In this document: positions 1 through 64,000 of the stretch, in pieces
How positions within the stretch are numbered: position 1 is the stretch's first letter
Layout: every line of letters starts with the position of its first letter
Origin: Bacteroidaceae bacterium
GTDB taxonomy: Bacteria > Bacteroidota > Bacteroidia > Bacteroidales > Bacteroidaceae
Length of the DNA: 64,000 nt
Direction: 5' to 3'
NCBI GenBank assembly: GCA_017529865.1
Contig: JAFXNA010000012.1
Coordinates: 1 to 64,000, forward strand
The notes under the pieces: generated by a model
What the model saw: the letters and a program-made list of their open reading frames with translations, nothing else
Databases searched by the model: none
What the model was told of the DNA's origin: nothing
Position numbers and translations under genes: made by a program

Positions 1-123
1 CATAGGTCGTTTTGTAACTTCGTGGTTAACTTACTGGGAGCGTTAGCTGCGTATTGCTTCTTCCCCAAGAAACCGTGCATCACATGTGAAAGAGTGTGGG
101 ACAACCAATTAGCACTATTCTGA
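1..123 (+). mobile_element. 3' end of an insertion-sequence transposase (partial)
   Basis: Frame 1 is open from the window edge to a TGA at 121-123, giving a 40-residue C-terminus that contains NLLGALAAYCFFPKKP. That ending resembles DDE transposases of Bacteroidota insertion sequences; I think of an IS982-like element, but the family is a guess from a short tail. The DNA after the stop (about 124-144, ATTCGTCGAACTCACG) would then be the terminal repeat, and it ends directly at the stop codon of the minus-strand gene at 145. The catalytic part lies outside the window. Confidence 0.5.
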
Positions 124-144
124 ATTCGTCGAACTCACGTTGTT

Positions 145-927
145 TTAGAATCTCATGGAGTTAGAAATATTCATAAGATAATCGTTTAAATGTGTATTAC
201 CCCTTCTTGTAAGGAACAAATACATATATATAGGGCTATGATTCTGTTTTTCCATGACGATCTTATAAGCATAAGGATACTCTTTCATCGTATTATAACT
301 ACTGTTATTAACCGAATATGTTATATATCCAATCTTATTTCTTGCAGGAAATGAACATACATATATGGCATCTGCATTCGATTTTTGTGTCAGGGAATCA
401 TTTTGGTGAACAGTAGCATATTTCATCAGATACCCATCCTCGCGTCCATATTTGCGGTTCTTCTGATGAGCTTCATAGCTTGGAATATCATCAGCATTTG
501 AGGTGATGTCTGCACTCAAATTGTCTTTAATCAATTGATGGGATATGTTTTTTGCCTGTACTGGGTTTGACATCCTTAGAAAATCAAGGAATAACATGCT
601 TTGACCATCTGTGGACTTCATCGTTATACAACGATTATCAACACCATCCAACTTTGGACTCAATTTTATGTTGCCACCATTGTGTAGCGGGACACATTTG
701 TATTTCGAGAATGGCAAATTGAATTCTTTCATACCATTACCTCTGATGTATGCGGTTCTTAATTCATTAACAACATCTTTCGGACAATTTTTCTGGTTAT
801 AATTATTCACCAAAGAACTTAGAGTTGAATTCCATTTCTTGTCCTTTACGTCAGTTGGTAGTTTTTGAGCTGATATATTCAATGATATCAACATCACACC
901 TATTATTGATATTAATATTCTAATCAT
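145..927 (-). CDS. Secreted partner protein, copy 1 of the duplicated cassette (unknown function)
   Basis: A protein of about 260 residues with an N-terminal signal peptide ending near NISAQ, so probably periplasmic or extracellular. I chose the ATG at 927 because it opens the signal peptide and lies 19 bases after the stop of the preceding gene; an in-frame ATG at 981 would place the start inside that gene. It is clearly homologous to the product of 3476-4273: both share NCPKDVV near residue 45, a CVP segment, MKSTD followed by FLDF, a NAD-I-CSF block, HSPI, and a C-terminus of the form NI-S/T-K/N-S-M/I-R/Q-F. I recognise no domain and no catalytic motif. It follows a cysteine-peptidase-like lipoprotein gene, as its paralogue does. 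A role as inhibitor, chaperone or substrate of that lipoprotein is inference. An IS element sits immediately after its stop codon. Confidence 0.8.
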   Translation of the reverse strand: MIRILISIIGVMLISLNISAQKLPTDVKDKKWNSTLSSLVNNYNQKNCPKDVVNELRTAYIRGNGMKEFNLPFSKYKCVPLHNGGNIKLSPKLDGVDNRCITMKSTDGQSMLFLDFLRMSNPVQAKNISHQLIKDNLSADITSNADDIPSYEAHQKNRKYGREDGYLMKYATVHQNDSLTQKSNADAIYVCSFPARNKIGYITYSVNNSSYNTMKEYPYAYKIVMEKQNHSPIYMYLFLTRRGNTHLNDYLMNISNSMRF

Positions 928-946
928 GTTATCGACAATCATTTGT

Positions 947-1753
947 TTATTTAATATAATCATTAATAACGACATTTCCATTAGGGCTTAAAGAAGGAAC
1001 AGTATCTCCTAGTATTTCGTATGATCTGTATTTAGCACTTTGAGAATCATATGAGTTTAGTGTATAGGTTGTTTTTACATAACTACGTTCAATTGATTCG
1101 GCATTCTCTGCATGGTTTGAAATTACCAATATGCCATTTAATGAACAATTAAAGAACGATGCTCCTACATACCTGTTATACTTATTAGCAGTAAGACTAA
1201 ATATTCTTACTGCATCTAACATGTCTGCCCTAGGAATACCGCTGGAAGAATAACTAGGGTAAAATAATTGCAATGTTGCATTTACAGTTTCAAGATTTAA
1301 AAGCCAATTGTACGAAATAGAATGCCCAACACAATCTTTCCATGTACAAATATGTCCAGATCCCTCAACACTACTACGTTTTTTTCTAGAGGTTTTCTTC
1401 TCAGTTAATCCTAATAAAACTTCATTCCCATTTTTATATGACGTTTTAATGAATTCATATACTCTTTCTGATATATTAACTTCTTTACCAGATTTCTCTT
1501 TTATTGACGCCTGACCGTCTTTTTGAATAATTACTGTTAGCCTAGTACGGGCTTTAGCTACTACTTCCCAATCTTTATCTGTCATGTGTGCAAAAGAAGA
1601 TTCTTTTATGTCCAGATATTCATAGTTAATATCTGCACGTGTTCCATTATAGTTAATACTCTCTTCTGGATTCTCAAAATCGAACCACTCATCACTTGTA
1701 CAAGCAACCATTGCCATTACTGCAAGAGTACTACAGAATAATAATTTTCTCAT
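947..1753 (-). CDS. Papain-like (clan CA type) cysteine-peptidase-like lipoprotein, copy 1
   Basis: A 268-residue lipoprotein with lipobox Cys18 (MVAC) followed by TSDEWFDFE, a charged stretch like the export signals of surface lipoproteins in this phylum. Residues 35-125 form an N-terminal region that may act as a propeptide, ending in the basic linker RKKRSS. The C-terminal part has DCVGHSISY (Cys141), ISNHAENAE (His214) and LNSYDSQS (Asp236), in the order expected of a Cys-His-Asp/Asn peptidase. The three residues are conserved in the paralogue at 4280-5107 while surrounding sequence varies, which supports an active site. C39, C47 (staphopain) or C10-like families are possible; I cannot place it. 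A partner gene starts 19 bases downstream. Activity is inferred. Confidence 0.75.
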   Translation of the reverse strand: MRKLLFCSTLAVMAMVACTSDEWFDFENPEESINYNGTRADINYEYLDIKESSFAHMTDKDWEVVAKARTRLTVIIQKDGQASIKEKSGKEVNISERVYEFIKTSYKNGNEVLLGLTEKKTSRKKRSSVEGSGHICTWKDCVGHSISYNWLLNLETVNATLQLFYPSYSSSGIPRADMLDAVRIFSLTANKYNRYVGASFFNCSLNGILVISNHAENAESIERSYVKTTYTLNSYDSQSAKYRSYEILGDTVPSLSPNGNVVINDYIK

Positions 1754-1873
1754 GTTAAAATTGTTTTTAGTTTGATTAATAATGAATGAATATATAATTA
1801 TACTCCAATGTATAAATCATAATAGTATCTTGTACACCTGAAATTGTTTGTCTTTCTTTTGATTAATTTGAAT

Positions 1874-3466
1874 TTATTGACTTTTCAAATAGTTATCCGC
1901 TTTACTTTTTACTTCATCAACCATTGGTGATGGTATTTTAACCTTCTTGTTATGTATCTTCTTAGCAATGAGTATGGCGTGTGCCTTGTCTTTCTTGCAA
2001 TTATATGCCTGCAATAAATAGCTATAAGGTAAGAATCTACACGGAATCATATTGGATGCCAATGTAGCATATTTAATAACAGAATCATTCTGATGTATAT
2101 TCTGATAGTTATCAGCATATAATAATGCTACGTCATAATCATATATCTCCTTCAAACATTCATGCAGTATCTGAAGACTTTCATCATATCGATTGATAAA
2201 ATTAAGTTCGGCGGCATAATTATAAAGGAAGTACCCGTCATACCGTAGAATTGTATTATCATGGATTTTTTGATAGAACGGAATCATTTGTTCTGTCTGT
2301 CCTTCCAATGAGCGGTCAGCAATACGTTTCCAATTGAGTTCTGCAATGACAGTATGGTAGAGGAAATAAAAGGCAATGAATGTAAAAGATATAAAGATGA
2401 TTCTGAGTGCTACATGAATCCTCTTTGGTAAATACCGTGTGAATGGTAGTATAAATAAAATAGTCATTAATATCCATACAGGAGCATATTGTAACGGATA
2501 AGAAAAAGTCGCAAGTACCGCAAACGACGAGTAACAGGCTACAACTACAGAAGAATACCAACCTCTGTGTCTTAATGCCATCGTGATAGGAATTGTAATT
2601 AATATCATAAAAACTAACAGCCCTATTATCCCAAAATTAAATGCTACATTGATAAATTCGTTGAATGGATGGGAAATATTATCGGCCAGCCAGGCAAAGC
2701 GATCTCCTTCATGTTGTTGAAAGTAATTAGCCTGTTCATACATATATTCAGACTTAAAGCCGTTTATCCCATGCCCAAGCCATATCTTATCAAATATTAG
2801 CGGCATTGATGTTTTCCAAATGAACAAACGTCCGTAAGTGGAATTCGCCTTTAATTGAAATAATAGAATTGACACACCGCAAATAAGAATGATAACCACA
2901 GATGCCAGCACCTTACTATGCAGTAGTCTCTTTAGCCAAGTAGTATCAATAGAAAGCACAACGAGAGATGACACTATTATGGAGATTATGGCGGTACGAG
3001 CACCAGAAAGCACAATTGCTGACAGGTAAAGCAGTAGCAAAGAACTGATTGCGATCTTAATGATTCTATGGCTATTTATACACCATGATACCCCTATAGG
3101 AAATAATAGCGCGAGAACTGCCGTAATCCCTGCAGGATTTTCAAAGCTACCAGTAATTCTGAAACTTGGATGATTCGAAGGAAAAATGCTGATATATTGT
3201 AATAGGCCGTATAATGCCAAGAATGCACCCGTAATGAATAAGAAATGCATAGTGACAGGTGAGCAGATGTGCCGAACCAATCCTCGCGGTTTTTTGGTTA
3301 ATAGGATGAATACAATAACTACGAGCCCACCAAATATGGCAAGATACTTCTTGATGTCATTTTCAACGTTGCAGAAAGAATTTGAGGTAATAAATAAACC
3401 CAACGCATACCAACATACGAAAAGTATGTTGATTGCGTTATGTTTAATATTACTGATTCTTTCCAT
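1874..3466 (-). CDS. O-antigen ligase/polymerase-like membrane protein with C-terminal TPR region
   Basis: A 530-residue protein with about ten membrane segments between residues 10 and 385, then a soluble helical tail of TPR type (about 400-525). The periplasmic loop carries WLGHGINGF and later ISHPFNEFINVAFNFGI, which match the Wzy_C/WaaL pattern (S-H-x-x-N-E-F). Family members ligate or polymerise polysaccharide on undecaprenyl carriers, and some are protein O-oligosaccharyltransferases. There are no other polysaccharide genes nearby. The gene sits between the two peptidase/partner cassettes, 9 bases after the partner gene upstream, so it is probably co-transcribed with them. A task such as modifying these exported proteins is a hypothesis only. 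Confidence 0.85.
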   Translation of the reverse strand: MERISNIKHNAINILFVCWYALGLFITSNSFCNVENDIKKYLAIFGGLVVIVFILLTKKPRGLVRHICSPVTMHFLFITGAFLALYGLLQYISIFPSNHPSFRITGSFENPAGITAVLALLFPIGVSWCINSHRIIKIAISSLLLLYLSAIVLSGARTAIISIIVSSLVVLSIDTTWLKRLLHSKVLASVVIILICGVSILLFQLKANSTYGRLFIWKTSMPLIFDKIWLGHGINGFKSEYMYEQANYFQQHEGDRFAWLADNISHPFNEFINVAFNFGIIGLLVFMILITIPITMALRHRGWYSSVVVACYSSFAVLATFSYPLQYAPVWILMTILFILPFTRYLPKRIHVALRIIFISFTFIAFYFLYHTVIAELNWKRIADRSLEGQTEQMIPFYQKIHDNTILRYDGYFLYNYAAELNFINRYDESLQILHECLKEIYDYDVALLYADNYQNIHQNDSVIKYATLASNMIPCRFLPYSYLLQAYNCKKDKAHAILIAKKIHNKKVKIPSPMVDEVKSKADNYLKSQ

Positions 3467-3475
3467 TCTCGAATT

Positions 3476-4273
3476 CTAAAACTGGATGGATTTCGTGATG
3501 TTCTGGAGATACTTGTCCAAAGCCTTGTCTCCTTCTTTCTTGCAGAACAAGAAAAAGACAATAGGCGAATGTCCTTGTTTGACCATTGCTATCTCATACA
3601 CAGCCTTGTATTCGTTCAATGTATTATAATCCTTATGGAGGGAATCGGGATAATAACCTACGTTTGACCTTTGGGCGAATGAACATGCGTAAATCGTATC
3701 TGCGTTGCAGTTCTTGGCCAACCGGCTGCTTCCCGTATAGGTTTTCACATGGCTATTATAAATCTTTTCCACATCTATGTCCTTATTTCTGCCAATTCGA
3801 TAATTCAATGCAGAGCTTTCCGACTGCCCCATTTCATTGGTGAGGACGTTCTCAACCAACAACTTTCTTGTGTCCACAGGTTTGTTCTTTAAAAGGGTTT
3901 TACGGAAACCTATCTGAAAGAAATCCAGGAATACCATGCAATTTCTGTCTGTTGACTTCATTGAAAACATGAGGTTGTCATCATAAATAACGTCAGGGTG
4001 TACTTTCATTCCAACGCTTCTGCAATCAGTCTTGACAGGTACACAATCAAATGATTTAAAGGGAAGGCTGAGTTTTGACAATGTGGCAAACGACTTGAAC
4101 TGTTGAGCCAATTGACTTACAACATCTTTTGGACAGTTCTCCTTATTATATTTATCAATCAAGGAATCTGTCTGCACTATTTCGTTTAGGTTTACAGAGT
4201 CATTTAAAACACTTGAAGCGAAAACATCAATTATGCAAAAAGCATAAAAAACCAATGTGAATAAAGTCTTCAT
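3476..4273 (-). CDS. Secreted partner protein, copy 2 of the duplicated cassette (unknown function)
   Basis: A 265-residue exported protein with signal peptide (LVFYAFCIIDVFAS). It is the paralogue of the protein at 145-927: NCPKDVV about residue 45, CVP, MKSTD then VFLDFFQ, NADTIYACSF, KQGHSPI, and the ending NITKSIQF. Several cysteines are conserved in both copies, in line with disulphides in an extracytoplasmic protein. It starts 6 bases after the stop of the peptidase-like lipoprotein gene at 4280, so the two are translationally close. No known domain was recognised. The tight pairing recalls staphopain/staphostatin or SpeB/Spi gene order, but this protein is much larger than those inhibitors and carries its own signal peptide. 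Confidence 0.8.
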   Translation of the reverse strand: MKTLFTLVFYAFCIIDVFASSVLNDSVNLNEIVQTDSLIDKYNKENCPKDVVSQLAQQFKSFATLSKLSLPFKSFDCVPVKTDCRSVGMKVHPDVIYDDNLMFSMKSTDRNCMVFLDFFQIGFRKTLLKNKPVDTRKLLVENVLTNEMGQSESSALNYRIGRNKDIDVEKIYNSHVKTYTGSSRLAKNCNADTIYACSFAQRSNVGYYPDSLHKDYNTLNEYKAVYEIAMVKQGHSPIVFFLFCKKEGDKALDKYLQNITKSIQF

Positions 4274-4279
4274 GTGGGA

Positions 4280-5107
4280 TTATTTTATATACTGAGGAAT
4301 AAGGGGATAATTGTCAAAATAATCTAAAGCAGGAACCGTATTGCTTTTAATATCAAAGCAATAACATATTGAATTCTTGCTATCTAATAAAGTTATTCTA
4401 TAATGACCTGCTACTTTAACTATTGCTATTGTGTTTACTGCATGTCCTGGAATTTCTGCAATGCCATATATGCTAGTTTCATTAACAGGAGTTGTTTCGG
4501 TAAAACAATTTTGAGAAGATGCTGTTGAATTAAATAATTGCACTGCACGAAGAAGATTATTACGATGGATGCCACTGTCTGCATAACAAGGGAAGACCCT
4601 GCTAAGGCTATCATTTACAACATTAATATCTAAGTTATAATAGTATGCTATAGCCTCTCCTACGCAGTCAGTTTGTGTCCCTCCAGTTGGAATAATTTGT
4701 TCAGGTGAGGACCTCTTTAACCTACGTATGCGTTTCGTCTTCTGTGCCAGAATATTATTACTATTATCATAGAATTGTTTGACTATCGAAAAGAGTTTTT
4801 CCGAGATATTAACTTCCCTTCCATTGCTTTCAAGAATAGAATATAATCCATTTTTTTTAACATTAATAGTTAAACGTGCAGAGGCTTCTATGATATTATC
4901 CCAATCTTCTTTAGTAAACTTTTGAATAGAAGATTCCTTAATATCCAGATATTTATAGTCAATATCTGCACGTGTCCCATAACAGTCAATTGTTTCGTCT
5001 TGGTTCTCCAATTCGAACCACTCATCACTTGTACAAGCAACCATTGCCATTACTGCCACTGCCACCAGCAGGGCATACATACTTTCTCGTTTGTTTACTT
5101 GTTTCAT
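4280..5107 (-). CDS. Papain-like (clan CA type) cysteine-peptidase-like lipoprotein, copy 2
   Basis: A 275-residue lipoprotein with lipobox Cys25 (MVAC) followed by TSDEWFELE. Residues 44-62 (YGTRADIDY, YLDIKESS) are almost identical to copy 1. A basic linker RRLKRSS (about 128-134) precedes the C-terminal domain, which has TDCVGEAIAY (Cys148), EIPGHAVNTIAI (His222) and ITLLDSKNS (Asp242). GHAVNTIAI followed by a strand ending in Asp is close to what is seen around the catalytic His of papain-like bacterial peptidases. Maturation by cleavage at the basic linker is plausible but not shown. Its first 30 codons share near-identical DNA with the JAMM-like gene at 5747-6379, though the mature proteins are unrelated. 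Confidence 0.75.
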   Translation of the reverse strand: MKQVNKRESMYALLVAVAVMAMVACTSDEWFELENQDETIDCYGTRADIDYKYLDIKESSIQKFTKEDWDNIIEASARLTINVKKNGLYSILESNGREVNISEKLFSIVKQFYDNSNNILAQKTKRIRRLKRSSPEQIIPTGGTQTDCVGEAIAYYYNLDINVVNDSLSRVFPCYADSGIHRNNLLRAVQLFNSTASSQNCFTETTPVNETSIYGIAEIPGHAVNTIAIVKVAGHYRITLLDSKNSICYCFDIKSNTVPALDYFDNYPLIPQYIK

Positions 5108-5184
5108 TTCTCTTTTGTTTTTTATTGGCTATAATTCTAATTTGAAATTTGCATGTAATATGATTAACGGCATATTTTCATTCT

Positions 5185-5706
5185 TCATTTCCGTTGTTTG
5201 ATTTCCTTTTTTGCATCTTCCCTCATCTGTTCAGGAAGAAGCTCCCACATATCAACAAAATACATTTTTTCTGAGTCTTCAACTCCCGCTTTTACCCATG
5301 AACGGTAAGGGATGTTAATAAAATCCAGCCCATAATAATTACCAAATATTACATCCATTGGCTCGCCTGTATCCTCCCAAATATTAACGAACGAAGCAAA
5401 GCTCCATCCTAATTCTTCATGGGTCGCCCTGTCATAACTGAATTTGACTTCATAGTATTTTCTGCCAATTAATGGCTTTTCAAAGTCTTCTGCCTCTTCA
5501 TCTTCTTCGTACGTTTTTAACGGAGAAATCACGGGCACCACCTTGCCTTGAATCCATCCTGGTCCGAAGTTATTCGTTACTTCTCTCGCCAATTTCACAA
5601 GATACTCATTTCTTGCTTTCTCATTCATCTTGCTCAAGTTCTTTTGTTGAGCAAAAACTGAGCAACTACATATCAATGCAATTGCCATAATAATCATTGA
5701 TTTCAT
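5185..5706 (-). CDS. Small secreted protein of unknown function
   Basis: A 173-residue product with a signal peptide cleaved near SCSVFAQ. The mature part is highly charged, with an acidic patch TYEEDEEAEDFEK around residue 70, followed by a region rich in aromatic residues (YYEVKFSYDR, NYYGLDFINIPYRSW) and a basic C-terminus. I recognise no family. It lies between the JAMM-like gene (40 bases upstream) and the second peptidase/partner cassette (77 bases downstream), so it is probably part of the same operon and exported like its neighbours. Confidence 0.7.
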   Translation of the reverse strand: MKSMIIMAIALICSCSVFAQQKNLSKMNEKARNEYLVKLAREVTNNFGPGWIQGKVVPVISPLKTYEEDEEAEDFEKPLIGRKYYEVKFSYDRATHEELGWSFASFVNIWEDTGEPMDVIFGNYYGLDFINIPYRSWVKAGVEDSEKMYFVDMWELLPEQMREDAKKEIKQRK

Positions 5707-5746
5707 TTTTCTTTAATTTAATTGTTAGGAAAGAAATGCCTTCAAA

Positions 5747-6379
5747 CTAGTCTAATCGTTGATTGAATGCACCATATTTCGAAATTTTCTTTGTTTTATT
5801 TTTGGACATGCCTCCTCTTAATGTATTTACTTTATAATCATATAGGATACCAGGGATTCCATAATTATTGACGAATGAAATATCCAAATCTGTCGGTCCT
5901 GTTTTTCGCTTCTTTCCTGGACAATACTCTAATGTTGTATGAGTATGAAAGAATGCGCACATATCCGATGGTGGATCAATGTTAACCCTTAACCTTGCGT
6001 TTGTATCACAACCTATGGTATCCCCATAGATTGTTTCGCTAAATGAGTATTGATGACTTGCCTTATTATACCTAATGAATATTGCCAATTCTTGTCTTCC
6101 TGCAGGACTAGCAAGTGATTTTGTCTCTTCCCAAAGTACATTCAGTTTATTTTTAACGACTGTTGAAGCAAGAATCTCATCAACAGTTGGGAATTGGGAG
6201 ACTTCAGGTCCCTCCATTTCACTTCTCGTCGTCCTATCCGCCAAAGTGTAGAGTTCATCTTGAGGTGAGTACCCATCAAACTCCTCATCGGCTGAGCATG
6301 AGCCATAGATGGTGATGCCAATCATTACTGCCACTGCCACCAGCAGGGCGTACATTCCTTTTAGTTTGTTTACTCTCAT
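5747..6379 (-). CDS. Lipoprotein with a JAMM/MPN-like metallopeptidase motif
   Basis: A 210-residue lipoprotein with lipobox Cys28 (GSC) and SADEEFDGY after it, a likely surface-export signal. Near the end, CAFFHTHT (His145, His147) is followed by GPTDLD (Thr163, Asp166), and ELAIFI (Glu97) precedes it; this fits the zinc-binding pattern E...HxH...S/T-x-x-D of JAMM/JAB1 isopeptidase-like domains, with a longer than usual loop between the histidines and the Thr. Such domains cleave isopeptide or peptide bonds, but the longer loop leaves activity uncertain. It is the first gene of the operon that continues to 145. Its signal-peptide DNA is nearly the same as that of 4280-5107. Confidence 0.65.
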   Translation of the reverse strand: MRVNKLKGMYALLVAVAVMIGITIYGSCSADEEFDGYSPQDELYTLADRTTRSEMEGPEVSQFPTVDEILASTVVKNKLNVLWEETKSLASPAGRQELAIFIRYNKASHQYSFSETIYGDTIGCDTNARLRVNIDPPSDMCAFFHTHTTLEYCPGKKRKTGPTDLDISFVNNYGIPGILYDYKVNTLRGGMSKNKTKKISKYGAFNQRLD

Positions 6380-6394
6380 TGTTTTTTTATTTAA

Positions 6395-6416
6395 GCAACC
6401 ATTGGTTGCAAAGTTA
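6395..6416 (-). promoter_or_regulatory. Promoter -7 box and adjacent palindrome for the 6379-145 operon
   Basis: On the minus strand TAACTTTG (6416-6409) fits the Bacteroidota -7 consensus TAnnTTTG. It overlaps a palindrome, GCAACCATTGGTTGC (6395-6409), that covers the expected start of transcription, 16 bases before the first ATG. The palindrome could be an operator or a 5' hairpin. No clear -33 TTTG is present. Confidence 0.55.
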
Positions 6417-6456
6417 ATAAAACTATTTTAATTTCACTCTATTCTTTTGTTTTTTC

Positions 6457-8394
6457 TTACCACCATACCACATTTCCATCCTTGTCAATTAGGAAGGCAC
6501 GTTCATCCATTCCTCGTGTGAGGTCGCTTACCCACATCAAGGCTCCTTCGGGGATATTGTCATAATGGAGGACGTTGCCAGTGGCTGTCTTTGTGCCGCA
6601 TGAAGTCCATTCGTTCCGTTCGTTCCAATAGCGCAACAGATAGGTGTCGCCAGGATGGATGTCGTTGTCATCCCCTCGGGGCACTATACGTACATAACCT
6701 ATCTCTGTCGGTCTGCCCATATCCATTCCTACCCAGTTGCCGTCGCCTCCACCTGTCTCGAAGTTACTCAGCCAGTCTTGGTCGAAGGCTCTGAGGATGG
6801 CTGCCTGGTCGTCTGTACTACCTATCGGCATTCCTTTCACCTCTGCACTGTCTGCCGAGAAGAATGCCAGTTCAGCTATACTGCCAAAGCTGCCGTTGGG
6901 AGAGAGGTAACGCCAATAACGATAGGGCTTGTCCGCATGAATCGGGAGTTTGTCGGGCAGGTTCAGGTCTTCAATCGTATATAAGGTGTCGGCATCGGCA
7001 AAGTCGGCACGGTTGGATGCCTGTATCATGCCATGGAGCAGACGCTTGCGCATCTTTGCCACATTGTTCGATTGATAGTACTTGCGGCGGATATCCACAC
7101 TGCGTTTCTTCTTCGGGTTGCACTTTATATAGTCGATGCTGCCGTCGGTATGGAGGATGAACGGCAGGGAGATGGGACGGAGTTGTTCACCGTCATAGCC
7201 GAGGGCGATGTAAAGGACATTGCGTCCCATCTTGGTGAAATGGGCCTTTCCAGAATGGACGGTGCCATAGTCCACAACACTCCAGTCGGAGCCGATGGCT
7301 GTGAATGTGGCAATATATGCGTATGGCTCAACCACACGGATACTGTCAAGGAGTGTGATGTCAAGGTCGGAGGTACGAAAGTACTGGTCGGTTATATCCT
7401 TCTGACAAATCTTGAACGGATGCTTATAGGCAGACTTCTCCCTGTATTCGAGCCGTTCAGGATTGATGGCATAGGTGTTACGATAGACTTTGGGAATACG
7501 CTTGTCGGTGAAGAACGCAGAGCCAGGGTAAGACGAGACATCCCATTCGGATGTGAGTTCCTCCCCTCGGTTGTTGAGAATCGTGTACCAGTTGTGTCCG
7601 GCACGGTAGCGTCCCCAATAAGGTGTCTCGTCAATGACGGCAGGGATGCCCACACTGCGAAAGGTCAATACGGCAAGGGTCACATAGTCCATGCATGCAC
7701 CAAAGGTGATGTGTGGAAGGGTGGCTGCACTGAGCATCGGATACCCTTTCCTATCCCATATTCCGAAGGGACGCACTCGCCAGTTGATTTCGCTGCGGAT
7801 GGTATTGGCTGCATTGATGGTTGTCTCATAGGTGTCGTCATCATGCACCATGTTGTTGAGTCCCCATGTGAAGATGGTAGAGAGTGAGTCGCGCCACTCA
7901 TCCATCTCCTGTTTCTCTACCGCCTTATAGGGCAGCAGCCATTCACAGAACTCATCAAAGGTGAGGTGACTTGCCCATGGGCGGGTCTTCCACTGTTCGA
8001 ATGCCTGGTCGATATTACGTATCAGGAAGTCGGCTTTGATAACCTTGATGTCACTGATGGTGTCGTGGTCAAGGTTGGGGAAACGGGTGTCACAGATACG
8101 CAGCAGGGAATCGCTCTGCTCCTTAGGGCTTAAATCTGATTTGAGAATCTCCTTTGCTATTTCATAATAGCTGTGGATACTGTCGCTGCGGTACGAGTAG
8201 TGCTCGGGCATGTTCTCAATCAGGAACATCGCCGCTGCGAGCTTTTCCGGGTCATCCTTATAGTGGTCGAGCACCTTCTCCAATTCACTGCGGTTATCTC
8301 CCGCATATCGCAGTGCTTCGTTCCTGCTGTCTTTGCATGATGACAGCAGGATGGCGGACAGCAGTATCGCAAATATCTGAAGATGTCTTCTCAT
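6457..8394 (-). CDS. Transglutaminase-like lipoprotein with C-terminal discoidin-like region
   Basis: A 645-residue lipoprotein (LLSSC, Cys20). The central part has a transglutaminase-like core: FGACMDYVTLAVLTFRSVGIPA (Cys234), GHNWYTI (His267) and SEWDVSS (Asp285), the Cys-His-Asp triad of the superfamily. Residues about 350-430 look like a beta domain. The last 150 residues (from YRYWRYLSPNGSFGSIAELAFF through WLSNFETGGGDGNWVGMDMGRP) resemble an F5/8 type C (discoidin) carbohydrate-binding fold. Homologues in this phylum are cell-surface proteins of unsettled function, likely acting on peptides or glycoconjugates. It lies between the accessory operon and the DUF3244 region, and no good promoter was found for it. 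Confidence 0.85.
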   Translation of the reverse strand: MRRHLQIFAILLSAILLSSCKDSRNEALRYAGDNRSELEKVLDHYKDDPEKLAAAMFLIENMPEHYSYRSDSIHSYYEIAKEILKSDLSPKEQSDSLLRICDTRFPNLDHDTISDIKVIKADFLIRNIDQAFEQWKTRPWASHLTFDEFCEWLLPYKAVEKQEMDEWRDSLSTIFTWGLNNMVHDDDTYETTINAANTIRSEINWRVRPFGIWDRKGYPMLSAATLPHITFGACMDYVTLAVLTFRSVGIPAVIDETPYWGRYRAGHNWYTILNNRGEELTSEWDVSSYPGSAFFTDKRIPKVYRNTYAINPERLEYREKSAYKHPFKICQKDITDQYFRTSDLDITLLDSIRVVEPYAYIATFTAIGSDWSVVDYGTVHSGKAHFTKMGRNVLYIALGYDGEQLRPISLPFILHTDGSIDYIKCNPKKKRSVDIRRKYYQSNNVAKMRKRLLHGMIQASNRADFADADTLYTIEDLNLPDKLPIHADKPYRYWRYLSPNGSFGSIAELAFFSADSAEVKGMPIGSTDDQAAILRAFDQDWLSNFETGGGDGNWVGMDMGRPTEIGYVRIVPRGDDNDIHPGDTYLLRYWNERNEWTSCGTKTATGNVLHYDNIPEGALMWVSDLTRGMDERAFLIDKDGNVVWW

Positions 8395-8443
8395 TTTCTT
8401 CGTTTGTGGTTATTTGATGTATTTAGTCTCATCGATTTGATTC

Positions 8444-8482
8444 CAACGGGGGAGGGTGCGGAGTGCACCCCACCCCTCGTTG
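8444..8482. terminator. Long GC-rich inverted repeat between genes
   Basis: CAACG-rich arms with GGGTGC and GCACCC around a short loop form a hairpin of about 15 pairs with few mismatches. It lies 137 bases after the end of the DUF3244-like gene and 49 bases before the transglutaminase-like gene, so it may end the transcript from 9028. No clear T-run follows, so it could instead be another repeat. Confidence 0.4.
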
Positions 8483-8619
8483 ACGGGGAACATGCAGTTA
8501 CTACAAATGAATGCTATCTGTCATAAACTGTTTCACAAACAATCTTACTTTTGAAACATATTCACCCGTTTGAATCATGAAAAATGCCCATTTTATCGAG
8601 GACTTCACCTTATTAATAA

Positions 8620-8979
8620 TTATGGTTCAAACTCTCCGACAAAAGAGGTTCCCCCACGATAGATGCGGAGTTCTATCAGTCCGACAAGTGTATCAGGGAT
8701 TTCCACCTCGCCATTTGCGTTCACGACTCCGGTGAACACCACTTCATCATCCTGTACCAGTTCGATGGTGCAGCCGATACAGCTGCTATCGAACGTGAGG
8801 ACATAATCCTCGTAATACACTGTAGGAATCTGGACTGGGGCTTTGGGATGGTCACCTTGTTCACTCCCTTGATTAACAACGATTTCGGGTTCCAACGGAA
8901 CATGAGTCTGCGCTTTTACCAAACTGGCACAGAACAGAAATAATACAACGGTTAAAATTGTACTTAATTTTCTTTTCAT
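8620..8979 (-). CDS. Small secreted DUF3244-like protein
   Basis: A 119-residue protein with a signal peptide ending at LVKAQ. The mature part is a single small all-beta domain: VLTFDSSCIGCTIELV, then VVFTGVVNANGEVEIPDTL, then IELRIYRGGTSFVGEF. This layout (hydrophobic strand, G-x-x-E/V, ending in G-x-F) matches the DUF3244 family, which is restricted to Bacteroidota and has no known function. A membrane-spanning TPR/HTH regulator is encoded just upstream, with operator-like repeats between the two genes, so this protein may be its target or ligand; that link is inference. Confidence 0.75.
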   Translation of the reverse strand: MKRKLSTILTVVLFLFCASLVKAQTHVPLEPEIVVNQGSEQGDHPKAPVQIPTVYYEDYVLTFDSSCIGCTIELVQDDEVVFTGVVNANGEVEIPDTLVGLIELRIYRGGTSFVGEFEP

Positions 8980-9020
8980 TTAAAAAATGTTTAATGGTTA
9001 ATACTCCAAATTTTTCGCTG

Positions 9021-9052
9021 CAAAGTTAGATAGAACAAAAATAAAGAACAAA
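9021..9052 (-). promoter_or_regulatory. Promoter of the DUF3244-like gene
   Basis: On the minus strand TTTG (9052-9049), 20 bases, then TAACTTTG (9028-9021) is a near-consensus Bacteroidota promoter. Transcription would start about 9015, giving a leader of about 36 bases. Confidence 0.7.
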
Positions 9053-9068
9053 TTTTTTGAGTGTTTTT

Positions 9069-9177
9069 AGTACACGCAAAGTACACACTTTTAAGAAGAG
9101 TACAGGAATAAATATCGATTTCATCGGAGTTTTTCATGATTACAGGCACAACAAAAAAAAGTACACGCAAAGTACAC
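9069..9177. promoter_or_regulatory. Paired operator-like repeats AGTACACGCAAAGTACAC
   Basis: The 18-base sequence AGTACACGCAAAGTACAC occurs exactly twice, at 9069-9086 and 9160-9177. Within each copy the heptamer AGTACAC is repeated with an 11-base period, one helical turn. A weaker relative (AGTACAGG) lies about 9100. They sit just upstream of the promoter at 9021-9052, where an activator would bind. On the minus strand each copy also reads TACTTTG, so degraded promoters are an alternative. Confidence 0.55.
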
Positions 9178-9234
9178 GTATTTAGGAAATTGTACAAAAT
9201 ACGTTTGTTATAAAGCAATTGTATGACAAAAAAA

Positions 9235-11007
9235 CTAAATGGATGATTCTTTTACATGCTCAGAGTCCTCTTCCAAATAGAATGATGTCAGATAAGTAAA
9301 CAACTTTTTTGAAGAATCTAAATTATACAGCTTTTGGCTGATACGGTTTTTATAATTAGAAACAGCTTGTTTCTCCATATCCATAATTCGCTGAATGTCA
9401 CCAGAACTGAAACGTAACCGTACAAGCATCGCAATATCGATTTGCTTGTCGGTCAGTTTACAATAGGTGAATTTCTTATATAACCGAGGGAAATGATGCT
9501 GAAACTCTGTATGAAGAACATGCCAATCGTTACTGGTCAGTTTTGGGGTCTTGTTCCATGAAGCCGCCTTTTCCTTAAATCGTTGATAGATGACAGTCTG
9601 AAACATGGCCGTATCATCTTCCTTAACATCCAGACCATGCAGTTGAGTTACCAGAAGATTCTTTTCTTTTTTCAATTGTCTGATCAGCTCTTCTTGATGC
9701 TGCTCAAATTGTAAAGCATCTGATTTGAACTGTTGAAGCCCTTTTTCTGCAATTTCTATTTGCTCTTGAACGGATTCATACTCCATGTGTAGTTGCAATA
9801 CCTCAGCTTCTTGACTCCTTCTTTTCGTGTCGTATATCCAAAAGAGTATTAAAAACAGAATAATGCTAATTATTAATATAATATATAAGGTATAACGTGT
9901 ATTTATTGTCTCTATCTCCTTTTGCTGAGCTATCTTTTGATTTCGGCTATAATCATAAATGGCATCAACTTGACGCATTGCTTGGGCATGTTTGCTATTT
10001 TCAAGTACGTTGAAGGAGCGTTCATACAATGGTATCAAAGATACAACAGAATCTGTTATTTGTCGCGTTTTGAAAACTGATATCAGTCCTCTGTATGCGT
10101 CTAATTCAAAACCGTATGGGAGCAGACGTCTGTAGTAGTATTCCGCAGAGTCCAACATACCGATTCCTTCATAGTAGATGCCCTTGGACTGATAATAGTG
10201 TTCCCGTGATTTGGCAATATTACCTTCTGTATCGAACAGACCGGATTGCGTCTCAAAGATGTCCATCAGTTCTTTCGCTTTTGGATAGTCATGGCGGGCA
10301 AGGTGGATATGGATGGCGGCAGGATAGACGCTGGCAGCTGCCTGAGGCATATCTGCTTGCGTATACAATTTATGCACACTGTCTGTCAAGGCAAGAATCA
10401 TCGCAGTGTCGCCCATCAACTGGTAGGCTCCGAGTTGAAACTCAATCCCTCGAATTGCCTGATAGGTGTTGCCTGCCTTCTCTGCATATATGCTAAACTT
10501 TCTGTTCGCCTCAATCTCTTCCATAGGCATCAGCTGGCTGTGATACAGCTCTGCCATCTGGCCGTATATCTTCGTCAGTGTCCAGTTGTCGCAGTCGGGA
10601 CTGAGGGTATCAGCCTGCTCTGTGGCATCGAGATACCACTGCAACGCCATCGGAGCCTCATGCCGTGTAAGGTAGATTCCACCCATGAGGTAATATGCCA
10701 ACATCCGCTCATTCGCATTCCCATGACGGTCATAGTAGTCCACCACCTCCTGGAACACCGTATCTGACGGCATAGGCTTGCCAAGCTTATATGATGCATT
10801 GGCAAAGAGCAATAAATAGAATGCCCTCTCGGAACTTCCCTTTAGCTCTCCCCCTTTAAGGGGGAGTGAGGAGAGGGTCTCGTAAGCACTATCGGGATGG
10901 GCCTCCATCAGAGCCTCCGCCCTGTCGAGTAATGCCCTCATCTCCCTGTCACCCGTACAGGCAACAAAGAGCAATAACAGTCCGATGATATACAATCCTT
11001 TGTGCAT
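9235..11007 (-). CDS. Membrane-spanning TPR sensor with cytoplasmic HTH domain
   Basis: A 590-residue protein. The N-terminus is a lipoprotein-like signal (LLFVACTGD, Cys17). Residues 25-350 are helical repeats of TPR type in the periplasm. One membrane segment (about 372-390, YIILIISIILFLILFWIY) leads to a cytoplasmic coiled coil (about 395-460) and a C-terminal helix-turn-helix region (about 510-575: LTDKQIDIAMLVRLRFSSGDI, then KQAVSNYKNRISQKL), which resembles LuxR-type DNA-binding domains. It is thus a one-component transmembrane regulator. Its stop is 255 bases from the DUF3244-like gene, with repeats between them that could be its binding sites. Residues about 45-57 (LSSLPLKGGELKG) are encoded by a REP-like GC-rich palindrome inserted in frame. 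Its own promoter region is tandemly duplicated. Confidence 0.8.
   Translation of the reverse strand: MHKGLYIIGLLLLFVACTGDREMRALLDRAEALMEAHPDSAYETLSSLPLKGGELKGSSERAFYLLLFANASYKLGKPMPSDTVFQEVVDYYDRHGNANERMLAYYLMGGIYLTRHEAPMALQWYLDATEQADTLSPDCDNWTLTKIYGQMAELYHSQLMPMEEIEANRKFSIYAEKAGNTYQAIRGIEFQLGAYQLMGDTAMILALTDSVHKLYTQADMPQAAASVYPAAIHIHLARHDYPKAKELMDIFETQSGLFDTEGNIAKSREHYYQSKGIYYEGIGMLDSAEYYYRRLLPYGFELDAYRGLISVFKTRQITDSVVSLIPLYERSFNVLENSKHAQAMRQVDAIYDYSRNQKIAQQKEIETINTRYTLYIILIISIILFLILFWIYDTKRRSQEAEVLQLHMEYESVQEQIEIAEKGLQQFKSDALQFEQHQEELIRQLKKEKNLLVTQLHGLDVKEDDTAMFQTVIYQRFKEKAASWNKTPKLTSNDWHVLHTEFQHHFPRLYKKFTYCKLTDKQIDIAMLVRLRFSSGDIQRIMDMEKQAVSNYKNRISQKLYNLDSSKKLFTYLTSFYLEEDSEHVKESSI
10838..10880 (-). 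repeat. REP-like palindrome inside the TPR regulator gene
   Basis: Read on the minus strand it starts AGACCCTCTCC and continues into CTCCCCCTTAAAGGGGGAG, a perfect hairpin with a short loop. The same AGACCC start followed by a CCCTCCC hairpin is found at both ends of the elements at 12164 and 60710. Here a single copy is read in frame as part of the protein. Confidence 0.65.
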
Positions 11008-11024
11008 AAATGAATTTTTTGTTG

Positions 11025-11055
11025 CAAAGATAGCAACAACCGAGCGAAGTACAAA
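11025..11055 (-). promoter_or_regulatory. Promoter of the TPR/HTH regulator
   Basis: On the minus strand TTTG (11055-11052), 19 bases, TATCTTTG (11032-11025) is a canonical promoter, 17 bases before the ATG at 11007. The whole promoter lies in or at the edge of the first copy of an 84-bp tandem repeat. Confidence 0.75.
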
Positions 11056-11204
11056 ATAAATTAGTATTTATTTTTAATTCAGAGGTGCATTTTATCTTCG
11101 AGCGCAGCTCAAAGTAGCAACAACCGAGCGAAGTACAAAATAAATTAGTATTTATTTTTAATTCAGAGGTGCATTTTATCTTCGAGCGCAGCTCAAAGTA
11201 GCAA
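11031..11204. repeat. 84-bp direct tandem repeat covering a promoter
   Basis: Two head-to-tail copies (11031-11114 and 11115-11198), apparently identical, and the first six bases of a third. Each carries the -33 TTTG element and an AT-rich stretch. The junctions between copies read TACTTTG on the minus strand, one base short of the TATCTTTG box used by the gene, so the upstream promoter copies are probably weak. A GAGC-GCA-GCTC inverted repeat lies in each unit. Confidence 0.85.
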
Positions 11205-11297
11205 AATAAAACGAAAACGAAAAAATTGAAAAAATAGTAAAAATGAAAAAACAACGAAAATAGTAGATAGTAAATGGTTAAATAGCGAATTATTTTG

Positions 11298-11305
11298 TAT
11301 CTTTG
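11298..11305 (+). promoter_or_regulatory. Promoter -7 box facing the intergenic region
   Basis: TATCTTTG in the context TTATTTTGTATCTTTGCA is a strong -7 match on the plus strand. No coding gene follows on this strand before the terminator at 11511, so it points to a non-coding transcript. Confidence 0.6.
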
Positions 11306-11310
11306 CAAGT

Positions 11311-11540
11311 GAAAAATGCAATTGAGTCGAACAAATGCCAAGCTTACTTGAACATTATTGAGGCGTAGTTTGACGACTGCACAACCCTCACCCTCTTATC
11401 GTTTTTACTAGCTACTAATATGAAAAAGGGGGCAAAATAATCATTGTGTTATTGAATCTCCCATGGTCACAAGGCCATCACGCCGCATGGCGGCTTGCGT
11501 AGCAAACAATAAAGGCAGGATGTGAGTCCTGCCTTTTATT
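11311..11540 (+). ncRNA. Candidate small RNA (about 230 nt)
   Basis: A plus-strand unit with a good promoter in front, no convincing open frame, and an intrinsic terminator at the end. Inside are a perfect GCCGC-ATG-GCGGC hairpin (about 11480-11495), an adjacent ATGG/CCAT hairpin, and long T-rich and A-rich stretches that could pair (GTTTTT with AAAAAG). I do not recognise a family with certainty. A 6S-like RNA would fit the length and free-standing setting, but I cannot confirm the central bubble. The terminator hairpin also serves the rnf operon from the other side. Confidence 0.4.
11509..11538. terminator. Bidirectional terminator (GGCAGGATGTGAGTCCTGCC)
   Basis: A nine-pair stem AAAGGCAGGA/TCCTGCCTTT with loop TGTGAG and T-rich flanks on both strands. 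It lies 25 bases after the rnfA stop and at the end of the candidate small RNA. The same stem and loop occur at 28222-28250. Confidence 0.75.
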
Positions 11541-11560
11541 TGTATGTACTTTTGTATGCT

Positions 11561-12160
11561 TTACAGTCCGAACAAGCGGCTTAGTCCGCCATCGACGCCG
11601 CTGAAGCCCATGAAGGCCATGGCCAAGAGGCCGGCGGTGATGAGGGCTATCGGCATTCCGTCGAAGGGTTTCGGAACCTTGGAGAACTGCAGCTGCTCGC
11701 GCAGTCCGGCGAAGACTACCATGGCCAGGGCGAAGCCGAGAGCCGTTGAGGCGGCATAGACGATACCTTGGAGCAGGTCGTAATCCTTCTGGATGACGAG
11801 GATGGCTACGCCGAGGATGCAGCAGTTGGTGGTGATCAGCGGCAGGAACACGCCGAGTGCCTGATAGAGGCTTGGCGACACTTTCTTGAGGATGATCTCG
11901 ACCATCTGCACCAACGCGGCTATCACGAGGATGAAGGCGATGGTTTGCAGATACTGCAACCCGTTGGGATTGAGCACATAGTGCTGGATGAGGTATGTGA
12001 CGATGGTGGCGAGCACGAGGACGAAGGTCACGGCTGCTCCCATACCTGATGCTGTGGATACTTTCTTCGACACGCCGAGGAACGGGCAGATGCCGAGGAA
12101 CTGTGACAACACGATGTTGTTCACGAATATTGCGGTGATAAATATCAGAATGTATTCCAT
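11561..12160 (-). CDS. rnfA: RnfA, membrane subunit of the Rnf ferredoxin:NAD+ oxidoreductase
   Basis: A 199-residue polytopic protein of six membrane helices that starts MEYILIFITAIFVNNIVLSQFLGICPFLGV and contains PLITTNCCILG, the symmetric cysteine motifs that hold a membrane [2Fe-2S] cluster between RnfA and RnfE. The Rnf complex couples electron transfer between ferredoxin and NAD+ to ion pumping across the inner membrane. It is the last gene of the rseC-rnfBCDGEA operon. It starts four bases downstream of a GC-rich repeat element that separates it from rnfE by 133 bases, the only large gap in the operon. Confidence 0.95.
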   Translation of the reverse strand: MEYILIFITAIFVNNIVLSQFLGICPFLGVSKKVSTASGMGAAVTFVLVLATIVTYLIQHYVLNPNGLQYLQTIAFILVIAALVQMVEIILKKVSPSLYQALGVFLPLITTNCCILGVAILVIQKDYDLLQGIVYAASTALGFALAMVVFAGLREQLQFSKVPKPFDGMPIALITAGLLAMAFMGFSGVDGGLSRLFGL

Positions 12161-12163
12161 AAA

Positions 12164-12295
12164 GACCCCTCCCCGGACCCTCCCCTGCAGGGGAGGGAGT
12201 AGAATGATTTGTGGGGAGCTATTCTACTATTATAACTCTATTATTAATTGTGACCACTCCCCTCCCTCACAGGGAGGGGTAAGGGGGGTGGGTCT
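12164..12295. repeat. REPIN-like element inside the rnf operon
   Basis: A 132-bp element. The left end reads AGACCCCTCCCC and then a hairpin CCTCCCCTGCAGGGGAGG. The right end, on the opposite strand, reads AGACCCACCCCCC and then a hairpin of CCTCCCTGTGAGGGAGG type. The 55-base interior is AT-rich and unlike the interior of the copy at 60710. The TAG stop of rnfE (12294-12296) overlaps the right end, and rnfA starts just beyond the left end. The structure is that of two inverted REP sequences. Confidence 0.75.
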
Positions 12296-12875
12296 ACTTT
12301 TTTATTTTATTTACTGCTGCGATGAGATAGCCGAGGGCGATGAAGGCTCCCGGTGCGAGGACGAAGAGGAGCATGCCGTAGCTTTCGCCCTGGAGGGTGA
12401 AACCGAAGACGGCTCCTGTGCCGAGGAACTCACGCACGGCTCCGAGGAGGGTGAGTGCGAGGGTGAAACCAATACCGATGCCGATGCCGTCGCAGATGCT
12501 GGCCAGCGGGTTGTTCTTGGCTGCGAATGCCTCGGCACGGCCGAGGATGATGCAGTTAACCACGATGAGTGGGATGAACAGTCCGAGGGTAGCATAGATG
12601 TCGGGCACGTAGGCTTGCATCACCATCTGCAGGATGGTCACGAGCGATGCAATGACGACGATGTACGATGGGATGCGCACCATGTCGGGTATCAGGTTCT
12701 TGATGAGCGAGATGATGAGGTTCGAGAGTATGAGCACGAACATCGTTGCCAGGCCCATCGACATTCCGTTGATGGCGCTCGAGGTTGTACCGAGCGTCGG
12801 ACACATACCGAGGAGAAGTACGAAGGTAGGGTTCTCCTTGATGATTCCGTTTAAGATTATTCTGAAGTTATTCAT
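12294..12875 (-). CDS. rnfE: RnfE, membrane subunit of the Rnf complex
   Basis: A 193-residue protein homologous to RnfA in topology, with LLGMCPTLGTTSSAINGMSMG near the start and PLIVVNCIILGRAEAFA in the middle: the paired cysteine motifs facing those of RnfA. It forms part of the membrane ion path with RnfA and RnfD. It overlaps rnfG by four bases (ATGA type), so translation is coupled. The stop codon is a TAG that coincides with the edge of the repeat element at 12164-12295, so the last codons may have been altered when that element inserted. Confidence 0.95.
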   Translation of the reverse strand: MNNFRIILNGIIKENPTFVLLLGMCPTLGTTSSAINGMSMGLATMFVLILSNLIISLIKNLIPDMVRIPSYIVVIASLVTILQMVMQAYVPDIYATLGLFIPLIVVNCIILGRAEAFAAKNNPLASICDGIGIGIGFTLALTLLGAVREFLGTGAVFGFTLQGESYGMLLFVLAPGAFIALGYLIAAVNKIKK

Positions 12876-13471
12876 CTGTCATGTTCTCCTTCCTGTTGGG
12901 TAGCCGCTGACGTTCCGTCGGGCTGCTGTTGTTTGTTTAACTCTTCGTAGGCATTCTGTACGGCGAGCAGGAAGGCACGTGAGGTGATGGTCGATGCAGT
13001 GATGGCATCGATGTCGCCTCCGTCCTTGCTGACGGTAAAGTTGACCGTACCGGGGTTCTTGCCTGTGATGTCGCCTTTCTGACCTTTCTGGAACCATTCG
13101 CTGGCCTTGGCGCCCAGTCCCGGGGTCTCGGAGTGTTCGAGGATGGTGTAGCCGAGCACGGTACCTTCCTTGTCGAAGCCGACGAGCACCTTGAGTGCGC
13201 CGCCGAATCCGTTGGTCGTGCTCTGGATGGCTGTTCCGAGGTCGGAGCGGTAGAAGGTGTAGTCGCCTACCTCCTCAGTGGTGTACTGGAAGTCGGCGTT
13301 GAGGTCCACACCCATGACTTGCTTGATGCCCTTGGCCAGGTTCTCGGCCTTTATCTTCTCGATCTGGGCAGATGTGGCGTAGTTGACGTATGCCAGTGCT
13401 GCGCCTGCTACGATGGTGATGAGTGTCAGCACTACCACCATATTGATTAATGATGACTTGAGCTTTTTCAT
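12872..13471 (-). CDS. rnfG: RnfG, FMN-carrying subunit of the Rnf complex
   Basis: A 199-residue protein with one N-terminal membrane anchor (INMVVVLTLITIVAGAALAYV) and a periplasmic FMN-binding domain (SETPGLGAKASEWFQKGQKG). The flavin attachment motif reads DAITASTITSRAF near residue 165, a variant of S/T-G-A-T-x-T/S; the final Thr of TAST is the likely FMN site, added by an ApbE flavin transferase encoded elsewhere. It ends with a Gln/Thr-rich hydrophilic tail. The gene overlaps both rnfE and rnfD by four bases. Confidence 0.93.
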   Translation of the reverse strand: MKKLKSSLINMVVVLTLITIVAGAALAYVNYATSAQIEKIKAENLAKGIKQVMGVDLNADFQYTTEEVGDYTFYRSDLGTAIQSTTNGFGGALKVLVGFDKEGTVLGYTILEHSETPGLGAKASEWFQKGQKGDITGKNPGTVNFTVSKDGGDIDAITASTITSRAFLLAVQNAYEELNKQQQPDGTSAATQQEGEHDR

Positions 13472-14457
13472 TTCTTGACTACCTCCCCGAATCGCTTTGG
13501 TTTACAATAGTTATTAATCAATGGTGTGAATGCGTTCATGATCAGGATGGCGAACGACATTCCTTCAGGGTAAGCTCCCCAGGTACGGATGACCATTGTG
13601 AGCAGACCTATTGCCACACCGTAGATGAGCTGTCCCTTGTGGGTCATTGGCGAGGTGACGTAGTCGGTGGCCATGAAGACGGCACCGAGCAACAGACCTC
13701 CGCTCAGCAACTCGTACTGAGGTGCTACGTAGGTGGTTGGGTTGGCCAGATGCATCAGTCCGGAGAACACTGCTACAGTGACGAGGATTGATACTGGGAT
13801 ATGCCAAGTGATGATGCGCTTAGCCAATAGGTAAACCAGTCCGACCAGGATGGCGATGGCACAGACCTCTCCCAGACAGCCGCCGGTGTTACCGATGAGC
13901 ATATCGGTGAGTGAGTCCGAAAGGTCGCTCATCGACGCCTCGCCCTTCGCAATGAGTTTCATCGTGGCGAGCGGGGTAGCACCCGTTGTGGCATCGAGCG
14001 TCAGGAATCCCTGTCCTGGGGTTGGCCATGTGGTCATCTGCACAGGGAAGGAGATGAGGAGGAATGCACGACCTGCGAGTGCAGGGTTGAAAAGGTTACA
14101 GCCCAGTCCGCCGAACGTCATCTTCACGACTCCGATGGCAAACAGCGCTCCGATGACCACCATCCACAATGGGAAGTTCGAGGGGAGGTTGAATGCCAGG
14201 AGAATACCTGTGAGGATGGCAGAGCCGTCGGTGATAGTCGGACGAGGGTTCTTCAGCAGGTATTTGCTAATAGCCCATTCGAAGAACACACAGGAAGCAA
14301 CCGATACGGCTGTCACTGCGATGGCACCGATTCCAAAGAAATAGAATGAGCAAAGAAGGGCAGGGACGAGTGCGATGCACACCCCATACATATTCTTCTT
14401 CACGCTGTCGCCCCCATGAACGTGTGGCGACAAGGATATTGTGAGTTTATTTGCCAT
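13468..14457 (-). CDS. rnfD: RnfD, FMN-binding membrane subunit of the Rnf complex
   Basis: A 329-residue polytopic protein that begins with SLSPHVHGGDSVKKNMYGVCIALVPAL, the N-terminus typical of RnfD/NqrB. The covalent FMN motif is visible in LDATTGATPLATMK (about residue 145). GCNLFNPALAGRAFLL and DYVTSPMTHKGQLIYG are conserved family blocks. It pairs with RnfG in moving electrons across the membrane. One base separates it from rnfC upstream, and it overlaps rnfG downstream. Confidence 0.95.
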   Translation of the reverse strand: MANKLTISLSPHVHGGDSVKKNMYGVCIALVPALLCSFYFFGIGAIAVTAVSVASCVFFEWAISKYLLKNPRPTITDGSAILTGILLAFNLPSNFPLWMVVIGALFAIGVVKMTFGGLGCNLFNPALAGRAFLLISFPVQMTTWPTPGQGFLTLDATTGATPLATMKLIAKGEASMSDLSDSLTDMLIGNTGGCLGEVCAIAILVGLVYLLAKRIITWHIPVSILVTVAVFSGLMHLANPTTYVAPQYELLSGGLLLGAVFMATDYVTSPMTHKGQLIYGVAIGLLTMVIRTWGAYPEGMSFAILIMNAFTPLINNYCKPKRFGEVVKK

Positions 14458-14458
14458 A

Positions 14459-15802
14459 TTACTTCGCGTTTCTTGATCTGATTATTCCCATTACTGTTGA
14501 TTTGCCCAGACGGATGTAGTCGAGCAGCGGACGGTTGGCAGGACAAGTGAACTGGCATGAGCCGCACTCGATACAGCTCACCACATCTTCCTTTTCCAAG
14601 CGCTCCCACATCTGCTGTTCAGTGCACTGGCTGAGAAGGTATGGCTCCAATCCCATCGGACAGGCACCTACGCACTTGCCGCAGCGGATGCAGTTCTCCA
14701 CCTCGCCACGCTTAGCTTCCTTCTCGTTCATGATGAGCACGCCCGACGAACCTTTGCAGATCGGTACATCGGTATTCAGGAGTGCCTTGCCCATCATCGG
14801 ACCGCCACCGATGACCTTACCGGTATCTTCGGGCAGACCTCCGCAGGCATCGATGAGCTGGCTCATCGGAGTACCCATACGGGTGAGGAAGTTGCTGGGG
14901 TGAGCCAGGCTCTTACCTGTGACAGTCACCACACGCTCGAACAGCGGCTTGTTCTTCATCACAGCCTCATAGACAGCGAAAGCTGTACCTACGTTCTGCA
15001 GGATGGCACCAACGCTGACAGGCAGGGCTGGAGGTGCCGGAACCTGACGGCCTACGACAGCATCGATGAGCTGCTTCTCGCCGCCTTGCGGATATTTCAC
15101 CTTCAAGGGTACAATCTCGATGCCGGGATAGGCTTTCGCTTTCTCCTGCATCAGCGCGATGGCATCGGGCTTGTTGTTCTCAATGCCGATAAAGCCTTTC
15201 TTCACATCGACAGCCTTCATCAAGAGGGTCAGACCCACGATGATTTCGTCGGCATGTTCAAGCATCAGACGATGGTCGGCTGTGAGGTAAGGTTCACATT
15301 CTACGGCATTGATGATGACCCACTCAGGCTTACTCCCTGGAGGAGGCATCAGCTTCACGTGGCACGGGAAGCAAGCGCCACCCATTCCCACGATGCCGGC
15401 TTTCTGTATCTTGTCGATGATGTCCTTGCTGGTCAGCTCAGGACGGTCGGCGAGGGTCACGAGGTCGGTCGAGCGGTCGATACTCTCTTCCCATTCGTCC
15501 CCCTCAACGGTAATGAACACGGCAGGTTTCTTATAACCGCTTGCCTCGATAATCGTATCGATTTTCTGCACGGTACCCGATACGGATGAGAAGATAGGAG
15601 CGGAAACGAATCCACCTGCTTCGGCAATCATCTGTCCCACCTTTACCTTATCGCCTTTCTGGACGATAGGCTTGGCAGGGGCGCCGATATGCTGTCCCAT
15701 AGGGAACACAGCTATCTTTGGCAGTTCAGCAACTCTTATTGGTTCGGCTGCTGACAATTTATTCTCTGCGGGATGTACTCCACCTATTCTAAATGTCTTC
15801 AT
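14459..15802 (-). CDS. rnfC: RnfC, NADH-binding iron-sulfur subunit of the Rnf complex
   Basis: A 447-residue cytoplasmic subunit. The N-terminal part has a barrel-sandwich domain (GQHIGAPAKPIVQKGDKVKVGQMI). A Rossmann-like NADH/FMN region follows, with GMGGACFPCHVKL (about 140) and NAVECEPYLTADHRL. Two ferredoxin-type clusters close the protein: CIRCGKCVGACPMGLEP (about 370) and CIECGSCQFTCPANRPLLDYIRLGK (about 410). This is the site of exchange with NAD(H). It overlaps rnfB by four bases. Confidence 0.95.
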   Translation of the reverse strand: MKTFRIGGVHPAENKLSAAEPIRVAELPKIAVFPMGQHIGAPAKPIVQKGDKVKVGQMIAEAGGFVSAPIFSSVSGTVQKIDTIIEASGYKKPAVFITVEGDEWEESIDRSTDLVTLADRPELTSKDIIDKIQKAGIVGMGGACFPCHVKLMPPPGSKPEWVIINAVECEPYLTADHRLMLEHADEIIVGLTLLMKAVDVKKGFIGIENNKPDAIALMQEKAKAYPGIEIVPLKVKYPQGGEKQLIDAVVGRQVPAPPALPVSVGAILQNVGTAFAVYEAVMKNKPLFERVVTVTGKSLAHPSNFLTRMGTPMSQLIDACGGLPEDTGKVIGGGPMMGKALLNTDVPICKGSSGVLIMNEKEAKRGEVENCIRCGKCVGACPMGLEPYLLSQCTEQQMWERLEKEDVVSCIECGSCQFTCPANRPLLDYIRLGKSTVMGIIRSRNAK

Positions 15803-16929
15803 GCGTTCTTCGTTTTAAGTCCCAATAATATTTGCTGTGATACAGGCAGCGGAGCAGTGAAGTCATAGTCTTTCACCTCTGCTGATTCGCTCTTGCTCTC
15901 GCCCTTCACCAAATCGACTGTTCCTGCAAGCATGAACTGCTGTGAAGGCAACAGCGGAGCATCGAACTTCACCTCGATGGGTTTGTCGTACGGACGGGTG
16001 TTGGTGCTCTTTGCTGCAGGAGCAGTGTTTTGGGCAGCTGGAGCTGCTGCTGAGCTGGCTGCTGGTTTAGCAGCAGGAGCCGCAGGTTTCTTGATTTCCT
16101 TACGTGGCTCACCCAGCATGATGATACATGCCTTAGGACAAGCCTCTTCGCAAGCACGGCAGGAGATGCATTTCTCTGCGTCGATATACGAGAGGTTGTT
16201 CTCTACCGTGATGGCTTCTGCACCACATACGTTCTTACACTTACCGCATCCGATACATGAAGCGGCACATACCTTGTTGGCTACGGCACCCTTGTCCTTG
16301 TTCATACAAGTGACTACCATACCTTGCTTCTGCTCGTCAACCTGACGGATTTCGATGATGGTACGTGGACAAGCCTTTGCACAAGCGCCACAGGCCGTAC
16401 ACTTCGTGCGGTCCACTTCTGGCAGACCCGTTGCAGGGTTGATCTTAATGGCACCGAACTGGCATGCAGCCACACAGTCGCCACAGCCCAGACAGCCATA
16501 CTGACAACCCGTCTCGCCTTGAGCGGTTGTGTTGGCAATGCGGCAATTCTTCACTCCGTCGTATTCTACGACTCTCGGACGATTCTCGCACGTACCGTTA
16601 CAACGAACGACAGCGACCTTAGGCGCACTTACGGCAGCTTCCATACCAAGGATGGCTGCCACCTTGTTCATACACTCCTGGCCACCTACCGGACATGAAA
16701 GCCCTTCGAGCGAACCATGGTCGGCTGCTTTGACACAAGCTGCCGCCATACCGCCACATCCGGGGAATCCACAGCCGCCGCAGTTGGCACCAGGCAATGC
16801 TTCCTGTACCTGACCGATGCGAGGATCTTCTTTTACTGCAAATTTCTTGGCTGTGCCCCAAAGCACCAATGCTGCAATCAGACCGATTGCACCAAGAACG
16901 CATACAGCAATTAAGATTACATTTGTCAT
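15799..16929 (-). CDS. rnfB: RnfB, ferredoxin-interacting iron-sulfur subunit, extended form
   Basis: A 376-residue protein with an N-terminal membrane anchor (ILIAVCVLGAIGLIAALVLW), then the Fe-S binding motif NCGGCGFPGCGG (about 50), a second CNGTC-CQYGCLGCGDCVAAC block, and ferredoxin-type clusters CTACGACAKACP and CISCRACEEACP. It receives electrons from ferredoxin. It is about twice the length of the E. coli subunit: the extra part is further clusters, an Ala/Pro-rich linker (KPAAPAAKPAASSAAAPAAQ) and a C-terminal segment (FDAPLLPSQQFMLAG, LPVSQQILLGLK) with a repeated QQ-hydrophobic pattern. Confidence 0.95.
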   Translation of the reverse strand: MTNVILIAVCVLGAIGLIAALVLWGTAKKFAVKEDPRIGQVQEALPGANCGGCGFPGCGGMAAACVKAADHGSLEGLSCPVGGQECMNKVAAILGMEAAVSAPKVAVVRCNGTCENRPRVVEYDGVKNCRIANTTAQGETGCQYGCLGCGDCVAACQFGAIKINPATGLPEVDRTKCTACGACAKACPRTIIEIRQVDEQKQGMVVTCMNKDKGAVANKVCAASCIGCGKCKNVCGAEAITVENNLSYIDAEKCISCRACEEACPKACIIMLGEPRKEIKKPAAPAAKPAASSAAAPAAQNTAPAAKSTNTRPYDKPIEVKFDAPLLPSQQFMLAGTVDLVKGESKSESAEVKDYDFTAPLPVSQQILLGLKTKNA

Positions 16930-16944
16930 AATTATAATAAGTTT

Positions 16945-17367
16945 TTACACGATTTTTTTGTCTATCCAGAATTCAAACTGCTTACTCAGAACACCGTTCA
17001 TCAGGTGTAGGGTCAGATAATAGATTGCCAACAGCACCACCATGATTCCGATGGCCAGCAGCTCGTTAATGTGGAAGATGCCGACTGCACAGAACAACCA
17101 GACAACGATGACGACGAGAGGAACGACAAACGCCAGAATGACTGCGTTGCGACCCATTGCCATCGATCCATAGACCATCACCTGTTCGCCAACAGCATAG
17201 GCCTGCCCGTTCGTTCGGCATTCGATGATTTTCTCCTTGCTTTCAGAACTGTGACACAGCGCTTTGGCCTCGCAAGCGCTGCAAGCCGATGCTTGCAAGA
17301 TGCGTACGCGCACCTTGTCCTCGCTCACGCTTTCCACCTGACCGCTATGTTCAATTCTGTTTTTCAT
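16945..17367 (-). CDS. rseC: RseC/SoxR-reducing-type membrane protein at the head of the rnf operon
   Basis: A 140-residue protein of the RseC/MucC family. Near the N-terminus it has KVRVRILQASACSACEAKALC with cysteines in the C-x2-C-x5-C spacing typical of the family, then two membrane helices (VILAFVVPLVVIVVWLFCAV and ELLAIGIMVVLLAIYYLTL). RseC-like proteins accompany rnf operons and are linked to redox control. I chose the ATG at 17367. The in-frame ATG at 17394 lies upstream of the promoter's -7 box and cannot be on this transcript. The chosen ATG would lie at or next to the transcription start. Confidence 0.88.
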   Translation of the reverse strand: MKNRIEHSGQVESVSEDKVRVRILQASACSACEAKALCHSSESKEKIIECRTNGQAYAVGEQVMVYGSMAMGRNAVILAFVVPLVVIVVWLFCAVGIFHINELLAIGIMVVLLAIYYLTLHLMNGVLSKQFEFWIDKKIV

Positions 17368-17371
17368 CCTG

Positions 17372-17379
17372 CAAAAGTA
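17372..17379 (-). promoter_or_regulatory. Promoter -7 box of the rseC-rnf operon
   Basis: TACTTTTG on the minus strand matches TAnnTTTG. Only four bases lie between it and the ATG at 17367, so the mRNA may have almost no leader. Confidence 0.6.
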
Positions 17380-17470
17380 CGAAATAATTATCAATTACCA
17401 ATTCTCAATCGCCAATAATTTAACAAATCGGGTGTTTTCTGCATAAAAACAGCATCTTTTTGCTTTTTTA

Positions 17471-17515
17471 CTTCGTGAACTTCTTTGACTACGTTTACTT
17501 CGCTAACTTCGTTAA
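17471..17515. repeat. Five tandem 9-base repeats (CTTCGTTAA type)
   Basis: CTTCGTGAA, CTTCTTTGA, CTACGTTTA, CTTCGCTAA, CTTCGTTAA follow each other without gaps. The array lies between the divergent promoters of the rnf operon and the rhamnosidase gene, about 60 bases upstream of the latter's -7 box. Confidence 0.7.
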
Positions 17516-17572
17516 AATATGTTTAATGGCATATCTGCTTTAAACCAACAGCAGTGTATGGCGTCTAAATAT

Positions 17573-17580
17573 TAACTTTG
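17573..17580 (+). promoter_or_regulatory. Promoter -7 box of the rhamnosidase gene
   Basis: TAACTTTG on the plus strand, 31 bases before the ATG at 17612. No clear TTTG is seen at -33. Confidence 0.55.
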
Positions 17581-17611
17581 CATTAATAAGGAAAATAATA
17601 ATCTATTAAGC

Positions 17612-20407
17612 ATGAAAAAAATACTATTGCTACTATGTTTCGGTGCTTGTCATTTGATGATGAGCGCTGTTGGTTTGACCGTCACCAACTTGAGAGTTGA
17701 TGGTCAGTTATGTCCATTAGGAGTGGGACACGAACAACCTGTTTTTACTTGGACAGTGGAAGATGGAGGACTGAAAGGTGTGAAACAGCAGTCGTTCCGA
17801 GTAGATGTGTATAGCAATCCACGTTGTTCAAATCGTGTGTGGACATCGCGCAATCAAATTAGTTCGAACAGTTGGATACTGGGTCCTGAACTTGATGGTG
17901 ATGGCACCATCTATTACTGGCGTGTGACGGCTTGGGACAACAAGGGTCGTCAGTGTATCTCGAAGACATCGAGTTTCATCATGGGTATGAAAGACTTGGG
18001 GTGGAGCAACGCGAAGTGGCTGAAGGGCAATCATCAGGAGTGGGACCGTCAGGACGGTGCTACCGTATTGCGCAAGCAGTTTACGATGGATAGTAAGAAG
18101 AAGGTGCTCAAAGCACGCTTGTTCGCCGCTGCGAAGGGTGTGTTCGAGGTCTATATGAACGGTCAGCGTCTGGGTCGTGAGGATCATGATGGCGAGTACG
18201 TTTACGACGAGTTGAAAGCTGGCTGTGTTGATTATCGTACAGAGGTTCCCTATATGACCTTCGATGTGACAGACCTGATTAAGAAAGGCGACAATATGAT
18301 TGGTGCCCAGCTCACCAATGGATGGTGGAGTGGCGACATCACTGCCAACGTTTACAACAAACCTGATCTTGCCTTCTTGGCCAAGATCTATGTGATGTTC
18401 TCCGATAGTACTGAGACTGCCTATGTGACCGATAACACCTGGGAGGTGAACAACTGCGGACCTGTGCTCTATGGTGATATCTACAATGGTGAGACCTACG
18501 ATGCACGTCGCAATTACGAATGGACCAAGGTGGGTAGTAACTCATCGGGTTGGAAGCCAGCCGAACTCTATCAGGGTGCGACGGACTCCATCAGTGCTTT
18601 CTATGGCCCTACCGTCATGATTCGTCCTCAGTACGAGCAGAGTGTGCAGAAGGTGACGGTGTGGGAAGGAACTAAGCAGACCGGTACGACCTATGGCGAA
18701 ATTAATGTCAAGTCGAATCCGGTGCTCGATGGCAAGAAAGGATTCGTGCTTCATAAAGGTGAGACCGCCATCTTCGACCTCGGACAGAACATGGTGGGAT
18801 GGCCTGAGATAACCGTGAGCGGTAATGCAGGTGCTGAGATTACTTGCCACTTTGGTGAGGCTCTCAACGATAACGGTAGTGAGGATCACATGAACGACGG
18901 CCCTGCAGGCAGTGTCTACCTCAAGAACCTCCGAACAGCCAAGGCGACCCTGCGCTATATCCTTGCAGGCGATGCCAAGGGTGAAACCTATCATCCGTCG
19001 CAGACCTTCTTTGGCTTCCGCTATGTCAGCATGACTGTCTCCGAAGATGTCACTATCATCAACCTCAAGGGTCAGGTTGTAGGTTCTGACCTCGATGAGT
19101 ACGGCACTTTTGAATGTAGCGACGAAAGCGTCAACAAGCTTTATAATAATATAAGGTGGAGTGCACGAGGCAACTTCCTTAGCATCCCTACCGATTGTCC
19201 TCAGCGCGATGAGCGACTGGGATGGACGGGCGACACACAGATTTTCTCACGTGCAGCATGCTACACAGCCGACATGCGTACCTTCTATCGCAAGTGGATG
19301 CGCGACCTGCGCAACTGCCAGCGTGAAGACGGTGCCCTGCCCGATGTGGCTCCGCTCGGACGTTATGGCAACTATGGCAATGCCGGATGGGGCGATGCCA
19401 TCGTCATCGTACCTTGGAATGTCTATTCAATGTACAACGACACAGAGATTCTCGATGAGAACTACGAGGCGATGCAACACTATATGACTTGGTTGCAGTC
19501 GAACATCGACGATACCTATTCCTTCAATGGTGCAGGAACGGAATATGGCGACTGGTTGGCCTTCGAGGAACTCGATCCACGCTATGTCTCAGTGTGCTAC
19601 TATGCCTATGTGGCCGACCTTATGGCACGTATCAGTATTATCCTCGGTAAGGAAGAGGAACCCGATCAGTACAATGCTCTTGCAAGCGCCATTCGTGAAG
19701 AGTTCCGCAAGCGTTATGTAATAGGGCATCACCTTGTGCTGAAGAGTCAGACTGCCTATGTGCTTGCCCTCCACTTCAATATGCTCGAAGAGGAGATTGA
19801 TTACGAGAATGCCAAGAAAGAACTGCGTGAGAAGATTGTCAGCAATGGATACTGTCTCAGCACAGGCTTCATCGGAACTGCCTACCTGTGTCAGACCCTC
19901 TCTGAATACGATATGGAAGACCTCGCCTACGACCTTCTGTTGCAGCGTAAGAACCCAAGCTGGCTCTACGAAGTCGATAATGGAGCTACCACCATCTGGG
20001 AGCGTTGGGATTCGTTCAAGACAGGTGAGGGATTCAACAAGCACGAGTGGAATATGAACTCACAGAACCACTATGCATACGGCGTGATTGCCGAATGGTT
20101 CTACCGTGATATGCTCGGATTGGGTGCCGACTACGAAGATGCAGGATTCCACCATATCGTACTCGCTCCAAAGCCCGATATGCGTGAGGAGAGCGAACTG
20201 CCGTCAGGACAGAAGCGTATCGACTGGGCACGTGGTAGCCTCATGACTCCTTACGGACTCCTCTCGTCAGAGTGGCGTCGCGATAAGGACGGCAAGATTC
20301 GCTACACGTTCGAGATTCCGTTCAACTGCAAAGCGACCTTCTATCGTACCCTGCCCAACGGGCTGGTACAGCAGTTGGAATTGGAAACAGGCAAGTGGTC
20401 ATTCTAA
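17612..20407 (+). CDS. Secreted alpha-L-rhamnosidase, glycoside hydrolase family 78
   Basis: A 931-residue protein with a signal peptide (ILLLLCFGACHLMMSAVG). N-terminal beta domains run to about residue 500 and include VFTWTVEDGG, YYWRVTAWDNKGR and the jelly-roll AAKGVFEVYMNGQRLG. The (alpha/alpha)6 barrel follows. Its signature TDCPQRDERLGWTGDTQIF (about 526-544) holds the general acid Glu in DER, and TTIWERWDSF (about 790) forms part of the -1 site. A C-terminal beta-sandwich closes the protein. GH78 enzymes release terminal rhamnose from plant pectin (RG-I/II) and glycosides. It stands alone with its own promoter and terminator, so it is not in a classical PUL with SusC/SusD here. Confidence 0.93.
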   Translation: MKKILLLLCFGACHLMMSAVGLTVTNLRVDGQLCPLGVGHEQPVFTWTVEDGGLKGVKQQSFRVDVYSNPRCSNRVWTSRNQISSNSWILGPELDGDGTIYYWRVTAWDNKGRQCISKTSSFIMGMKDLGWSNAKWLKGNHQEWDRQDGATVLRKQFTMDSKKKVLKARLFAAAKGVFEVYMNGQRLGREDHDGEYVYDELKAGCVDYRTEVPYMTFDVTDLIKKGDNMIGAQLTNGWWSGDITANVYNKPDLAFLAKIYVMFSDSTETAYVTDNTWEVNNCGPVLYGDIYNGETYDARRNYEWTKVGSNSSGWKPAELYQGATDSISAFYGPTVMIRPQYEQSVQKVTVWEGTKQTGTTYGEINVKSNPVLDGKKGFVLHKGETAIFDLGQNMVGWPEITVSGNAGAEITCHFGEALNDNGSEDHMNDGPAGSVYLKNLRTAKATLRYILAGDAKGETYHPSQTFFGFRYVSMTVSEDVTIINLKGQVVGSDLDEYGTFECSDESVNKLYNNIRWSARGNFLSIPTDCPQRDERLGWTGDTQIFSRAACYTADMRTFYRKWMRDLRNCQREDGALPDVAPLGRYGNYGNAGWGDAIVIVPWNVYSMYNDTEILDENYEAMQHYMTWLQSNIDDTYSFNGAGTEYGDWLAFEELDPRYVSVCYYAYVADLMARISIILGKEEEPDQYNALASAIREEFRKRYVIGHHLVLKSQTAYVLALHFNMLEEEIDYENAKKELREKIVSNGYCLSTGFIGTAYLCQTLSEYDMEDLAYDLLLQRKNPSWLYEVDNGATTIWERWDSFKTGEGFNKHEWNMNSQNHYAYGVIAEWFYRDMLGLGADYEDAGFHHIVLAPKPDMREESELPSGQKRIDWARGSLMTPYGLLSSEWRRDKDGKIRYTFEIPFNCKATFYRTLPNGLVQQLELETGKWSF

Positions 20408-20418
20408 TCAGACAAACA

Positions 20419-20450
20419 ATAAGCAGGCAGCCCGATGGTTGCCTGCTTGT
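20419..20450. terminator. Bidirectional terminator between convergent genes
   Basis: AAGCAGGCA and TGCCTGCTT form a nine-pair stem with a T-rich flank on the plus strand (TTGTTTTG) and A-rich sequence on the other side. It serves both the rhamnosidase and the HD hydrolase. Confidence 0.8.
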
Positions 20451-20454
20451 TTTG

Positions 20455-21072
20455 TTATAGCATGGTGGCGAGTCGGTCGGTGAGGAGGCGGCGTAGCGTG
20501 TCCTCATCATCAATGAGGTCCCACAGTCGATGAAGCTCGCGCTCGTTCTTTGATCCAGGTATCCATAGTTTGAGATAGCCGGTACGGCTGTATTTCTCAT
20601 GCAGGTGTTGGAGTGCCCGTTGGATATGTCCTTCGGCATCCAGTTGGGGATAGTGGGCGAGTCCATACTGAAGTGTGCGGGTAATAATGACATCGATGTC
20701 GATATTCCGGTCGGCTTCTGCCACGATACGTCCATAGATGCTGCGTGGTTCATGGGTGGCTGATGCACGATGGTCTTCCACTGCCTGAACCATCGTTTCA
20801 ATCTCCTCTGGGGTGAACCACTGCTGTAGTCGCTCATCGCCTCTGACGATGGTGCCGGAGACAAGGTGGTGGGTCTCACGTCCTTCACACAATCCTAGAT
20901 CATGATAGGCTGCGATGGCGTAGACCATATTGGGATTGACGTCGTAACCCCGGGCGAGTACCATGCTCTCCTCGATGACTTTCTGGGCATGATTGCGCTG
21001 ATGGGCGGCATCGAAGCCGTCGTAGTGTGGCAGAATTTCTGTTTCGATAAAATGGATGAGTTCTTGATTCAT
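20455..21072 (-). CDS. HD-domain phosphohydrolase
   Basis: A 205-residue soluble protein. The HD motif is seen as HAQKVIEESMVLARG (metal His at about 28), AIAAYHDLGLCEG (His-Asp about 60) and a later EADRNIDI aspartate. These residues bind metal in phosphohydrolases acting on nucleotides or other phosphate esters; the substrate is unknown. I start it at the ATG at 21072, just after a promoter; an earlier in-frame start at 21201 lies upstream of the -7 box. Convergent with the rhamnosidase and divergent from the amidase. Confidence 0.85.
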   Translation of the reverse strand: MNQELIHFIETEILPHYDGFDAAHQRNHAQKVIEESMVLARGYDVNPNMVYAIAAYHDLGLCEGRETHHLVSGTIVRGDERLQQWFTPEEIETMVQAVEDHRASATHEPRSIYGRIVAEADRNIDIDVIITRTLQYGLAHYPQLDAEGHIQRALQHLHEKYSRTGYLKLWIPGSKNERELHRLWDLIDDEDTLRRLLTDRLATML

Positions 21073-21081
21073 TGATAAATT

Positions 21082-21102
21082 ACCATTAATGGTGCAAAGA
21101 TA
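21082..21102 (-). promoter_or_regulatory. Promoter -7 box with adjacent palindrome for the HD hydrolase
   Basis: TATCTTTG (21102-21095) on the minus strand is followed directly by the palindrome ACCATTAATGGT (21082-21093), which spans the expected transcription start. The same arrangement is seen at 6395-6416 with a different palindrome. Confidence 0.55.
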
Positions 21103-21186
21103 AGAAATAATCAGGAATTGAAGATTTGAAGAATTGAAAAAATGAAAAAATATGCATGATGGACGATGCGTTATGATTTTTTTTTG

Positions 21187-21194
21187 TATCTTTG
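21187..21194 (+). promoter_or_regulatory. Promoter -7 box of the amidase gene
   Basis: TATCTTTG in TTTTTTTGTATCTTTGCAGG, 19 bases before the ATG at 21214. It rules out the in-frame ATG at 21166 as the start. Confidence 0.7.
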
Positions 21195-21213
21195 CAGGCA
21201 AATACTACGATTG

Positions 21214-22500
21214 ATGAAACGAACGAACTATTTGATGCTCTTGATTGTGACACTGCTGATGGGTGTCGCATCTGTGGTGATGGGACAGAACAAACCGTTC
21301 TTGGTGGTGCTTGATGCTGGCCACGGAGGCCATGATGCTGGTGCAGTGGGACGCCCGACGACCAATCGCGAGAAGGACATCAACCTGGCGATTGCACTGA
21401 AGGTGGGAAAGCTGTTGCAACAGAATTGTCCCGACGTGCAGGTGTTGTACACACGGTCCACTGATGTGTTTGTCACCTTGAGCGGACGTGCCGATATCGC
21501 CAACAAGGCGAAGGCCGACTTGTTTGTGAGCATCCACACGAATGCCATCGAGCGTAGTGCCAATCGTCGTCCGATGGGTGTACAGTCATACACGCTGACA
21601 CTACGGACGGCACAGACGAATCTGGAAGTGGAGAAGCGCGAGAACTCTGTGATTCAGTTCGAGGCCGATGGGGCGCAGAAGTACAGTTTCATGAATCCGA
21701 ACTCCCCTGAGAGCGAAATCATGTTCGAACTGATGCAGGACCGTGATATGCAGGAGAGTGTGAACTTCGCCAAACTGGCGCAGGAGGAGATGGTGAAGAC
21801 GGGTGGACGTAAGGATATGGGTGTGCTGCAAGCTAATCTGGCAGTGTTGCGCCTCACCTATATGCCCTCAGTGCTGATTGAGGTGGGATTCATTTCCACT
21901 CCTGAGGAGGAACTGTTCCTGATGAGCGATGAAGGACGTTCGGTGATGGCTAAGTGCATCTACAACGCCATCTCTCGTTACAAGACCCAGCATACGGGTC
22001 GTATGTCGAACTTGGAAAAGATTGATACGAAGGCTGTGCAGCAGCAGATTGAGGAAAACAACGCCCAACTGAAGGAAGCCATCGAACAGGCTGAGAGTGC
22101 CGACGAAGCAGCCGGACAACCTGCAGAAGTGGCTCAGACGTCACAGACTGAACCTGTGGTGCAACCTGTACAACCTGTGCAGCAACTGGTCACCACTCCA
22201 GCCGAACCTGCTCAGGCTGCAGCTACATCGAACAGCAAACCTGTGTTCAAAGTGCAGTTCCTTACATCCCCCAAACACTTGGTGCCTGGCAGCACTCAGT
22301 TCAAGGGCGTGCAGGGTGAGGCCTATAAAGAAGGTAACGTGTATAAATATATGTATGGCTCGACTACGAACTACAACGAGGCGACGAAACTCAAGAGTGC
22401 CATTGCCGACCGCTTCCCTGATGCGTTTATCGTGGCGTTCAAGGATGGTGTGAAAGTGAATGTGGCCGATGCTATCAATGAATGGAAAAATATGAAATAA
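21214..22500 (+). CDS. N-acetylmuramoyl-L-alanine amidase (Amidase_3)
   Basis: A 428-residue exported enzyme (signal peptide MLLIVTLLMGVASVVMG) that cuts the bond between MurNAc and the stem peptide. The zinc ligands and catalytic residues are visible: VLDAGHGGHDAG (His), NREKDINLA (Glu), FVSIHTNAIE (His) and VLIEVGFISTPEEE (Glu). After a low-complexity linker rich in Gln, Pro and Ala (about 285-345) comes a C-terminal domain of about 80 residues (VFKVQFLTSPKHLVPGS, FIVAFKDGVKV) that looks like a SPOR-type peptidoglycan-binding domain. It is followed after four bases by the MCE gene, as is common in Bacteroidales. Confidence 0.93.
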   Translation: MKRTNYLMLLIVTLLMGVASVVMGQNKPFLVVLDAGHGGHDAGAVGRPTTNREKDINLAIALKVGKLLQQNCPDVQVLYTRSTDVFVTLSGRADIANKAKADLFVSIHTNAIERSANRRPMGVQSYTLTLRTAQTNLEVEKRENSVIQFEADGAQKYSFMNPNSPESEIMFELMQDRDMQESVNFAKLAQEEMVKTGGRKDMGVLQANLAVLRLTYMPSVLIEVGFISTPEEELFLMSDEGRSVMAKCIYNAISRYKTQHTGRMSNLEKIDTKAVQQQIEENNAQLKEAIEQAESADEAAGQPAEVAQTSQTEPVVQPVQPVQQLVTTPAEPAQAAATSNSKPVFKVQFLTSPKHLVPGSTQFKGVQGEAYKEGNVYKYMYGSTTNYNEATKLKSAIADRFPDAFIVAFKDGVKVNVADAINEWKNMK

Positions 22501-22504
22501 GATT

Positions 22505-23410
22505 ATGAAATCGAAAGAGATAAAGATTGCCATTGCTGCCATCGTCGCAGTTGTGATTGTGTATTTGGGTATCATTTTCATGAAGGGTCTGAAGCTGTTC
22601 GGTACTGACAATATCTACTATGTGGAAATGAAGAACGTAGCCGGCCTGTCGAAAGCAGGTGAGGTGATTGCCAACGGTATGAACATCGGGTCGGTGAAAG
22701 ACATTAGCTACGATTCCAAGCGACAGATGCTCACCGTGGCAGTCGAACTGAACGAAGGATTCAGCCTGCCACGCAACAGTCATGCAACGACGACGAAAGA
22801 TATGCTGGGTGCACCGAAGATGAACATCATCCTGGGCGAGAATCCCAACGACCTGCTGACAGTAGGCGATACCATTTATGGTGAGGGAGGCGGCGACCTC
22901 ATGTCGTCCATCGGCGATATGGTGCCACAGCTCAAAGCTCTGATGCCAAAACTCGATTCCATCCTTTCGGCAGTCAATACCCTGACAAACGATCCGGCAC
23001 TCGCAACTTCGTTGCAAAACATGGAATATATTACCAATAATTTGAAGACAACAACCGACGATGTCAACCAACTGATGCGTCGCGATGTGCCACAGCTCAT
23101 GGGACATGCCAACAACATTTGCACCAATCTGGAAACGACCACCAGCCAGCTCAACCAACTCGACCTGGTAGGAATGGCCAGCAATGCCAACGCAACCCTC
23201 GAAAGTGCCAACCAGGCCGTCTCTGAGCTGCAATCGTTCACTAGTCAGCTGAACAATCAGCACTCGTCATTGGGTAAATTGATGAACGATCCAAGCATCT
23301 ATAATCACCTCGATTCTACAATGAACAATGCATCGCGTTTGCTCGAAGATTTGCGCCTTCATCCCAAGCGTTATGTGCATTTTTCGCTTTTTGGTAAAAA
23401 AGATAAGTAA
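22505..23410 (+). CDS. mlaD: MlaD/MCE-family lipid transport protein
   Basis: A 301-residue protein with one N-terminal membrane anchor (IAIAAIVAVVIVYLGIIFMKGLKLF) and an MCE domain (about 36-115: YYVEMKNVAGLSKAGEVIANGMNIGSV, then GAPKMNIILG). The rest is helical and rich in Asn, Gln and Thr, as in MCE proteins that form long periplasmic assemblies for moving phospholipids. The partner ATPase and permease genes are not in the window. It is translated with the amidase. Naming it mlaD reflects family, not proven function. Confidence 0.88.
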   Translation: MKSKEIKIAIAAIVAVVIVYLGIIFMKGLKLFGTDNIYYVEMKNVAGLSKAGEVIANGMNIGSVKDISYDSKRQMLTVAVELNEGFSLPRNSHATTTKDMLGAPKMNIILGENPNDLLTVGDTIYGEGGGDLMSSIGDMVPQLKALMPKLDSILSAVNTLTNDPALATSLQNMEYITNNLKTTTDDVNQLMRRDVPQLMGHANNICTNLETTTSQLNQLDLVGMASNANATLESANQAVSELQSFTSQLNNQHSSLGKLMNDPSIYNHLDSTMNNASRLLEDLRLHPKRYVHFSLFGKKDK

Positions 23411-23786
23411 CAGCGTTATTTAAATAATATCCAAATAAGAAAATGCCTAATTTGATAAAATTGAAACTTGTCAAATGGGGAAAGATAGGGGTCTGTTTGG
23501 GTTTTTTACATTGTTCAAACTCCTTTTTCAAAAAATATAAAACTGCTAATCCTCAATAGCGTGTCCTGCCGCCTATTTTTGCTGTTTTTTAGAGGGTGCA
23601 CGTTTTACAAATGTGTAAGTCAATGAAATAAAACACGTTACGTGAAAGCACAAAAAACACGCCCCGAAAAATAAGATTTTGTTAGTATAAAAAAAGGTTG
23701 TACCTTTGCACCACGGAAATTAAAACCGACCGAGAAAGAAATTATTGTGCTAACAAAGTAAAACAATAGCTTAATACAAAACGAAG
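23411..23786. promoter_or_regulatory. dnaA upstream region with promoter
   Basis: An AT-rich gap of 376 bases. A canonical promoter, TTTG (23678-23681), 19 bases, TACCTTTG (23701-23708), drives dnaA with a leader of about 70 bases. Upstream, around 23600-23670, are imperfect inverted segments around CACGTT and a TTAC-N6-GTAA dyad. I see no convincing cluster of TTATCCACA-type DnaA boxes, so I do not call an origin. Confidence 0.65.
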
Positions 23787-25187
23787 ATGACTAAAGCGTT
23801 GAAAGAATTGTGGGATGAGTGTGTTGAAATAATCCGAGACAATATATCTCCAAAGCAGTTTGACACCTGGTTTGCATGCATTGAACCTCAGTCGTTCGAC
23901 CATCAGCAACTGGTCATAGCGGTTCCAAGCCGTTTCGTGTTCGAACATCTTGAGACAACCTATATCGATTTAATATATAAGGTAATCACGAGAGTCTTTG
24001 GAAAGGGAGTCCAGCTCAGCTATACAATCAATGAGATAGCTGGCAAGAAAAACATCAGCAAACCATCTAACGGCAACGACACCATACAGCCGTCCGTCAA
24101 AGGGACAAGGAAGGAACCTGTGATCGATGTAATGTCACAGGCTACACCTGCCGACGACCTTGACTCGCGACTGAATGCCAACTACACCTTTGCCAGTTTC
24201 ATTGAGGGCGAAAGCAACCGCTTAGCTCGCAGTGTAGGCGAAGCCATTGCCAAGAATCCCGCACAGACATTCAACCCACTGTTCATCTACGGCCCGTCAG
24301 GATGTGGCAAGACCCACCTGATCAATGCCATCGGATGGGGTATTAAGCAATATCATCCTCAGCTGAGAGTCATCTACTTGTCTGCCCATCTGTTCCAGGT
24401 GCAGTATACCACTGCAGTGCGACAGAATAAGGTGAACGATTTCATCGCCTTCTATCAGACCATCGATGCGTTATTGATTGACGACGTACAGGAGTTGTCG
24501 GGTCTTGAGAAGACCCAGAACACCTTCTTCCATATCTTCAATCATCTCCATCTTAATCATAAGCAGATAATTCTTACCGCCGATCGTCCGCCAATCGACA
24601 TCGTGGGACTCGAAGAGCGTCTGCTCACCCGATTCAAGTGGGGACTCCAGGCTGAGATTTTCAAACCCACCAAGGCTCTCTGTCGCGCAATCCTTAATTA
24701 TAAGGTAAAGCAAGATGCACTGCCCATCCCTGCCAATGTCATCAACTACATCGCAGAGAAGGTCAACGGCAGTGTGAGAGACCTCGAAGGCATCCTCAAT
24801 TCACTGATGGCTCACTCTGTGGTCTACAAGTGCGAAATCAACATGCGTCTGGCCGATCAGGTGTTGCCACGCTATATCAAGGTCGACACCCGTCCGCTCA
24901 CCATCGCCGATGTCAAGCAAGGAGTGTGCAAGCACTACAACGTGCATGAGACCGAACTCTGCTCGCAGAGCCGTCGTCAGCCCATCAATCAGATTCGGCA
25001 GACCGCTGCCTATCTGGCCAGCATCCTCACCGAGCTGTCCAACATACAGATAGGCGACCAGTTGGGTGGACGTTCCCACGCTACCATCCTCCATGCCATC
25101 CGCCACATCAAGGAGATGGCAGAGGTCGATGCAGCCTTCCAGAAGGAACTCGAAGACCTGGCCGAGGAAATCAAGCGTAACAGATAG
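23787..25187 (+). CDS. dnaA: Chromosomal replication initiator DnaA
   Basis: A 466-residue initiator. Domain I (1-80) includes LWDECVEIIRDNISPKQFDTWF. A short linker follows. The AAA+ domain has Walker A GPSGCGKTH (169-177) and Walker B ALLIDDVQEL (about 230), with an arginine-finger region further on. Domain IV carries the DNA-binding signature IGDQLGGRSHATILHAIRHI. It binds DnaA boxes and opens the origin. Length and order are normal for the family. A clean promoter sits upstream, and nrdJ follows after 36 bases, so initiation and dNTP supply may be expressed together. Confidence 0.97.
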   Translation: MTKALKELWDECVEIIRDNISPKQFDTWFACIEPQSFDHQQLVIAVPSRFVFEHLETTYIDLIYKVITRVFGKGVQLSYTINEIAGKKNISKPSNGNDTIQPSVKGTRKEPVIDVMSQATPADDLDSRLNANYTFASFIEGESNRLARSVGEAIAKNPAQTFNPLFIYGPSGCGKTHLINAIGWGIKQYHPQLRVIYLSAHLFQVQYTTAVRQNKVNDFIAFYQTIDALLIDDVQELSGLEKTQNTFFHIFNHLHLNHKQIILTADRPPIDIVGLEERLLTRFKWGLQAEIFKPTKALCRAILNYKVKQDALPIPANVINYIAEKVNGSVRDLEGILNSLMAHSVVYKCEINMRLADQVLPRYIKVDTRPLTIADVKQGVCKHYNVHETELCSQSRRQPINQIRQTAAYLASILTELSNIQIGDQLGGRSHATILHAIRHIKEMAEVDAAFQKELEDLAEEIKRNR

Positions 25188-25223
25188 TTACCTTCACAAT
25201 AAGCTCACAATTACCAATACATC

Positions 25224-27776
25224 ATGGATACAAAAAATACCTATACCTATGACGATGCATTAGCTGCCTCGTTAGAATACTTCGACGGTGACGAACTGGC
25301 AGCTCGTGTATGGGTCAACAAGTATGCAATGAAAGACTCGTTCGGTAACATCTACGAACGAACTCCTGCCGACATGCATTGGCGTATTGCCAATGAGATT
25401 GCGCGTGTCGAACGTCAGTATGAGAATCCGATGACTGCTCAGGACGTGTTCGACCTGCTCGACCATTTCCGCTATATCGTGCCTGCTGGAAGCCCTATGA
25501 CTGGTATCGGCAACGACTTCCAGGTGGCATCACTTAGCAACTGCTTCGTCATCGGTCTCGACGGACCTGCCGACAGCTATGGAGCCGTCATCAAGATTGA
25601 CGAGGAACAGGTACAGCTCATGAAGCGCCGTGGTGGTGTCGGTCACGACCTCTCGCACATCCGTCCGAAAGGCAGTCCGGTGAAAAACTCTGCCCTCACC
25701 TCTACAGGTCTCGTACCGTTCATGGAGCGCTATAGCAACTCCACCCGCGAGGTGGCACAGGAAGGCCGTCGTGGTGCCCTCATGCTCTCTGTTTCCATCA
25801 AACATCCCGATGCCGAATCGTTCATCGATGCCAAGATGACAGAAGGAAAGGTGACAGGTGCCAATGTCAGCGTACGTATCACCGACGACTTCATGAAGGC
25901 AGCCATCGAGGGTCAGCCCTTCAAACAGCAGTACCCCATCGATAGCGACAATCCACTCGTGGAGCAGAACATCAATGCCAGCGAACTGTGGAAGAAGATT
26001 GTTCACAATGCATGGAAGAGTGCCGAACCAGGTGTGTTGTTCTGGGACACCATCATCCGTGAGAGTGTGCCCGACTGCTATGCCGACCTCGGCTACAAGA
26101 CAATCTCCACCAACCCCTGTGGCGAGATACCCCTCTGTCCTTACGACAGCTGCCGTCTGCTCGCCATCAACCTCTACTCCTACGTCGAAGAACCTTTTAC
26201 CAAGAACGCACATTTCAACTTCGACAAGTTCCGTCAGCATGTAGCTGCTGCACAGCGCATCATGGACGACATCATCGACCTCGAGATCGAGAAGATACGA
26301 CTCATCCAAGAGAAAATCGAGAAAGACCCCGAGAGCGAGGAAATCAAGGGAAGCGAGCGTAAGTTGTGGGACAAGATCTACAACAAGAGCAAGCAAGGAC
26401 GTCGCACGGGTGTCGGCATCACCGCTGAGGGCGATATGCTGGCAGCGCTGGGCCTGACCTATGGCACACCGGAAGCCACATACTTCTCAACCGAAGTCCA
26501 CAAGACCATTGCTGTCGAGGCCTATCGCAGTTCAGTCACGATGGCCAAGGAGCGTGGTGCCTTCGAGGTGTACGATGCAAAGCGCGAGGCGAACAATCCG
26601 TTCGTCAACCGCATCAAGCAGGTAGATCCACAGCTCTATGACGATATGGTGAAGTATGGACGCCGCAACATTGCCTGTCTCACCATCGCACCTACAGGAA
26701 CCACCAGCCTCATGACCCAGACCACATCCGGCATCGAACCCGTCTTCATGCCAGTCTATAAGCGTCGTCGAAAGGTCAACCCCAGCGACCCCAATGTACA
26801 TGTGGACTTTGTCGACGAGACAGGCGACTCCTTCGAAGAATACATCGTCTACCATCCAAAGTTCCTCACCTGGATGAAGATCAATGGTATCGACACCACA
26901 CAACGTTACACCCAGGAAGAGATCGATGCCATCGTGCAACGCTCACCTTATTATAAGGCAACAGCCAACGATGTCGATTGGATGGAGAAAGTCAAGATGC
27001 AGGGAGCCATCCAGAAGTGGGTCGACCACTCCATCTCAGTCACCATCAACCTGCCCAACGATGTCAGCGAGGAACTCGTCGGACAACTCTATGTCGAGGC
27101 ATGGAAGTGCGGCTGTAAAGGCTGTACCGTCTATCGTGACGGAAGCCGCAGCGGAGTGCTCATCTCCACCAAGAGCGAAACCAAGAAGAAGACCGAGGAA
27201 GGCGAATGCAACTGTCCGCCGCCAGTAGTGACCGAAGTGCGTCCCAAGAGCCTGGAATGCGACGTGGTGCGTTTCCAGAACAACAAGGAGAAGTGGGTGG
27301 CATTCGTCGGACTGCTCGATGGATACCCCTACGAAATCTTCACCGGAGTGCTCGACGACGAAGACGGCATCGCACTGCCCAAGACCGTATCGAAAGGACA
27401 TATCATCAAGAACTTCGACGAGAACGGTAACAAGCGCTACGACTTCCAGTTCGAGAACCGCCGTGGCTACAAGACCACCATCGAAGGACTCTCCGAGCGA
27501 TTCAACAAAGAGTACTGGAACTACGCCAAACTCATCAGCGGTGTGCTCCGCTATCGCATGCCACTCACCAACGTCATCAAACTCGTCTCGTCACTCCAGC
27601 TCGAGAGCGAAAGCATCAACACCTGGAAGAACGGGGTAGAACGTGCACTCAAGAAGTATGTACAGGACGGTACCAAGGCAACCGGACAGAAATGCCCGAA
27701 CTGCGGACAAGAGACACTCGTCTATCAGGAAGGATGCCTCATCTGTACCAACTGCGGTCACTCCCGTTGCGGCTAA
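25224..27776 (+). CDS. nrdJ: Adenosylcobalamin-dependent (class II) ribonucleotide reductase
   Basis: An 850-residue enzyme that reduces ribonucleotides to deoxyribonucleotides using a cobalamin-generated thiyl radical. Active-site features: SLSNCFVIG (Cys107, redox pair), TNPCGEIPL (Asn297, Cys299 and Glu301; Cys299 is the thiyl radical residue), and APTGTTSLM (about 493). The C-terminal part has CGCKGCTVYRDGSRSGVL, a segment before residue 700 rich in Lys/Glu and cysteines, and a final zinc ribbon CPNCGQ-x9-CLICTNCGHSRCG, typical of the long class II forms. No partner subunit is needed. It directly follows dnaA. Confidence 0.95.
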   Translation: MDTKNTYTYDDALAASLEYFDGDELAARVWVNKYAMKDSFGNIYERTPADMHWRIANEIARVERQYENPMTAQDVFDLLDHFRYIVPAGSPMTGIGNDFQVASLSNCFVIGLDGPADSYGAVIKIDEEQVQLMKRRGGVGHDLSHIRPKGSPVKNSALTSTGLVPFMERYSNSTREVAQEGRRGALMLSVSIKHPDAESFIDAKMTEGKVTGANVSVRITDDFMKAAIEGQPFKQQYPIDSDNPLVEQNINASELWKKIVHNAWKSAEPGVLFWDTIIRESVPDCYADLGYKTISTNPCGEIPLCPYDSCRLLAINLYSYVEEPFTKNAHFNFDKFRQHVAAAQRIMDDIIDLEIEKIRLIQEKIEKDPESEEIKGSERKLWDKIYNKSKQGRRTGVGITAEGDMLAALGLTYGTPEATYFSTEVHKTIAVEAYRSSVTMAKERGAFEVYDAKREANNPFVNRIKQVDPQLYDDMVKYGRRNIACLTIAPTGTTSLMTQTTSGIEPVFMPVYKRRRKVNPSDPNVHVDFVDETGDSFEEYIVYHPKFLTWMKINGIDTTQRYTQEEIDAIVQRSPYYKATANDVDWMEKVKMQGAIQKWVDHSISVTINLPNDVSEELVGQLYVEAWKCGCKGCTVYRDGSRSGVLISTKSETKKKTEEGECNCPPPVVTEVRPKSLECDVVRFQNNKEKWVAFVGLLDGYPYEIFTGVLDDEDGIALPKTVSKGHIIKNFDENGNKRYDFQFENRRGYKTTIEGLSERFNKEYWNYAKLISGVLRYRMPLTNVIKLVSSLQLESESINTWKNGVERALKKYVQDGTKATGQKCPNCGQETLVYQEGCLICTNCGHSRCG

Positions 27777-27778
27777 CA

Positions 27779-27849
27779 CTAACGCTAACCGCTACCCCCT
27801 CACCGCTAAACAATTTTTACATTTTATAATTTTTGCATTTTTACATTTG
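27779..27849. repeat. Short degenerate repeats between nrdJ and folB
   Basis: Starts with CTAAC/CGCTAA-type units and continues with TTTTTACATTTTATAATTTT followed by TTTTTACATT again. The same AT-rich pattern in the opposite orientation lies between the genes at 59297 and 59338. No terminator is seen, so folB may be read from upstream. Confidence 0.5.
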
Positions 27850-28209
27850 ATGCTTATAGCTCTACATGACATCCGCATCTTCGCCTATCATGGTGTGATG
27901 CCCCAGGAACACGTCGTTGGCGATTGGTACACCGTCAACCTCCAACTCACGGTCAGCAACGAAGTCTCGACCCAGAGCGACCAGATTGCCGATACCGTCG
28001 ACTATTCCAAGGTGTTCGAAGTTGTCAAGCGCGAGATGCTCATCCCCTCCAAGTTGATGGAACACGTCTGTGGACGCATCACCCGAGCCATCCTCGACCA
28101 GTTCCCATTGGTCGATGCCGTCAGCATCACCATCATCAAGCAGAATCCCCCCATCGGGGCCGAGTGTGGAGGATGCGGCGTAGAGTTGACACAACGGCGC
28201 CAGCAATAG
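27850..28209 (+). CDS. folB: Dihydroneopterin aldolase
   Basis: A 119-residue enzyme of folate synthesis (7,8-dihydroneopterin to 6-hydroxymethyl-dihydropterin plus glycolaldehyde). Conserved blocks: LHDIRIFAYHGVMPQEHVVGDWY with the catalytic-site Tyr and Glu, TVDYSKVFEVVK, and the C-terminal VSITIIKQNPPIGAECGGCGVEL, where the KxxPP/I region lies at the pterin pocket. I start it at the ATG at 27850. The upstream in-frame extension overlaps the end of nrdJ in another frame and has no homology to the family. Confidence 0.93.
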   Translation: MLIALHDIRIFAYHGVMPQEHVVGDWYTVNLQLTVSNEVSTQSDQIADTVDYSKVFEVVKREMLIPSKLMEHVCGRITRAILDQFPLVDAVSITIIKQNPPIGAECGGCGVELTQRRQQ

Positions 28210-28221
28210 TGGCAGCAACAC

Positions 28222-28250
28222 AAAAAAGGCAGGATGTGAGTCCTGCCTTT
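28222..28250. terminator. Bidirectional terminator after folB
   Basis: AAAAAAGGCAGGA-TGTGAG-TCCTGCCTTT followed by GTTTTG. Stem and loop are the same as at 11509-11538. It separates folB from the convergent small membrane protein gene. Confidence 0.85.
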
Positions 28251-28284
28251 GTTTTGTGCCTGCAATTTGTTGGCTTGCCTTCTG

Positions 28285-28500
28285 TTAGGCTTCGGTTGTG
28301 GTCTGTACTTCCTTGCTGAAGTATTTGTTGATCACCACGTGGGCGATGATGCCACCGATGATGAGTACCAAACTACCTGTTGTGTACCAGTTCTGGTCGC
28401 AGAGGTCGGCCATGGCTGGAACGAATGTTGCAAGGATCATCAGCACGGCTCCTACCAATGCCAGAATCGCACCTAAATAATTTTTAATGTCTGTTCCCAT
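28285..28500 (-). CDS. Small two-helix membrane protein of unknown function
   Basis: A 71-residue protein with two membrane helices (YLGAILALVGAVLMILATFVPA and GSLVLIIGGIIAHVVINKYF), a short loop with one Cys (ADLCDQNWYTT), and a polar C-terminus. A promoter (28547-28554) lies about 50 bases upstream, which supports expression. I do not recognise the family. Confidence 0.7.
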   Translation of the reverse strand: MGTDIKNYLGAILALVGAVLMILATFVPAMADLCDQNWYTTGSLVLIIGGIIAHVVINKYFSKEVQTTTEA

Positions 28501-28546
28501 TGTTATATTTGTTTTGTTATTAATAGCCTTTGCCTATTTAGCTCTG

Positions 28547-28554
28547 CAAAGTTA
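28547..28554 (-). promoter_or_regulatory. Promoter -7 box of the small membrane protein gene
   Basis: TAACTTTG on the minus strand, followed by CAGAGC. Confidence 0.6.
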
Positions 28555-28665
28555 CGAAATAATTCATGATATGGAATCCATTATTCACATTTTTTTGTTC
28601 ATAATGCAATTTTTTTTACTAAATCGGCTTGTTTTTTTCTGAAATACGCTTGTTTTTCCCATTTA

Positions 28666-28710
28666 ATTATGAATTATGCATTGTGCATTATGAATTATTT
28701 TGTACCTTTG
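28666..28710 (+). promoter_or_regulatory. Heptamer array fused to the rpsF promoter
   Basis: Units of the form AATTATG / CATTATG / CATTGTG run directly into ATTATTTTGTACCTTTGC, whose TACCTTTG (28703-28710) is the -7 box. Nearly the same array plus box occurs at 35598-35642 and 42957-43002 in front of unrelated genes. Confidence 0.7.
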
Positions 28711-28760
28711 CAGCCGCTTTACGCAAAAACAAACAAATTAATTAATTTCAAACAAAAAGT

Positions 28761-29096
28761 ATGAATCAGTACGAAACCGTTTTCATTTTAACTCCCGTTT
28801 TATCTGATCAGCAGATAAAGGAAGCGGTAGAAAAGTATCAGACTTACCTCGAGGGTCAGGGTGCTGAGATTATCAATGTTGAGAATTGGGGTCTCAAGAA
28901 GCTGGCTTACAACATCGAGAAGAAGTCTACTGGATTCTATGCCATGATTGAGTTCAAGGCAGAACCAACAGTGATCGCTAAGTTTGAGTTGCAGATGCGC
29001 CGTGACGAACGTGTGCTCCGCTATCTCACAGTCAAGAACGAAAAGTACGCTGCTCAGTATGCTGAAAAGCGTCGTAACTTAAAGAAGGAGGCATAA
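28761..29096 (+). CDS. rpsF: 30S ribosomal protein S6
   Basis: A 111-residue protein starting [26 protein letters not shown], with the conserved [20 protein letters not shown] and a C-terminus [21 protein letters not shown]. It binds S18 and 16S rRNA in the small subunit. It is first in the rpsF-rpsR-rplI operon, two bases before rpsR, with a -7 box about 50 bases upstream of the start. Confidence 0.97.
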
Positions 29097-29098
29097 TT

Positions 29099-29371
29099 AT
29101 GGCAGCACAGACATCACAAGAAGTACGCTTTTTGACTCCTCAGACAGTTGACGTCAAAAGGAAAAAGTATTGTCGCTTCAAGAAGAGCGGTATCAAGTAC
29201 ATTGACTACAAAGACTCTGAGTTCTTGAAGAAGTTCTTGAACGAGCAGGGTAAGATTCTCCCTCGCCGTATCACTGGTAACTCTCTGAAGTATCAGCGCC
29301 GTGTGGCTCAGGCTGTTAAGCGTGCCCGCCATCTGGCTTTGCTTCCATTCGTAACAGACTTGTTGAAATAA
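29099..29371 (+). CDS. rpsR: 30S ribosomal protein S18
   Basis: A 90-residue basic protein with [48 protein letters not shown], the full S18 signature. It partners with S6 in the small subunit. It lies between rpsF and rplI. It has an unusually long N-terminal segment before KRKKYC for so short a protein, as is common in the phylum. Confidence 0.97.
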
Positions 29372-29390
29372 TTAAAAAGGAGGAAAGACA

Positions 29391-30008
29391 ATGAAAATTA
29401 TATTGAAGAAAGACGTCCAGGGCTTAGGCTATAAGGACGAGGTCCTCACAGTGAAGGACGGATATGGTCGCAATTATCTTCTTCCTCAGCGTTTGGCAGT
29501 ACTCGCTACTGACAAGGCTGTCAAGGCTCTCAACGAGGAATTGAAGCAGCGTGCACACAAGTTGGCTAAGATTAAGGCTGACGCTGAAGAGGCTGCTAAG
29601 CAGTTCGAAGGCATCACGCTCACGATCGAGGCTAAGGTATCGGACGGTCAGGCTATCTACGGTTCTGTAGGTCCTACTCAGATTGCTGAGGCACTTGGCA
29701 AGGCAGGTATCGAACTTGATCCTAAGAAGGTACTCACTAAGGGTGTGAAGGCTCTGGGTCAGTACACTGCTCAGATTCAGCTTCACAGAGAGGTACACGT
29801 AGAGGTACCATTCGAAGTGGTTCCAGACCAGGAGTCTAAGGATGCTCTGGCTGAGATCGCTGCTCAGAAAAAGGCTGACAAGGCTAAGGAGGCTGCTAAG
29901 GCCGCTGAAGCTGAGGCTACTCCAGAAGAGGTTGCTGCAGCAGAAGAGGCAGCAGCTGAGGCTGAGGTGCTCGACGCAATGGATGCTCCTGCTGAAGCAG
30001 CTGAGTAA
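29391..30008 (+). CDS. rplI: 50S ribosomal protein L9 with an acidic C-terminal extension
   Basis: A 205-residue protein. Residues 1-150 are a normal L9: MKIILKKDVQGLGYKDEVLTVKDGYGRNYLLPQ (rRNA-binding N-domain), a long helix, and the C-domain ending HVEVPFEVVP. The last 55 residues are an Ala/Glu/Lys-rich tail (KADKAKEAAKAAEAEATPEE and on) not found in E. coli L9 (149 residues). Such tails occur in L9 of this phylum; their role is unknown. Confidence 0.96.
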   Translation: MKIILKKDVQGLGYKDEVLTVKDGYGRNYLLPQRLAVLATDKAVKALNEELKQRAHKLAKIKADAEEAAKQFEGITLTIEAKVSDGQAIYGSVGPTQIAEALGKAGIELDPKKVLTKGVKALGQYTAQIQLHREVHVEVPFEVVPDQESKDALAEIAAQKKADKAKEAAKAAEAEATPEEVAAAEEAAAEAEVLDAMDAPAEAAE

Positions 30009-30030
30009 TTCAATCATAGCAAAAAGAAAG

Positions 30031-30065
30031 AAACAGGATGTTACGTTCGCGCGACATCCTGTTTT
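30031..30065 (+). terminator. Terminator of the rpsF operon
   Basis: AAACAGGATGT and ACATCCTGTTTT form an eleven-pair stem with a GC-rich loop and a T-run after it. Confidence 0.85.
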
Positions 30066-30093
30066 GGTAAAATTAATAACTTAATCAAACATC

Positions 30094-32547
30094 ATGAAGA
30101 TTCTATTTACTATCTTTCTGTCTGCGGTAGCGTTGACAGCGCTGGCTGCGGACGAGTTCGTGAGTTTCTCTGCCGGTGATTGGCAGTTGAATGCAAGCGG
30201 TAATGTGACGATTTACGTGAGCGACAAGGACGAGCGGGGCGTGATGCGTGCTGCGAAGGACTTGGTGAACGACCTCAAGGCTGTGACGGGTCGTGCTGGT
30301 GTCTTGGTGGACAATCCCAAAGATGCTGCCATCGTAATTGGTACGGCTGGTAAGGTGGATGCTGTGAAGGCTTATGCCAAACAACTGAAGGGCAAGTATG
30401 AGATGTATGTGATTGAGGCGACGGACGGTAAGCTGACCATTGCCGGTAGCAACCGTCGTGGTACCATCTTCGGCATCTACGAACTGAGCCGTCAGTTGGG
30501 TGTGTCGCCATGGTACTACTGGGCTGATGTGCCTACGATGCGTCACGATCAGGTATATATTAAGAACGGTAGCTATACGGATGGCGAACCTGCCGTGAAG
30601 TGGCGTGGACTGTTCCTCAACGATGAGGCTCCTTGTCTGACTTCATGGGTGAAGAATACGTTTGGAACCGACTTTGGCGGTCATGAGTTCTATGCCAAGG
30701 TGTTTGAACTCATTCTTCGCTTGAAGGGTAATATGCTGTGGCCTGCCATGTGGGGCTGGGCTTTCTATGCTGACGACCCTGAGAACCTGAAGACTGCTGA
30801 CGAAATGGGTGTGATTATGGGTACGAGTCACCATGAACCGATGGCACGTAACCATCAGGAATATGCCCGCAACCGCCAGAAATGGGGTGCGTGGGACTAT
30901 GCAAAGAATAAGGAGAAGCTGGATGAGTTCTTCCGTGAGGGTATCGAGCGTATGCAGGGTACTGACGACGTCGTGACCATCGGTATGCGTGGTGATGGCG
31001 ATGCTGCGATGAGTGCTGATGCCGATACGAAACTGCTCGAGGATATCGTGGTGAACCAGCGTCGCATCATCCAGGAAGTGACAAAGCGCCCAGCGAAGGA
31101 AACTCCTCAGGTGTGGGCTCTCTATAAGGAGGTACAGGACTACTTCGATGCAGGTATGAATGTGCCTGACGATGTGACCATCCTCATCAGCGATGACAAC
31201 TGGGGTAATATCCGCCGTGTGCCCAACGCAAAGCGCACAGGTGGATGGGGTATCTACTACCATGTGGACTATGTGGGTGCACCTCGTAACACTAAGTGGC
31301 TGAATGTGACCCAGACACAGCAGATGTTCGAACAACTTTCGTTGGCTTACGACTTCGGCATCCAGCAGCTGTGGATTCTCAATGTGGGTGACTTGAAGCC
31401 AATGGAGTATCCTATTCAGATGTACTTCGACATGGCTTGGAAACCAAAAGAATATAAGGTGGAGAATATCATTGACCATACACGTCGCTTCTTTGCAACT
31501 GTGCTTGGTGAGCAATGGGCTACGGAGGCTGCCGACATATACAACCAGAACTGTCAGTATATGGCTCGTGTAACACCTGAGATGCTCGATGCCCGTACTT
31601 ATAACGTAGCTACAGGCGAATGGAAACAGGTGGCTGATGAATACCAGCGACTTGAAACACGCGCCTTGCGTCTGTTCCTCGAGATTCCTGAGGAAACAAA
31701 GGATGCCTACAAACAGTTGGTTTTATTCCCTGTACAGGCTGGAGCCAACATATATGATATGTACTACGCACAGGCGATGAATCAATACTGTGCAGAGCGC
31801 AACGATCCTGATGCTAACCGTTGGGCACAGCGTGTAAAGGAGTGCTTCGATCGTGATGCCGCTCTCAATGCATCCTATAACAAGGATATTGCAGGAGGCA
31901 AATGGAATGGTATGATGACCCAAAAGCACATTGGCTACACATCATGGAACGACAACTTCCGTGCTGATATGCTGCCACGTACACGTGAGGTTGAGGCTGC
32001 AACTGGTGGCTACATCTTCTCCCCAAGTAACGGATTTGTAGCAATGGAGGCAGAGCACTTCTTTAGTGCCACTGCTGCAGAAGGAACTGAGTGGACCGTC
32101 TATCCTTATTACGGACGTACACGCAGTGCTGTGGCCCTGACTCCTTATACTAAACCTACAGACGATGCGAAGCTGACATACAAATTTACCCTTCCAGCCA
32201 ATCATCCTTCAGAAGTGAAGGTGCTTGTTGTGGTGAAGTCAACCCTAGATTTCGAGAATCGTGGTGGACATGAATATACTGTCAGCCTCGATGGTTCAGA
32301 ACCTGCAGTGGTGAACTTCAACAAGAATTTGGTTGACAAGCAGCCTTATCAGTATAGTGTGTTCTATCCTACCATCGCACGTCGTGTAGTAGAAAACACC
32401 GTGACACTCCCTGTAGGCAGTGGTGAGACCCATGAACTGGTTATCCATCCACGTCATTCGGGCATTGTATTCGAAAAGATTGTCGTCGACTTCGGCGACT
32501 ACAGCACTTCCTACCTCTTCGGCAAAGAGTCGGAAGTGAAGCGATAA
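30094..32547 (+). CDS. Secreted glycoside hydrolase family 115 (xylan alpha-1,2-glucuronidase type)
   Basis: An 817-residue protein with a signal peptide (IFLSAVALTALA). N-terminal alpha/beta domain to about 170 (AAIVIGTAG, GSNRRGTIFGIYELSRQLGVSPWYYWADVP). The TIM-barrel core follows (KWRGLFLNDEAPCLTSW, KGNMLWPAMWGWAF, GTSHHEPMARNHQEY, VTIGMRGDGDAAM, YHVDYVGAPRNTKWLNV), matching GH115. A helical domain and a C-terminal beta-sandwich (from FVAMEAEHF, about 650) end the protein. GH115 enzymes remove glucuronic acid side chains from xylan. The gene stands alone between two terminators. No good promoter box was found in the 28 bases after the upstream terminator. Confidence 0.9.
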   Translation: MKILFTIFLSAVALTALAADEFVSFSAGDWQLNASGNVTIYVSDKDERGVMRAAKDLVNDLKAVTGRAGVLVDNPKDAAIVIGTAGKVDAVKAYAKQLKGKYEMYVIEATDGKLTIAGSNRRGTIFGIYELSRQLGVSPWYYWADVPTMRHDQVYIKNGSYTDGEPAVKWRGLFLNDEAPCLTSWVKNTFGTDFGGHEFYAKVFELILRLKGNMLWPAMWGWAFYADDPENLKTADEMGVIMGTSHHEPMARNHQEYARNRQKWGAWDYAKNKEKLDEFFREGIERMQGTDDVVTIGMRGDGDAAMSADADTKLLEDIVVNQRRIIQEVTKRPAKETPQVWALYKEVQDYFDAGMNVPDDVTILISDDNWGNIRRVPNAKRTGGWGIYYHVDYVGAPRNTKWLNVTQTQQMFEQLSLAYDFGIQQLWILNVGDLKPMEYPIQMYFDMAWKPKEYKVENIIDHTRRFFATVLGEQWATEAADIYNQNCQYMARVTPEMLDARTYNVATGEWKQVADEYQRLETRALRLFLEIPEETKDAYKQLVLFPVQAGANIYDMYYAQAMNQYCAERNDPDANRWAQRVKECFDRDAALNASYNKDIAGGKWNGMMTQKHIGYTSWNDNFRADMLPRTREVEAATGGYIFSPSNGFVAMEAEHFFSATAAEGTEWTVYPYYGRTRSAVALTPYTKPTDDAKLTYKFTLPANHPSEVKVLVVVKSTLDFENRGGHEYTVSLDGSEPAVVNFNKNLVDKQPYQYSVFYPTIARRVVENTVTLPVGSGETHELVIHPRHSGIVFEKIVVDFGDYSTSYLFGKESEVKR

Positions 32548-32553
32548 AAATAG

Positions 32554-32584
32554 AAAGCAGGGGTTCAACTGAACTCCTGCTTTT
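32554..32584. terminator. Bidirectional terminator
   Basis: AAAGCAGG-G-GTTC and GAAC-T-CCTGCTTTT form a stem with one mismatch and a short loop. It lies between the convergent GH115 gene and the PEP-synthase-like gene. Confidence 0.85.
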
Positions 32585-32590
32585 CTTTTG

Positions 32591-35530
32591 TTATTTTGTT
32601 ACCACACCCTCTTTCTTCATGCCGTCAATCTTGATGGTGACAGGTTTGGGGAGTCGCACATGGCGAACGAAATCGGTCTCTTGGACAGCAGGGAGGCTGT
32701 TGAGGTAGTCGATGTCGTAGATGCCATCGCCGATATAGTCGTTGACGATGAAATAGCCCACACCAAACGAGGTTAGGTTCTGGAAGAAGTGGGTGCCCTG
32801 ACAGGGTTCCACACGATAGTCCTTCAGTCCGGCTTCGACGATGAGTTTGGCGGTACTGATATGCGGCCACTTCACAGGGATGCCCAACCAAGAGTCGTTG
32901 CTGCCCCAGCGGCCTGGACCTACAAGAACGTACGACTTGCCTGCATCGAGGAATCCCCGATTGATTCGTTCTACCTCATCGGCGATACGTGGATTGTTGG
33001 ATGCTGAGTAGCCCTTCGTCTTCACGTAGACGATATCGCAAATGTCGCTCATCACACCACACCCGATTGCGTTGTGGCTGCGGATGATGCAGTCGGAGTC
33101 GGGAATCTCTGTGAGGTCTTCATCAATCATCATCTTATTGTCCACCATCGGACGTATCTGCAGCAGGTAGAACTCGCCTGTCTTGTCGGGCTTGAGTCTC
33201 ACGGCGAACTCAATCTCCACGGGGCGGCGCATCTCTTCCTGTCCGAACTTCAAAATCATCTGCAGGATTTCGGGCAGAGGGAACACCCCTTGTTGCAATA
33301 CGCCTGCAAAGGTGATGAGTTTACGATTGCGACCTTCGTAGAATCCATCGTAGATGCATTGGTCGTAGGGGTCGTAGGTGCTGCAGATGTATTGCAGCGA
33401 ACCATTGTTCTCGACATCGCGCACCATGAGTTTCACAAGGTTGAACCCGTCGTCCACCTTGAAGTCATCGCGTATGTTCTTCGTATCGAGGGCTAGCAGG
33501 TAGGTCTGCGTTTCACGCAGGGCAATCTCCATCTCGCTGGTCTGCAACACCTGATGTGGGTGAGCAGGACAGACACGCAGGCTCATGCCGCCATCCACGA
33601 TATATTTACCCAGTCCCATTGCCAGGTTCACCGTACCTTCTTCGGCTTTCTCGTCGCCGATGGGGTAGTAGCTGATGCTGCGAGCTACACCCGATATGTT
33701 GGGGTAGAAGTAATCACCGTATTGTGTACCCACCACTTCTTGCAGGATGACAGCCATCTTCTCTTGGTCAATCACATTGCTCGTAGCGGTCATGTAGGCT
33801 TTTGAGTCGCTGAAGAACACAGAGGCGTACACACTCTTGATGGCATCGCTCAGCAGTTTCAGGTGGAAATACTTGTCTTCCACATACGGAATCATATAGG
33901 TACTGTACACCCCTGCGAAGGGCTGATAGTGGGCATCTTCGAGCAGGGACGAACTACGGATGGCAATCGGTGCCTTCACCACATCGAGGAAGGCCATGAG
34001 GTCCTCCGCCAACCGCTCAGGCAGACGTGCATGCAGGAACTGATGCAGTATCTCATCGTTCGATGCATCGCTCAATGCCACCTGATACAGCTCGTTCGTA
34101 TCCATAAACTCATCGAAGATATCCGTACACAGCACCACTGTCTTAGGGATGGTTACCTCGGCATTTTCAAACTGGTTGAGTTCGTCGTAGCGTGAGATGA
34201 TGTTATCGAGGAATGCCAGTCCACGACCCTTACCGCCCAGAGAACCTTCACCGATACGAGCGAAGTTCGAGAAGCGGTCGAAGCGGTCACGACGGAAGGT
34301 AGCTACCACACCACGATTCTTCATCTTACGATAGCTCACAATAGCATCATAGATATACTGGCGATGGGCATCCACATCCTGGAGGGTGCGCCAAGTGATT
34401 TTCTTCAGGAAGTCGCAGATGGGGAACAGCGCACGTGAACCTAACCAACGGCTCACATTGTTGCGCGACACATGATACATCAGCGATTCGCGAGGCAGAG
34501 TGAAGATATTGTCCTGCAGGTCCTTCAGGTTCTTGATGCGAGCCACCTCCTCCATTGTGTCGGGATTGCGGAAGATGAAATCGCCAAAGCCGAAATAGCG
34601 GCGAACCAAATCACGCAGGTCAATGTCCAGCTTCTTCGAGTTCTTGTCGATAAAACTGGCATGACATTGACGTGCCAGCTCCTTGTTCTCCAGTTCCGAT
34701 GACTCCATGATGAGCGGCACATATTCGTCCTCAGCGCGGATGGCACTCAGCAGTTTGAAACCTGCCAACTTGTCCTTCTTCCCATCCTTGGGGAACTCAC
34801 AGTCGCTGATCACTCCCAATGTGTTGTCCTTGAACTTATAGTATGTCTCCCATGCCTCTTCGTATGTACGTGCCAGCACAATCTTTGGACGTCCACGCAT
34901 ACGCAGCGTCTCCAATTGCGAGTTCAGTGCCTCTGTGGCAAACTCCAGACTCTGCTGTAGCACGAACTTATAGAGGTTAGGCAGGATGCTCGAATAGAAC
35001 CGGATGCCATCTTCCACCAAGAGCACCATCTGCACACCAGCCGTCTTGATGTCGTGTTCCAGGTTCATCTTGTCCTCCATCAGTTTGATGATACTCAAGA
35101 GCAAATCGGTATTACCCAACCAGCAGAACACATATTCGAAGATGCTCAGATCTTCATTCTCCATACGCTTCGTGATACCGTGAGAGAAAGGAGTGAGTAC
35201 CACGATAGGGATATCAGGAAAAGCACCTTTGATGGTGCGGGCAATGTCGAACACATCGTTGCTGTCGTTACCAGGCATACAGATGACCAGCTCGAACTTT
35301 GTGCCACGCATCAGTTCAGTTGCCTCGTCCTTGTTTGCTGCACGGAAGAAGCGGGGAGGATAGCGCAGTCCCAGTTTCGAGTACTCATCAAATATCTTCT
35401 CATCAATACGGCCATCGTCCTCCAACATGAAGGCATCGTAAGGGTTGGCCACAATCAGCACATTGAAAATACGACGTGCCATCAGCTCCACAAACGACGT
35501 ATCCTTCAGTATCAATTGATTCTTTTTCAT
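32591..35530 (-). CDS. Protein with two receiver-like regions and a pyruvate/PEP-dikinase ATP-binding domain
   Basis: A 979-residue cytoplasmic protein. The first 370 residues contain two CheY-like segments (about 15-150, NVLIVANPYDAFMLEDDGRI; about 165-330, MVLLVEDGIRFYSSILP). Residues about 420-800 hold an ATP-grasp/PPDK N-terminal-type domain (FARIGEGSLGGKGRGLAFLDNII, PIAIRSSSLLEDA, QPFAGVYSTYMIP, EIEFAVRLKPDKTGEFYLLQIRPM). I see neither the phosphohistidine TSH swivel motif nor the PEP-utilising barrel, so it is not a complete PEP synthase. The last 170 residues have GPGRWGSNDSWLGIPV and TSFGVGYF. Function unknown; a phosphotransfer or regulatory role is inference. The ATG at 35530 is preferred over an upstream TTG at 35536. 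Confidence 0.8.
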   Translation of the reverse strand: MKKNQLILKDTSFVELMARRIFNVLIVANPYDAFMLEDDGRIDEKIFDEYSKLGLRYPPRFFRAANKDEATELMRGTKFELVICMPGNDSNDVFDIARTIKGAFPDIPIVVLTPFSHGITKRMENEDLSIFEYVFCWLGNTDLLLSIIKLMEDKMNLEHDIKTAGVQMVLLVEDGIRFYSSILPNLYKFVLQQSLEFATEALNSQLETLRMRGRPKIVLARTYEEAWETYYKFKDNTLGVISDCEFPKDGKKDKLAGFKLLSAIRAEDEYVPLIMESSELENKELARQCHASFIDKNSKKLDIDLRDLVRRYFGFGDFIFRNPDTMEEVARIKNLKDLQDNIFTLPRESLMYHVSRNNVSRWLGSRALFPICDFLKKITWRTLQDVDAHRQYIYDAIVSYRKMKNRGVVATFRRDRFDRFSNFARIGEGSLGGKGRGLAFLDNIISRYDELNQFENAEVTIPKTVVLCTDIFDEFMDTNELYQVALSDASNDEILHQFLHARLPERLAEDLMAFLDVVKAPIAIRSSSLLEDAHYQPFAGVYSTYMIPYVEDKYFHLKLLSDAIKSVYASVFFSDSKAYMTATSNVIDQEKMAVILQEVVGTQYGDYFYPNISGVARSISYYPIGDEKAEEGTVNLAMGLGKYIVDGGMSLRVCPAHPHQVLQTSEMEIALRETQTYLLALDTKNIRDDFKVDDGFNLVKLMVRDVENNGSLQYICSTYDPYDQCIYDGFYEGRNRKLITFAGVLQQGVFPLPEILQMILKFGQEEMRRPVEIEFAVRLKPDKTGEFYLLQIRPMVDNKMMIDEDLTEIPDSDCIIRSHNAIGCGVMSDICDIVYVKTKGYSASNNPRIADEVERINRGFLDAGKSYVLVGPGRWGSNDSWLGIPVKWPHISTAKLIVEAGLKDYRVEPCQGTHFFQNLTSFGVGYFIVNDYIGDGIYDIDYLNSLPAVQETDFVRHVRLPKPVTIKIDGMKKEGVVTK

Positions 35531-35597
35531 CGTCAATTATGCAATTTTGCTGCAAAATTACAAAAAAAAGACAAAAAACGCACTATTTTGTAAAATA

Positions 35598-35642
35598 ATT
35601 ATGAATTATGTATTATGAATTATGAATTATTTTGTACCTTTG
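35598..35642 (+). promoter_or_regulatory. Heptamer array fused to the promoter of the GH2 transcript
   Basis: AATTATG, AATTATG, TATTATG, AATTATG, AATTATT units run into TTGTACCTTTGC; the -7 box TACCTTTG is at 35635-35642. Same design as at 28666 and 42957. Confidence 0.7.
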
Positions 35643-35717
35643 CATCGGATTCAAAAGAAGCACTTAGTTTTTTTTATCACTGATTTAGGTGATTAATAGT
35701 GTAAATTAGTAGGAGAG

Positions 35718-35753
35718 AGTCAGGTCCGTTGAAGGATATGACTCTTTTTTTAT
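35718..35753 (+). terminator. Terminator-like hairpin in the leader of the GH2 gene
   Basis: AGAGTCA (35718-35724) pairs with TGACTCT (35741-35747), with inner TCC/GGA pairs, and is followed by seven T. It lies about 105 bases after the promoter and 27 bases before the GH2 start. An upstream ATCAC/GTGAT hairpin (about 35676-35693) could be part of the same fold. It could be an attenuator or the end of a short RNA. Confidence 0.5.
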
Positions 35754-35779
35754 TAATAATAACAAACGTAGATAACGAT

Positions 35780-38680
35780 ATGAAACGACTCATATTCATA
35801 ACCTCCATGCTGATTGTCTCAACATGTTTGGCAACAGCACAGCGACGTATTCCTTTCAATGCCGAATGGACCATTGGTGAAGCCAATCATTCGGTCACCC
35901 TACCTCGTGCATGGAACGAAGACGATGCATACAGAGTTTCCATCGAACAGCTGCCTACCGATGTAGTGTGGTACAGGAAGGTGTTTACCTTGCCCAACAT
36001 GAAAGGCAAGAAGGTCTTTATCGAGTTTGAAGGAGTTCGTCAGGCTGGCGAAGTCTATGTCAATGGTGATTCAGTGGGCATCAGCGAAAACGGTGCAATG
36101 GCTTTTGGATTCGATATTACACCTTATATAAAAAAAGGGAAGAACCACATCGAAGTGAAAACTGATAATAGTTGGAACTATCGCGAGAAGTCGTCAAACA
36201 GTCCTTATCAATGGAACGATAAGAATTTTAATGCTAACTATGGAGGTATCACGAAAAATGTGTGGTTACATATCACAGACGAAGTTTATCAGACCCTACC
36301 CCTCTATTCCAACTTGCAAACCACTGGAACGTATGTCTATCTGACTGATGCCAACATCCAGCAGCATACTGCCACCGTTGCTGTTGAGACAGAAGTCAAA
36401 AACGACAGCAAACAGTCACGCCAGATGCATATGCAGGTACAGTTTCCTTCAGCTTTGCAAGTTGAAGGTCCCATAGAGCCTGCCCGTTTGGTCAACCTTC
36501 AGCCTGGTGAGAAAAGCATCATCCGACAGACATATCGAATTGCGAACGTGCAGTGGTGGAGCATCGGCGAAGGTAATCTATATGATGTTGTCACCCAGTT
36601 GACTGATGTGAAAGGGAAGGTATTTGATGAAGTTGTGACTCGAACGGGGTTCCGTACAACCCGCTTTGCTAACGGACTGATTTGGCTCAACGGACAGGTC
36701 ATTCAGGTGAAAGGTTATGCTCAGCGCACCAGCAACGAATGGCCAGCTGTAGGCATCTCCGTTCCTGCATGGCTGAGCGACTATTCCAATGGGCTGATGG
36801 TGGAGAGCGGAGCCAATCTGGTACGATGGATGCATATCACTCCTTGGTAACAGGATGTGGAGTCGTGCGACCGAGTGGGACTGATGCAAGCTATGCCTGC
36901 AGGCGACGGGGAAAAAGATGTCGAGGGACCTCGCTGGCGACAGCGTACCGAACTCATGCGCGATGCCATCATCTACAATCGAAACAATCCTAGCATCATT
37001 TTCTATGAGGGGGGAAACGAATCCATCAGCCGCGCTCATATGTTGGAAATGAAAGCCATCCGTGACCAGTTCGACCCTCACGGAGGACGGGCCATCGGAA
37101 GCCGTGAGATGCTAGATATTGATGAGGCAGAATATGGAGGTGAGATGCTCTACATCAACAAGAGCAAGAAACACCCCATGTGGGCAATGGAGTATTGTCG
37201 TGATGAAGGACTGCGTAAGTATTGGGACAGCTACAGCTATCCATATCATCAAGAAGGTGCAGGTCCGCTCCATAACGGGCAGCCAGCCAACGCTTACAAC
37301 CACAATCAGGATGAATTTGCAGTCGAACTTGTCCGCCGTTGGTACGACTACTGGCGCGAACGGCCAGGTACAGGCACACGTGTCAGCAGTGGAGGTGTGA
37401 AAATTGTGTTCAGCGATACTAATACCCATCACCGTGGGGAAGAAAACTATCGTCGGAGCGGAGTGACCGATGCTATGCGAATCCCCAAAGACGGATTCTA
37501 CGCCCATCAGGTCATGTGGCACGGATGGGTTGATACCGATTCCTTCCAAACTTATATCATAGGTCATTGGAACTATCAGCAAGGAGTGAAGAAACCTGTC
37601 TACGTAGTGTCGAATGCTCCGAATGTCGAACTGTTTCTCAATGGCAAAAGTCTGGGAAAAGGAGAACAAAGCTACCATTTCCTCCATACTTGGCACGACG
37701 TGAACTGGGAGGCAGGCATCCTGCAGGCAGTGAGTCGTGACGATGCAGGAAGGGAAGTATCAAACTACCGTCTTCAGACTGTAGGCGAACCTGCTGCATT
37801 GAAGCTGACAACAATCGAAAATCCTCAAGGATGGCAAGCTGATGGAGCCGACTTGGTATTGGTACAGTTCGAAGTAGTCGATCGTGAAGGTCGCCGCTGC
37901 CCCCTCGACAACCGGATGGTCAGCTTTACCCTTGAAGGTCCTGCAGAATGGCGAGGAGGTATTGCACAAGGTCCCGACAACTATATCCTCTCAAAGGCTC
38001 TACCCGTGGAATGTGGCGTGAACAGAGTGCTCATTCGCAGTACAACCAAAGCCGGATGTGTCACACTGAAAGCACAAGCAGAAGGACTTCCTCTCAGTCA
38101 GATGACCCTCGAGACACATCGGCCTACCCTACAACGCAATCAGGCTCCACAAGTTCATCTCGTACCAGCCAAACGTACGATGCATCCTACATATCTGCAA
38201 ACCAAGGTGGGTGTTGATATCGTAGCTGCCATATCCGAAGTAAACCAGGAGACCCTTCGCAACAGCTACGATGACAACGAACTGAGCGAATGGCGAGGAG
38301 GTACATCTGTGACCTATACTTTGAGCGAAGCAGCACCTATCAATGACATCTGTGTGAAGATGGCAGGGTGGCGCTCCACGAACTATGCACTCGAGGTAGA
38401 GGCAGAAGGTAATATTCTATGGCGAGGCATCACCCCCACCAGCCTCGGATATGTACATCTCCAGATAGCACATCCAGTGAAAGCTAAGACATTCACCATC
38501 AGAGCTATTGACAAATCAAAGGCACAAGCAAGGGAAGCCAACTTCAACGACCCTGAAGCCGCACGATTCCAGAACATCACAGAAGTGGCAGGCGGTAAAG
38601 CCAATGAGCTGGATGCAACTAGCACACCCAATGCGAAGGTCCAACCGCTACGCATCGTCGAGATTGAATTCCTGAAATAA
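35780..38680 (+). pseudogene. Glycoside hydrolase family 2 beta-galactosidase-like gene broken by one in-frame stop
   Basis: Reading through a single TAA at 36848-36850 gives a 966-residue GH2-type protein with a signal peptide (IFITSMLIVSTCLATA). The jelly-roll N-domain contains TLPNMKGKKVFIEFEGVRQAGEVYVNGDSVG; the immunoglobulin-like domain covers about 170-300. The TIM barrel has the acid/base region FYEGGNESISRAHM. A DUF4982-like domain (APNVELFLNGKSLGKGEQ) and further C-terminal beta domains follow. The stop falls at codon 357 in a barrel block (LVRWMHITPW, stop, QDVESCDRVGL) where a Lys or similar residue would be expected. Both sides stay in the same frame and look otherwise intact, so a recent A-to-T type point mutation, a sequencing error, or rare read-through are all possible. 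Without read-through no active enzyme is made. Confidence 0.85.
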
Positions 38681-39190
38681 ATAAAAAGCAATAATATAGA
38701 AATTGACACAAACGCCTGCATTAGCCAATATAAAAACAAGCAACCCCTAGGGGCTACAAATAGTACGTCTTATACTGAAATAGCTTGACACTCTTTCGCC
38801 CAATTTGTGAAATCAGGAAAAGTCACTAGACACATACGAAAAAGCGGGCTATTAATACTGTCAGAAATTTGAATCGATTCAACTCATCCATTGAATCGAT
38901 TCAATCGATCGGATGAATCGATTCAAGTTTTGAACACCTATATTTAAAAGTTTAGAGTTTTGGCGGCTATGTTTCGTTTTAACGTTATAATGGAATAAAA
39001 AGGGTCGCTAACCGTTATTTCCCCCTTGGTGGTAGGGAAATCCCTACAAGGTTTAGGATTTCGGAATTTAATCGATTTCGGACTTGCGGTATCAAAGAGA
39101 TGTACGAGGTTGGAAAACAGGAGCCTCACAACTAAAGAACTAAATAACAAAAAATAATAACAAACTAAAAATTAAGAAAGGAAACAAATT
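38681..39190. promoter_or_regulatory. 510-base gap with palindromes upstream of the secreted protein gene
   Basis: No gene was found here. It holds a CCCCTAGGGG palindrome near 38745, the evenly spaced GAATCGATTC array (38871-38924, listed separately), a GTAGGGA/TCCCTAC hairpin within CCTTG/CAAGG (about 39024-39051), and a direct repeat of GATTTCGGA around 39056-39082. The last 60 bases before the ATG are A-rich. No TAnnTTTG box is obvious close to the gene. Confidence 0.6.
38871..38924. promoter_or_regulatory. Three GAATCGATTC palindromes at an exact 22-base spacing
   Basis: GAATCGATTC occurs at 38871-38880, 38893-38902 and 38915-38924; the first two lie within TTGAATCGATTCAA. Starts are 22 bases apart, close to two helical turns, so bound dimers would lie on one face of the helix. 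A further ATCGAT core lies about 38904. This looks like an operator for a dimeric regulator of the gene at 39191, some 270 bases downstream. Confidence 0.6.
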
Positions 39191-39706
39191 ATGAAGTCAT
39201 TAGTAATCGCAATCGCAAGTCTCATCGCAACTGTAAGTGCAAACGCTCAGAACTCAACAGTGTACTACGCACCAGTAACAACCAACATGGAGGTAGGTCT
39301 CGGATTCGACCGCGCTACCAACCAGTGCATCCTCAGCATCATCGAGGAAGCTAGCGAGGCAGTAGATTTCAATTTCGACATCATCAATACAAACGGTGAA
39401 AGCGTCCTCACAAGCGAACTCAGCGAAGGCAACGTGAACGTCATGCCAAAGGACCGCAACGCTGACTACTACCAGTGCAACTACGAACTTTCTGTTCCTG
39501 AACTCATGGACATCATCGTCAATGCAAAGGACAACACAGTAGTGATCAACGGTACCCAGGTAAGCAGCAAGGCTCTTGCAAGTGCTATCGCAAGCGTGCA
39601 GAAGGAACTCCGCCCTGCAGCAAAGGCTCCTGAATTCCCACAGCGCCACCGCATCCACGCTACCCCTTGGGGAGCTCCACGCTTCGGTCAGTTTGCTCGC
39701 AGATAA
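39191..39706 (+). CDS. Secreted protein of unknown function with basic tail
   Basis: A 171-residue protein with a signal peptide (LVIAIASLIATVSANA). The mature part has a beta-rich segment (STVYYAPVTTNMEVGLGFD, QCILSIIEEASEAVDFNFDI) with two cysteines, a helical stretch (SSKALASAIASVQKELRP), and a basic tail rich in Arg, His and Pro (FPQRHRIHATPWGAPRFGQFARR). No family is recognised. Codon use is strongly biased (few rare codons, many GCA/GTA/AAC), which suggests high expression. It has a strong terminator and a large upstream region with palindromes. Confidence 0.75.
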   Translation: MKSLVIAIASLIATVSANAQNSTVYYAPVTTNMEVGLGFDRATNQCILSIIEEASEAVDFNFDIINTNGESVLTSELSEGNVNVMPKDRNADYYQCNYELSVPELMDIIVNAKDNTVVINGTQVSSKALASAIASVQKELRPAAKAPEFPQRHRIHATPWGAPRFGQFARR

Positions 39707-39761
39707 TCAAGAAATTACTCATGACGACATAACAATATAGGATTATTATTATTCAATGTAA

Positions 39762-39797
39762 GAGAGGTGCAGGTTGTGAAAACCTGCACCTCTCACT
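39762..39797 (+). terminator. Terminator of the secreted protein gene
   Basis: GAGAGGTGCAGGTT and AACCTGCACCTCTC form a perfect 14-pair stem with a small loop (GTGAA), then CACTTTG. It is unusually long and stable. Confidence 0.85.
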
Positions 39798-39802
39798 TTG
39801 TC

Positions 39803-39906
39803 CCTATAACCAATAACCATTATCAATAAACCTATTAACCTACTAAGCTATTAAGCTACTAAGCTTCAATAACCAATAACCTATAACCAATAACCTTTAA
39901 CCATTA
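39803..39906. repeat. Heptanucleotide-type array (CAATAAC / CTATAAC / CTATTAAG)
   Basis: About 100 bases of units such as CTATAAC, CAATAAC, CTATTAA, CTACTAAG, CAATAAC, CTTTAAC. It fills the gap up to the stop of the minus-strand nuclease gene at 39904. No coding potential. Confidence 0.7.
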
Positions 39907-40767
39907 CCCCTTTATTACTTTCGTTCCCAAAGCAAAGCATTTCTCCATGTTTGCTGTTTCATCGCAAGCATAGGTGCGGGCACTGAGGTTGTCGATGTAG
40001 TGCACCACCAAGGCTTCTTGAGTGCAGGGCACTACTGGACTGCCGAATTCCAACTGGCCGTGGTGAGCGAGGACACAATGGACGATGCGGATGGTTTCCT
40101 CGTTGCTGATACCTGCAGCATTGAGTTTGTTGTGGAGAACATGTGCGGAGATGTAGGTGTGCCCCATAAGGTACATATACTTGGTACCCTCCATGTTCTC
40201 ATCGTATTCCTTCAGTTTGCCATAGTCATGAAAGAGGATGGCGATGATGCATCGTTCCAGTTTCAAGGGAGGGAGCATGGGGTATAGCCCCTCGAGCATG
40301 TGGAGCAGCTCGTAAGTGTGGTTCAGTAGTCCGCCCTTAAAGGCATGATGCAGCGAGGTAGCTGCTGTTTGGTTGCTGTATTGTTCATATAAGTTGTCAC
40401 GCTCCTGTTGGATGAACTCCATCAGGGTGGTGTCGCTGCAATTATCCAACATGTGGTTGATGCACAGGTCCCAATCCTCTTTGGCGATGGGTCGTGGAAT
40501 CAATTGGTAGAGTGGGTCGTTCTCAGTGGCCTTCCTGCAACTACGGAACCACCCGAAGTCAGCCATCTTGGGAAACTTGATGCTTTTCAAAGCATCCAAA
40601 TCGAGCATAACGATATCTTCAACATGTGGCCCTTCGCTCTCGCTCATGTCCCACACTGTGACGTTGAAGCTTTCACCCTTCTGTGCTGTCACTTTCAGGT
40701 TGGCATAATGACTCCCATTCTTTGCCACCTGATTGCTTCGTGCTGTTACGATATATTCTTTATTCAT
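39904..40767 (-). CDS. YhaM-like 3'-5' exoribonuclease (OB fold plus HD domain)
   Basis: A 287-residue protein. The N-terminal 75 residues look like an OB fold (YIVTARSNQVAKNGSHYANLKVTAQKGESFNVTVWD). The C-terminal HD domain has HHAFKGGLLNHTYELLHML (His about 151), AILFHDYGKLKEY (His-Asp about 183) and CVLAHHGQLEFG (His-His about 240), then the Asp in VVHYIDNLSA: the full metal set of the YhaM family, which degrades RNA or single-stranded DNA from the 3' end. Downstream of dnaK on the same strand, but with a terminator between. Confidence 0.88.
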   Translation of the reverse strand: MNKEYIVTARSNQVAKNGSHYANLKVTAQKGESFNVTVWDMSESEGPHVEDIVMLDLDALKSIKFPKMADFGWFRSCRKATENDPLYQLIPRPIAKEDWDLCINHMLDNCSDTTLMEFIQQERDNLYEQYSNQTAATSLHHAFKGGLLNHTYELLHMLEGLYPMLPPLKLERCIIAILFHDYGKLKEYDENMEGTKYMYLMGHTYISAHVLHNKLNAAGISNEETIRIVHCVLAHHGQLEFGSPVVPCTQEALVVHYIDNLSARTYACDETANMEKCFALGTKVIKG

Positions 40768-40789
40768 TTACGATGTATTTGAAACAACA

Positions 40790-40820
40790 AAATCCGAGCA
40801 ACGGGTTGTTACTCGGATTT
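40790..40820 (-). terminator. Terminator of dnaK
   Basis: AAATCCGAG and CTCGGATTT with inner AAC/GTT pairs make a stem of about 12 pairs, T-rich after it on the minus strand. Confidence 0.8.
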
Positions 40821-40835
40821 CACATAGATATGTGG

Positions 40836-42764
40836 TTACTTAACTTCTTCGAAGTCTGCATCCTGTACGTCGTCAGCTGGGTTGCTGCCACCTGAAGTCT
40901 GCTGACCTCCCTGAGCACCGCCATTGAAGCCTGCACCTGGTCCTGCCTGCTGTCCGCCTGCCTGAGAGTACATCTGCTGGCTGGCTGCCTGCATCACGTT
41001 GTTGAGTTCGTTGATGGCAGTGTCGATGGCATTGACGTCGCCTGCCTTATGGGCATCTTTCAGTTTGTTGAGTGCAGCATCGATGGCTGGACGCTGATCG
41101 GCTGGCAGTTTGTCACCATTCTCCTTGAGGAAGTTCTCGGTTGAGAAGATCATCGAGTCAGCTTGGTTGAGTTTGTCGACACGCTCGCGCTCCTTCTTAT
41201 CTGCCTCTGCATTAGCTTCTGCCTCTGCCTTCATGCGGTTGATTTCGTCCTCTGACAGACCTGATGAAGCTTCGATGCGGATTGACTGCTCCTTTCCTGT
41301 TGCCTTATCCTTGGCACTTACGTTGAGGATACCATTGGCATCGATGTCGAACGATACTTCGATCTGTGGGATACCACGACGTGCCGGTGCGATACCTGTG
41401 AGGTTGAAGATACCAATCTGCTTGTTCTGGTTGGCCATTGGGCGCTCACCCTGAAGCACACGGATGGTTACTTCGGTCTGGTTGTCGGCAGCAGTCGAGA
41501 AGGTCTCGCTCTTCTTGCAAGGGATGGTGGTGTTGGCATCGATGAGTTTGGTCATCACACCGCCGAGTGTCTCGATACCCATTGACAATGGAGTTACATC
41601 GAGGAGTACGATGTCGCCCACACCTTCTTCTTTATTAAGGATAGCACCCTGGATGGCAGCACCTACGGCTACCACTTCGTCTGGGTTCACACCCTTTGAA
41701 GGTACCTTGCCGAAGTAGTCTTCCACAATCTTCTGCACAGCAGGGATACGTGTTGAACCACCTACGAGGATTACTTCGTCGATGTCGCTGGTGCTGATGC
41801 CAGCATCGCGGATGGCGTTCTTACATGGTTCGAGACAAGCCTGGATGAGGTTGTGAGCCAATGATTCGAACTTAGCACGTGTAAGGGTCTTTACAAGGTG
41901 CTTTGGCATACCGCTTGCGACGGTGATGTATGGCAGGTTGATTTCAGTCTGTGATGAACTTGACAGCTCAATCTTTGCCTTCTCAGCAGCTTCCTTCAGA
42001 CGCTGCATAGCCATTGGATCGAGCGTAAGGTCTACACCTTCTTCTGCCTTGAACTCTGATGCCATCCAGTCGATGATGACCTGGTCGAAGTCGTCACCAC
42101 CCAGGTGAGTATTACCGTTGGTTGAGAGCACTTCGAACACACCACCTCCGAATTCGAGGATAGAGATATCGAATGTACCACCACCAAGGTCGAACACGGC
42201 AATCTTCATATCTTTGTTGGCCTTGTCGATACCGTATGCCAATGCGGCAGCAGTTGGCTCGTTCACGATACGCTTCACATCGAGACCGGCAATCTGTCCG
42301 GCTTCCTTCGTTGCCTGACGCTGTGAGTCAGAGAAATATGCAGGTACGGTGATGACAGCCTCTGTCACTTCCTGGCCCAAATAGTCCTCGGCAGTCTTCT
42401 TCATCTTCTGAAGAATCATGGCAGAGATTTCCTGTGGTGTGTACAGACGTCCGTCGATATCAACACGTGGAGTGTTGTTGTCGCCTTTCTTTACAGAATA
42501 AGGTACGCGTGCGATTTCCTGTTGTACCTGATCGTAGGTCTCACCCATGAAACGCTTGATACTGAACACCGTACGTTTCGGGTTTGTGATAGCCTGACGC
42601 TTTGCAGGATCACCCACTTTGCGTTCGCCACCGTCTACGAATCCTACGATAGATGGCGTAGTGCGCTTACCTTCACTATTTGCGATGACAACTGGTTCGT
42701 TGCCTTCGAATACAGAAACACATGAGTTTGTGGTTCCTAAGTCAATTCCAATAATTTTTCCCAT
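40836..42764 (-). CDS. dnaK: Molecular chaperone DnaK (Hsp70)
   Basis: A 642-residue Hsp70. ATPase domain: [16 protein letters not shown] (phosphate 1), [25 protein letters not shown] (phosphate 2) and [13 protein letters not shown] (adenosine). Linker [20 protein letters not shown] leads to the substrate-binding domain, the helical lid, and a Gly/Gln-rich tail ending in [11 protein letters not shown], the usual EEVK-type end. It folds and protects proteins together with DnaJ and GrpE, which are not in this window. Own promoter at 42869. Confidence 0.98.
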
Positions 42765-42868
42765 AATCTTATTTACTGTTTTTATGATTTTCTATTTACT
42801 ATTTAGCGATTTAATCATCGTTGACATATTCACTTTCTGCAAATCAGATGCCAAGTTTGACAAAAGTG

Positions 42869-42876
42869 CAAAGATT
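42869..42876 (-). promoter_or_regulatory. Promoter -7 box of dnaK
   Basis: AATCTTTG in GTCAATCTTTGCAC on the minus strand, near TAnnTTTG, about 105 bases before the dnaK ATG. No inverted repeat of the CIRCE type was seen in the leader. Confidence 0.5.
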
Positions 42877-42956
42877 GACGACTGAGTATTCTTTTTTTCT
42901 GCCAAATCTGCCATATTGTCTGCCAAAATCGAAAAACTTATGCATTATGCTCTAAA

Positions 42957-43002
42957 AATTATGAATTATGAATTATGCATTATGAATTATTTTGTATCTT
43001 TG
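42957..43002 (+). promoter_or_regulatory. Heptamer array fused to the promoter of the vWA-like gene
   Basis: AATTATG, AATTATG, AATTATG, CATTATG, AATTATT units run into TTGTATCTTTGC; -7 box TATCTTTG at 42995-43002, 25 bases before the ATG. The third copy of this promoter design in the window. Confidence 0.7.
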
Positions 43003-43026
43003 CCCCTTGAAAAGAAAGAGATTGTG

Positions 43027-43776
43027 ATGTTAAGACATTTGAGAATAATGATTAGTGTGATGTTGCTATGTGTGACAGGCATTTGTCAGCGTGCAACTGC
43101 GCAGGTGGAGAAGGTGGATTATCTGTGGTTGGTCGATGTGTCGGGCGAGCGGAATATCTATCTTGAGAGCATCCAGCATGCCATCGACACGTTTTATGTC
43201 GTGGCTACGAAGCACGATGAACTGCACGTGTATAACTTCGCCAAGACGGTGGCAGCAAAGAACGATATCGTAGATAGTGATTTCTACCAATATAGCGACA
43301 TGGGGCAGATGCTCAAAGCGTTGGATTCACTCATTTGTCACAGCAATAGCCGCTATGTGCGTGCGTTTGTGCTGTCCGATTTCTTCCATCATAGTCCTGA
43401 TGCGATTCAGGAGCGACTGAACCCCGAGGCGTATGTCGATGTGCGAAACAATCTGAGCGAGGTGTGCCGTACGAAGAATGTGGAAATCAGTCTGATGATT
43501 CTGCCTCCGGCAAGTAGTAAGGGTGATTATGCGCTCGACGAGATCCTGTCCCTGTTGCCAGCATCGTGTGCAGAGACCTTCGGAGTCAGTCCCGATCAGC
43601 GTACCGTGGACTATCTGATGAGTAAGGTTGTGGCGGTTGACCAGTTGCGAGGAGTGAAGGATGAGGCCGTCGAACCTTCCTCTCCTGTTCCTACCTATAT
43701 CATATTAGGAGTGTTCCTTCTCGCCTTAGCAGCGTTAGCAGGATTTTATTATGCAAAATCTACAAATAGAGAATAA
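43027..43776 (+). CDS. Periplasmic von Willebrand A-like protein with C-terminal membrane anchor
   Basis: A 249-residue protein with signal peptide (MISVMLLCVTGICQRATA). The domain begins VDYLWLVDVSGERN, where D-V-S-G-E resembles the DxSxS MIDAS metal site of vWA domains, then ALDSLICHSNSRYVRAFVLSDFFHHSP, where the later Asp could complete the site. One membrane helix near the end (YIILGVFLLALAALAGFYYA) anchors it with the domain outside. I start it at 43027, after the promoter; an in-frame ATG at 42916 lies upstream of the -7 box. Function unknown; vWA domains usually hold protein partners. Followed by a membrane protein gene after 37 bases. Confidence 0.7.
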   Translation: MLRHLRIMISVMLLCVTGICQRATAQVEKVDYLWLVDVSGERNIYLESIQHAIDTFYVVATKHDELHVYNFAKTVAAKNDIVDSDFYQYSDMGQMLKALDSLICHSNSRYVRAFVLSDFFHHSPDAIQERLNPEAYVDVRNNLSEVCRTKNVEISLMILPPASSKGDYALDEILSLLPASCAETFGVSPDQRTVDYLMSKVVAVDQLRGVKDEAVEPSSPVPTYIILGVFLLALAALAGFYYAKSTNRE

Positions 43777-43813
43777 TCAAAACATTAGTAACTTTTAAAT
43801 TGTAAACAAGATT

Positions 43814-44560
43814 ATGAATTCATTTTCAGTATCAGAGTCAATTTCCCAAGGATGGGAACTTGCGAAAAAGCATGGTTTGCTGCTTGCATTGTTTGTATTA
43901 GTAATTGGTATCATTACCAGTATTCTCAACTCCTTCACATTGCCATCCGGGTTCATGGAAGGTTATACGAAAGCTTTGACCCAGAACGACCCTGATGCCA
44001 TGATGCAGTTATTAAACTCTTCTTCAACTTCAGCTGCAAGCATCATTGTGTCTATTATTCAGACAGTGGTTTATGTGCTCTTCCTTGCAGGCTTCTGTGC
44101 CACCATCCTCAAACTTACTCGTGGCATCATGGCGAAAGTGTCATTGGAAGGCTTTAAGATGTCAGCCATGACCTATCTGAAGTACTTTGCAGTATGCGTC
44201 ATTGTAGGTTTGATAGTTGGTATTGGTACTGCTCTTTGTGTCATTCCAGGTATCTTCTTCGCAATCCGTCTCGCATTCGCCGAATGGTACATCCTCGACC
44301 ATCCAGAAGCAGGAATCGGTGAAGCTATTTCTGCCAGCTGGAAGATGACGAAGGGCAACTTCTGGAGTGTCTTTGGACTGCAGCTCTGTGAATTCGGCAT
44401 CATACTCCTCGGATACTTATGCTGCTGCATCGGAGTCCTCTTTGCAGTTCCATTTGCTATGTTTGTAGAGAGTTGTGCATATACCACCCTGCACGAGAAC
44501 TTGGCATACGAGAATCTGGAAACCGCAACAGTAAACGAATATCAGAAAGATGAACATTAA
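43814..44560 (+). CDS. Polytopic membrane protein of unknown function (DUF975/YciC-like)
   Basis: A 248-residue protein with about six membrane helices: LLLALFVLVIGIITSILNSF, SIIVSIIQTVVYVLFLAGFCATIL, YFAVCVIVGLIVGIGTALCVIPGIFFAIRL and LCEFGIILLGYLCCCIGVLFAVPFAMFV. The segment CVIPGIFFAIRLAFAEWYILD followed by EAISASWKMTKGNFWSVFGL is typical of a large family of small integral membrane proteins (DUF975/YciC type). No enzymatic motif. It overlaps the cyclophilin gene by 11 bases and follows the vWA-like gene, so the three form an operon. Confidence 0.75.
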   Translation: MNSFSVSESISQGWELAKKHGLLLALFVLVIGIITSILNSFTLPSGFMEGYTKALTQNDPDAMMQLLNSSSTSAASIIVSIIQTVVYVLFLAGFCATILKLTRGIMAKVSLEGFKMSAMTYLKYFAVCVIVGLIVGIGTALCVIPGIFFAIRLAFAEWYILDHPEAGIGEAISASWKMTKGNFWSVFGLQLCEFGIILLGYLCCCIGVLFAVPFAMFVESCAYTTLHENLAYENLETATVNEYQKDEH

Positions 44561-45371
44561 ACTGCTCATCGGATGTTGTGTCATCCTTTTCACCTTCATG
44601 TCCTGCAACGGGCAGACGGGTGAAAAGGAGACCGAGGTGATGCTCGAGACCACTGCGGGTAATATCCGCATCAAGCTCTACAACGACACACCTATCCATC
44701 GTGACAACTTCATCCAGAACGTGAAGGACGGCAAGTACGATGGTGTGATGTGGCATCGCATCATCCGTAACTTCATGATTCAGACGGGTGAACAACCGGT
44801 GAAATTCGATGCAAACGGCGACACCATCGCATCCGATTCTTCCGAGTGGATTACTGCCGAAATCCATTTCCCCAGACACTATCATAAGCGGGGAGTGGTG
44901 GCAGCTGCACGCGAAGGCGACGATGTCAATCCTGGAAAGAAATCCGACCACTATCAGTTCTATATCGTCACAGGACGCAGCTTCAACGATGACCAACTGC
45001 GTGAACTCAATGCAGTACGCACCCAGCAGGCAGTCGAGTTGCTCTATGCACAGCGAGTGCAGGAGAATTCAGCAAAACTCGAAGCGATGCGCAAGGCACG
45101 CGACACGAAGGGAGTGAGCAACCTTCTGGAGAAACTCCATGACGATGCCACCTACGAAGTGTCAGAGAATCCACCTACACCTTTCAATGAGCAGCAGACA
45201 CGCGACTACCGCACCTATGGAGGTGCCCCGTGGCTCGATGGAGAGTACACCGTGTTTGGTGAAGTAGTCGAAGGGATGAAAGTGGTTCAGACCATCGAGA
45301 AGACCAAGGTCGATGACAACAATCGCCCCAAGTCCGAAATGAAGGTCTTGAAAGCCTATATCGTGGAGTAA
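44550..45371 (+). CDS. Cyclophilin-type peptidyl-prolyl isomerase lipoprotein
   Basis: A 273-residue lipoprotein (TFMSC, Cys19). The cyclophilin fold is seen in VMLETTAGNIRIKLYNDTPIHRDNFIQNVKDGKYDGVMWHRIIRNFMIQTG (catalytic Arg in HRI, Phe/Gln following), and in YRTYGGAPWLDGEYTVFGEVVEGMKVVQTIEKTKVD. A helical insert of about 80 residues (about 150-215) splits the fold, as in many exported cyclophilins of this phylum. It helps fold proteins outside the cytoplasm. The last 12 bases are tandemly duplicated after the stop. Confidence 0.92.
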   Translation: MNIKLLIGCCVILFTFMSCNGQTGEKETEVMLETTAGNIRIKLYNDTPIHRDNFIQNVKDGKYDGVMWHRIIRNFMIQTGEQPVKFDANGDTIASDSSEWITAEIHFPRHYHKRGVVAAAREGDDVNPGKKSDHYQFYIVTGRSFNDDQLRELNAVRTQQAVELLYAQRVQENSAKLEAMRKARDTKGVSNLLEKLHDDATYEVSENPPTPFNEQQTRDYRTYGGAPWLDGEYTVFGEVVEGMKVVQTIEKTKVDDNNRPKSEMKVLKAYIVE

Positions 45372-45405
45372 TTATCGTGGAGTAACAATATGCCGGAAAA
45401 CAAAA

Positions 45406-45433
45406 AGCCTCAACACCGAAGGGTGCTGGGGCT
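45406..45433. terminator. Bidirectional terminator
   Basis: AGCCTCA-A-CACC and GGTG-C-TGGGGCT form a stem of about 11 pairs with a GAAG loop, A-rich before and T-rich after. It separates the cyclophilin gene from the convergent DUF3667 gene. Confidence 0.8.
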
Positions 45434-45440
45434 GTTTCGT

Positions 45441-46406
45441 TTATTGTCCGATGAGGGGGAGGAAAAGGTAGAGGCACACGCCTATGGTTGAGAGGAAGAT
45501 GCTGGCACTGAGGAGGGTGATCAGCATCATGGCGAGACGCCAGATGGTGCCCCAGAGGGTGAAACCGCACAGTTGGTAGTAGTCGTAGATGAGCACAATG
45601 AGGGTGATGGGGAATGGCAGGAGGTAGGGCAGGATGAAGGCTTCGTACACTTGCCAGGTGATGAGTGTGTAGGGGATGGTGATGAGCATCATCTGGCAAT
45701 CGATGTACATCTGGGCATAGAAACTCTCCACAAGGGTCAGCTTTCCCATTCGTGGTGAGAACCGGAATACCCATCCTGCTGCAAGTATCATGAAGATGTT
45801 GGATATGAGGAGTGCGTACTCGATGTGGTCGCGACACCATTGTTGCTGTGCTTTCAGTAGTTCGTTCAACGATTCCATCCGCTGATCGAACATTTTTTCG
45901 AACTCAAGCGTCTCCTGGTCTTTCTTTACTTCCTCGACTTCTACTCCTGGTAGTTGCTTGGATAGATTGATTCCTTTTTCGTATTCTTTTTCGAATTCTA
46001 CCTTGTAGGCAGTGTCGAGATCGGTGTTCCACGAGATGTGGAGTGTGCTGACCATGAGGGTGAAGAGCAGACAGGTGACGACCAAAAGGGGTACGGGTGG
46101 GAAGTAGGCTCGATGTTTGTTGCGCAGGTAGTCGCCTATCATGTAGCCTGGACGCCAGACGAGGTGCCACAGGGTGACGGCAATGTTGCGATTGCCCATT
46201 CCCCACAGGTCCATCATATTGAGGGCGACGCTTTTCCAGGTGAATCGCTCACGCCCATACTGCAAACCGCACTGGGGACAGTAGTTGCCTGTGTAGTGCT
46301 CGTTGCAGTATGCACACACATGTTCCTCGTCGGACTTCTCGATGGTAGGCTGATAGTGTTGCTGCTTCCATTCGAGACGGTGAAAGGCTTTGTTAACAGC
46401 GTTCAT
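45441..46406 (-). CDS. DUF3667-type membrane protein with N-terminal zinc ribbon
   Basis: A 321-residue protein. Residues 30-45 form a zinc-ribbon-like motif (CAYCNEHYTGNYCPQCGLQYG). Then comes the family block FTWKSVALNMMDLWGMGNRNIAVTLWHLVWRPGYMIGDYLRNKHRAYFPP and about five membrane helices. This matches DUF3667, found in Bacteroidota and without known function. A charged region (about 130-185) lies between the first two helices. It is the last gene after pdxJ-exbB-exbD-tonB, 25 bases behind tonB; heptamer-type units (TAAATGG, TAAATAG) fill that gap. Confidence 0.82.
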   Translation of the reverse strand: MNAVNKAFHRLEWKQQHYQPTIEKSDEEHVCAYCNEHYTGNYCPQCGLQYGRERFTWKSVALNMMDLWGMGNRNIAVTLWHLVWRPGYMIGDYLRNKHRAYFPPVPLLVVTCLLFTLMVSTLHISWNTDLDTAYKVEFEKEYEKGINLSKQLPGVEVEEVKKDQETLEFEKMFDQRMESLNELLKAQQQWCRDHIEYALLISNIFMILAAGWVFRFSPRMGKLTLVESFYAQMYIDCQMMLITIPYTLITWQVYEAFILPYLLPFPITLIVLIYDYYQLCGFTLWGTIWRLAMMLITLLSASIFLSTIGVCLYLFLPLIGQ

Positions 46407-46437
46407 TTACCATTTAGCCATTTACCATTTACTATTT
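46407..46437. repeat. Heptamer-type repeats between tonB and the DUF3667 gene
   Basis: Read on the minus strand: AAATAGTAAATGG, TAAATGG, CTAAATGG, TAAATG. Related units lie near 11262-11290 and 42785-42815. Confidence 0.55.
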
Positions 46438-47412
46438 CTGCTTGAACTTGTAGGTAATGGTTCCTTGTTCGTTGTTGGCGCCAGAGGTGAAGGATGACTT
46501 GCGTGCGGCCTCGATGGCTGAATTACGCAAGGCTGGTGAGGTGGTCGTTGCGCTCTTAATGGAAGCAGAGATGACTGTTCCTGCTGCGTTGACGGTAATG
46601 GCTACTACAACCTGACCTTCACTGGTTGGGTCGTTGTAAGCTGGTTCGGCAAGGAAGATTACTTTTCGTGAACCTACAACTGCATTTCCTACACCACCTG
46701 TTCCTGAGACTGCTCCGCTGGTGCTATTGCCTGTAGGACTGCCTTGGTTGCCATCTCCTGTGGTGTAGCCACTGCTCCCTTGGTTGCCTCCGTTTCCGAA
46801 TGCACCTGATACCTTGCTGTTGACAGCGGCTTTGCGGGCTGCTTCCTCAGCAGCCTTCTTACGTGCTGCTTCGGCTTCAGCTCTGCGTTTTGCCTCTTCT
46901 TCTGCTTTTTTACGTGCAGCCTCCTCTGCAGCCTTCTTACGTGCTGCGTCTTCTGCTGCTTTCTTTCGTGCAGCTTCCTCAGCAGCTGCTTTCTTTGCAG
47001 CTTCTTCAGCGGCTCGCTTCTTGGCGGCTTCTTCCTCACGCTTCTTCTTGGCTTCCTCGGCTGCAATCGATCTCTCTTGCGTCTGAGTTATTTGTGGAGG
47101 TGGAGGAGTGGCAGGAGTAGGAGGAGTGGCAGGAGTGGGTGGAGTGACAGAAGTGGGTTCCGGGATGTTCTCGACTTCCTCTGGCTCTGTTTCCTGTTCG
47201 GGCAGGTCTGCCTCCTCTTGCTCGGCCGGCAGGGAATTGAGGTCGGGGCCTGCGGCATCTTCGACATTACCTAAGAGCACAGGAACTCCATCCTCGAGGG
47301 TATCGGGTTTGGCGACCTTGAGGGTGACAAACATCAAGATGATGAGCAAGAGCAGATGGACTGCTATCGTCGTGATGGTTGATATGACTCTACGTTTTTT
47401 GTCTTTACTCAT
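46432..47412 (-). CDS. tonB: TonB-type energy transducer with long TolA-like helix
   Basis: A 326-residue protein with an N-terminal membrane anchor (TITTIAVHLLLLIILMFVTL), a Pro/Glu-rich segment (about 70-110, TPPTPATPPTPATPP), a long Ala/Lys/Glu helix of repeated AARKKAAEE units (about 118-205), a Gly/Ser/Asn-rich linker, and a C-terminal TonB domain (about 245-326, IFLAEPAYNDPTSEGQVVVAITVNAAGTVISASI). It carries proton-motive energy from ExbBD to outer-membrane receptors. The long Ala/Lys helix is more like TolA, so this system may serve envelope integrity as well; the operon lacks TolB and Pal. Confidence 0.88.
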   Translation of the reverse strand: MSKDKKRRVISTITTIAVHLLLLIILMFVTLKVAKPDTLEDGVPVLLGNVEDAAGPDLNSLPAEQEEADLPEQETEPEEVENIPEPTSVTPPTPATPPTPATPPPPQITQTQERSIAAEEAKKKREEEAAKKRAAEEAAKKAAAEEAARKKAAEDAARKKAAEEAARKKAEEEAKRRAEAEAARKKAAEEAARKAAVNSKVSGAFGNGGNQGSSGYTTGDGNQGSPTGNSTSGAVSGTGGVGNAVVGSRKVIFLAEPAYNDPTSEGQVVVAITVNAAGTVISASIKSATTTSPALRNSAIEAARKSSFTSGANNEQGTITYKFKQK

Positions 47413-47447
47413 TTGTTAATAGGCTTTAGACCTTAGACTTTTGCGCT

Positions 47448-47864
47448 TCAATTCTTCTCTGGGGGGCGGGTAGCGAGTACCATCTTGAAATGGTTCTCAT
47501 TGGCTACGTTGAGTACTTCCACGATATGCTTGTAGGGTACGGATTCATCGGCATAGAGCGATACGAACATCTCTGTCGAGTCGTTGGTGGCCTGTCCAAT
47601 CACGTTGGGCAGTTCGTCGAGTGTGACAGGTTGTGCATTTCCGTTACCCACAGCAACATAGAGATTAAGGTCCTTGTCGATAGTGACATACGACTTGGCC
47701 TTTACCACCGACTGCTGCTTGCTTTGTGGCAGGAGCACCTTGATGGCATTGGGGGCAATCATCGTGCTGGTAATCATGAAGAAGATGAGCAGCAGGAAGA
47801 TGATGTCCGTCATGGATGACATCGAGAAGGTCGGGGTTATCTTTGTTCTGCGTTTTAATGCCAT
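47448..47864 (-). CDS. exbD: ExbD/TolR biopolymer transport protein
   Basis: A 138-residue protein with one membrane helix (TFSMSSMTDIIFLLLIFFMITSTMI) whose Asp in MTDIIF is the proton-carrying residue, and a periplasmic domain (SYVTIDKDLNLYVAVGN, EMFVSLYADESVPYKHIVEVLNVA). It forms the ion-driven motor with ExbB. Five bases separate it from exbB. Confidence 0.95.
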   Translation of the reverse strand: MALKRRTKITPTFSMSSMTDIIFLLLIFFMITSTMIAPNAIKVLLPQSKQQSVVKAKSYVTIDKDLNLYVAVGNGNAQPVTLDELPNVIGQATNDSTEMFVSLYADESVPYKHIVEVLNVANENHFKMVLATRPPEKN

Positions 47865-47868
47865 AACG

Positions 47869-48486
47869 TTATTCGTTCATTAAGTCCATGAATGACAGTG
47901 ATTCGCGTTCGATTTCGTTCACTACGCCGTCAACTTTCGATACGAGGTAGTTGTAGGCAAACAGGGCGATGATACCGACGATGAGACCTCCCACGGTGGT
48001 CACCATTGCCTGATAGATACCGCTCGACAGCATGCTGATGTCAAGGTTGCCTCCTGCGTTTGACATCTGCCAGAAAGCTTCGACCATACCGATGACCGTA
48101 CCAAGGAATCCAATCATTGGTGCACCGGCTGCGATGGTTGCGAGTACAGGCAGACGTTTCTCTAACTGTGCGACTTCCAGATTGCCTGTGTTTTCGATGG
48201 CTGCCTGGATTTCGGGTGCAGGACGTCCGATGCGGCTGATGCCACGCTCGATGATGCGTGATGTGGTGGTGTTGGTCACACGGCAGTAGTTGATGGCACT
48301 ACGTGCATCGTTGTTTTTGATATAGTCACGAATGCGGTCCATAAACAGTTTGTCCACTTTGCCTGCATTGCGGATGGCAATGAAGCGGTCGGTAAAGATA
48401 TAGACAGCGATGATAGACAGGATGGCCAGTACAATCATGATCCATCCACCTTGTTTTGCGAGTTCAAGGATACTTAATTCTTGCAT
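47869..48486 (-). CDS. exbB: ExbB/TolQ/MotA proton channel protein
   Basis: A 205-residue protein with three membrane helices: GWIMIVLAILSIIAVYIFTDRF, VLATIAAGAPMIGFLGTVIGMVEAF and MVTTVGGLIVGIIALFAYNYLV. The GAPMIGFLGTVIGMVEAFW block is the MotA_ExbB signature. It pairs with ExbD to use the proton gradient. It overlaps the end of pdxJ by 13 bases. Confidence 0.95.
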   Translation of the reverse strand: MQELSILELAKQGGWIMIVLAILSIIAVYIFTDRFIAIRNAGKVDKLFMDRIRDYIKNNDARSAINYCRVTNTTTSRIIERGISRIGRPAPEIQAAIENTGNLEVAQLEKRLPVLATIAAGAPMIGFLGTVIGMVEAFWQMSNAGGNLDISMLSSGIYQAMVTTVGGLIVGIIALFAYNYLVSKVDGVVNEIERESLSFMDLMNE

Positions 48487-49190
48487 AGTTCTTTGTATTG
48501 TTTGATAGTTTCTTTTAATCCTAAATAGAGTGCATCGCAGATGAGGGCGTGTCCGATGCTGACTTCGTCAGTGAACGGTATCTGCTTGAGGTAATAGCCC
48601 AGATTCTGAAGGCTCAGGTCGTGACCAGCGTTTAGTCCCAGTCCGCACTGGCGTGCTTGATTGGCTGCTTCGATGAAGGGGCGGATGGCTACCTCGGGGT
48701 TGCGCTGATAATAGGTAGCGTATGGTTCTGTATAGAGTTCCACGCGGTCGGCACCTATACGTGCTGCATATTCCACCATCTCGGGGTTGGCATCGACGAA
48801 AATCGATACGCGGATGTTTTTTTCTTTGAACTCAGCTACGATATCGGTGAGCATTTCGAGGTTCATCTTGGTGTTCCAACCGTGATTGGATGTAATCTGA
48901 GCAGGTGCATCGGGCACAAGTGTCACCTGTGTGGGACATACTGATGTGACCAAATCGATGAAGCTACGCTGGGGATAACCTTCGATGTTGAATTCTGTCT
49001 TCAGAATGGGTTTCAGGTCGCGCACATCCTGATAGCGGATATGTCGTTCATCGGGTCGGGGATGCACCGTAATTCCATCGGCTCCGAATGTTTCGCAGTC
49101 GAGGGCAACCTGACAAACATCAGGGTTGTTGCCTCCTCGTGCATTCCTGATTGTTGCCACTTTATTGATATTTACACTTAAATTTGTCAT
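48474..49190 (-). CDS. pdxJ: Pyridoxine 5'-phosphate synthase
   Basis: A 238-residue TIM-barrel enzyme joining 3-amino-2-oxopropyl phosphate and deoxyxylulose 5-phosphate to make vitamin B6 (DXP route). Signature blocks: LSVNINKVATIRNARGGNNPD, GADGITVHPRPDERHIRYQDV (catalytic His), VTLVPDAP, GADRVELYTEPYA, LGLNAGHDLSLQNL and EVSIGHALICDAL. I use the ATG at 49190, which opens the family N-terminus; the ATG at 49211 adds a charged tail not seen in the family. First gene of the exbBD-tonB operon. Confidence 0.95.
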   Translation of the reverse strand: MTNLSVNINKVATIRNARGGNNPDVCQVALDCETFGADGITVHPRPDERHIRYQDVRDLKPILKTEFNIEGYPQRSFIDLVTSVCPTQVTLVPDAPAQITSNHGWNTKMNLEMLTDIVAEFKEKNIRVSIFVDANPEMVEYAARIGADRVELYTEPYATYYQRNPEVAIRPFIEAANQARQCGLGLNAGHDLSLQNLGYYLKQIPFTDEVSIGHALICDALYLGLKETIKQYKELCKN

Positions 49191-49246
49191 TTTTATCCTT
49201 CTTTCTATCAATGAGGTTCTAAATTTTGAATAAAATACTACCGCTC

Positions 49247-49268
49247 GGCAATAAAAACAAGCTTTTAT
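49247..49268. promoter_or_regulatory. Inverted repeat between divergent pdxJ and nadK
   Basis: CAATAAAA and TTTTATTG, eight pairs around a six-base centre, lie 25 bases upstream of the nadK -7 box, between the two divergent genes. It could bind a regulator of both. Confidence 0.4.
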
Positions 49269-49292
49269 TGTGCTCGCTTAACCGAATTTTTG

Positions 49293-49300
49293 TATATTTG
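49293..49300 (+). promoter_or_regulatory. Promoter -7 box of nadK
   Basis: TATATTTG in TTTTTGTATATTTGCACG, 78 bases before the ATG at 49378. Confidence 0.6.
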
Positions 49301-49377
49301 CACGCAAAATTAGCGAAAATAATCGTAGGACGTGCAGAAGTTAAGAATATTTTAGATAAAAAAGGTGAAAATAGTAT

Positions 49378-50274
49378 ATGCAACAGGGAAAATTTAAGAT
49401 AGCGTTATTCGGAAACATCTACCAAGAACGAAAATCGGTAGCTGTTCAGAAGTTCTTTGCCTTGGCCTCGGAACTGAAGGCCGAACTGCTGATTCCAGCT
49501 TCGTTTTATGCCTTTCTGACAGACAATCTTCAGATCAGTGTGCCGCAGTGTCACATCATCGATGATGCACACGGCGAAACATTCGATGCCGATATCGTGG
49601 TGTGTATGGGTGGCGACGGCACATTCCTCGATGTGGCAAGTAAAGTGGGTGCACGTCAGATACCTATTGTAGGAGTGAACACCGGTCGTCTGGGCTTCCT
49701 GGCTAACTTCTCGCCCGATGAGATAGAGCAGGTGATGAAGCGACTGGTGAAAGGGCAGTATGAGGTGGCAAATCATAGTGTCATCGAACTCACTTGCGAC
49801 GAACTACAGCTCGAAGGCTATCCGTTTGCCCTAAATGAGATTGCCATCCTGAAACACGACATCTCGGCGATGATTTCTATCCACACCTCCGTCAATGGTG
49901 AGTACCTCACTACCTATCAGGCTGATGGACTGATTGTAGGTACCCCGACAGGTTCGACGGCCTATTCGCTCAGTGTGGGCGGTCCAATTATTACCCCTTG
50001 TCTCGACACGATCTCACTTACCCCCGTAGCCCCTCACAGCCTGAATATGCGCCCCATTTTGGTGGACGACAAGTCGGTCATCGACCTCTGTGTCGAGAGC
50101 CGCAGCGGCAGTTTCCTCGTCTCGCTCGACGGACGTAGCCATAGCTATCGTGACAACATCCATCTGCATATCCGCAAGGCACCATATTGTGTAAGAGTTG
50201 TCACCAATTCTGAACATACTTTCATCTCAACTTTGCGGCAGAAAATGATGTGGGGAGCAGACTGGAGAAAGTAA
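49378..50274 (+). CDS. nadK: NAD kinase
   Basis: A 298-residue enzyme that phosphorylates NAD to NADP. Family motifs: VVCMGGDGTFLDVASKV (GGDG nucleotide-binding loop), IPIVGVNTGRLGFLANF (NTGRLGFL), LNEIAILKHD (NE-A/I) and DGLIVGTPTGSTAYSLSVGGPI (TPTGSTAYSLSAGGP signature). Full length. It is first in a long plus-strand run (nadK-ruvA-sprA and on). Confidence 0.97.
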   Translation: MQQGKFKIALFGNIYQERKSVAVQKFFALASELKAELLIPASFYAFLTDNLQISVPQCHIIDDAHGETFDADIVVCMGGDGTFLDVASKVGARQIPIVGVNTGRLGFLANFSPDEIEQVMKRLVKGQYEVANHSVIELTCDELQLEGYPFALNEIAILKHDISAMISIHTSVNGEYLTTYQADGLIVGTPTGSTAYSLSVGGPIITPCLDTISLTPVAPHSLNMRPILVDDKSVIDLCVESRSGSFLVSLDGRSHSYRDNIHLHIRKAPYCVRVVTNSEHTFISTLRQKMMWGADWRK

Positions 50275-50360
50275 ATACTTCTTTAAATAATCATCTTTTT
50301 TTGTGTAATAGGCAATAAAATAAAGGAAATTACGTTATTATTTATAATAAACAAAGAAAG

Positions 50361-50972
50361 ATGATAGATTTTGTAAAAGGAAAAATTGACGACCTGACCC
50401 CTGCAACTGCTGTGATTGAGTGTGCAGGTGGGGTTGGTTACGCCTTGAATATATCGCTGAATACTTACTCTGCCATTCAGGGTAAGCAGGATGCGAAACT
50501 GTATGTGTATGAAGCCATTAGAGAGGATGCATGGGTGCTTTTCGGCTTTGCCAGTAAGGCGGAGCGTGAGCTGTTCCTGTTGCTGCTCACAGTCTCAGGT
50601 GTAGGTGGAAATACAGCCCGTATGGTGCTCTCTTCGTTCTCTGTACCTGAACTGGCTACCATCATCACTGAGGGTAACGACCGTCTGTTGGCTACCGTGA
50701 AAGGACTGGGCAAGAAGACGGCTCAGAAGATTATCCTGGAACTGAAGGATAAGGTAGTGTCATTAGGACTAGCGGATAGCGGTGAGCGGTTAGCGGTTAG
50801 CGGAGAGCAGACTGTGGCTTTCAACAAGGAAGTACACGATGAGGCTGTGGAGGCGCTCAAGATGTTGGGATTCCCACCCGCTCCGACGAGCAAGGTGGTG
50901 AAGAGCATCCTGACGGACGATCCCGAGGCTCCTATTGAGAAGGTGATAAAATTGGCGTTGAAAATGCTGTAG
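50361..50972 (+). CDS. ruvA: Holliday junction helicase subunit RuvA, with a heptamer array in its linker
   Basis: A 203-residue protein. Domain I ([36 protein letters not shown]), domain II with two helix-hairpin-helix motifs ([16 protein letters not shown] and [23 protein letters not shown]), a linker, and domain III ([27 protein letters not shown]). It binds four-way junctions with RuvB. The linker (about residues 136-152, [16 protein letters not shown]) is coded by six heptanucleotide units of AGCGGNN type, so loss or gain of a unit would shift the frame before domain III. The TAG stop is the first unit of another heptamer array. Confidence 0.95.
50771..50812 (+). repeat. Heptanucleotide array inside ruvA
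   Basis: AGCGGAT, AGCGGTG, AGCGGTT, AGCGGTT, AGCGGAG, AGCAGAC without gaps, 42 bases, in frame because six units equal fourteen codons. Confidence 0.85.
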
Positions 50973-51032
50973 GCTTTAGGCTCTAGACCTTAGACTTTAG
51001 GCTTTAGCTTTTTGACATTAGGTTTTAGAAGA
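50970..51032. repeat. TAG-heptamer array between ruvA and sprA
   Basis: Nine 7-base units, eight starting TAG (TAGGCTT, TAGGCTC, TAGACCT, TAGACTT and similar; one TTGACAT). The first TAG is the ruvA stop codon, and the last unit ends one base before the TTG start of sprA. Similar TTTAGACC/TTAGACTT units lie near 47418-47436. Confidence 0.85.
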
Positions 51033-51033
51033 A

Positions 51034-54000
51034 TTGAAGACGAAAAATAAAATATTAGCAAGTATCAGTGTATGGCTCATCGTGTTTGCGGTGGGCTTTG
51101 CAGCATTAGGAGAATCCTCTCGTAGAGTGGAGAGTGAAGAGTGGAGAGTGGAGAGTGAAGAAGCCACCTCCGACTTCCCCTCAATGGAGAGAGAAGTGGA
51201 GAGTGGTGTGCCTGTGGATACGCTTCCTCATGTGAAGGTGAAGAAGACGGATAACCCTACGGGAGAGCAGGAGGTGGAGTCGTCGTTGGACTTGGCTGAC
51301 CCTGACAATTTGAAGTATAATGTGGGAGAGTATGACGAGAAGAGTGGATACTACAGGGTGGGTACGAAGTTGGGTGATAACTTCCTGAGTGCCCCTACAC
51401 TGATGACTCCTGAGGAGTATGCAACGTGGAACACACGTAAGTTGCTGAGTGATTACTTCAAGATGCGAAACGACTCTTTGTTCGTACACAAAGGCAAGGA
51501 GAAGTTCGATTTTGCCGATATGCATTTCGACCTCGGCCCGGCTGAGAAGATATTCGGCCCTGGTGGTGTGAGAATCCGTACGAACGGTAGTGCAGGCCTG
51601 AAGGCAGGTATCAACTATAAGTTTACAGACAACCCAACCATCTCGGAACGTAACAGGAAGACAACAAACTTTGATTTCGATGAGGAAGTGAAGTTGGATG
51701 TGACAGCGAGCATTGGTGATAAGATGAATTTCTCTCTCGGCTATGGTACAGATGCTACGTTTGCATACGATGCGAAGAAACTGGCATTGGTGTATGAAGG
51801 TAAGGAGGATGAAATCGTCAAGAAACTGGAGGCTGGTAATATATCTTTCCCATCGAACAACTCCTTGGTACATGGCGCCCAGGCACTGTTCGGTATCCAT
51901 GCTGATTTACAGTTCGGAAAGCTGAACTTGCAGACCGTTGTCTCGCAGAAGAAGTCACAATCGTCAGCAGTGGGAACACGTGGAGGTATACAGCTCGACA
52001 CATTCATGATCGAAGCCAGCAACTATGAAGAAAACATGCACTTCTTCCTGGCTCAGTATTTCCGTGATAATTACAACAAAGCCTGCTCTACGCTGCCAAC
52101 CATCACATCGGGTGCGACGATAAACCGTGTGGAGATATGGGTGACGAATACATCGGGTATTACAGAGAATACACGTAATATCATCGGTTTCGTAGACCTT
52201 GCAGAGCGTACCAAGATCAGTAATCCGCAGTGGCAGGGTGTGGGAACTCCGTTGCCGCAGAACAGTGCGAACAACCTATACTCTGAAATCGTGAACAACT
52301 ATCCGCAAGCCCGCTATGTGGACCAGGCGAGTACGGTACTGAACGATGTGATGGCGGGAGGTGTGGACTACGAAAAAGTGGAAAACGCCCGCTTGCTGCA
52401 ACCATCCGAATATACGCTGAACAAACACTTGGGTTATGTGTCGCTTCATGGCAAGATGAACATGAACAGTGTGTTGGCTATTGCCTACGAATATACGTAT
52501 GGCGGTCAGACCTACCAAGTGGGTGAGTTTTCTTCGGATATCAAAGATAATGACCAGGCGCTGTATGTGAAGCTGTTGAAGAATACCAGCAACTCACCAA
52601 AGATGGGTAACTGGGACTTGATGATGAAGAACATATATACGCTGAGAGCACGGTCGATGGAGCGCGAGAAATTCAAACTTGATATCAAGTACCTCAGCGA
52701 TACGACAGGTGTGATGCTTTCGTACATTCCTGAAGGAGAGTTCAAGCAGACGACGCTGTTGAAGATGATGAATCTGGACCGATTGGATGACAACATGAAA
52801 ACGAATCCAAACGGTAAGTTTGACTTTATCGACGGCTACACCGTTAGTACCCAGTATGCAAGGATTATCTTCCCTGTAGTAGAGCCGTTCGGTGATTGGC
52901 TGAGAGATCAGTTGGATGACGATGCACTGGCTAACATGTATTGTTACGATGAACTGTATGATTCTACGAAAACTGTTGCGCAGCAGATTGCTGAGAAGAA
53001 TAAGTTCATGATGCTGGGCGAGTATAAAGGCTCGTCGGGTAGTGTGATAGATTTGAAAGCAACAAACATCCCTAAGGGGTCGGTTGTGGTAAGTGCCGGT
53101 GGTGTGGTTCTGACAGAAAATACTGACTACACGGTAGACTATTATGAGGGAACCGTGACCATTATCAACCAGAGCATCATCGATGCCGGAACTAACGTGC
53201 AGGTGAGTCTGGAAAGTCAGGATAGCTATGATATGCTGCGAAAGACCATGCTGGGTTTGAACTGGAGCTATGACTTCTCGAAGAACTTGCAGTTTGGTGG
53301 TACCTGGATGAAGTTGTCGGAGCAACCCTTAACTAATAAGGTGACGATGGGAACCGAACCGCTGAACAACATGATATGGGGTTTGAACATCAATTGGAAA
53401 CAAAACAGTCAGTGGCTCACGAATCTCATCGATAAGTTGCCATTCATCGAAGTCACTCAGCCTTCGAGCATCAATTTCAGTGGAGAGTTTGCCCAACTGA
53501 TAGCCGGAAAGGTGAAGGGTGTGCAAGCCAACGCATCATATCTCGATGACTTTGAAACAACCAAGAATGAGAACAACCAAGGAACACCTACTGCATGGAT
53601 GTTGAGTTCGACACCTTCAGTATTGGAATATGGTACTTTGGGTAATGACATCAAGAATGGCTACAATCGTGCCCGACTGGCTTGGTACACCATTGACCCA
53701 CTGTTCACCCGTCGTAGTTCGTCGTTGACTCCAGGACACATCAAGAGTGACTTGGACCAGCTGTCGAACCATTATGTGCGTGAGGTGTTTGTGCGTGAGG
53801 TGTATCCGAATAAAGATGTGAACCAAGGTGAAGCTAATACCATCCCGGTATTCGATGTGGCATATTATCCTAATGAGCGAGGTCCTTATAACCTTGACAC
53901 AGATGTTGATGTCAATGGTCATCTGAACAATCCTCGTAAGCGTTGGGGAGGTATGACCCGCAAGATTGATGCATATTTGAGCAACTTTGAATCGAACAAC

Positions 54001-57000
54001 ATCCAGTATGTGGAATTCTGGTTGCTCGACCCGTTCATCTATACCAAGAACCTGAGCGACGGAAAGCGCTACGGAGGAGACTTCTATTTGAATCTTGGTG
54101 AGGTGAGCGAGGATGTACTGAAGGACGGAAAGAAATACTACGAGAGTGGTATGTCGGTCAGTGGTGCCTCGTCGTATTACGAAACGGTATGGGGTAGGGT
54201 TCCGAACGAGAAGAGTGTAGTTTATTCGTTCAGTAACGAAAGCGGCGCTCGTCAGAAACAAGACGTAGGATTGGACGGATTGACTTCAGAGGAGGAAAAA
54301 ACGTATGGTGCATACGCCGATTATCTGGCAGCCATTCGTGGTAAGGTCAGTTCGACTGTCTACGACTCAATTGCAGCTGACCCTGCAGGTGATAATTATC
54401 ATTACTATCGTGGTTCGGACTTCGATGACCAGCGTACTTCGATTCTGGAACGCTATAAACTGATTAACAGTCCTGAAGGAAACTCACCAAACACCAGTGA
54501 AAGCAATGAGTCGTATAGTACAGCATACAAGACGACCCCTGATGTGGAGGATGTGAACCAGGACTACACGATGAACGAATACGAGAACTATTTCCAGTAT
54601 AAGATCAGTATGCGTCCTGAGGATATGGTGGTGGGTAAGAACTTCATCATCGACGAACGCAAAACCAACGTGAAGTTACGTAATGGAAAGACTGAGGAGG
54701 CTACATGGTATCAGTTCCGTATTCCGCTCGATGCCTACGACAAGAAAGTAGGAAGCATCGGCGATATGAGCAGCATTCGTTTCATGCGTATTTACCTCAC
54801 CGACTTCGAAGAACCTATCGTATTGCGATTTGCTTCACTCAACCTTGTGAAGGGTGAGTGGCGTAGTTACACAAAGCCTTTGTTCACAGGCAACACGCCA
54901 AGTGTGAGCGGTTCGGTGCTTATCTCAGCTGTCAACATTGAGGAAAACAACGATAAGGTCCCCGTGAACTACGTATTGCCTCCAGGTGTGACTCGCGTAG
55001 TTGACCCGAACGAGCCGCAGTTGGCTCAGGCGAACGAGCAAGCGCTGGCTATCACTGTGGAGAATCTGGCATCGGGCGATGCACGTGCTGTGTACAGGAA
55101 TATCAGCAAAGACTTGCGAAAGTACAAGCATATGCAGATGTTCGTTCACGCAAATGCTATGTTGGGCGATCAACAGTTGCAAGACAACCAGATGAGTATG
55201 TTCATCCGTCTGGGTAGCGACTACAAGAGCAACTACTACGAATATGAGATTCCGTTGGTGCTGACACCTGAAGGACATTATGATACTTATACCACTAAGG
55301 GTTGTGAAGCCGTATGGCCAGCCGAGAATATGCTCGATATCGACTTCGAGGCCCTTACCGCTGTGAAGCATGCCCGCAATCAGGCAAGAGCAACAGGAGC
55401 GGCAACCTATACCCAGTTGTATTATGAGTACGACCCAAACAATCCGAACAACAAGATCAGTGTGATGGGTAATCCATCGTTAGGTGAGGTAAGGACCATG
55501 ATGATTGGTGTGAGAAATAATGGCCGTTCGACAGGTTCGGTCGAGGTCTGGGTGAACGAGTTGCGTTTGCAGGACTATAACAACGACGGTGGTATCGCTG
55601 CTCAAGGAAATCTGAGTGTGCAGTTGTCCGACCTTGGTAGTATCAATATGACAGGACACATGGAGACTGCAGGATTCGGCGGACTGGAAGAAGGTGTGTC
55701 CACACGGCGTGATGACAACCTTTACGAATGGGCTATTACCACCAACTTCAACTTGGGTAAGTTCTTCCCGGAGAAGTGGAAGATGAATTTGCCGTTCTAC
55801 TATTCATATTCTTGGCAGAAGATAGCTCCAAAATATAACCCGTTCGACACGGATATGCTTCTGACTGATGCTCTTGATGAGTGTGAAACTAAGGCTGAGC
55901 GCGACTCTTTGAGTAATCTGACGGAATCGATTGTGAAGAACAAGAACTTCTCACTGAGTAACTGGAAATCGACCTATTCGAGTCGGGTTCCAATGCCATA
56001 CGACCCATCGAACTTTGCTTTCAGCTATTCGTACAGTCAGCGCTACAAGACCGGTCAGACGATTGTGTATGAGAACGATGAGAGCTGGAAGTTCAATATG
56101 AGTTACAACTACTCACCGAAGTACAAGACTTGGGAACCATTCAAGAACCTGAAGGGTAGTTCAAAGTGGCTGGATATCATCAAGGCGCAGAACCTGAACT
56201 ATCTGCCGCAGAGCTTCTCGTTCAATAGTGATATCACACGTAACTACTACGAATATCAGGAGCGTGATATCGACTACGACATAAAACTCCCTCTCTCCTT
56301 CTCGGAGCAGTTCCTCTGGAACCGTCAGCTTTCACTGCGTTGGGATATCTTCAAGGCGTTGACGATGCAATACACCTCTGCTACTCATGCAGAGATTGAG
56401 GAGCCTTATACGGTTATCAACAAAGACCTCTATCCCGATGCTTACGATGCTTGGAAAGACTCTGTGAAGACCAGTCTCGCCCACTTCGGACGTCCACTGA
56501 CCTACACTTCTTCATTTAATAGCTCGTACAAGGTGCCGCTCGAAAAGATACCTATATTGGCTTGGCTCGGTCTCGATGGTAGTTATGCCAGCAACTATGG
56601 ATGGAATCGTGGTACGGAACTGGAAGACGGAACCTCGCTGGGACATACGGCTAGGACTCAGCGTACCATCAATATCAACGGCCGTATCAACCTTGAGACG
56701 CTGTATCAGTCTTGGAAGTTCTTAGATGATGCCAATAAACGTTTCTCTGGAAACAACAACAAGCGAACAACGACGCCTGCAAGACGTACAACTACGACTC
56801 AGAGGAATAATAACGAGAAGACCGATGATAAGAAGGCTACAGCAGACGGAAAGACTAATAATACGCAGGCTAAGACATCGACAAAGAAGAACTTCTCGAA
56901 AGAAGTGACGCTTAACGATACGTCGTACACTGATGTGGCACACGGACAGAAGTCGAAACGACTGATTGTCAAGGCAACCACGAAGGAAGGTAAGACTTAC

Positions 57001-58617
57001 AATCTGAAATATAAGAAGGTGGACGAGAACACCATCCGTGTGAAGAACCAAGATACCATCCCTGTGAAGATTACCGTCACAGCCAAAGATCCTTTGGACG
57101 ATAAGGGTTGGTATAAGACCTTGCAGACTGTTGCCCGTGGCCTGATGATGGTACGTAATATCAATTTCACCTATCGTAATACGTATTCGATGACGCTGCC
57201 TGGTTTGAGGAATGAAATCGGTGATGCGTTCGGTCAGAAGTCGGTCAATGGAGTCTTGTCGCCTGGTCTGGGCTTTGCCTTTGGTATGGTTGACGATGGT
57301 TTCGTCGATAAGGCCGTGAGAAACGGATGGTTGATGAACAACGACTCAAACATCACCACACCGGTATCGACGAACGCAACTGAAGACTTGCAGATACGTG
57401 CTACGTTGGAGCCTGTTCGTGATTTGAAGATTGACCTCACAGCCAGTCGCAACGTGAACAAGTCGAAGAGTGTGCAGTTTATGTATGAAGGTATGCCAAC
57501 CACTCAGAGCGGTAGTTTCAACATGACCATCATTTCGGCCAAGAGTGCTTTCTCCGGTAATGGAAACATCGGTAACAACTACAACTCTGAACCGTTCAAC
57601 GAGTTCATGCGTAACCTCGATGTTGTCAAGGCTCGATTGGAGCAGAAGTATCAAGCTGTGAACTATCCTGTAGGTACAGGTGCAATGTTTGAAGGCAAAC
57701 CTTATGATGCTGCGAACGGAGGAGTTGATAAGTACTCAGCCGATGTGATGATTCCTGCCTTCTTGGCTGCCTATACAGGCTCAAAAGCTTCCAGTTGCAG
57801 TCTCGACCTCTTCCCGTCTATGCTGAAGATGTTGCCAAACTGGTCGCTTACCTATACAGGACTTTCAAAACTCGGATGGTTTGCACGTAACTTTAAGAGT
57901 GTGAATATTAACCACGCATACAAGAGTGTGTATGCCGTAGGTGCGTACAACTCTTACACCAGCTACATGGGTGTGATGAACGATATGGGATTTGTGCTCG
58001 ATGTCACATCAGGTAATCCAATTCCAAGTAGTATGTACAATATCAGTACGGTATCAATCAACGAGTCCTTCTCACCATTGTTGGGCGTTGATGTGACCTT
58101 CAATAGCGGTTTGAGCACCAAACTCGAGTTCCGTAAGAACCGTACACTGAACCTCAGCCTCACCTCTGTGGCACTGACTGAGAACTATTCAGACGATATC
58201 GTCTTAGGCTTCAACTTCAAGTTGAAAGACCTAAATCTCTTTGGTGCGAAACGTATTCAGTCGGGCGAGCCGAAGAAAAAGAAGAACGCAAAGAAGAAAG
58301 ACGAACAGGAAAACAAGCCTGCTACAAATACGAATACACGTGTGGGTGGTGTGAGTCATGACCTGAATATGGCGTTCAACTTCACCTATCGTATGCAGAA
58401 TGCGTTGAACCGCAATATCCAGACACAAGTTGCGACGGCTACGAATGGAAGTACGGCATATAAGGTCTCAGTGACTGCCGACTACACCTTCAGCCGACTC
58501 CTCACCGTCAGCGGTTATCTCGACTGGCAGAAGAATGTGCCGATTGTGTCGACCACCTCATACCCCACAACGACTGCCGACTTCGGCATCAGTTGTAAGT
58601 TTATGCTAACAAGATGA
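51034..58617 (+). CDS. sprA: SprA, outer-membrane translocon of the type IX secretion system
   Basis: A 2527-residue protein, the giant beta-barrel through which type IX cargo crosses the outer membrane. It has a signal sequence (ISVWLIVFAVGFAALG), repeated barrel segments and periplasmic loops with many aromatic strands, and family features such as DLGPAEKIFGPGGVRIRTNGSAGLKAGINY, QLIAGKVKGVQANASYLDDFE and the C-terminal TADFGISCKFMLTR. No other ATG precedes the signal peptide, so the start is a TTG, an unusual choice directly behind a heptamer array. Residues about 29-45 (SSRRVESEEWRVESEE) are coded by a GGAGAGT heptamer array. ruvA-sprA linkage is usual in the phylum. Confidence 0.96.
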   Translation: MKTKNKILASISVWLIVFAVGFAALGESSRRVESEEWRVESEEATSDFPSMEREVESGVPVDTLPHVKVKKTDNPTGEQEVESSLDLADPDNLKYNVGEYDEKSGYYRVGTKLGDNFLSAPTLMTPEEYATWNTRKLLSDYFKMRNDSLFVHKGKEKFDFADMHFDLGPAEKIFGPGGVRIRTNGSAGLKAGINYKFTDNPTISERNRKTTNFDFDEEVKLDVTASIGDKMNFSLGYGTDATFAYDAKKLALVYEGKEDEIVKKLEAGNISFPSNNSLVHGAQALFGIHADLQFGKLNLQTVVSQKKSQSSAVGTRGGIQLDTFMIEASNYEENMHFFLAQYFRDNYNKACSTLPTITSGATINRVEIWVTNTSGITENTRNIIGFVDLAERTKISNPQWQGVGTPLPQNSANNLYSEIVNNYPQARYVDQASTVLNDVMAGGVDYEKVENARLLQPSEYTLNKHLGYVSLHGKMNMNSVLAIAYEYTYGGQTYQVGEFSSDIKDNDQALYVKLLKNTSNSPKMGNWDLMMKNIYTLRARSMEREKFKLDIKYLSDTTGVMLSYIPEGEFKQTTLLKMMNLDRLDDNMKTNPNGKFDFIDGYTVSTQYARIIFPVVEPFGDWLRDQLDDDALANMYCYDELYDSTKTVAQQIAEKNKFMMLGEYKGSSGSVIDLKATNIPKGSVVVSAGGVVLTENTDYTVDYYEGTVTIINQSIIDAGTNVQVSLESQDSYDMLRKTMLGLNWSYDFSKNLQFGGTWMKLSEQPLTNKVTMGTEPLNNMIWGLNINWKQNSQWLTNLIDKLPFIEVTQPSSINFSGEFAQLIAGKVKGVQANASYLDDFETTKNENNQGTPTAWMLSSTPSVLEYGTLGNDIKNGYNRARLAWYTIDPLFTRRSSSLTPGHIKSDLDQLSNHYVREVFVREVYPNKDVNQGEANTIPVFDVAYYPNERGPYNLDTDVDVNGHLNNPRKRWGGMTRKIDAYLSNFESNNIQYVEFWLLDPFIYTKNLSDGKRYGGDFYLNLGEVSEDVLKDGKKYYESGMSVSGASSYYETVWGRVPNEKSVVYSFSNESGARQKQDVGLDGLTSEEEKTYGAYADYLAAIRGKVSSTVYDSIAADPAGDNYHYYRGSDFDDQRTSILERYKLINSPEGNSPNTSESNESYSTAYKTTPDVEDVNQDYTMNEYENYFQYKISMRPEDMVVGKNFIIDERKTNVKLRNGKTEEATWYQFRIPLDAYDKKVGSIGDMSSIRFMRIYLTDFEEPIVLRFASLNLVKGEWRSYTKPLFTGNTPSVSGSVLISAVNIEENNDKVPVNYVLPPGVTRVVDPNEPQLAQANEQALAITVENLASGDARAVYRNISKDLRKYKHMQMFVHANAMLGDQQLQDNQMSMFIRLGSDYKSNYYEYEIPLVLTPEGHYDTYTTKGCEAVWPAENMLDIDFEALTAVKHARNQARATGAATYTQLYYEYDPNNPNNKISVMGNPSLGEVRTMMIGVRNNGRSTGSVEVWVNELRLQDYNNDGGIAAQGNLSVQLSDLGSINMTGHMETAGFGGLEEGVSTRRDDNLYEWAITTNFNLGKFFPEKWKMNLPFYYSYSWQKIAPKYNPFDTDMLLTDALDECETKAERDSLSNLTESIVKNKNFSLSNWKSTYSSRVPMPYDPSNFAFSYSYSQRYKTGQTIVYENDESWKFNMSYNYSPKYKTWEPFKNLKGSSKWLDIIKAQNLNYLPQSFSFNSDITRNYYEYQERDIDYDIKLPLSFSEQFLWNRQLSLRWDIFKALTMQYTSATHAEIEEPYTVINKDLYPDAYDAWKDSVKTSLAHFGRPLTYTSSFNSSYKVPLEKIPILAWLGLDGSYASNYGWNRGTELEDGTSLGHTARTQRTININGRINLETLYQSWKFLDDANKRFSGNNNKRTTTPARRTTTTQRNNNEKTDDKKATADGKTNNTQAKTSTKKNFSKEVTLNDTSYTDVAHGQKSKRLIVKATTKEGKTYNLKYKKVDENTIRVKNQDTIPVKITVTAKDPLDDKGWYKTLQTVARGLMMVRNINFTYRNTYSMTLPGLRNEIGDAFGQKSVNGVLSPGLGFAFGMVDDGFVDKAVRNGWLMNNDSNITTPVSTNATEDLQIRATLEPVRDLKIDLTASRNVNKSKSVQFMYEGMPTTQSGSFNMTIISAKSAFSGNGNIGNNYNSEPFNEFMRNLDVVKARLEQKYQAVNYPVGTGAMFEGKPYDAANGGVDKYSADVMIPAFLAAYTGSKASSCSLDLFPSMLKMLPNWSLTYTGLSKLGWFARNFKSVNINHAYKSVYAVGAYNSYTSYMGVMNDMGFVLDVTSGNPIPSSMYNISTVSINESFSPLLGVDVTFNSGLSTKLEFRKNRTLNLSLTSVALTENYSDDIVLGFNFKLKDLNLFGAKRIQSGEPKKKKNAKKKDEQENKPATNTNTRVGGVSHDLNMAFNFTYRMQNALNRNIQTQVATATNGSTAYKVSVTADYTFSRLLTVSGYLDWQKNVPIVSTTSYPTTTADFGISCKFMLTR
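51122..51163 (+). repeat. Heptanucleotide array inside the sprA N-terminus
   Basis: GTAGAGT, GGAGAGT, GAAGAGT, GGAGAGT, GGAGAGT, GAAGAAG: six units, 42 bases, in frame. A shorter run (TGGAGAGAGAAG, TGGAGAGTGG) follows around 51185-51206. Confidence 0.85.
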
Positions 58618-59297
58618 TCATCGAATCATACATAAGAAATCGTGATTGGAACGGATTGTCACATCATCTGAATGCAGTTTCCAATGCGGAGTTCCGCAGG
58701 TTGCAGACGGTGATGCGTGAGACGGTGATGCCTCGTTTGGCAAATGCAGAGTTTTGGGAGACTTATCTCCATCTGCTCATGTTTCGCCGTCAAGCGTTCC
58801 TGCCTTGTGTGTTGGCAGCAGAGGGATTGGCAAAGACAGATACACTCGACTTCGATTGCCAAGAAGCACACGAGGTGGCGGCTTGGTTACAAGCGAACTC
58901 ACCGGAGTCGATGCCGAAGATTGTCCGCATGATGGTTCCTGTCCTTACGAATGCTCAGCAGATTGAGGGACTGTTCCGTCTGTTCGCCTTCCATGATGAA
59001 CGTGAATGTGTGGCGGTGTTGGTGCGCGAATCGACTCCCCACGCCTATTATGTGTTATTCAATGTGTTGCGTCGTGCAGCCGACAACCACCAGTTGCTTG
59101 TGGCAGCCTGTCTTGCCATCATGAAGAAGAACGATGATATGTCTTTCAATATGGCAAGCCTTCTACGTAGCTATTTCGACTTAAATGAGATAAAGAGTAC
59201 TTTCTCTTTGCAGATCGAACCCTACGAACTGAGCTACATAGAGCAGTCGTACGACAACTTCCTGCATGTGCTGAAAGGAAAAAGACCAAGGATATGA
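58614..59297 (+). CDS. Cytoplasmic alpha-helical protein of unknown function behind sprA
   Basis: A 227-residue protein without signal peptide or membrane helix, overlapping the sprA stop (ATGA type). Predicted mostly helical, with leucine- and alanine-rich amphipathic stretches (FWETYLHLLMFRRQAFLPCVLAAEGLA, IEGLFRLFAFHDERECVAVLV) like a HEAT/TPR-type scaffold. No enzyme motif. The tight coupling to sprA suggests a shared use, but this is inference. Confidence 0.75.
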   Translation: MIIESYIRNRDWNGLSHHLNAVSNAEFRRLQTVMRETVMPRLANAEFWETYLHLLMFRRQAFLPCVLAAEGLAKTDTLDFDCQEAHEVAAWLQANSPESMPKIVRMMVPVLTNAQQIEGLFRLFAFHDERECVAVLVRESTPHAYYVLFNVLRRAADNHQLLVAACLAIMKKNDDMSFNMASLLRSYFDLNEIKSTFSLQIEPYELSYIEQSYDNFLHVLKGKRPRI

Positions 59298-59337
59298 GAA
59301 TGTAAAAATGTAATAATTATAAAATGTAATAAGAAAC

Positions 59338-60708
59338 ATGAAACAACTATTAACAAGCGTATTATTAGCGATAAGCCTTCAGGCTTTCGCACAAGAGTTC
59401 ACACCTTATTATAAATATAGGGTGTATCTGACTGACAAGAAGCAGTCTGAGTTTTCAATCCGTCATCCTGAGGAATTCCTCTCGCAGAAAGCGATTGAGC
59501 GACGCAATCGTCAGGGTATCAAAATCGATGAGACCGACATCCCTGTCTGTGCGACATACATCAACCAGATTCGTAATACTGGTGTCAAGGTGATGCATAC
59601 CAGCAAGTGGAACAATACCGTTGTAGTGAGCTGTACCGATACCACAGTGATGGAACGTATCGCTCAACTGCCTTTCGTGTCTGGTACCCGTCGTGTGGCT
59701 CATTACACGAAAGCTTCTCATCAGCCAGGCGATGAGCGTAAGAACAATGTGATTCAGGGATTTGGTCTGTCTGAAGGCATCACTTATGGTAGCCTTGCTT
59801 TTGATCAAATCAACCAGTTGAATGGTGTGGCCCTTCATGGTGCAGGATTCCGTGGACAGGGTATGACCATTGCCATCATCGACGGTGGTTTCTTCAATGC
59901 TGATGTCATTCGTGGTTTTGAGAATACAAAGATACTGGGAACAAAGGACTTTGTCGACCCTACAGAAAACTTCTATGCAACAGGCAGTCATGGCATGATG
60001 GTGCTGTCGTGCATGGGTGCCAACATCCCTAATTACATGATAGGTACGGCTCCAGAGGCTGGCTTCTGGCTTATCATGTCAGAAGATGGTGACAGCGAGC
60101 AACTCATTGAGGAGGATAACTGGTCGGCTGCTATCGAGTTTGCCGATAGTGTAGGTGTGGATGTCATCAATACTTCGTTGGGTTATTACGATTTCGACAA
60201 CAAAGCAGATAATCTGGGCTATGAATCGCTCGATGGAAAGACGCATATCTGTTCACGTTCTGCTTCGATGGTGGCATCGAAGGGTATGATTCTCTGTTGT
60301 AGTGCAGGAAATGAGGGTAATGGCAAGTGGAAGAAGATTACCGCTCCTGCCGATGCTATTGATGTCTTGACTGTTGGAGCTGTTGATCCCGATGGTTCGC
60401 GTGTTGCTTTCTCATCTCAGGGTAATACAGCCGATGGACGTATCAAGCCCGATGTGATGGCAACAGGATTGCCATCTGCTGTCTATTCTACTACTGGTAG
60501 CTTGACCTATTCAGCTGGTACTTCGTTCTCTTCACCTATCCTCTGTGGTATGGTGGCTTGCCTGTGGCAGGCTCTGCCCAATCTCAATGCCTATCAGGTG
60601 ATGGATATCGTGCGCAAGAGTGGCAATCGTGCCGAAAATCCTGATGAACTTTACGGCTATGGCATCCCTGACTTCTTCAAAGCCTATACGATAGGATTAA
60701 CCTATTAG
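59338..60708 (+). CDS. Secreted subtilisin-like serine peptidase (S8)
   Basis: A 456-residue exported peptidase (signal peptide LLTSVLLAISLQAFA). A propeptide-like region runs to about 140 (FTPYYKYRVYLTDKKQSEFSIRHPEEFLSQKAIERR, typical of this phylum's S8 group). Catalytic residues: IAIIDGGFF (Asp182), TGSHGMMVLS (His218), CSAGNEGNG (oxyanion Asn325) and SAGTSFSSP (Ser396). It ends at GLTY without a type IX C-terminal signal domain, so it is probably periplasmic or leaves by another route. It follows the sprA block after an AT-rich repeat gap. Confidence 0.93.
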   Translation: MKQLLTSVLLAISLQAFAQEFTPYYKYRVYLTDKKQSEFSIRHPEEFLSQKAIERRNRQGIKIDETDIPVCATYINQIRNTGVKVMHTSKWNNTVVVSCTDTTVMERIAQLPFVSGTRRVAHYTKASHQPGDERKNNVIQGFGLSEGITYGSLAFDQINQLNGVALHGAGFRGQGMTIAIIDGGFFNADVIRGFENTKILGTKDFVDPTENFYATGSHGMMVLSCMGANIPNYMIGTAPEAGFWLIMSEDGDSEQLIEEDNWSAAIEFADSVGVDVINTSLGYYDFDNKADNLGYESLDGKTHICSRSASMVASKGMILCCSAGNEGNGKWKKITAPADAIDVLTVGAVDPDGSRVAFSSQGNTADGRIKPDVMATGLPSAVYSTTGSLTYSAGTSFSSPILCGMVACLWQALPNLNAYQVMDIVRKSGNRAENPDELYGYGIPDFFKAYTIGLTY

Positions 60709-60709
60709 G

Positions 60710-60853
60710 AGACCCTCCCCCTTTCCCCTCCCTTTAGGGCGGGGAGTGATTACTGCAAACACCGAAATGTTATTTGACGATATAGACATACAGGGCAATC
60801 AGACACCCAATGGTATCTACTCCCCCTCTGCAGGTGGAGCGGGGAGGGGGTCT
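60710..60853. repeat. REPIN-like element overlapping the start of xseA
   Basis: A 144-bp element with AGACCCTCCCCC at the left end and, on the other strand, AGACCCCCTCCCC at the right end; each end carries a GC-rich hairpin (CCCTTTAGGG; CTGCAG centre). The interior is unlike the copy at 12164. It begins one base after the stop codon of the peptidase gene (60708) and contains the xseA start codon and about the first 28 codons. Confidence 0.75.
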
Positions 60854-62074
60854 GTTCTTTCCTTATACGAACTCAACCAGCAGGTGAGAGCAGTTCTTGA
60901 AGATACGCTCTCCGAACCCGTATGGATTCAAGCCGAACTGAGCAGTGTGTCCACGCGTGGACCGCATTGCTATTTGGAGTTTGTGCAGAAGGCAGAGGAA
61001 GGAAATACCTTCATTGCGAAAGCAAAGGGACAGATATGGGGGAGTAAGTGGGCACTGATACGTCCTTATTTCGAGCGGACGACAGGCCAGCCCCTCAGTC
61101 CTGGTATGCAGGTGATGGTGCAGGTCGAGGTCACTTTCCACGAAATCTATGGCTATGCCCTCAATGTCATCGACATCAACCCTACCTATACGTTAGGCGA
61201 CATCGCACGTCGTCGTCAGGAAATCCTGCGCCAGCTGGAGGAGGAAGGAGTTATCGATCTCAATAAAGAACTGGAGCTTCCTGTCCCTGTACAGCGCATC
61301 GCTGTCATCTCGTCAGAGGGTGCTGCAGGATGGGGCGACTTCCAGAATCAACTCCTGAACAATGACTACGGATTGGCTTTTCGCGTCCAACTCTTCCCTG
61401 CCATCATGCAGGGGGAGCGAGTGGAACAGACTATCATCACCGCCTTGAACCAGATTGCTGCTGAGCAGGACTGCTGGGATGTGGTGGTGATTATCCGAGG
61501 AGGAGGTGCAACGTCCGATCTCACAGGTTTCGACACCCTTGCGTTGGCTGAGAATGTGGCTCAGTTCCCACTTCCTGTCATCACAGGCATTGGTCATGAA
61601 CGTGATGATACAGTACTCGATATCGTCAGTCATACTCGTGTGAAGACCCCAACGGCAGCTGCCGAGTTCCTCATTCATCTGGGTGTGGAACAGCTCCTGC
61701 GTATCGACAACTTGAAGGCAGCAATTACTGATGGCGCTCTGCTGCTATTGCATCAGCAGCACCTACGCCTCGAACGTATCACAGGACGCATCCCGTCGTT
61801 GTGGGAACTCTACAAGACAAACCACCTGCATCGGCTCGACAGCACGATGAGCGACCTTCAGAACACGATTCGCACTATCCTCGATCGTCAGCGTCATCGA
61901 CTCGAACTGGTCACTACCCAACTCGATGCAGCTGATCCAGCCCGTATCTACCGTCTCGGCTATAGTGTGGTTCGTAAGGATGGACGAGCTGTGCGCGATG
62001 CTTCGTTGTTGAAGACGGATGACGAAGTAGAAATCACAATGGAACATGGAACAAAGAAAGCAAGAATAGAATAA
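60767..62074 (+). CDS. xseA: Exodeoxyribonuclease VII large subunit with a repeat-derived N-terminus
   Basis: A 435-residue protein counted from the ATG at 60767. OB-fold domain LSLYELNQQVRAVLEDTLSEPVWIQAELSSVSTRGPHCYLEF, then the catalytic region VQRIAVISSEGAAGWGDFQNQL, IIRGGGATSDLTGFDTLALAENVAQFPLPVITGIGHERDDTVLD, then a long helical part ending in the small RIYRLGYSVVRKDGRAV domain. It degrades single-stranded DNA together with XseB. The first 28 or so residues (to SPSAGGAGRGS) have no counterpart in the family and come from the repeat element. A GTG at 60746 is also in frame, but the ATG is the more likely start. Confidence 0.95.
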   Translation: MLFDDIDIQGNQTPNGIYSPSAGGAGRGSVLSLYELNQQVRAVLEDTLSEPVWIQAELSSVSTRGPHCYLEFVQKAEEGNTFIAKAKGQIWGSKWALIRPYFERTTGQPLSPGMQVMVQVEVTFHEIYGYALNVIDINPTYTLGDIARRRQEILRQLEEEGVIDLNKELELPVPVQRIAVISSEGAAGWGDFQNQLLNNDYGLAFRVQLFPAIMQGERVEQTIITALNQIAAEQDCWDVVVIIRGGGATSDLTGFDTLALAENVAQFPLPVITGIGHERDDTVLDIVSHTRVKTPTAAAEFLIHLGVEQLLRIDNLKAAITDGALLLLHQQHLRLERITGRIPSLWELYKTNHLHRLDSTMSDLQNTIRTILDRQRHRLELVTTQLDAADPARIYRLGYSVVRKDGRAVRDASLLKTDDEVEITMEHGTKKARIE

Positions 62075-62075
62075 T

Positions 62076-62267
62076 ATGGAAGGAACTTATAAAGAAGCCA
62101 TGCAGCAGCTCGAGGATATCTCACGCAGCATCTCTTCTGGCGAACTCGATGTCGACCAGCTCGCAGCCAAGTTGAAACAGGCAAAGGAATTGGTGGAATT
62201 CTGCAAGCAGAAACTGCAAACGGTCGAAGCAGACGTCAATCAGATACTTGGTGAGGAGAACGCATGA
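62076..62267 (+). CDS. xseB: Exodeoxyribonuclease VII small subunit
   Basis: A 63-residue helical protein (MEGTYKEAMQQLEDISRSISSGELDVDQLAAKLKQAKELVEFCKQKL) matching XseB. It forms the tail of the ExoVII holoenzyme with XseA. It follows xseA after one base and overlaps the next gene by four bases. Confidence 0.95.
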   Translation: MEGTYKEAMQQLEDISRSISSGELDVDQLAAKLKQAKELVEFCKQKLQTVEADVNQILGEENA

Positions 62268-63637
62268 GAGTAAAAATGATTCTGCCTGCCTTGCAGGAAG
62301 CTGAAAGCCCGTATTGGCGTCCCATCAAGTATTCGCTGTTTCCGCCTTTGGGACTCGCTACGCTGGCAGCCTATTTCCGCGACGATGATGAAGTGGAGAT
62401 AGTGGATCAGCATGTGGAGAAACTGACACTTGATGATATTCCCGATCTGGTTTGTATTCAGGTATATGTGACGAATGCCTATCGTGCCTATAAGATTGCC
62501 GATCACTACCGTCAGCAAGGGGTGTATGTGGCTTTGGGCGGACTTCATGTCACTTCATTGCCTGATGAGGCTGCTGAGCATGCAGATACCATTTTCCTTG
62601 GTCCTGGCGAGGAGGCGTTCTCTCGGTTTGTGAACGATCTTAGAGCAGGGCATCCAGAGAAACGATATGTGGCTCGTTGGCGTTCCATAGAAAATATTCC
62701 TCCTGTACGTCGTGACTTAATTAAGCGAGAAAAGTATTTTGTTCCTAATTCATTGGTCGTGTCGCGTGGATGTCCTCATCATTGCGATTTCTGCTATAAG
62801 GATGCCTTTTATGGTGATGGCAAATCATTCTACACCCAACGTGTGGACGAGGCATTGGCAGAGATAGACCGTCTGCCGGGTCGCCACCTCTATTTCCTTG
62901 ACGACCATCTGTTGGGTAACCCTCGGTTTGCTGCTGAACTATTCGAAGGAATGCGAGGTATGGGACGAGTGTTCCAAAGTGCTGCTTCCGTTGCTTCCGT
63001 ACTGAAGGACAATTTGATTGAAAAGGCTGCTGAGGCTGGTCTGCGCAGTCTCTTCCTTGGTTTTGAAACCTTTTCGCCAGAGAATCTTCGTTCCAGCAAT
63101 AAGTTGCAGAACCTCTCGAAAGACTATGTTGCAGCAGTGGAGCGGTTGCATAGCTTAGGAATTATGATCAACGGCAGTTTTGTGTTTGGACTCGACCACG
63201 ATACCAAAGATGTGTTCCGCCGAACAGTAGAATGGGGTATCAAGCATAGTATCACAACTGCAACCTTCCACATCCTTACACCATATCCAGGTACACGCCT
63301 TTTCCAGCAGTTGGAACGCGATAGGCGAATCACCTCCTATGACTGGAGCAAATACGATACACGAACTGTTGTTTATAAGACCATCGGACTCACGGCCGAA
63401 GAGTTGAAGCAGGGCTATGACTGGGCATATCGTGAATTCTATTCATGGAGCAACATCTTCCGTTCGAGCTTTGGACATGATAACTTGAAGCAGCAATTAG
63501 CCCATCTTTTTTATATGGGAGGATGGAAAAAGTTTGAGCCATTCTGGAATTTCATGATTCGATATGGCAATCTTAACCGTATGCTGCCAGTCCTTGAAGC
63601 GCTCTTATCTAATACAAAGAGCAGGCAGTTTGCTTAG
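62264..63637 (+). CDS. B12-binding-domain radical SAM protein
   Basis: A 457-residue protein. The N-terminal part (1-130) has a cobalamin-binding-type fold with PPLGLATLAAYFRD, VALGGLHVTSLPDEAAEHAD and FLGPGEEAF. The radical SAM core begins at SRGCPHHCDFCYKDAF (Cys ligands about 169, 173, 176), followed by YFLDDHLLGNPRFAAEL, LFLGFETFSPENL and ILTPYPGTRLFQQL. Such enzymes are methyltransferases or catalyse other modifications of natural products and cofactors; the substrate cannot be told here. The B12 pocket lacks an obvious DxHxxG motif, so B12 binding is uncertain. It is the last gene of the xseA-xseB transcript. Confidence 0.85.
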   Translation: MRVKMILPALQEAESPYWRPIKYSLFPPLGLATLAAYFRDDDEVEIVDQHVEKLTLDDIPDLVCIQVYVTNAYRAYKIADHYRQQGVYVALGGLHVTSLPDEAAEHADTIFLGPGEEAFSRFVNDLRAGHPEKRYVARWRSIENIPPVRRDLIKREKYFVPNSLVVSRGCPHHCDFCYKDAFYGDGKSFYTQRVDEALAEIDRLPGRHLYFLDDHLLGNPRFAAELFEGMRGMGRVFQSAASVASVLKDNLIEKAAEAGLRSLFLGFETFSPENLRSSNKLQNLSKDYVAAVERLHSLGIMINGSFVFGLDHDTKDVFRRTVEWGIKHSITTATFHILTPYPGTRLFQQLERDRRITSYDWSKYDTRTVVYKTIGLTAEELKQGYDWAYREFYSWSNIFRSSFGHDNLKQQLAHLFYMGGWKKFEPFWNFMIRYGNLNRMLPVLEALLSNTKSRQFA

Positions 63638-63714
63638 TAGCTATAGATGAAGGAAGGAGAGAACGATATGAGAAGAAAGAGGCTGTTGTAATCTCATGCT
63701 GATGACTCGAAATG

Positions 63715-63756
63715 TTCATGCTGATGGATAGATTTGTCCGTCAGCATGAAATTTTT
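63715..63756 (+). terminator. Terminator after the radical SAM gene
   Basis: TTCATGCTGA and TCAGCATGAA with inner GGA/TCC pairs form a stem of at least 13 pairs, followed by ATTTTTTG. It closes the long run from nadK or from a nearer promoter. Confidence 0.85.
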
Positions 63757-63800
63757 TGTGGATACTGGGTAAAAAAGTTGGTGATATACGGAAAAATTGT

Positions 63801-63808
63801 TATCTTTG
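63801..63808 (+). promoter_or_regulatory. Promoter -7 box at the right end
   Basis: TATCTTTG in TTGTTATCTTTGCGAG, with TTG about 20 bases upstream. It would drive the repeat region and the gene that starts at 63966. Confidence 0.65.
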
Positions 63809-63812
63809 CGAG

Positions 63813-63962
63813 GTGAAATTTATATTGTATAGTACGAAACTTAAGTTTCATAGAATGAAACATACATTCCAAAGCATGAAATATAAGTTTCGTAGTATGG
63901 AATATAAATTCTATCAAGGTGTTTGGAGTGTTTTATCAGGGAGGAAGGAAAATTTTAGTTAG
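63813..63962 (+). CDS. Possible short reading frame of 7-residue repeats
   Basis: A frame of 49 codons from a GTG next to the promoter, or 35 from the ATG at 63855, made of seven-residue units (KLKFHRM, KHTFQSM, KYKFRSM, EYKFYQG). The unit is coded by 21-base repeats that are themselves dyad-symmetric, so the DNA or RNA may be what matters. No family recognised. A real protein is doubtful. Confidence 0.25.
   Translation: MKFILYSTKLKFHRMKHTFQSMKYKFRSMEYKFYQGVWSVLSGRKENFS
63824..63930 (+). repeat. Array of 21-base dyad repeats
   Basis: Units of 21 bases such as AAGTTTCATAGAATGAAACAT, one after another, each with TTYC at one side and RTGRAA at the other. A perfect 14-base palindrome, GAAACTTAAGTTTC, lies at 63836-63849. 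The array lies between the promoter at 63801 and the start at 63966. Confidence 0.6.
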
Positions 63963-63965
63963 GTT

Positions 63966-64000
63966 ATGAATAAAAATCATGAGGATGATGGGAACGGTTG
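63966..64000 (+). CDS. Start of a gene leaving the window
   Basis: ATG at 63966 opens MNKNHEDDGNG and runs off the edge. It follows a purine-rich stretch (GGGAGGAAGG about 63940-63950) and the promoter at 63801. Nothing can be said on its identity. Confidence 0.35.
   Translation, partial: MNKNHEDDGNG

What the first reader, a model, noticed from the sequence alone, without database searches (positions are those of the whole stretch)
145..5107. Duplicated cassette: cysteine-peptidase-like lipoprotein plus secreted partner
Two gene pairs, 1753-947/927-145 and 5107-4280/4273-3476, are paralogous in both members and in order, with only 6-19 bases between the genes of a pair. The first gene keeps a Cys-His-Asp set (Cys141/His214/Asp236 and Cys148/His222/Asp242) while the rest diverges, and a basic KRSS linker before the catalytic part suggests processing. 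Known systems with a secreted papain-like protease followed by a dedicated partner are staphopain/staphostatin, SpeB/Spi and the C10 proteases of Bacteroides fragilis. Here the partner is larger, exported, and unlike those inhibitors. I know of no description of this pair.
Basis: partly seen in the sequence, partly recalled or inferred. Interest (0 to 1): 0.75.

Follow-up and report, generated by a model that had tools for sequence, protein, structure and literature searches.

The report
Surface peptidase lipoproteins with swappable partners
A rumen Bacteroidales genome carries two copies of a surface-anchored cysteine-peptidase gene followed by a secreted-protein gene, but the second gene is not a dedicated partner: both belong to a mix-and-match set of surface proteins that share near-identical leader sequences and have no described family.

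Summary
In detail: two adjacent, same-order gene pairs are paralogous in both members (41% and 33% identity, E 3e-57 and 2e-41), with gaps of 19 and 6 bases. Across 11 homologues (17-44% identical) the only invariant residues of the C-terminal domain are Cys, His and Asp. A profile-profile test aligns them one-to-one with the triad of C39 peptidases; none of 400 shuffles matches that score. So 'papain-like' is supported at sequence level, with C39 rather than C10 or C47 as the nearest family, and no Pfam, NCBIfam or PDB match. AlphaFold2 was uninformative.

Only 6 of 11 peptidase genes have the partner; 35 of 42 partner-family places lack the peptidase. The partner domain is also fused to a BlaR1-type sensor and to other secreted domains.

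The wider picture is an operon type: transglutaminase-like lipoprotein plus Wzy_C-TPR protein, with interchangeable lipoprotein/secreted-protein cassettes. In several genomes, lipoprotein genes with unrelated bodies share 84-94% identical 5' ends. Function is inferred, not shown: surface peptidases with recruited secreted modules. A polymorphic effector/immunity system is not excluded. Interest 0.5; new variant of a known kind.

The parts
4280..5107 (-). Lipoprotein with C39-like cysteine-peptidase domain, copy 2 (275 aa)
   Evidence: ORF; paralogue of copy 1; 11-member family with invariant C148, H222, D242; C39 profile match
4970..5107 (-). Leader of copy 2: signal peptide, lipobox Cys25, acidic LES-like TSDEW, then GTR motif
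   Evidence: Sequence; 47 of 52 bases identical to the leader of the JAMM lipoprotein although the bodies are unrelated
4742..4960 (-). N-terminal domain (about residues 50-122, YLxI...N-I/V/M-S...LF), also found without the peptidase
   Evidence: Matches limited to this domain: at the C-terminus of other exported proteins and in a BlaR1-like protein (L061)
4283..4699 (-). C39-like catalytic domain of copy 2; Cys148 at 4666-4664, His222 at 4444-4442, Asp242 at 4384-4382
3476..4273 (-). Sec-exported partner, copy 2 (265 aa)
   Evidence: ORF; paralogue; 42-place family; no Pfam/NCBIfam/PDB family
1874..3466 (-). Wzy_C (O-antigen ligase-type) membrane protein with TPR-like tail, between the two pairs
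   Evidence: Pfam PF04932 E 5.5e-18; relatives in 32 of 101 family genomes
947..1753 (-). Lipoprotein with C39-like cysteine-peptidase domain, copy 1 (268 aa); Cys141 at 1333-1331, His214 at 1114-1112, Asp236 at 1048-1046
145..927 (-). Sec-exported partner, copy 1 (260 aa from the ATG at 927)
5747..6379 (-). Third cassette, first gene: lipoprotein with JAMM-type motif (E97, HTH 145-147, T163, D166)
   Evidence: Motif conserved in 3 sequences; shares its leader with 4280-5107
5185..5706 (-). Third cassette, second gene: secreted protein (Yc), following the JAMM lipoprotein in 3 of 3 loci
   Evidence: Adjacency cluster c110-c104; seen fused to the partner domain in L193
6457..8394 (-). Transglutaminase-like lipoprotein with F5/8 type C domain, recurrent neighbour
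   Evidence: Weak Pfam matches below cut-off; next to Wzy_C-TPR in many loci

Best explanation
The first gene of each pair encodes a lipoprotein that is exported, lipidated and, judging from its LES-like acidic start, displayed on the cell surface. It has a small N-terminal domain, a conserved R-x-K-x4-E joint and a C39-like (papain-clan) cysteine-peptidase domain with a complete Cys-His-Asp triad. [Shown by sequence: domain order, invariant triad, similarity to C39, lipobox. Inferred: surface display, peptidase activity.] The second gene encodes a Sec-exported protein whose domain is a general extracytoplasmic module, not a dedicated inhibitor: most copies lie away from the peptidase and some are fused to a BlaR1-type sensor or to other secreted domains. 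[Shown.] The pairs are cassettes in a modular surface operon (transglutaminase-like lipoprotein, Wzy_C-TPR protein, interchangeable lipoprotein/secreted-protein pairs) in which new bodies are put behind a common leader by recombination. [Leader sharing shown; mechanism inferred.] Most likely working: the lipoprotein is a tethered peptidase acting on proteins at or near the cell surface, and the secreted protein binds the same target or the peptidase and thereby positions or restrains it. [Inferred, weakest step.]
For: In 11 homologues the invariant residues of the C-terminal domain are only C, H and D. hhalign of these against 25 C39 sequences scores 24.6 (P 0.0028) over 95 columns with C, H and D in register; the best of 400 column-shuffled controls is 19.5, and C10 and C39_2 sets give no signal. 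Partner domain: 42 places, 35 without the peptidase; fused to Peptidase_M56/BlaR1 (L195), CarboxypepD_reg (L170) and the Yc domain (L193). Operon core of TG lipoprotein and Wzy_C-TPR with variable pairs between. Leaders 84-94% identical at DNA level between genes with unrelated bodies in four genomes. LES precedent: polar residue then acidic residues after the lipid Cys (PMC5080379).
Against: The C39 similarity is modest (hhalign probability 11%, local mode only) and rests on one family comparison; the canonical Gln six residues before the C39 Cys is not conserved here. AlphaFold2 models were too poor to confirm any fold (pLDDT 38 and 43). No data on expression, localisation, activity or substrate. 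Peptidase genes are scarce (9 of 399 family genomes), so pairing statistics rest on 11 genes.
Confidence: 0.45

Rival explanations
1. Dedicated protease-inhibitor pair: the secreted protein is the cognate inhibitor that protects the periplasm from the peptidase, as B. fragilis Bfi is thought to do for Bfp.
For: Tight adjacency (6 and 19 bases), parallel duplication of both members, six of 11 peptidase genes followed by the family. Bfp/Bfi show that a lipoprotein cysteine protease plus exported inhibitor-like protein exists in Bacteroides (PMC2873492).
Against: Five of 11 peptidase genes are followed instead by BspA-like leucine-rich or other secreted proteins; 35 of 42 partner places have no such peptidase; the domain is fused to BlaR1 and CarboxypepD_reg. 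No match to inhibitor families in Pfam.
Confidence: 0.15
2. Polymorphic surface-lipoprotein effectors (kin or competitor directed): a common leader with swappable catalytic bodies (C39-like, JAMM, others), the following gene giving immunity, comparable in logic to SitA/SitI of myxobacteria or the APD1/APD2 lipoprotein effectors of Amoebophilus.
For: Shared leaders with unrelated bodies, tandem arrays, patchy distribution, catalytic domain types (C39, JAB) that occur in polymorphic toxins (PMC3482391; SitA: PMC8546572).
Against: The second gene does not track the body; partner domains occur in sensor proteins and in loci without any effector; the shared part is only a leader of about 40 residues, with no escort or delivery domain; no orphan immunity arrays recognised.
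Confidence: 0.2
3. Maturation cassette: the peptidase (with the transglutaminase-like and JAMM lipoproteins) trims or cross-links the co-encoded secreted protein, which Wzy_C-TPR may glycosylate, building a surface structure.
For: Co-location with Wzy_C-TPR and TG lipoprotein; PglL-type enzymes often lie next to their target proteins (abstract of PMC3643930).
Against: No shared cleavage motif sought or found in the varied secreted proteins; whether Wzy_C-TPR is a ligase, polymerase or protein glycosyltransferase is unknown here.
Confidence: 0.15

Closest known systems
Peptidase family C39 (PF03412, ComA/bacteriocin-processing peptidase domain)
   Same: Order and alignment of Cys, His and Asp; D/N-C at the active site in 11 of 11
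   Different: No ABC transporter, not cytoplasmic; on an exported lipoprotein; no conserved Gln at -6; below Pfam detection
Bacteroides fragilis C10 proteases Bfp with inhibitor-like Bfi
   Same: Lipidated cysteine protease with adjacent exported small protein in Bacteroidales (PMC2873492)
   Different: Not C10 (no Pfam or hhalign match); partner twice as long and mostly found without the peptidase
Staphopain/staphostatin (C47) and SpeB/Spi (C10)
   Same: Cysteine protease followed by a second gene
   Different: No match to C47, C10 or inhibitor families; second gene not dedicated
APD1/APD2 lipoprotein effectors of Amoebophilus; SitA lipoprotein toxins of Myxococcus
   Same: Lipobox, conserved N-terminus and polymorphic C-terminus (PMC3482391, PMC8546572)
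   Different: Here the shared part is essentially the leader; second gene not specific to the body; no delivery system seen

Membership tests
Peptidase C39 | Cys-His-Asp triad in C39 order and profile similarity | tested here: met
   hhalign P 0.0028, triad in register, 0 of 400 shuffles reach the score
Peptidase C39 | Match to Pfam PF03412 or PF13529 | tested here: not met
   No match at E up to 1 for any of 10 members
Peptidase C39 | Conserved Gln about six residues before the Cys (oxyanion hole) | tested here: not met
   Column not conserved in A8
Peptidase C39 | N-terminal domain of a peptide-exporting ABC transporter | tested here: not met
   268-275 aa lipoproteins, no ABC domain
Peptidase C10 (SpeB, Bfp, interpain) | C10 profile with GC[VT]..AMAQ-type active site | tested here: not met
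   No Pfam match; no hhalign signal with C10-type proteins of relatives
Staphopain C47 / staphostatin | C47 protease and staphostatin profiles | tested here: not met
   No Pfam match for either member or their families
Dedicated protease-inhibitor pair | Inhibitor gene tracks the protease gene | tested here: not met
   6 of 11 and 7 of 42
Dedicated protease-inhibitor pair | Second product inhibits the first | not testable with these tools
   Needs purified proteins
Papain-like fold | Three-dimensional structure | tested here: inconclusive
   AlphaFold2 pLDDT 38 with 3 sequences; Foldseek uninformative
Surface lipoprotein of Bacteroidota (LES) | Lipobox Cys followed by polar then acidic residues | tested here: met
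   C-TSDEW, C-SADEE; consensus from PMC5080379; localisation itself not tested
JAMM/JAB domain (gene 5747-6379) | E, HxH, S/T-x2-D | tested here: met
   Conserved in 3 sequences, no Pfam match
Polymorphic lipoprotein toxin system (APD1/2, SitA) | Conserved N-terminus with unrelated C-terminal bodies | tested here: met
   the shared part is the leader only
Polymorphic lipoprotein toxin system (APD1/2, SitA) | Cognate immunity gene specific to each body | tested here: not met
   Partner families not specific to body, except JAMM-Yc, 3 of 3

The most novel reading that the evidence does not exclude
Rumen and gut Bacteroidaceae carry a leader-swapping system of surface lipoproteins: recombination puts unrelated enzymatic bodies (C39-like, JAMM and others) behind one genome-specific leader, each with its own secreted companion, forming a polymorphic surface-effector repertoire used against or to recognise neighbouring cells or host proteins.
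Probability: 0.2. Interest if true: 0.8.

Novelty: new variant of a known kind. Interest (0 to 1): 0.5.

Why it matters
None of the main proteins except Wzy_C has a Pfam or NCBIfam family above cut-off. If the reading is right, it adds a lipid-anchored C39-like peptidase to the known uses of that fold, and it shows a way in which gut Bacteroidota diversify their surface proteins by keeping the leader and changing the body. The leader-sharing can be tested at once in public genomes, and it would explain why such lipoproteins look unrelated by ordinary annotation.

Tried and rejected
PDB profile search: nothing for the lipoprotein, one chance-level hit for the partner. A first hhalign with 1-4 sequences per family showed no signal; only the 25-sequence C39 set did, and the global mode of the same test did not. 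From memory I considered a Mog1/PsbP-like fold for the partner because of its C-terminal pattern; no tool supports it and it is not claimed. I considered the N-terminal domain as a C10-type propeptide; it occurs at the C-terminus of other proteins, so a pure propeptide role is unlikely. Weak Pfam hits such as 'UK virulence determinant' (E 5e-4, below cut-off, one member only) were taken as chance.

Full report
WHAT IS THERE. The window is the start of contig 50 of a 3.3 Mb genome. The nearest named record with the same locus is uncultured Bacteroidales RUG13277 and the next is a Bacteroidaceae genome from sheep rectum. The two pairs are true paralogues in both members. The genome holds no further copy of the lipoprotein.

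THE FIRST GENE. Eleven family members were collected. They share the lipobox Cys, an N-terminal domain with invariant L54, A75, R78, N100 and S102, a joint R129-x-K131-x4-E136, and then a domain of about 135 residues in which exactly three columns are invariant: C148, H222 and D242. Identity to the window copy is only 17-44%, so this pattern points to a catalytic site. No Pfam or NCBIfam family reaches its cut-off and no PDB entry matches. A profile-profile comparison with 25 C39 domains fetched from the same bacterial class gave 95 aligned columns, score 24.6 and P 0.0028, and put Cys on Cys, His on His and Asp on Asp; the best of 200 column shuffles of either side was 19.5 and 18.8. C39_2, C10, the reversed profiles and unrelated local families gave nothing. 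The hhalign probability is only 11%, so I treat C39-like as supported, not proven. The canonical C39 glutamine before the Cys is not conserved. Structure prediction was uninformative because only three sequences could be used; its low-confidence secondary structure (helix from the Cys, strands next to His and Asp) agrees with the reading but cannot carry it.

THE SECOND GENE. The partner family is broader than the peptidase family: matches lie in 28 of 399 family genomes against 9 genomes with full-length peptidase genes. In the fetched loci, 7 of 42 partner places have the peptidase within 1.5 kb and 35 do not; 6 of 11 peptidase genes have the partner, while the other five are followed by BspA-like leucine-rich proteins (L053, L054, L060) or by two other secreted proteins (L055, L059). 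The partner domain also stands at the C-terminus of a BlaR1-type M56 membrane protein (L195), behind a CarboxypepD_reg domain (L170; L188 looks alike), and behind the Yc domain that elsewhere follows the JAMM lipoprotein (L193). Several copies lie next to ECF-sigma/anti-sigma-like genes or MG2-type proteins (these two names rest on sequence reading). A dedicated inhibitor is therefore unlikely.

THE OPERON TYPE. Wzy_C-TPR relatives occur in 32 of 101 sampled family genomes. In about 55 loci the transglutaminase-like lipoprotein is a recurrent neighbour, and short lipoprotein/secreted-protein pairs with many different bodies stand between or after them. Lipoprotein genes in one genome share their 5' ends although the bodies are unrelated: in the window 47 of 52 bases between the JAMM and the peptidase lipoprotein, in G273 93% over 154 bases from -13 to +140, in G081 94% over 162 bases, in G159 89% over 97 bases. 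The shared stretch ends near the T-R motif after the acidic surface-export-like signal.

HOW IT PROBABLY WORKS. Shown by sequence: secretion signals, lipidation site, intact triad, C39 likeness, modular partners, leader sharing. Inferred: display on the outer surface (by the LES rule of PMC5080379), peptidase activity, a role of the secreted protein as positioning or restraining module. The substrate is unknown. Rivals are a Bfp/Bfi-like inhibitor pair (PMC2873492), a polymorphic lipoprotein effector/immunity system in the style of APD1/APD2 and SitA (PMC3482391; PMC8546572), and a maturation cassette; the evidence for and against each is given in the fields.

NOVELTY AND VERDICT. Searches of the paper library for such a locus found no description, within the limits of an open-licence library.

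Noticed in passing
window 5747-6379 / 5185-5706: Third cassette: lipoprotein with JAMM motif (E, HTH, T, D) followed by a secreted protein; same adjacency in L065 and L107.
   Followed up: partly
L064:1066-8082; L056 and L067; L057: Several lipoprotein genes in one genome with 84-94% identical 5' ends and unrelated bodies, suggesting leader exchange or gene conversion.
   Followed up: partly
L061:5949-7922, L062:2039-2668, L063:301-1017, L032, L033: The N-terminal domain of the peptidase lipoprotein occurs alone, at the C-terminus of other exported proteins and in a BlaR1-like protein; in L062 it precedes a hydrophobic Gly-rich tail.
   Followed up: no
L195:5261-7264: Partner domain fused to a BlaR1-type Peptidase_M56 membrane protein, hinting at a ligand-sensing role.
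   Followed up: no
L170 (own genome, contig 50 at 68-82 kb): Second locus in the same genome with partner-domain, Yc and leucine-rich secreted proteins but no peptidase lipoprotein.
   Followed up: partly
window 1874-3466 and loci L052-L141: Wzy_C proteins with TPR-like tails as recurrent neighbours of a transglutaminase/F5-8C lipoprotein across the family; function unknown.
   Followed up: partly
L066:5944-6552, L068:6723-7268: Two further leader-type lipoproteins with C-H-D patterns (NECGIW..., QNCGLW...) lacking the N-terminal domain; possibly other C39-like bodies, not confirmed by hhalign.
   Followed up: partly
window 1; G173 contig 20 base 1: Both assemblies of this locus end within or just after pair 1, so further cassettes may lie beyond the contig edge.
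   Followed up: no
L065:4812-5428: The JAMM lipoprotein there has its leader and body in different frames: broken gene or assembly error.
   Followed up: no
window 6380-6470, minus strand: TAACTTTG upstream of the JAMM lipoprotein resembles a Bacteroides -7 element (TAnnTTTG, from memory), seen by eye only; a promoter there would make it the start of a transcription unit.
   Followed up: no
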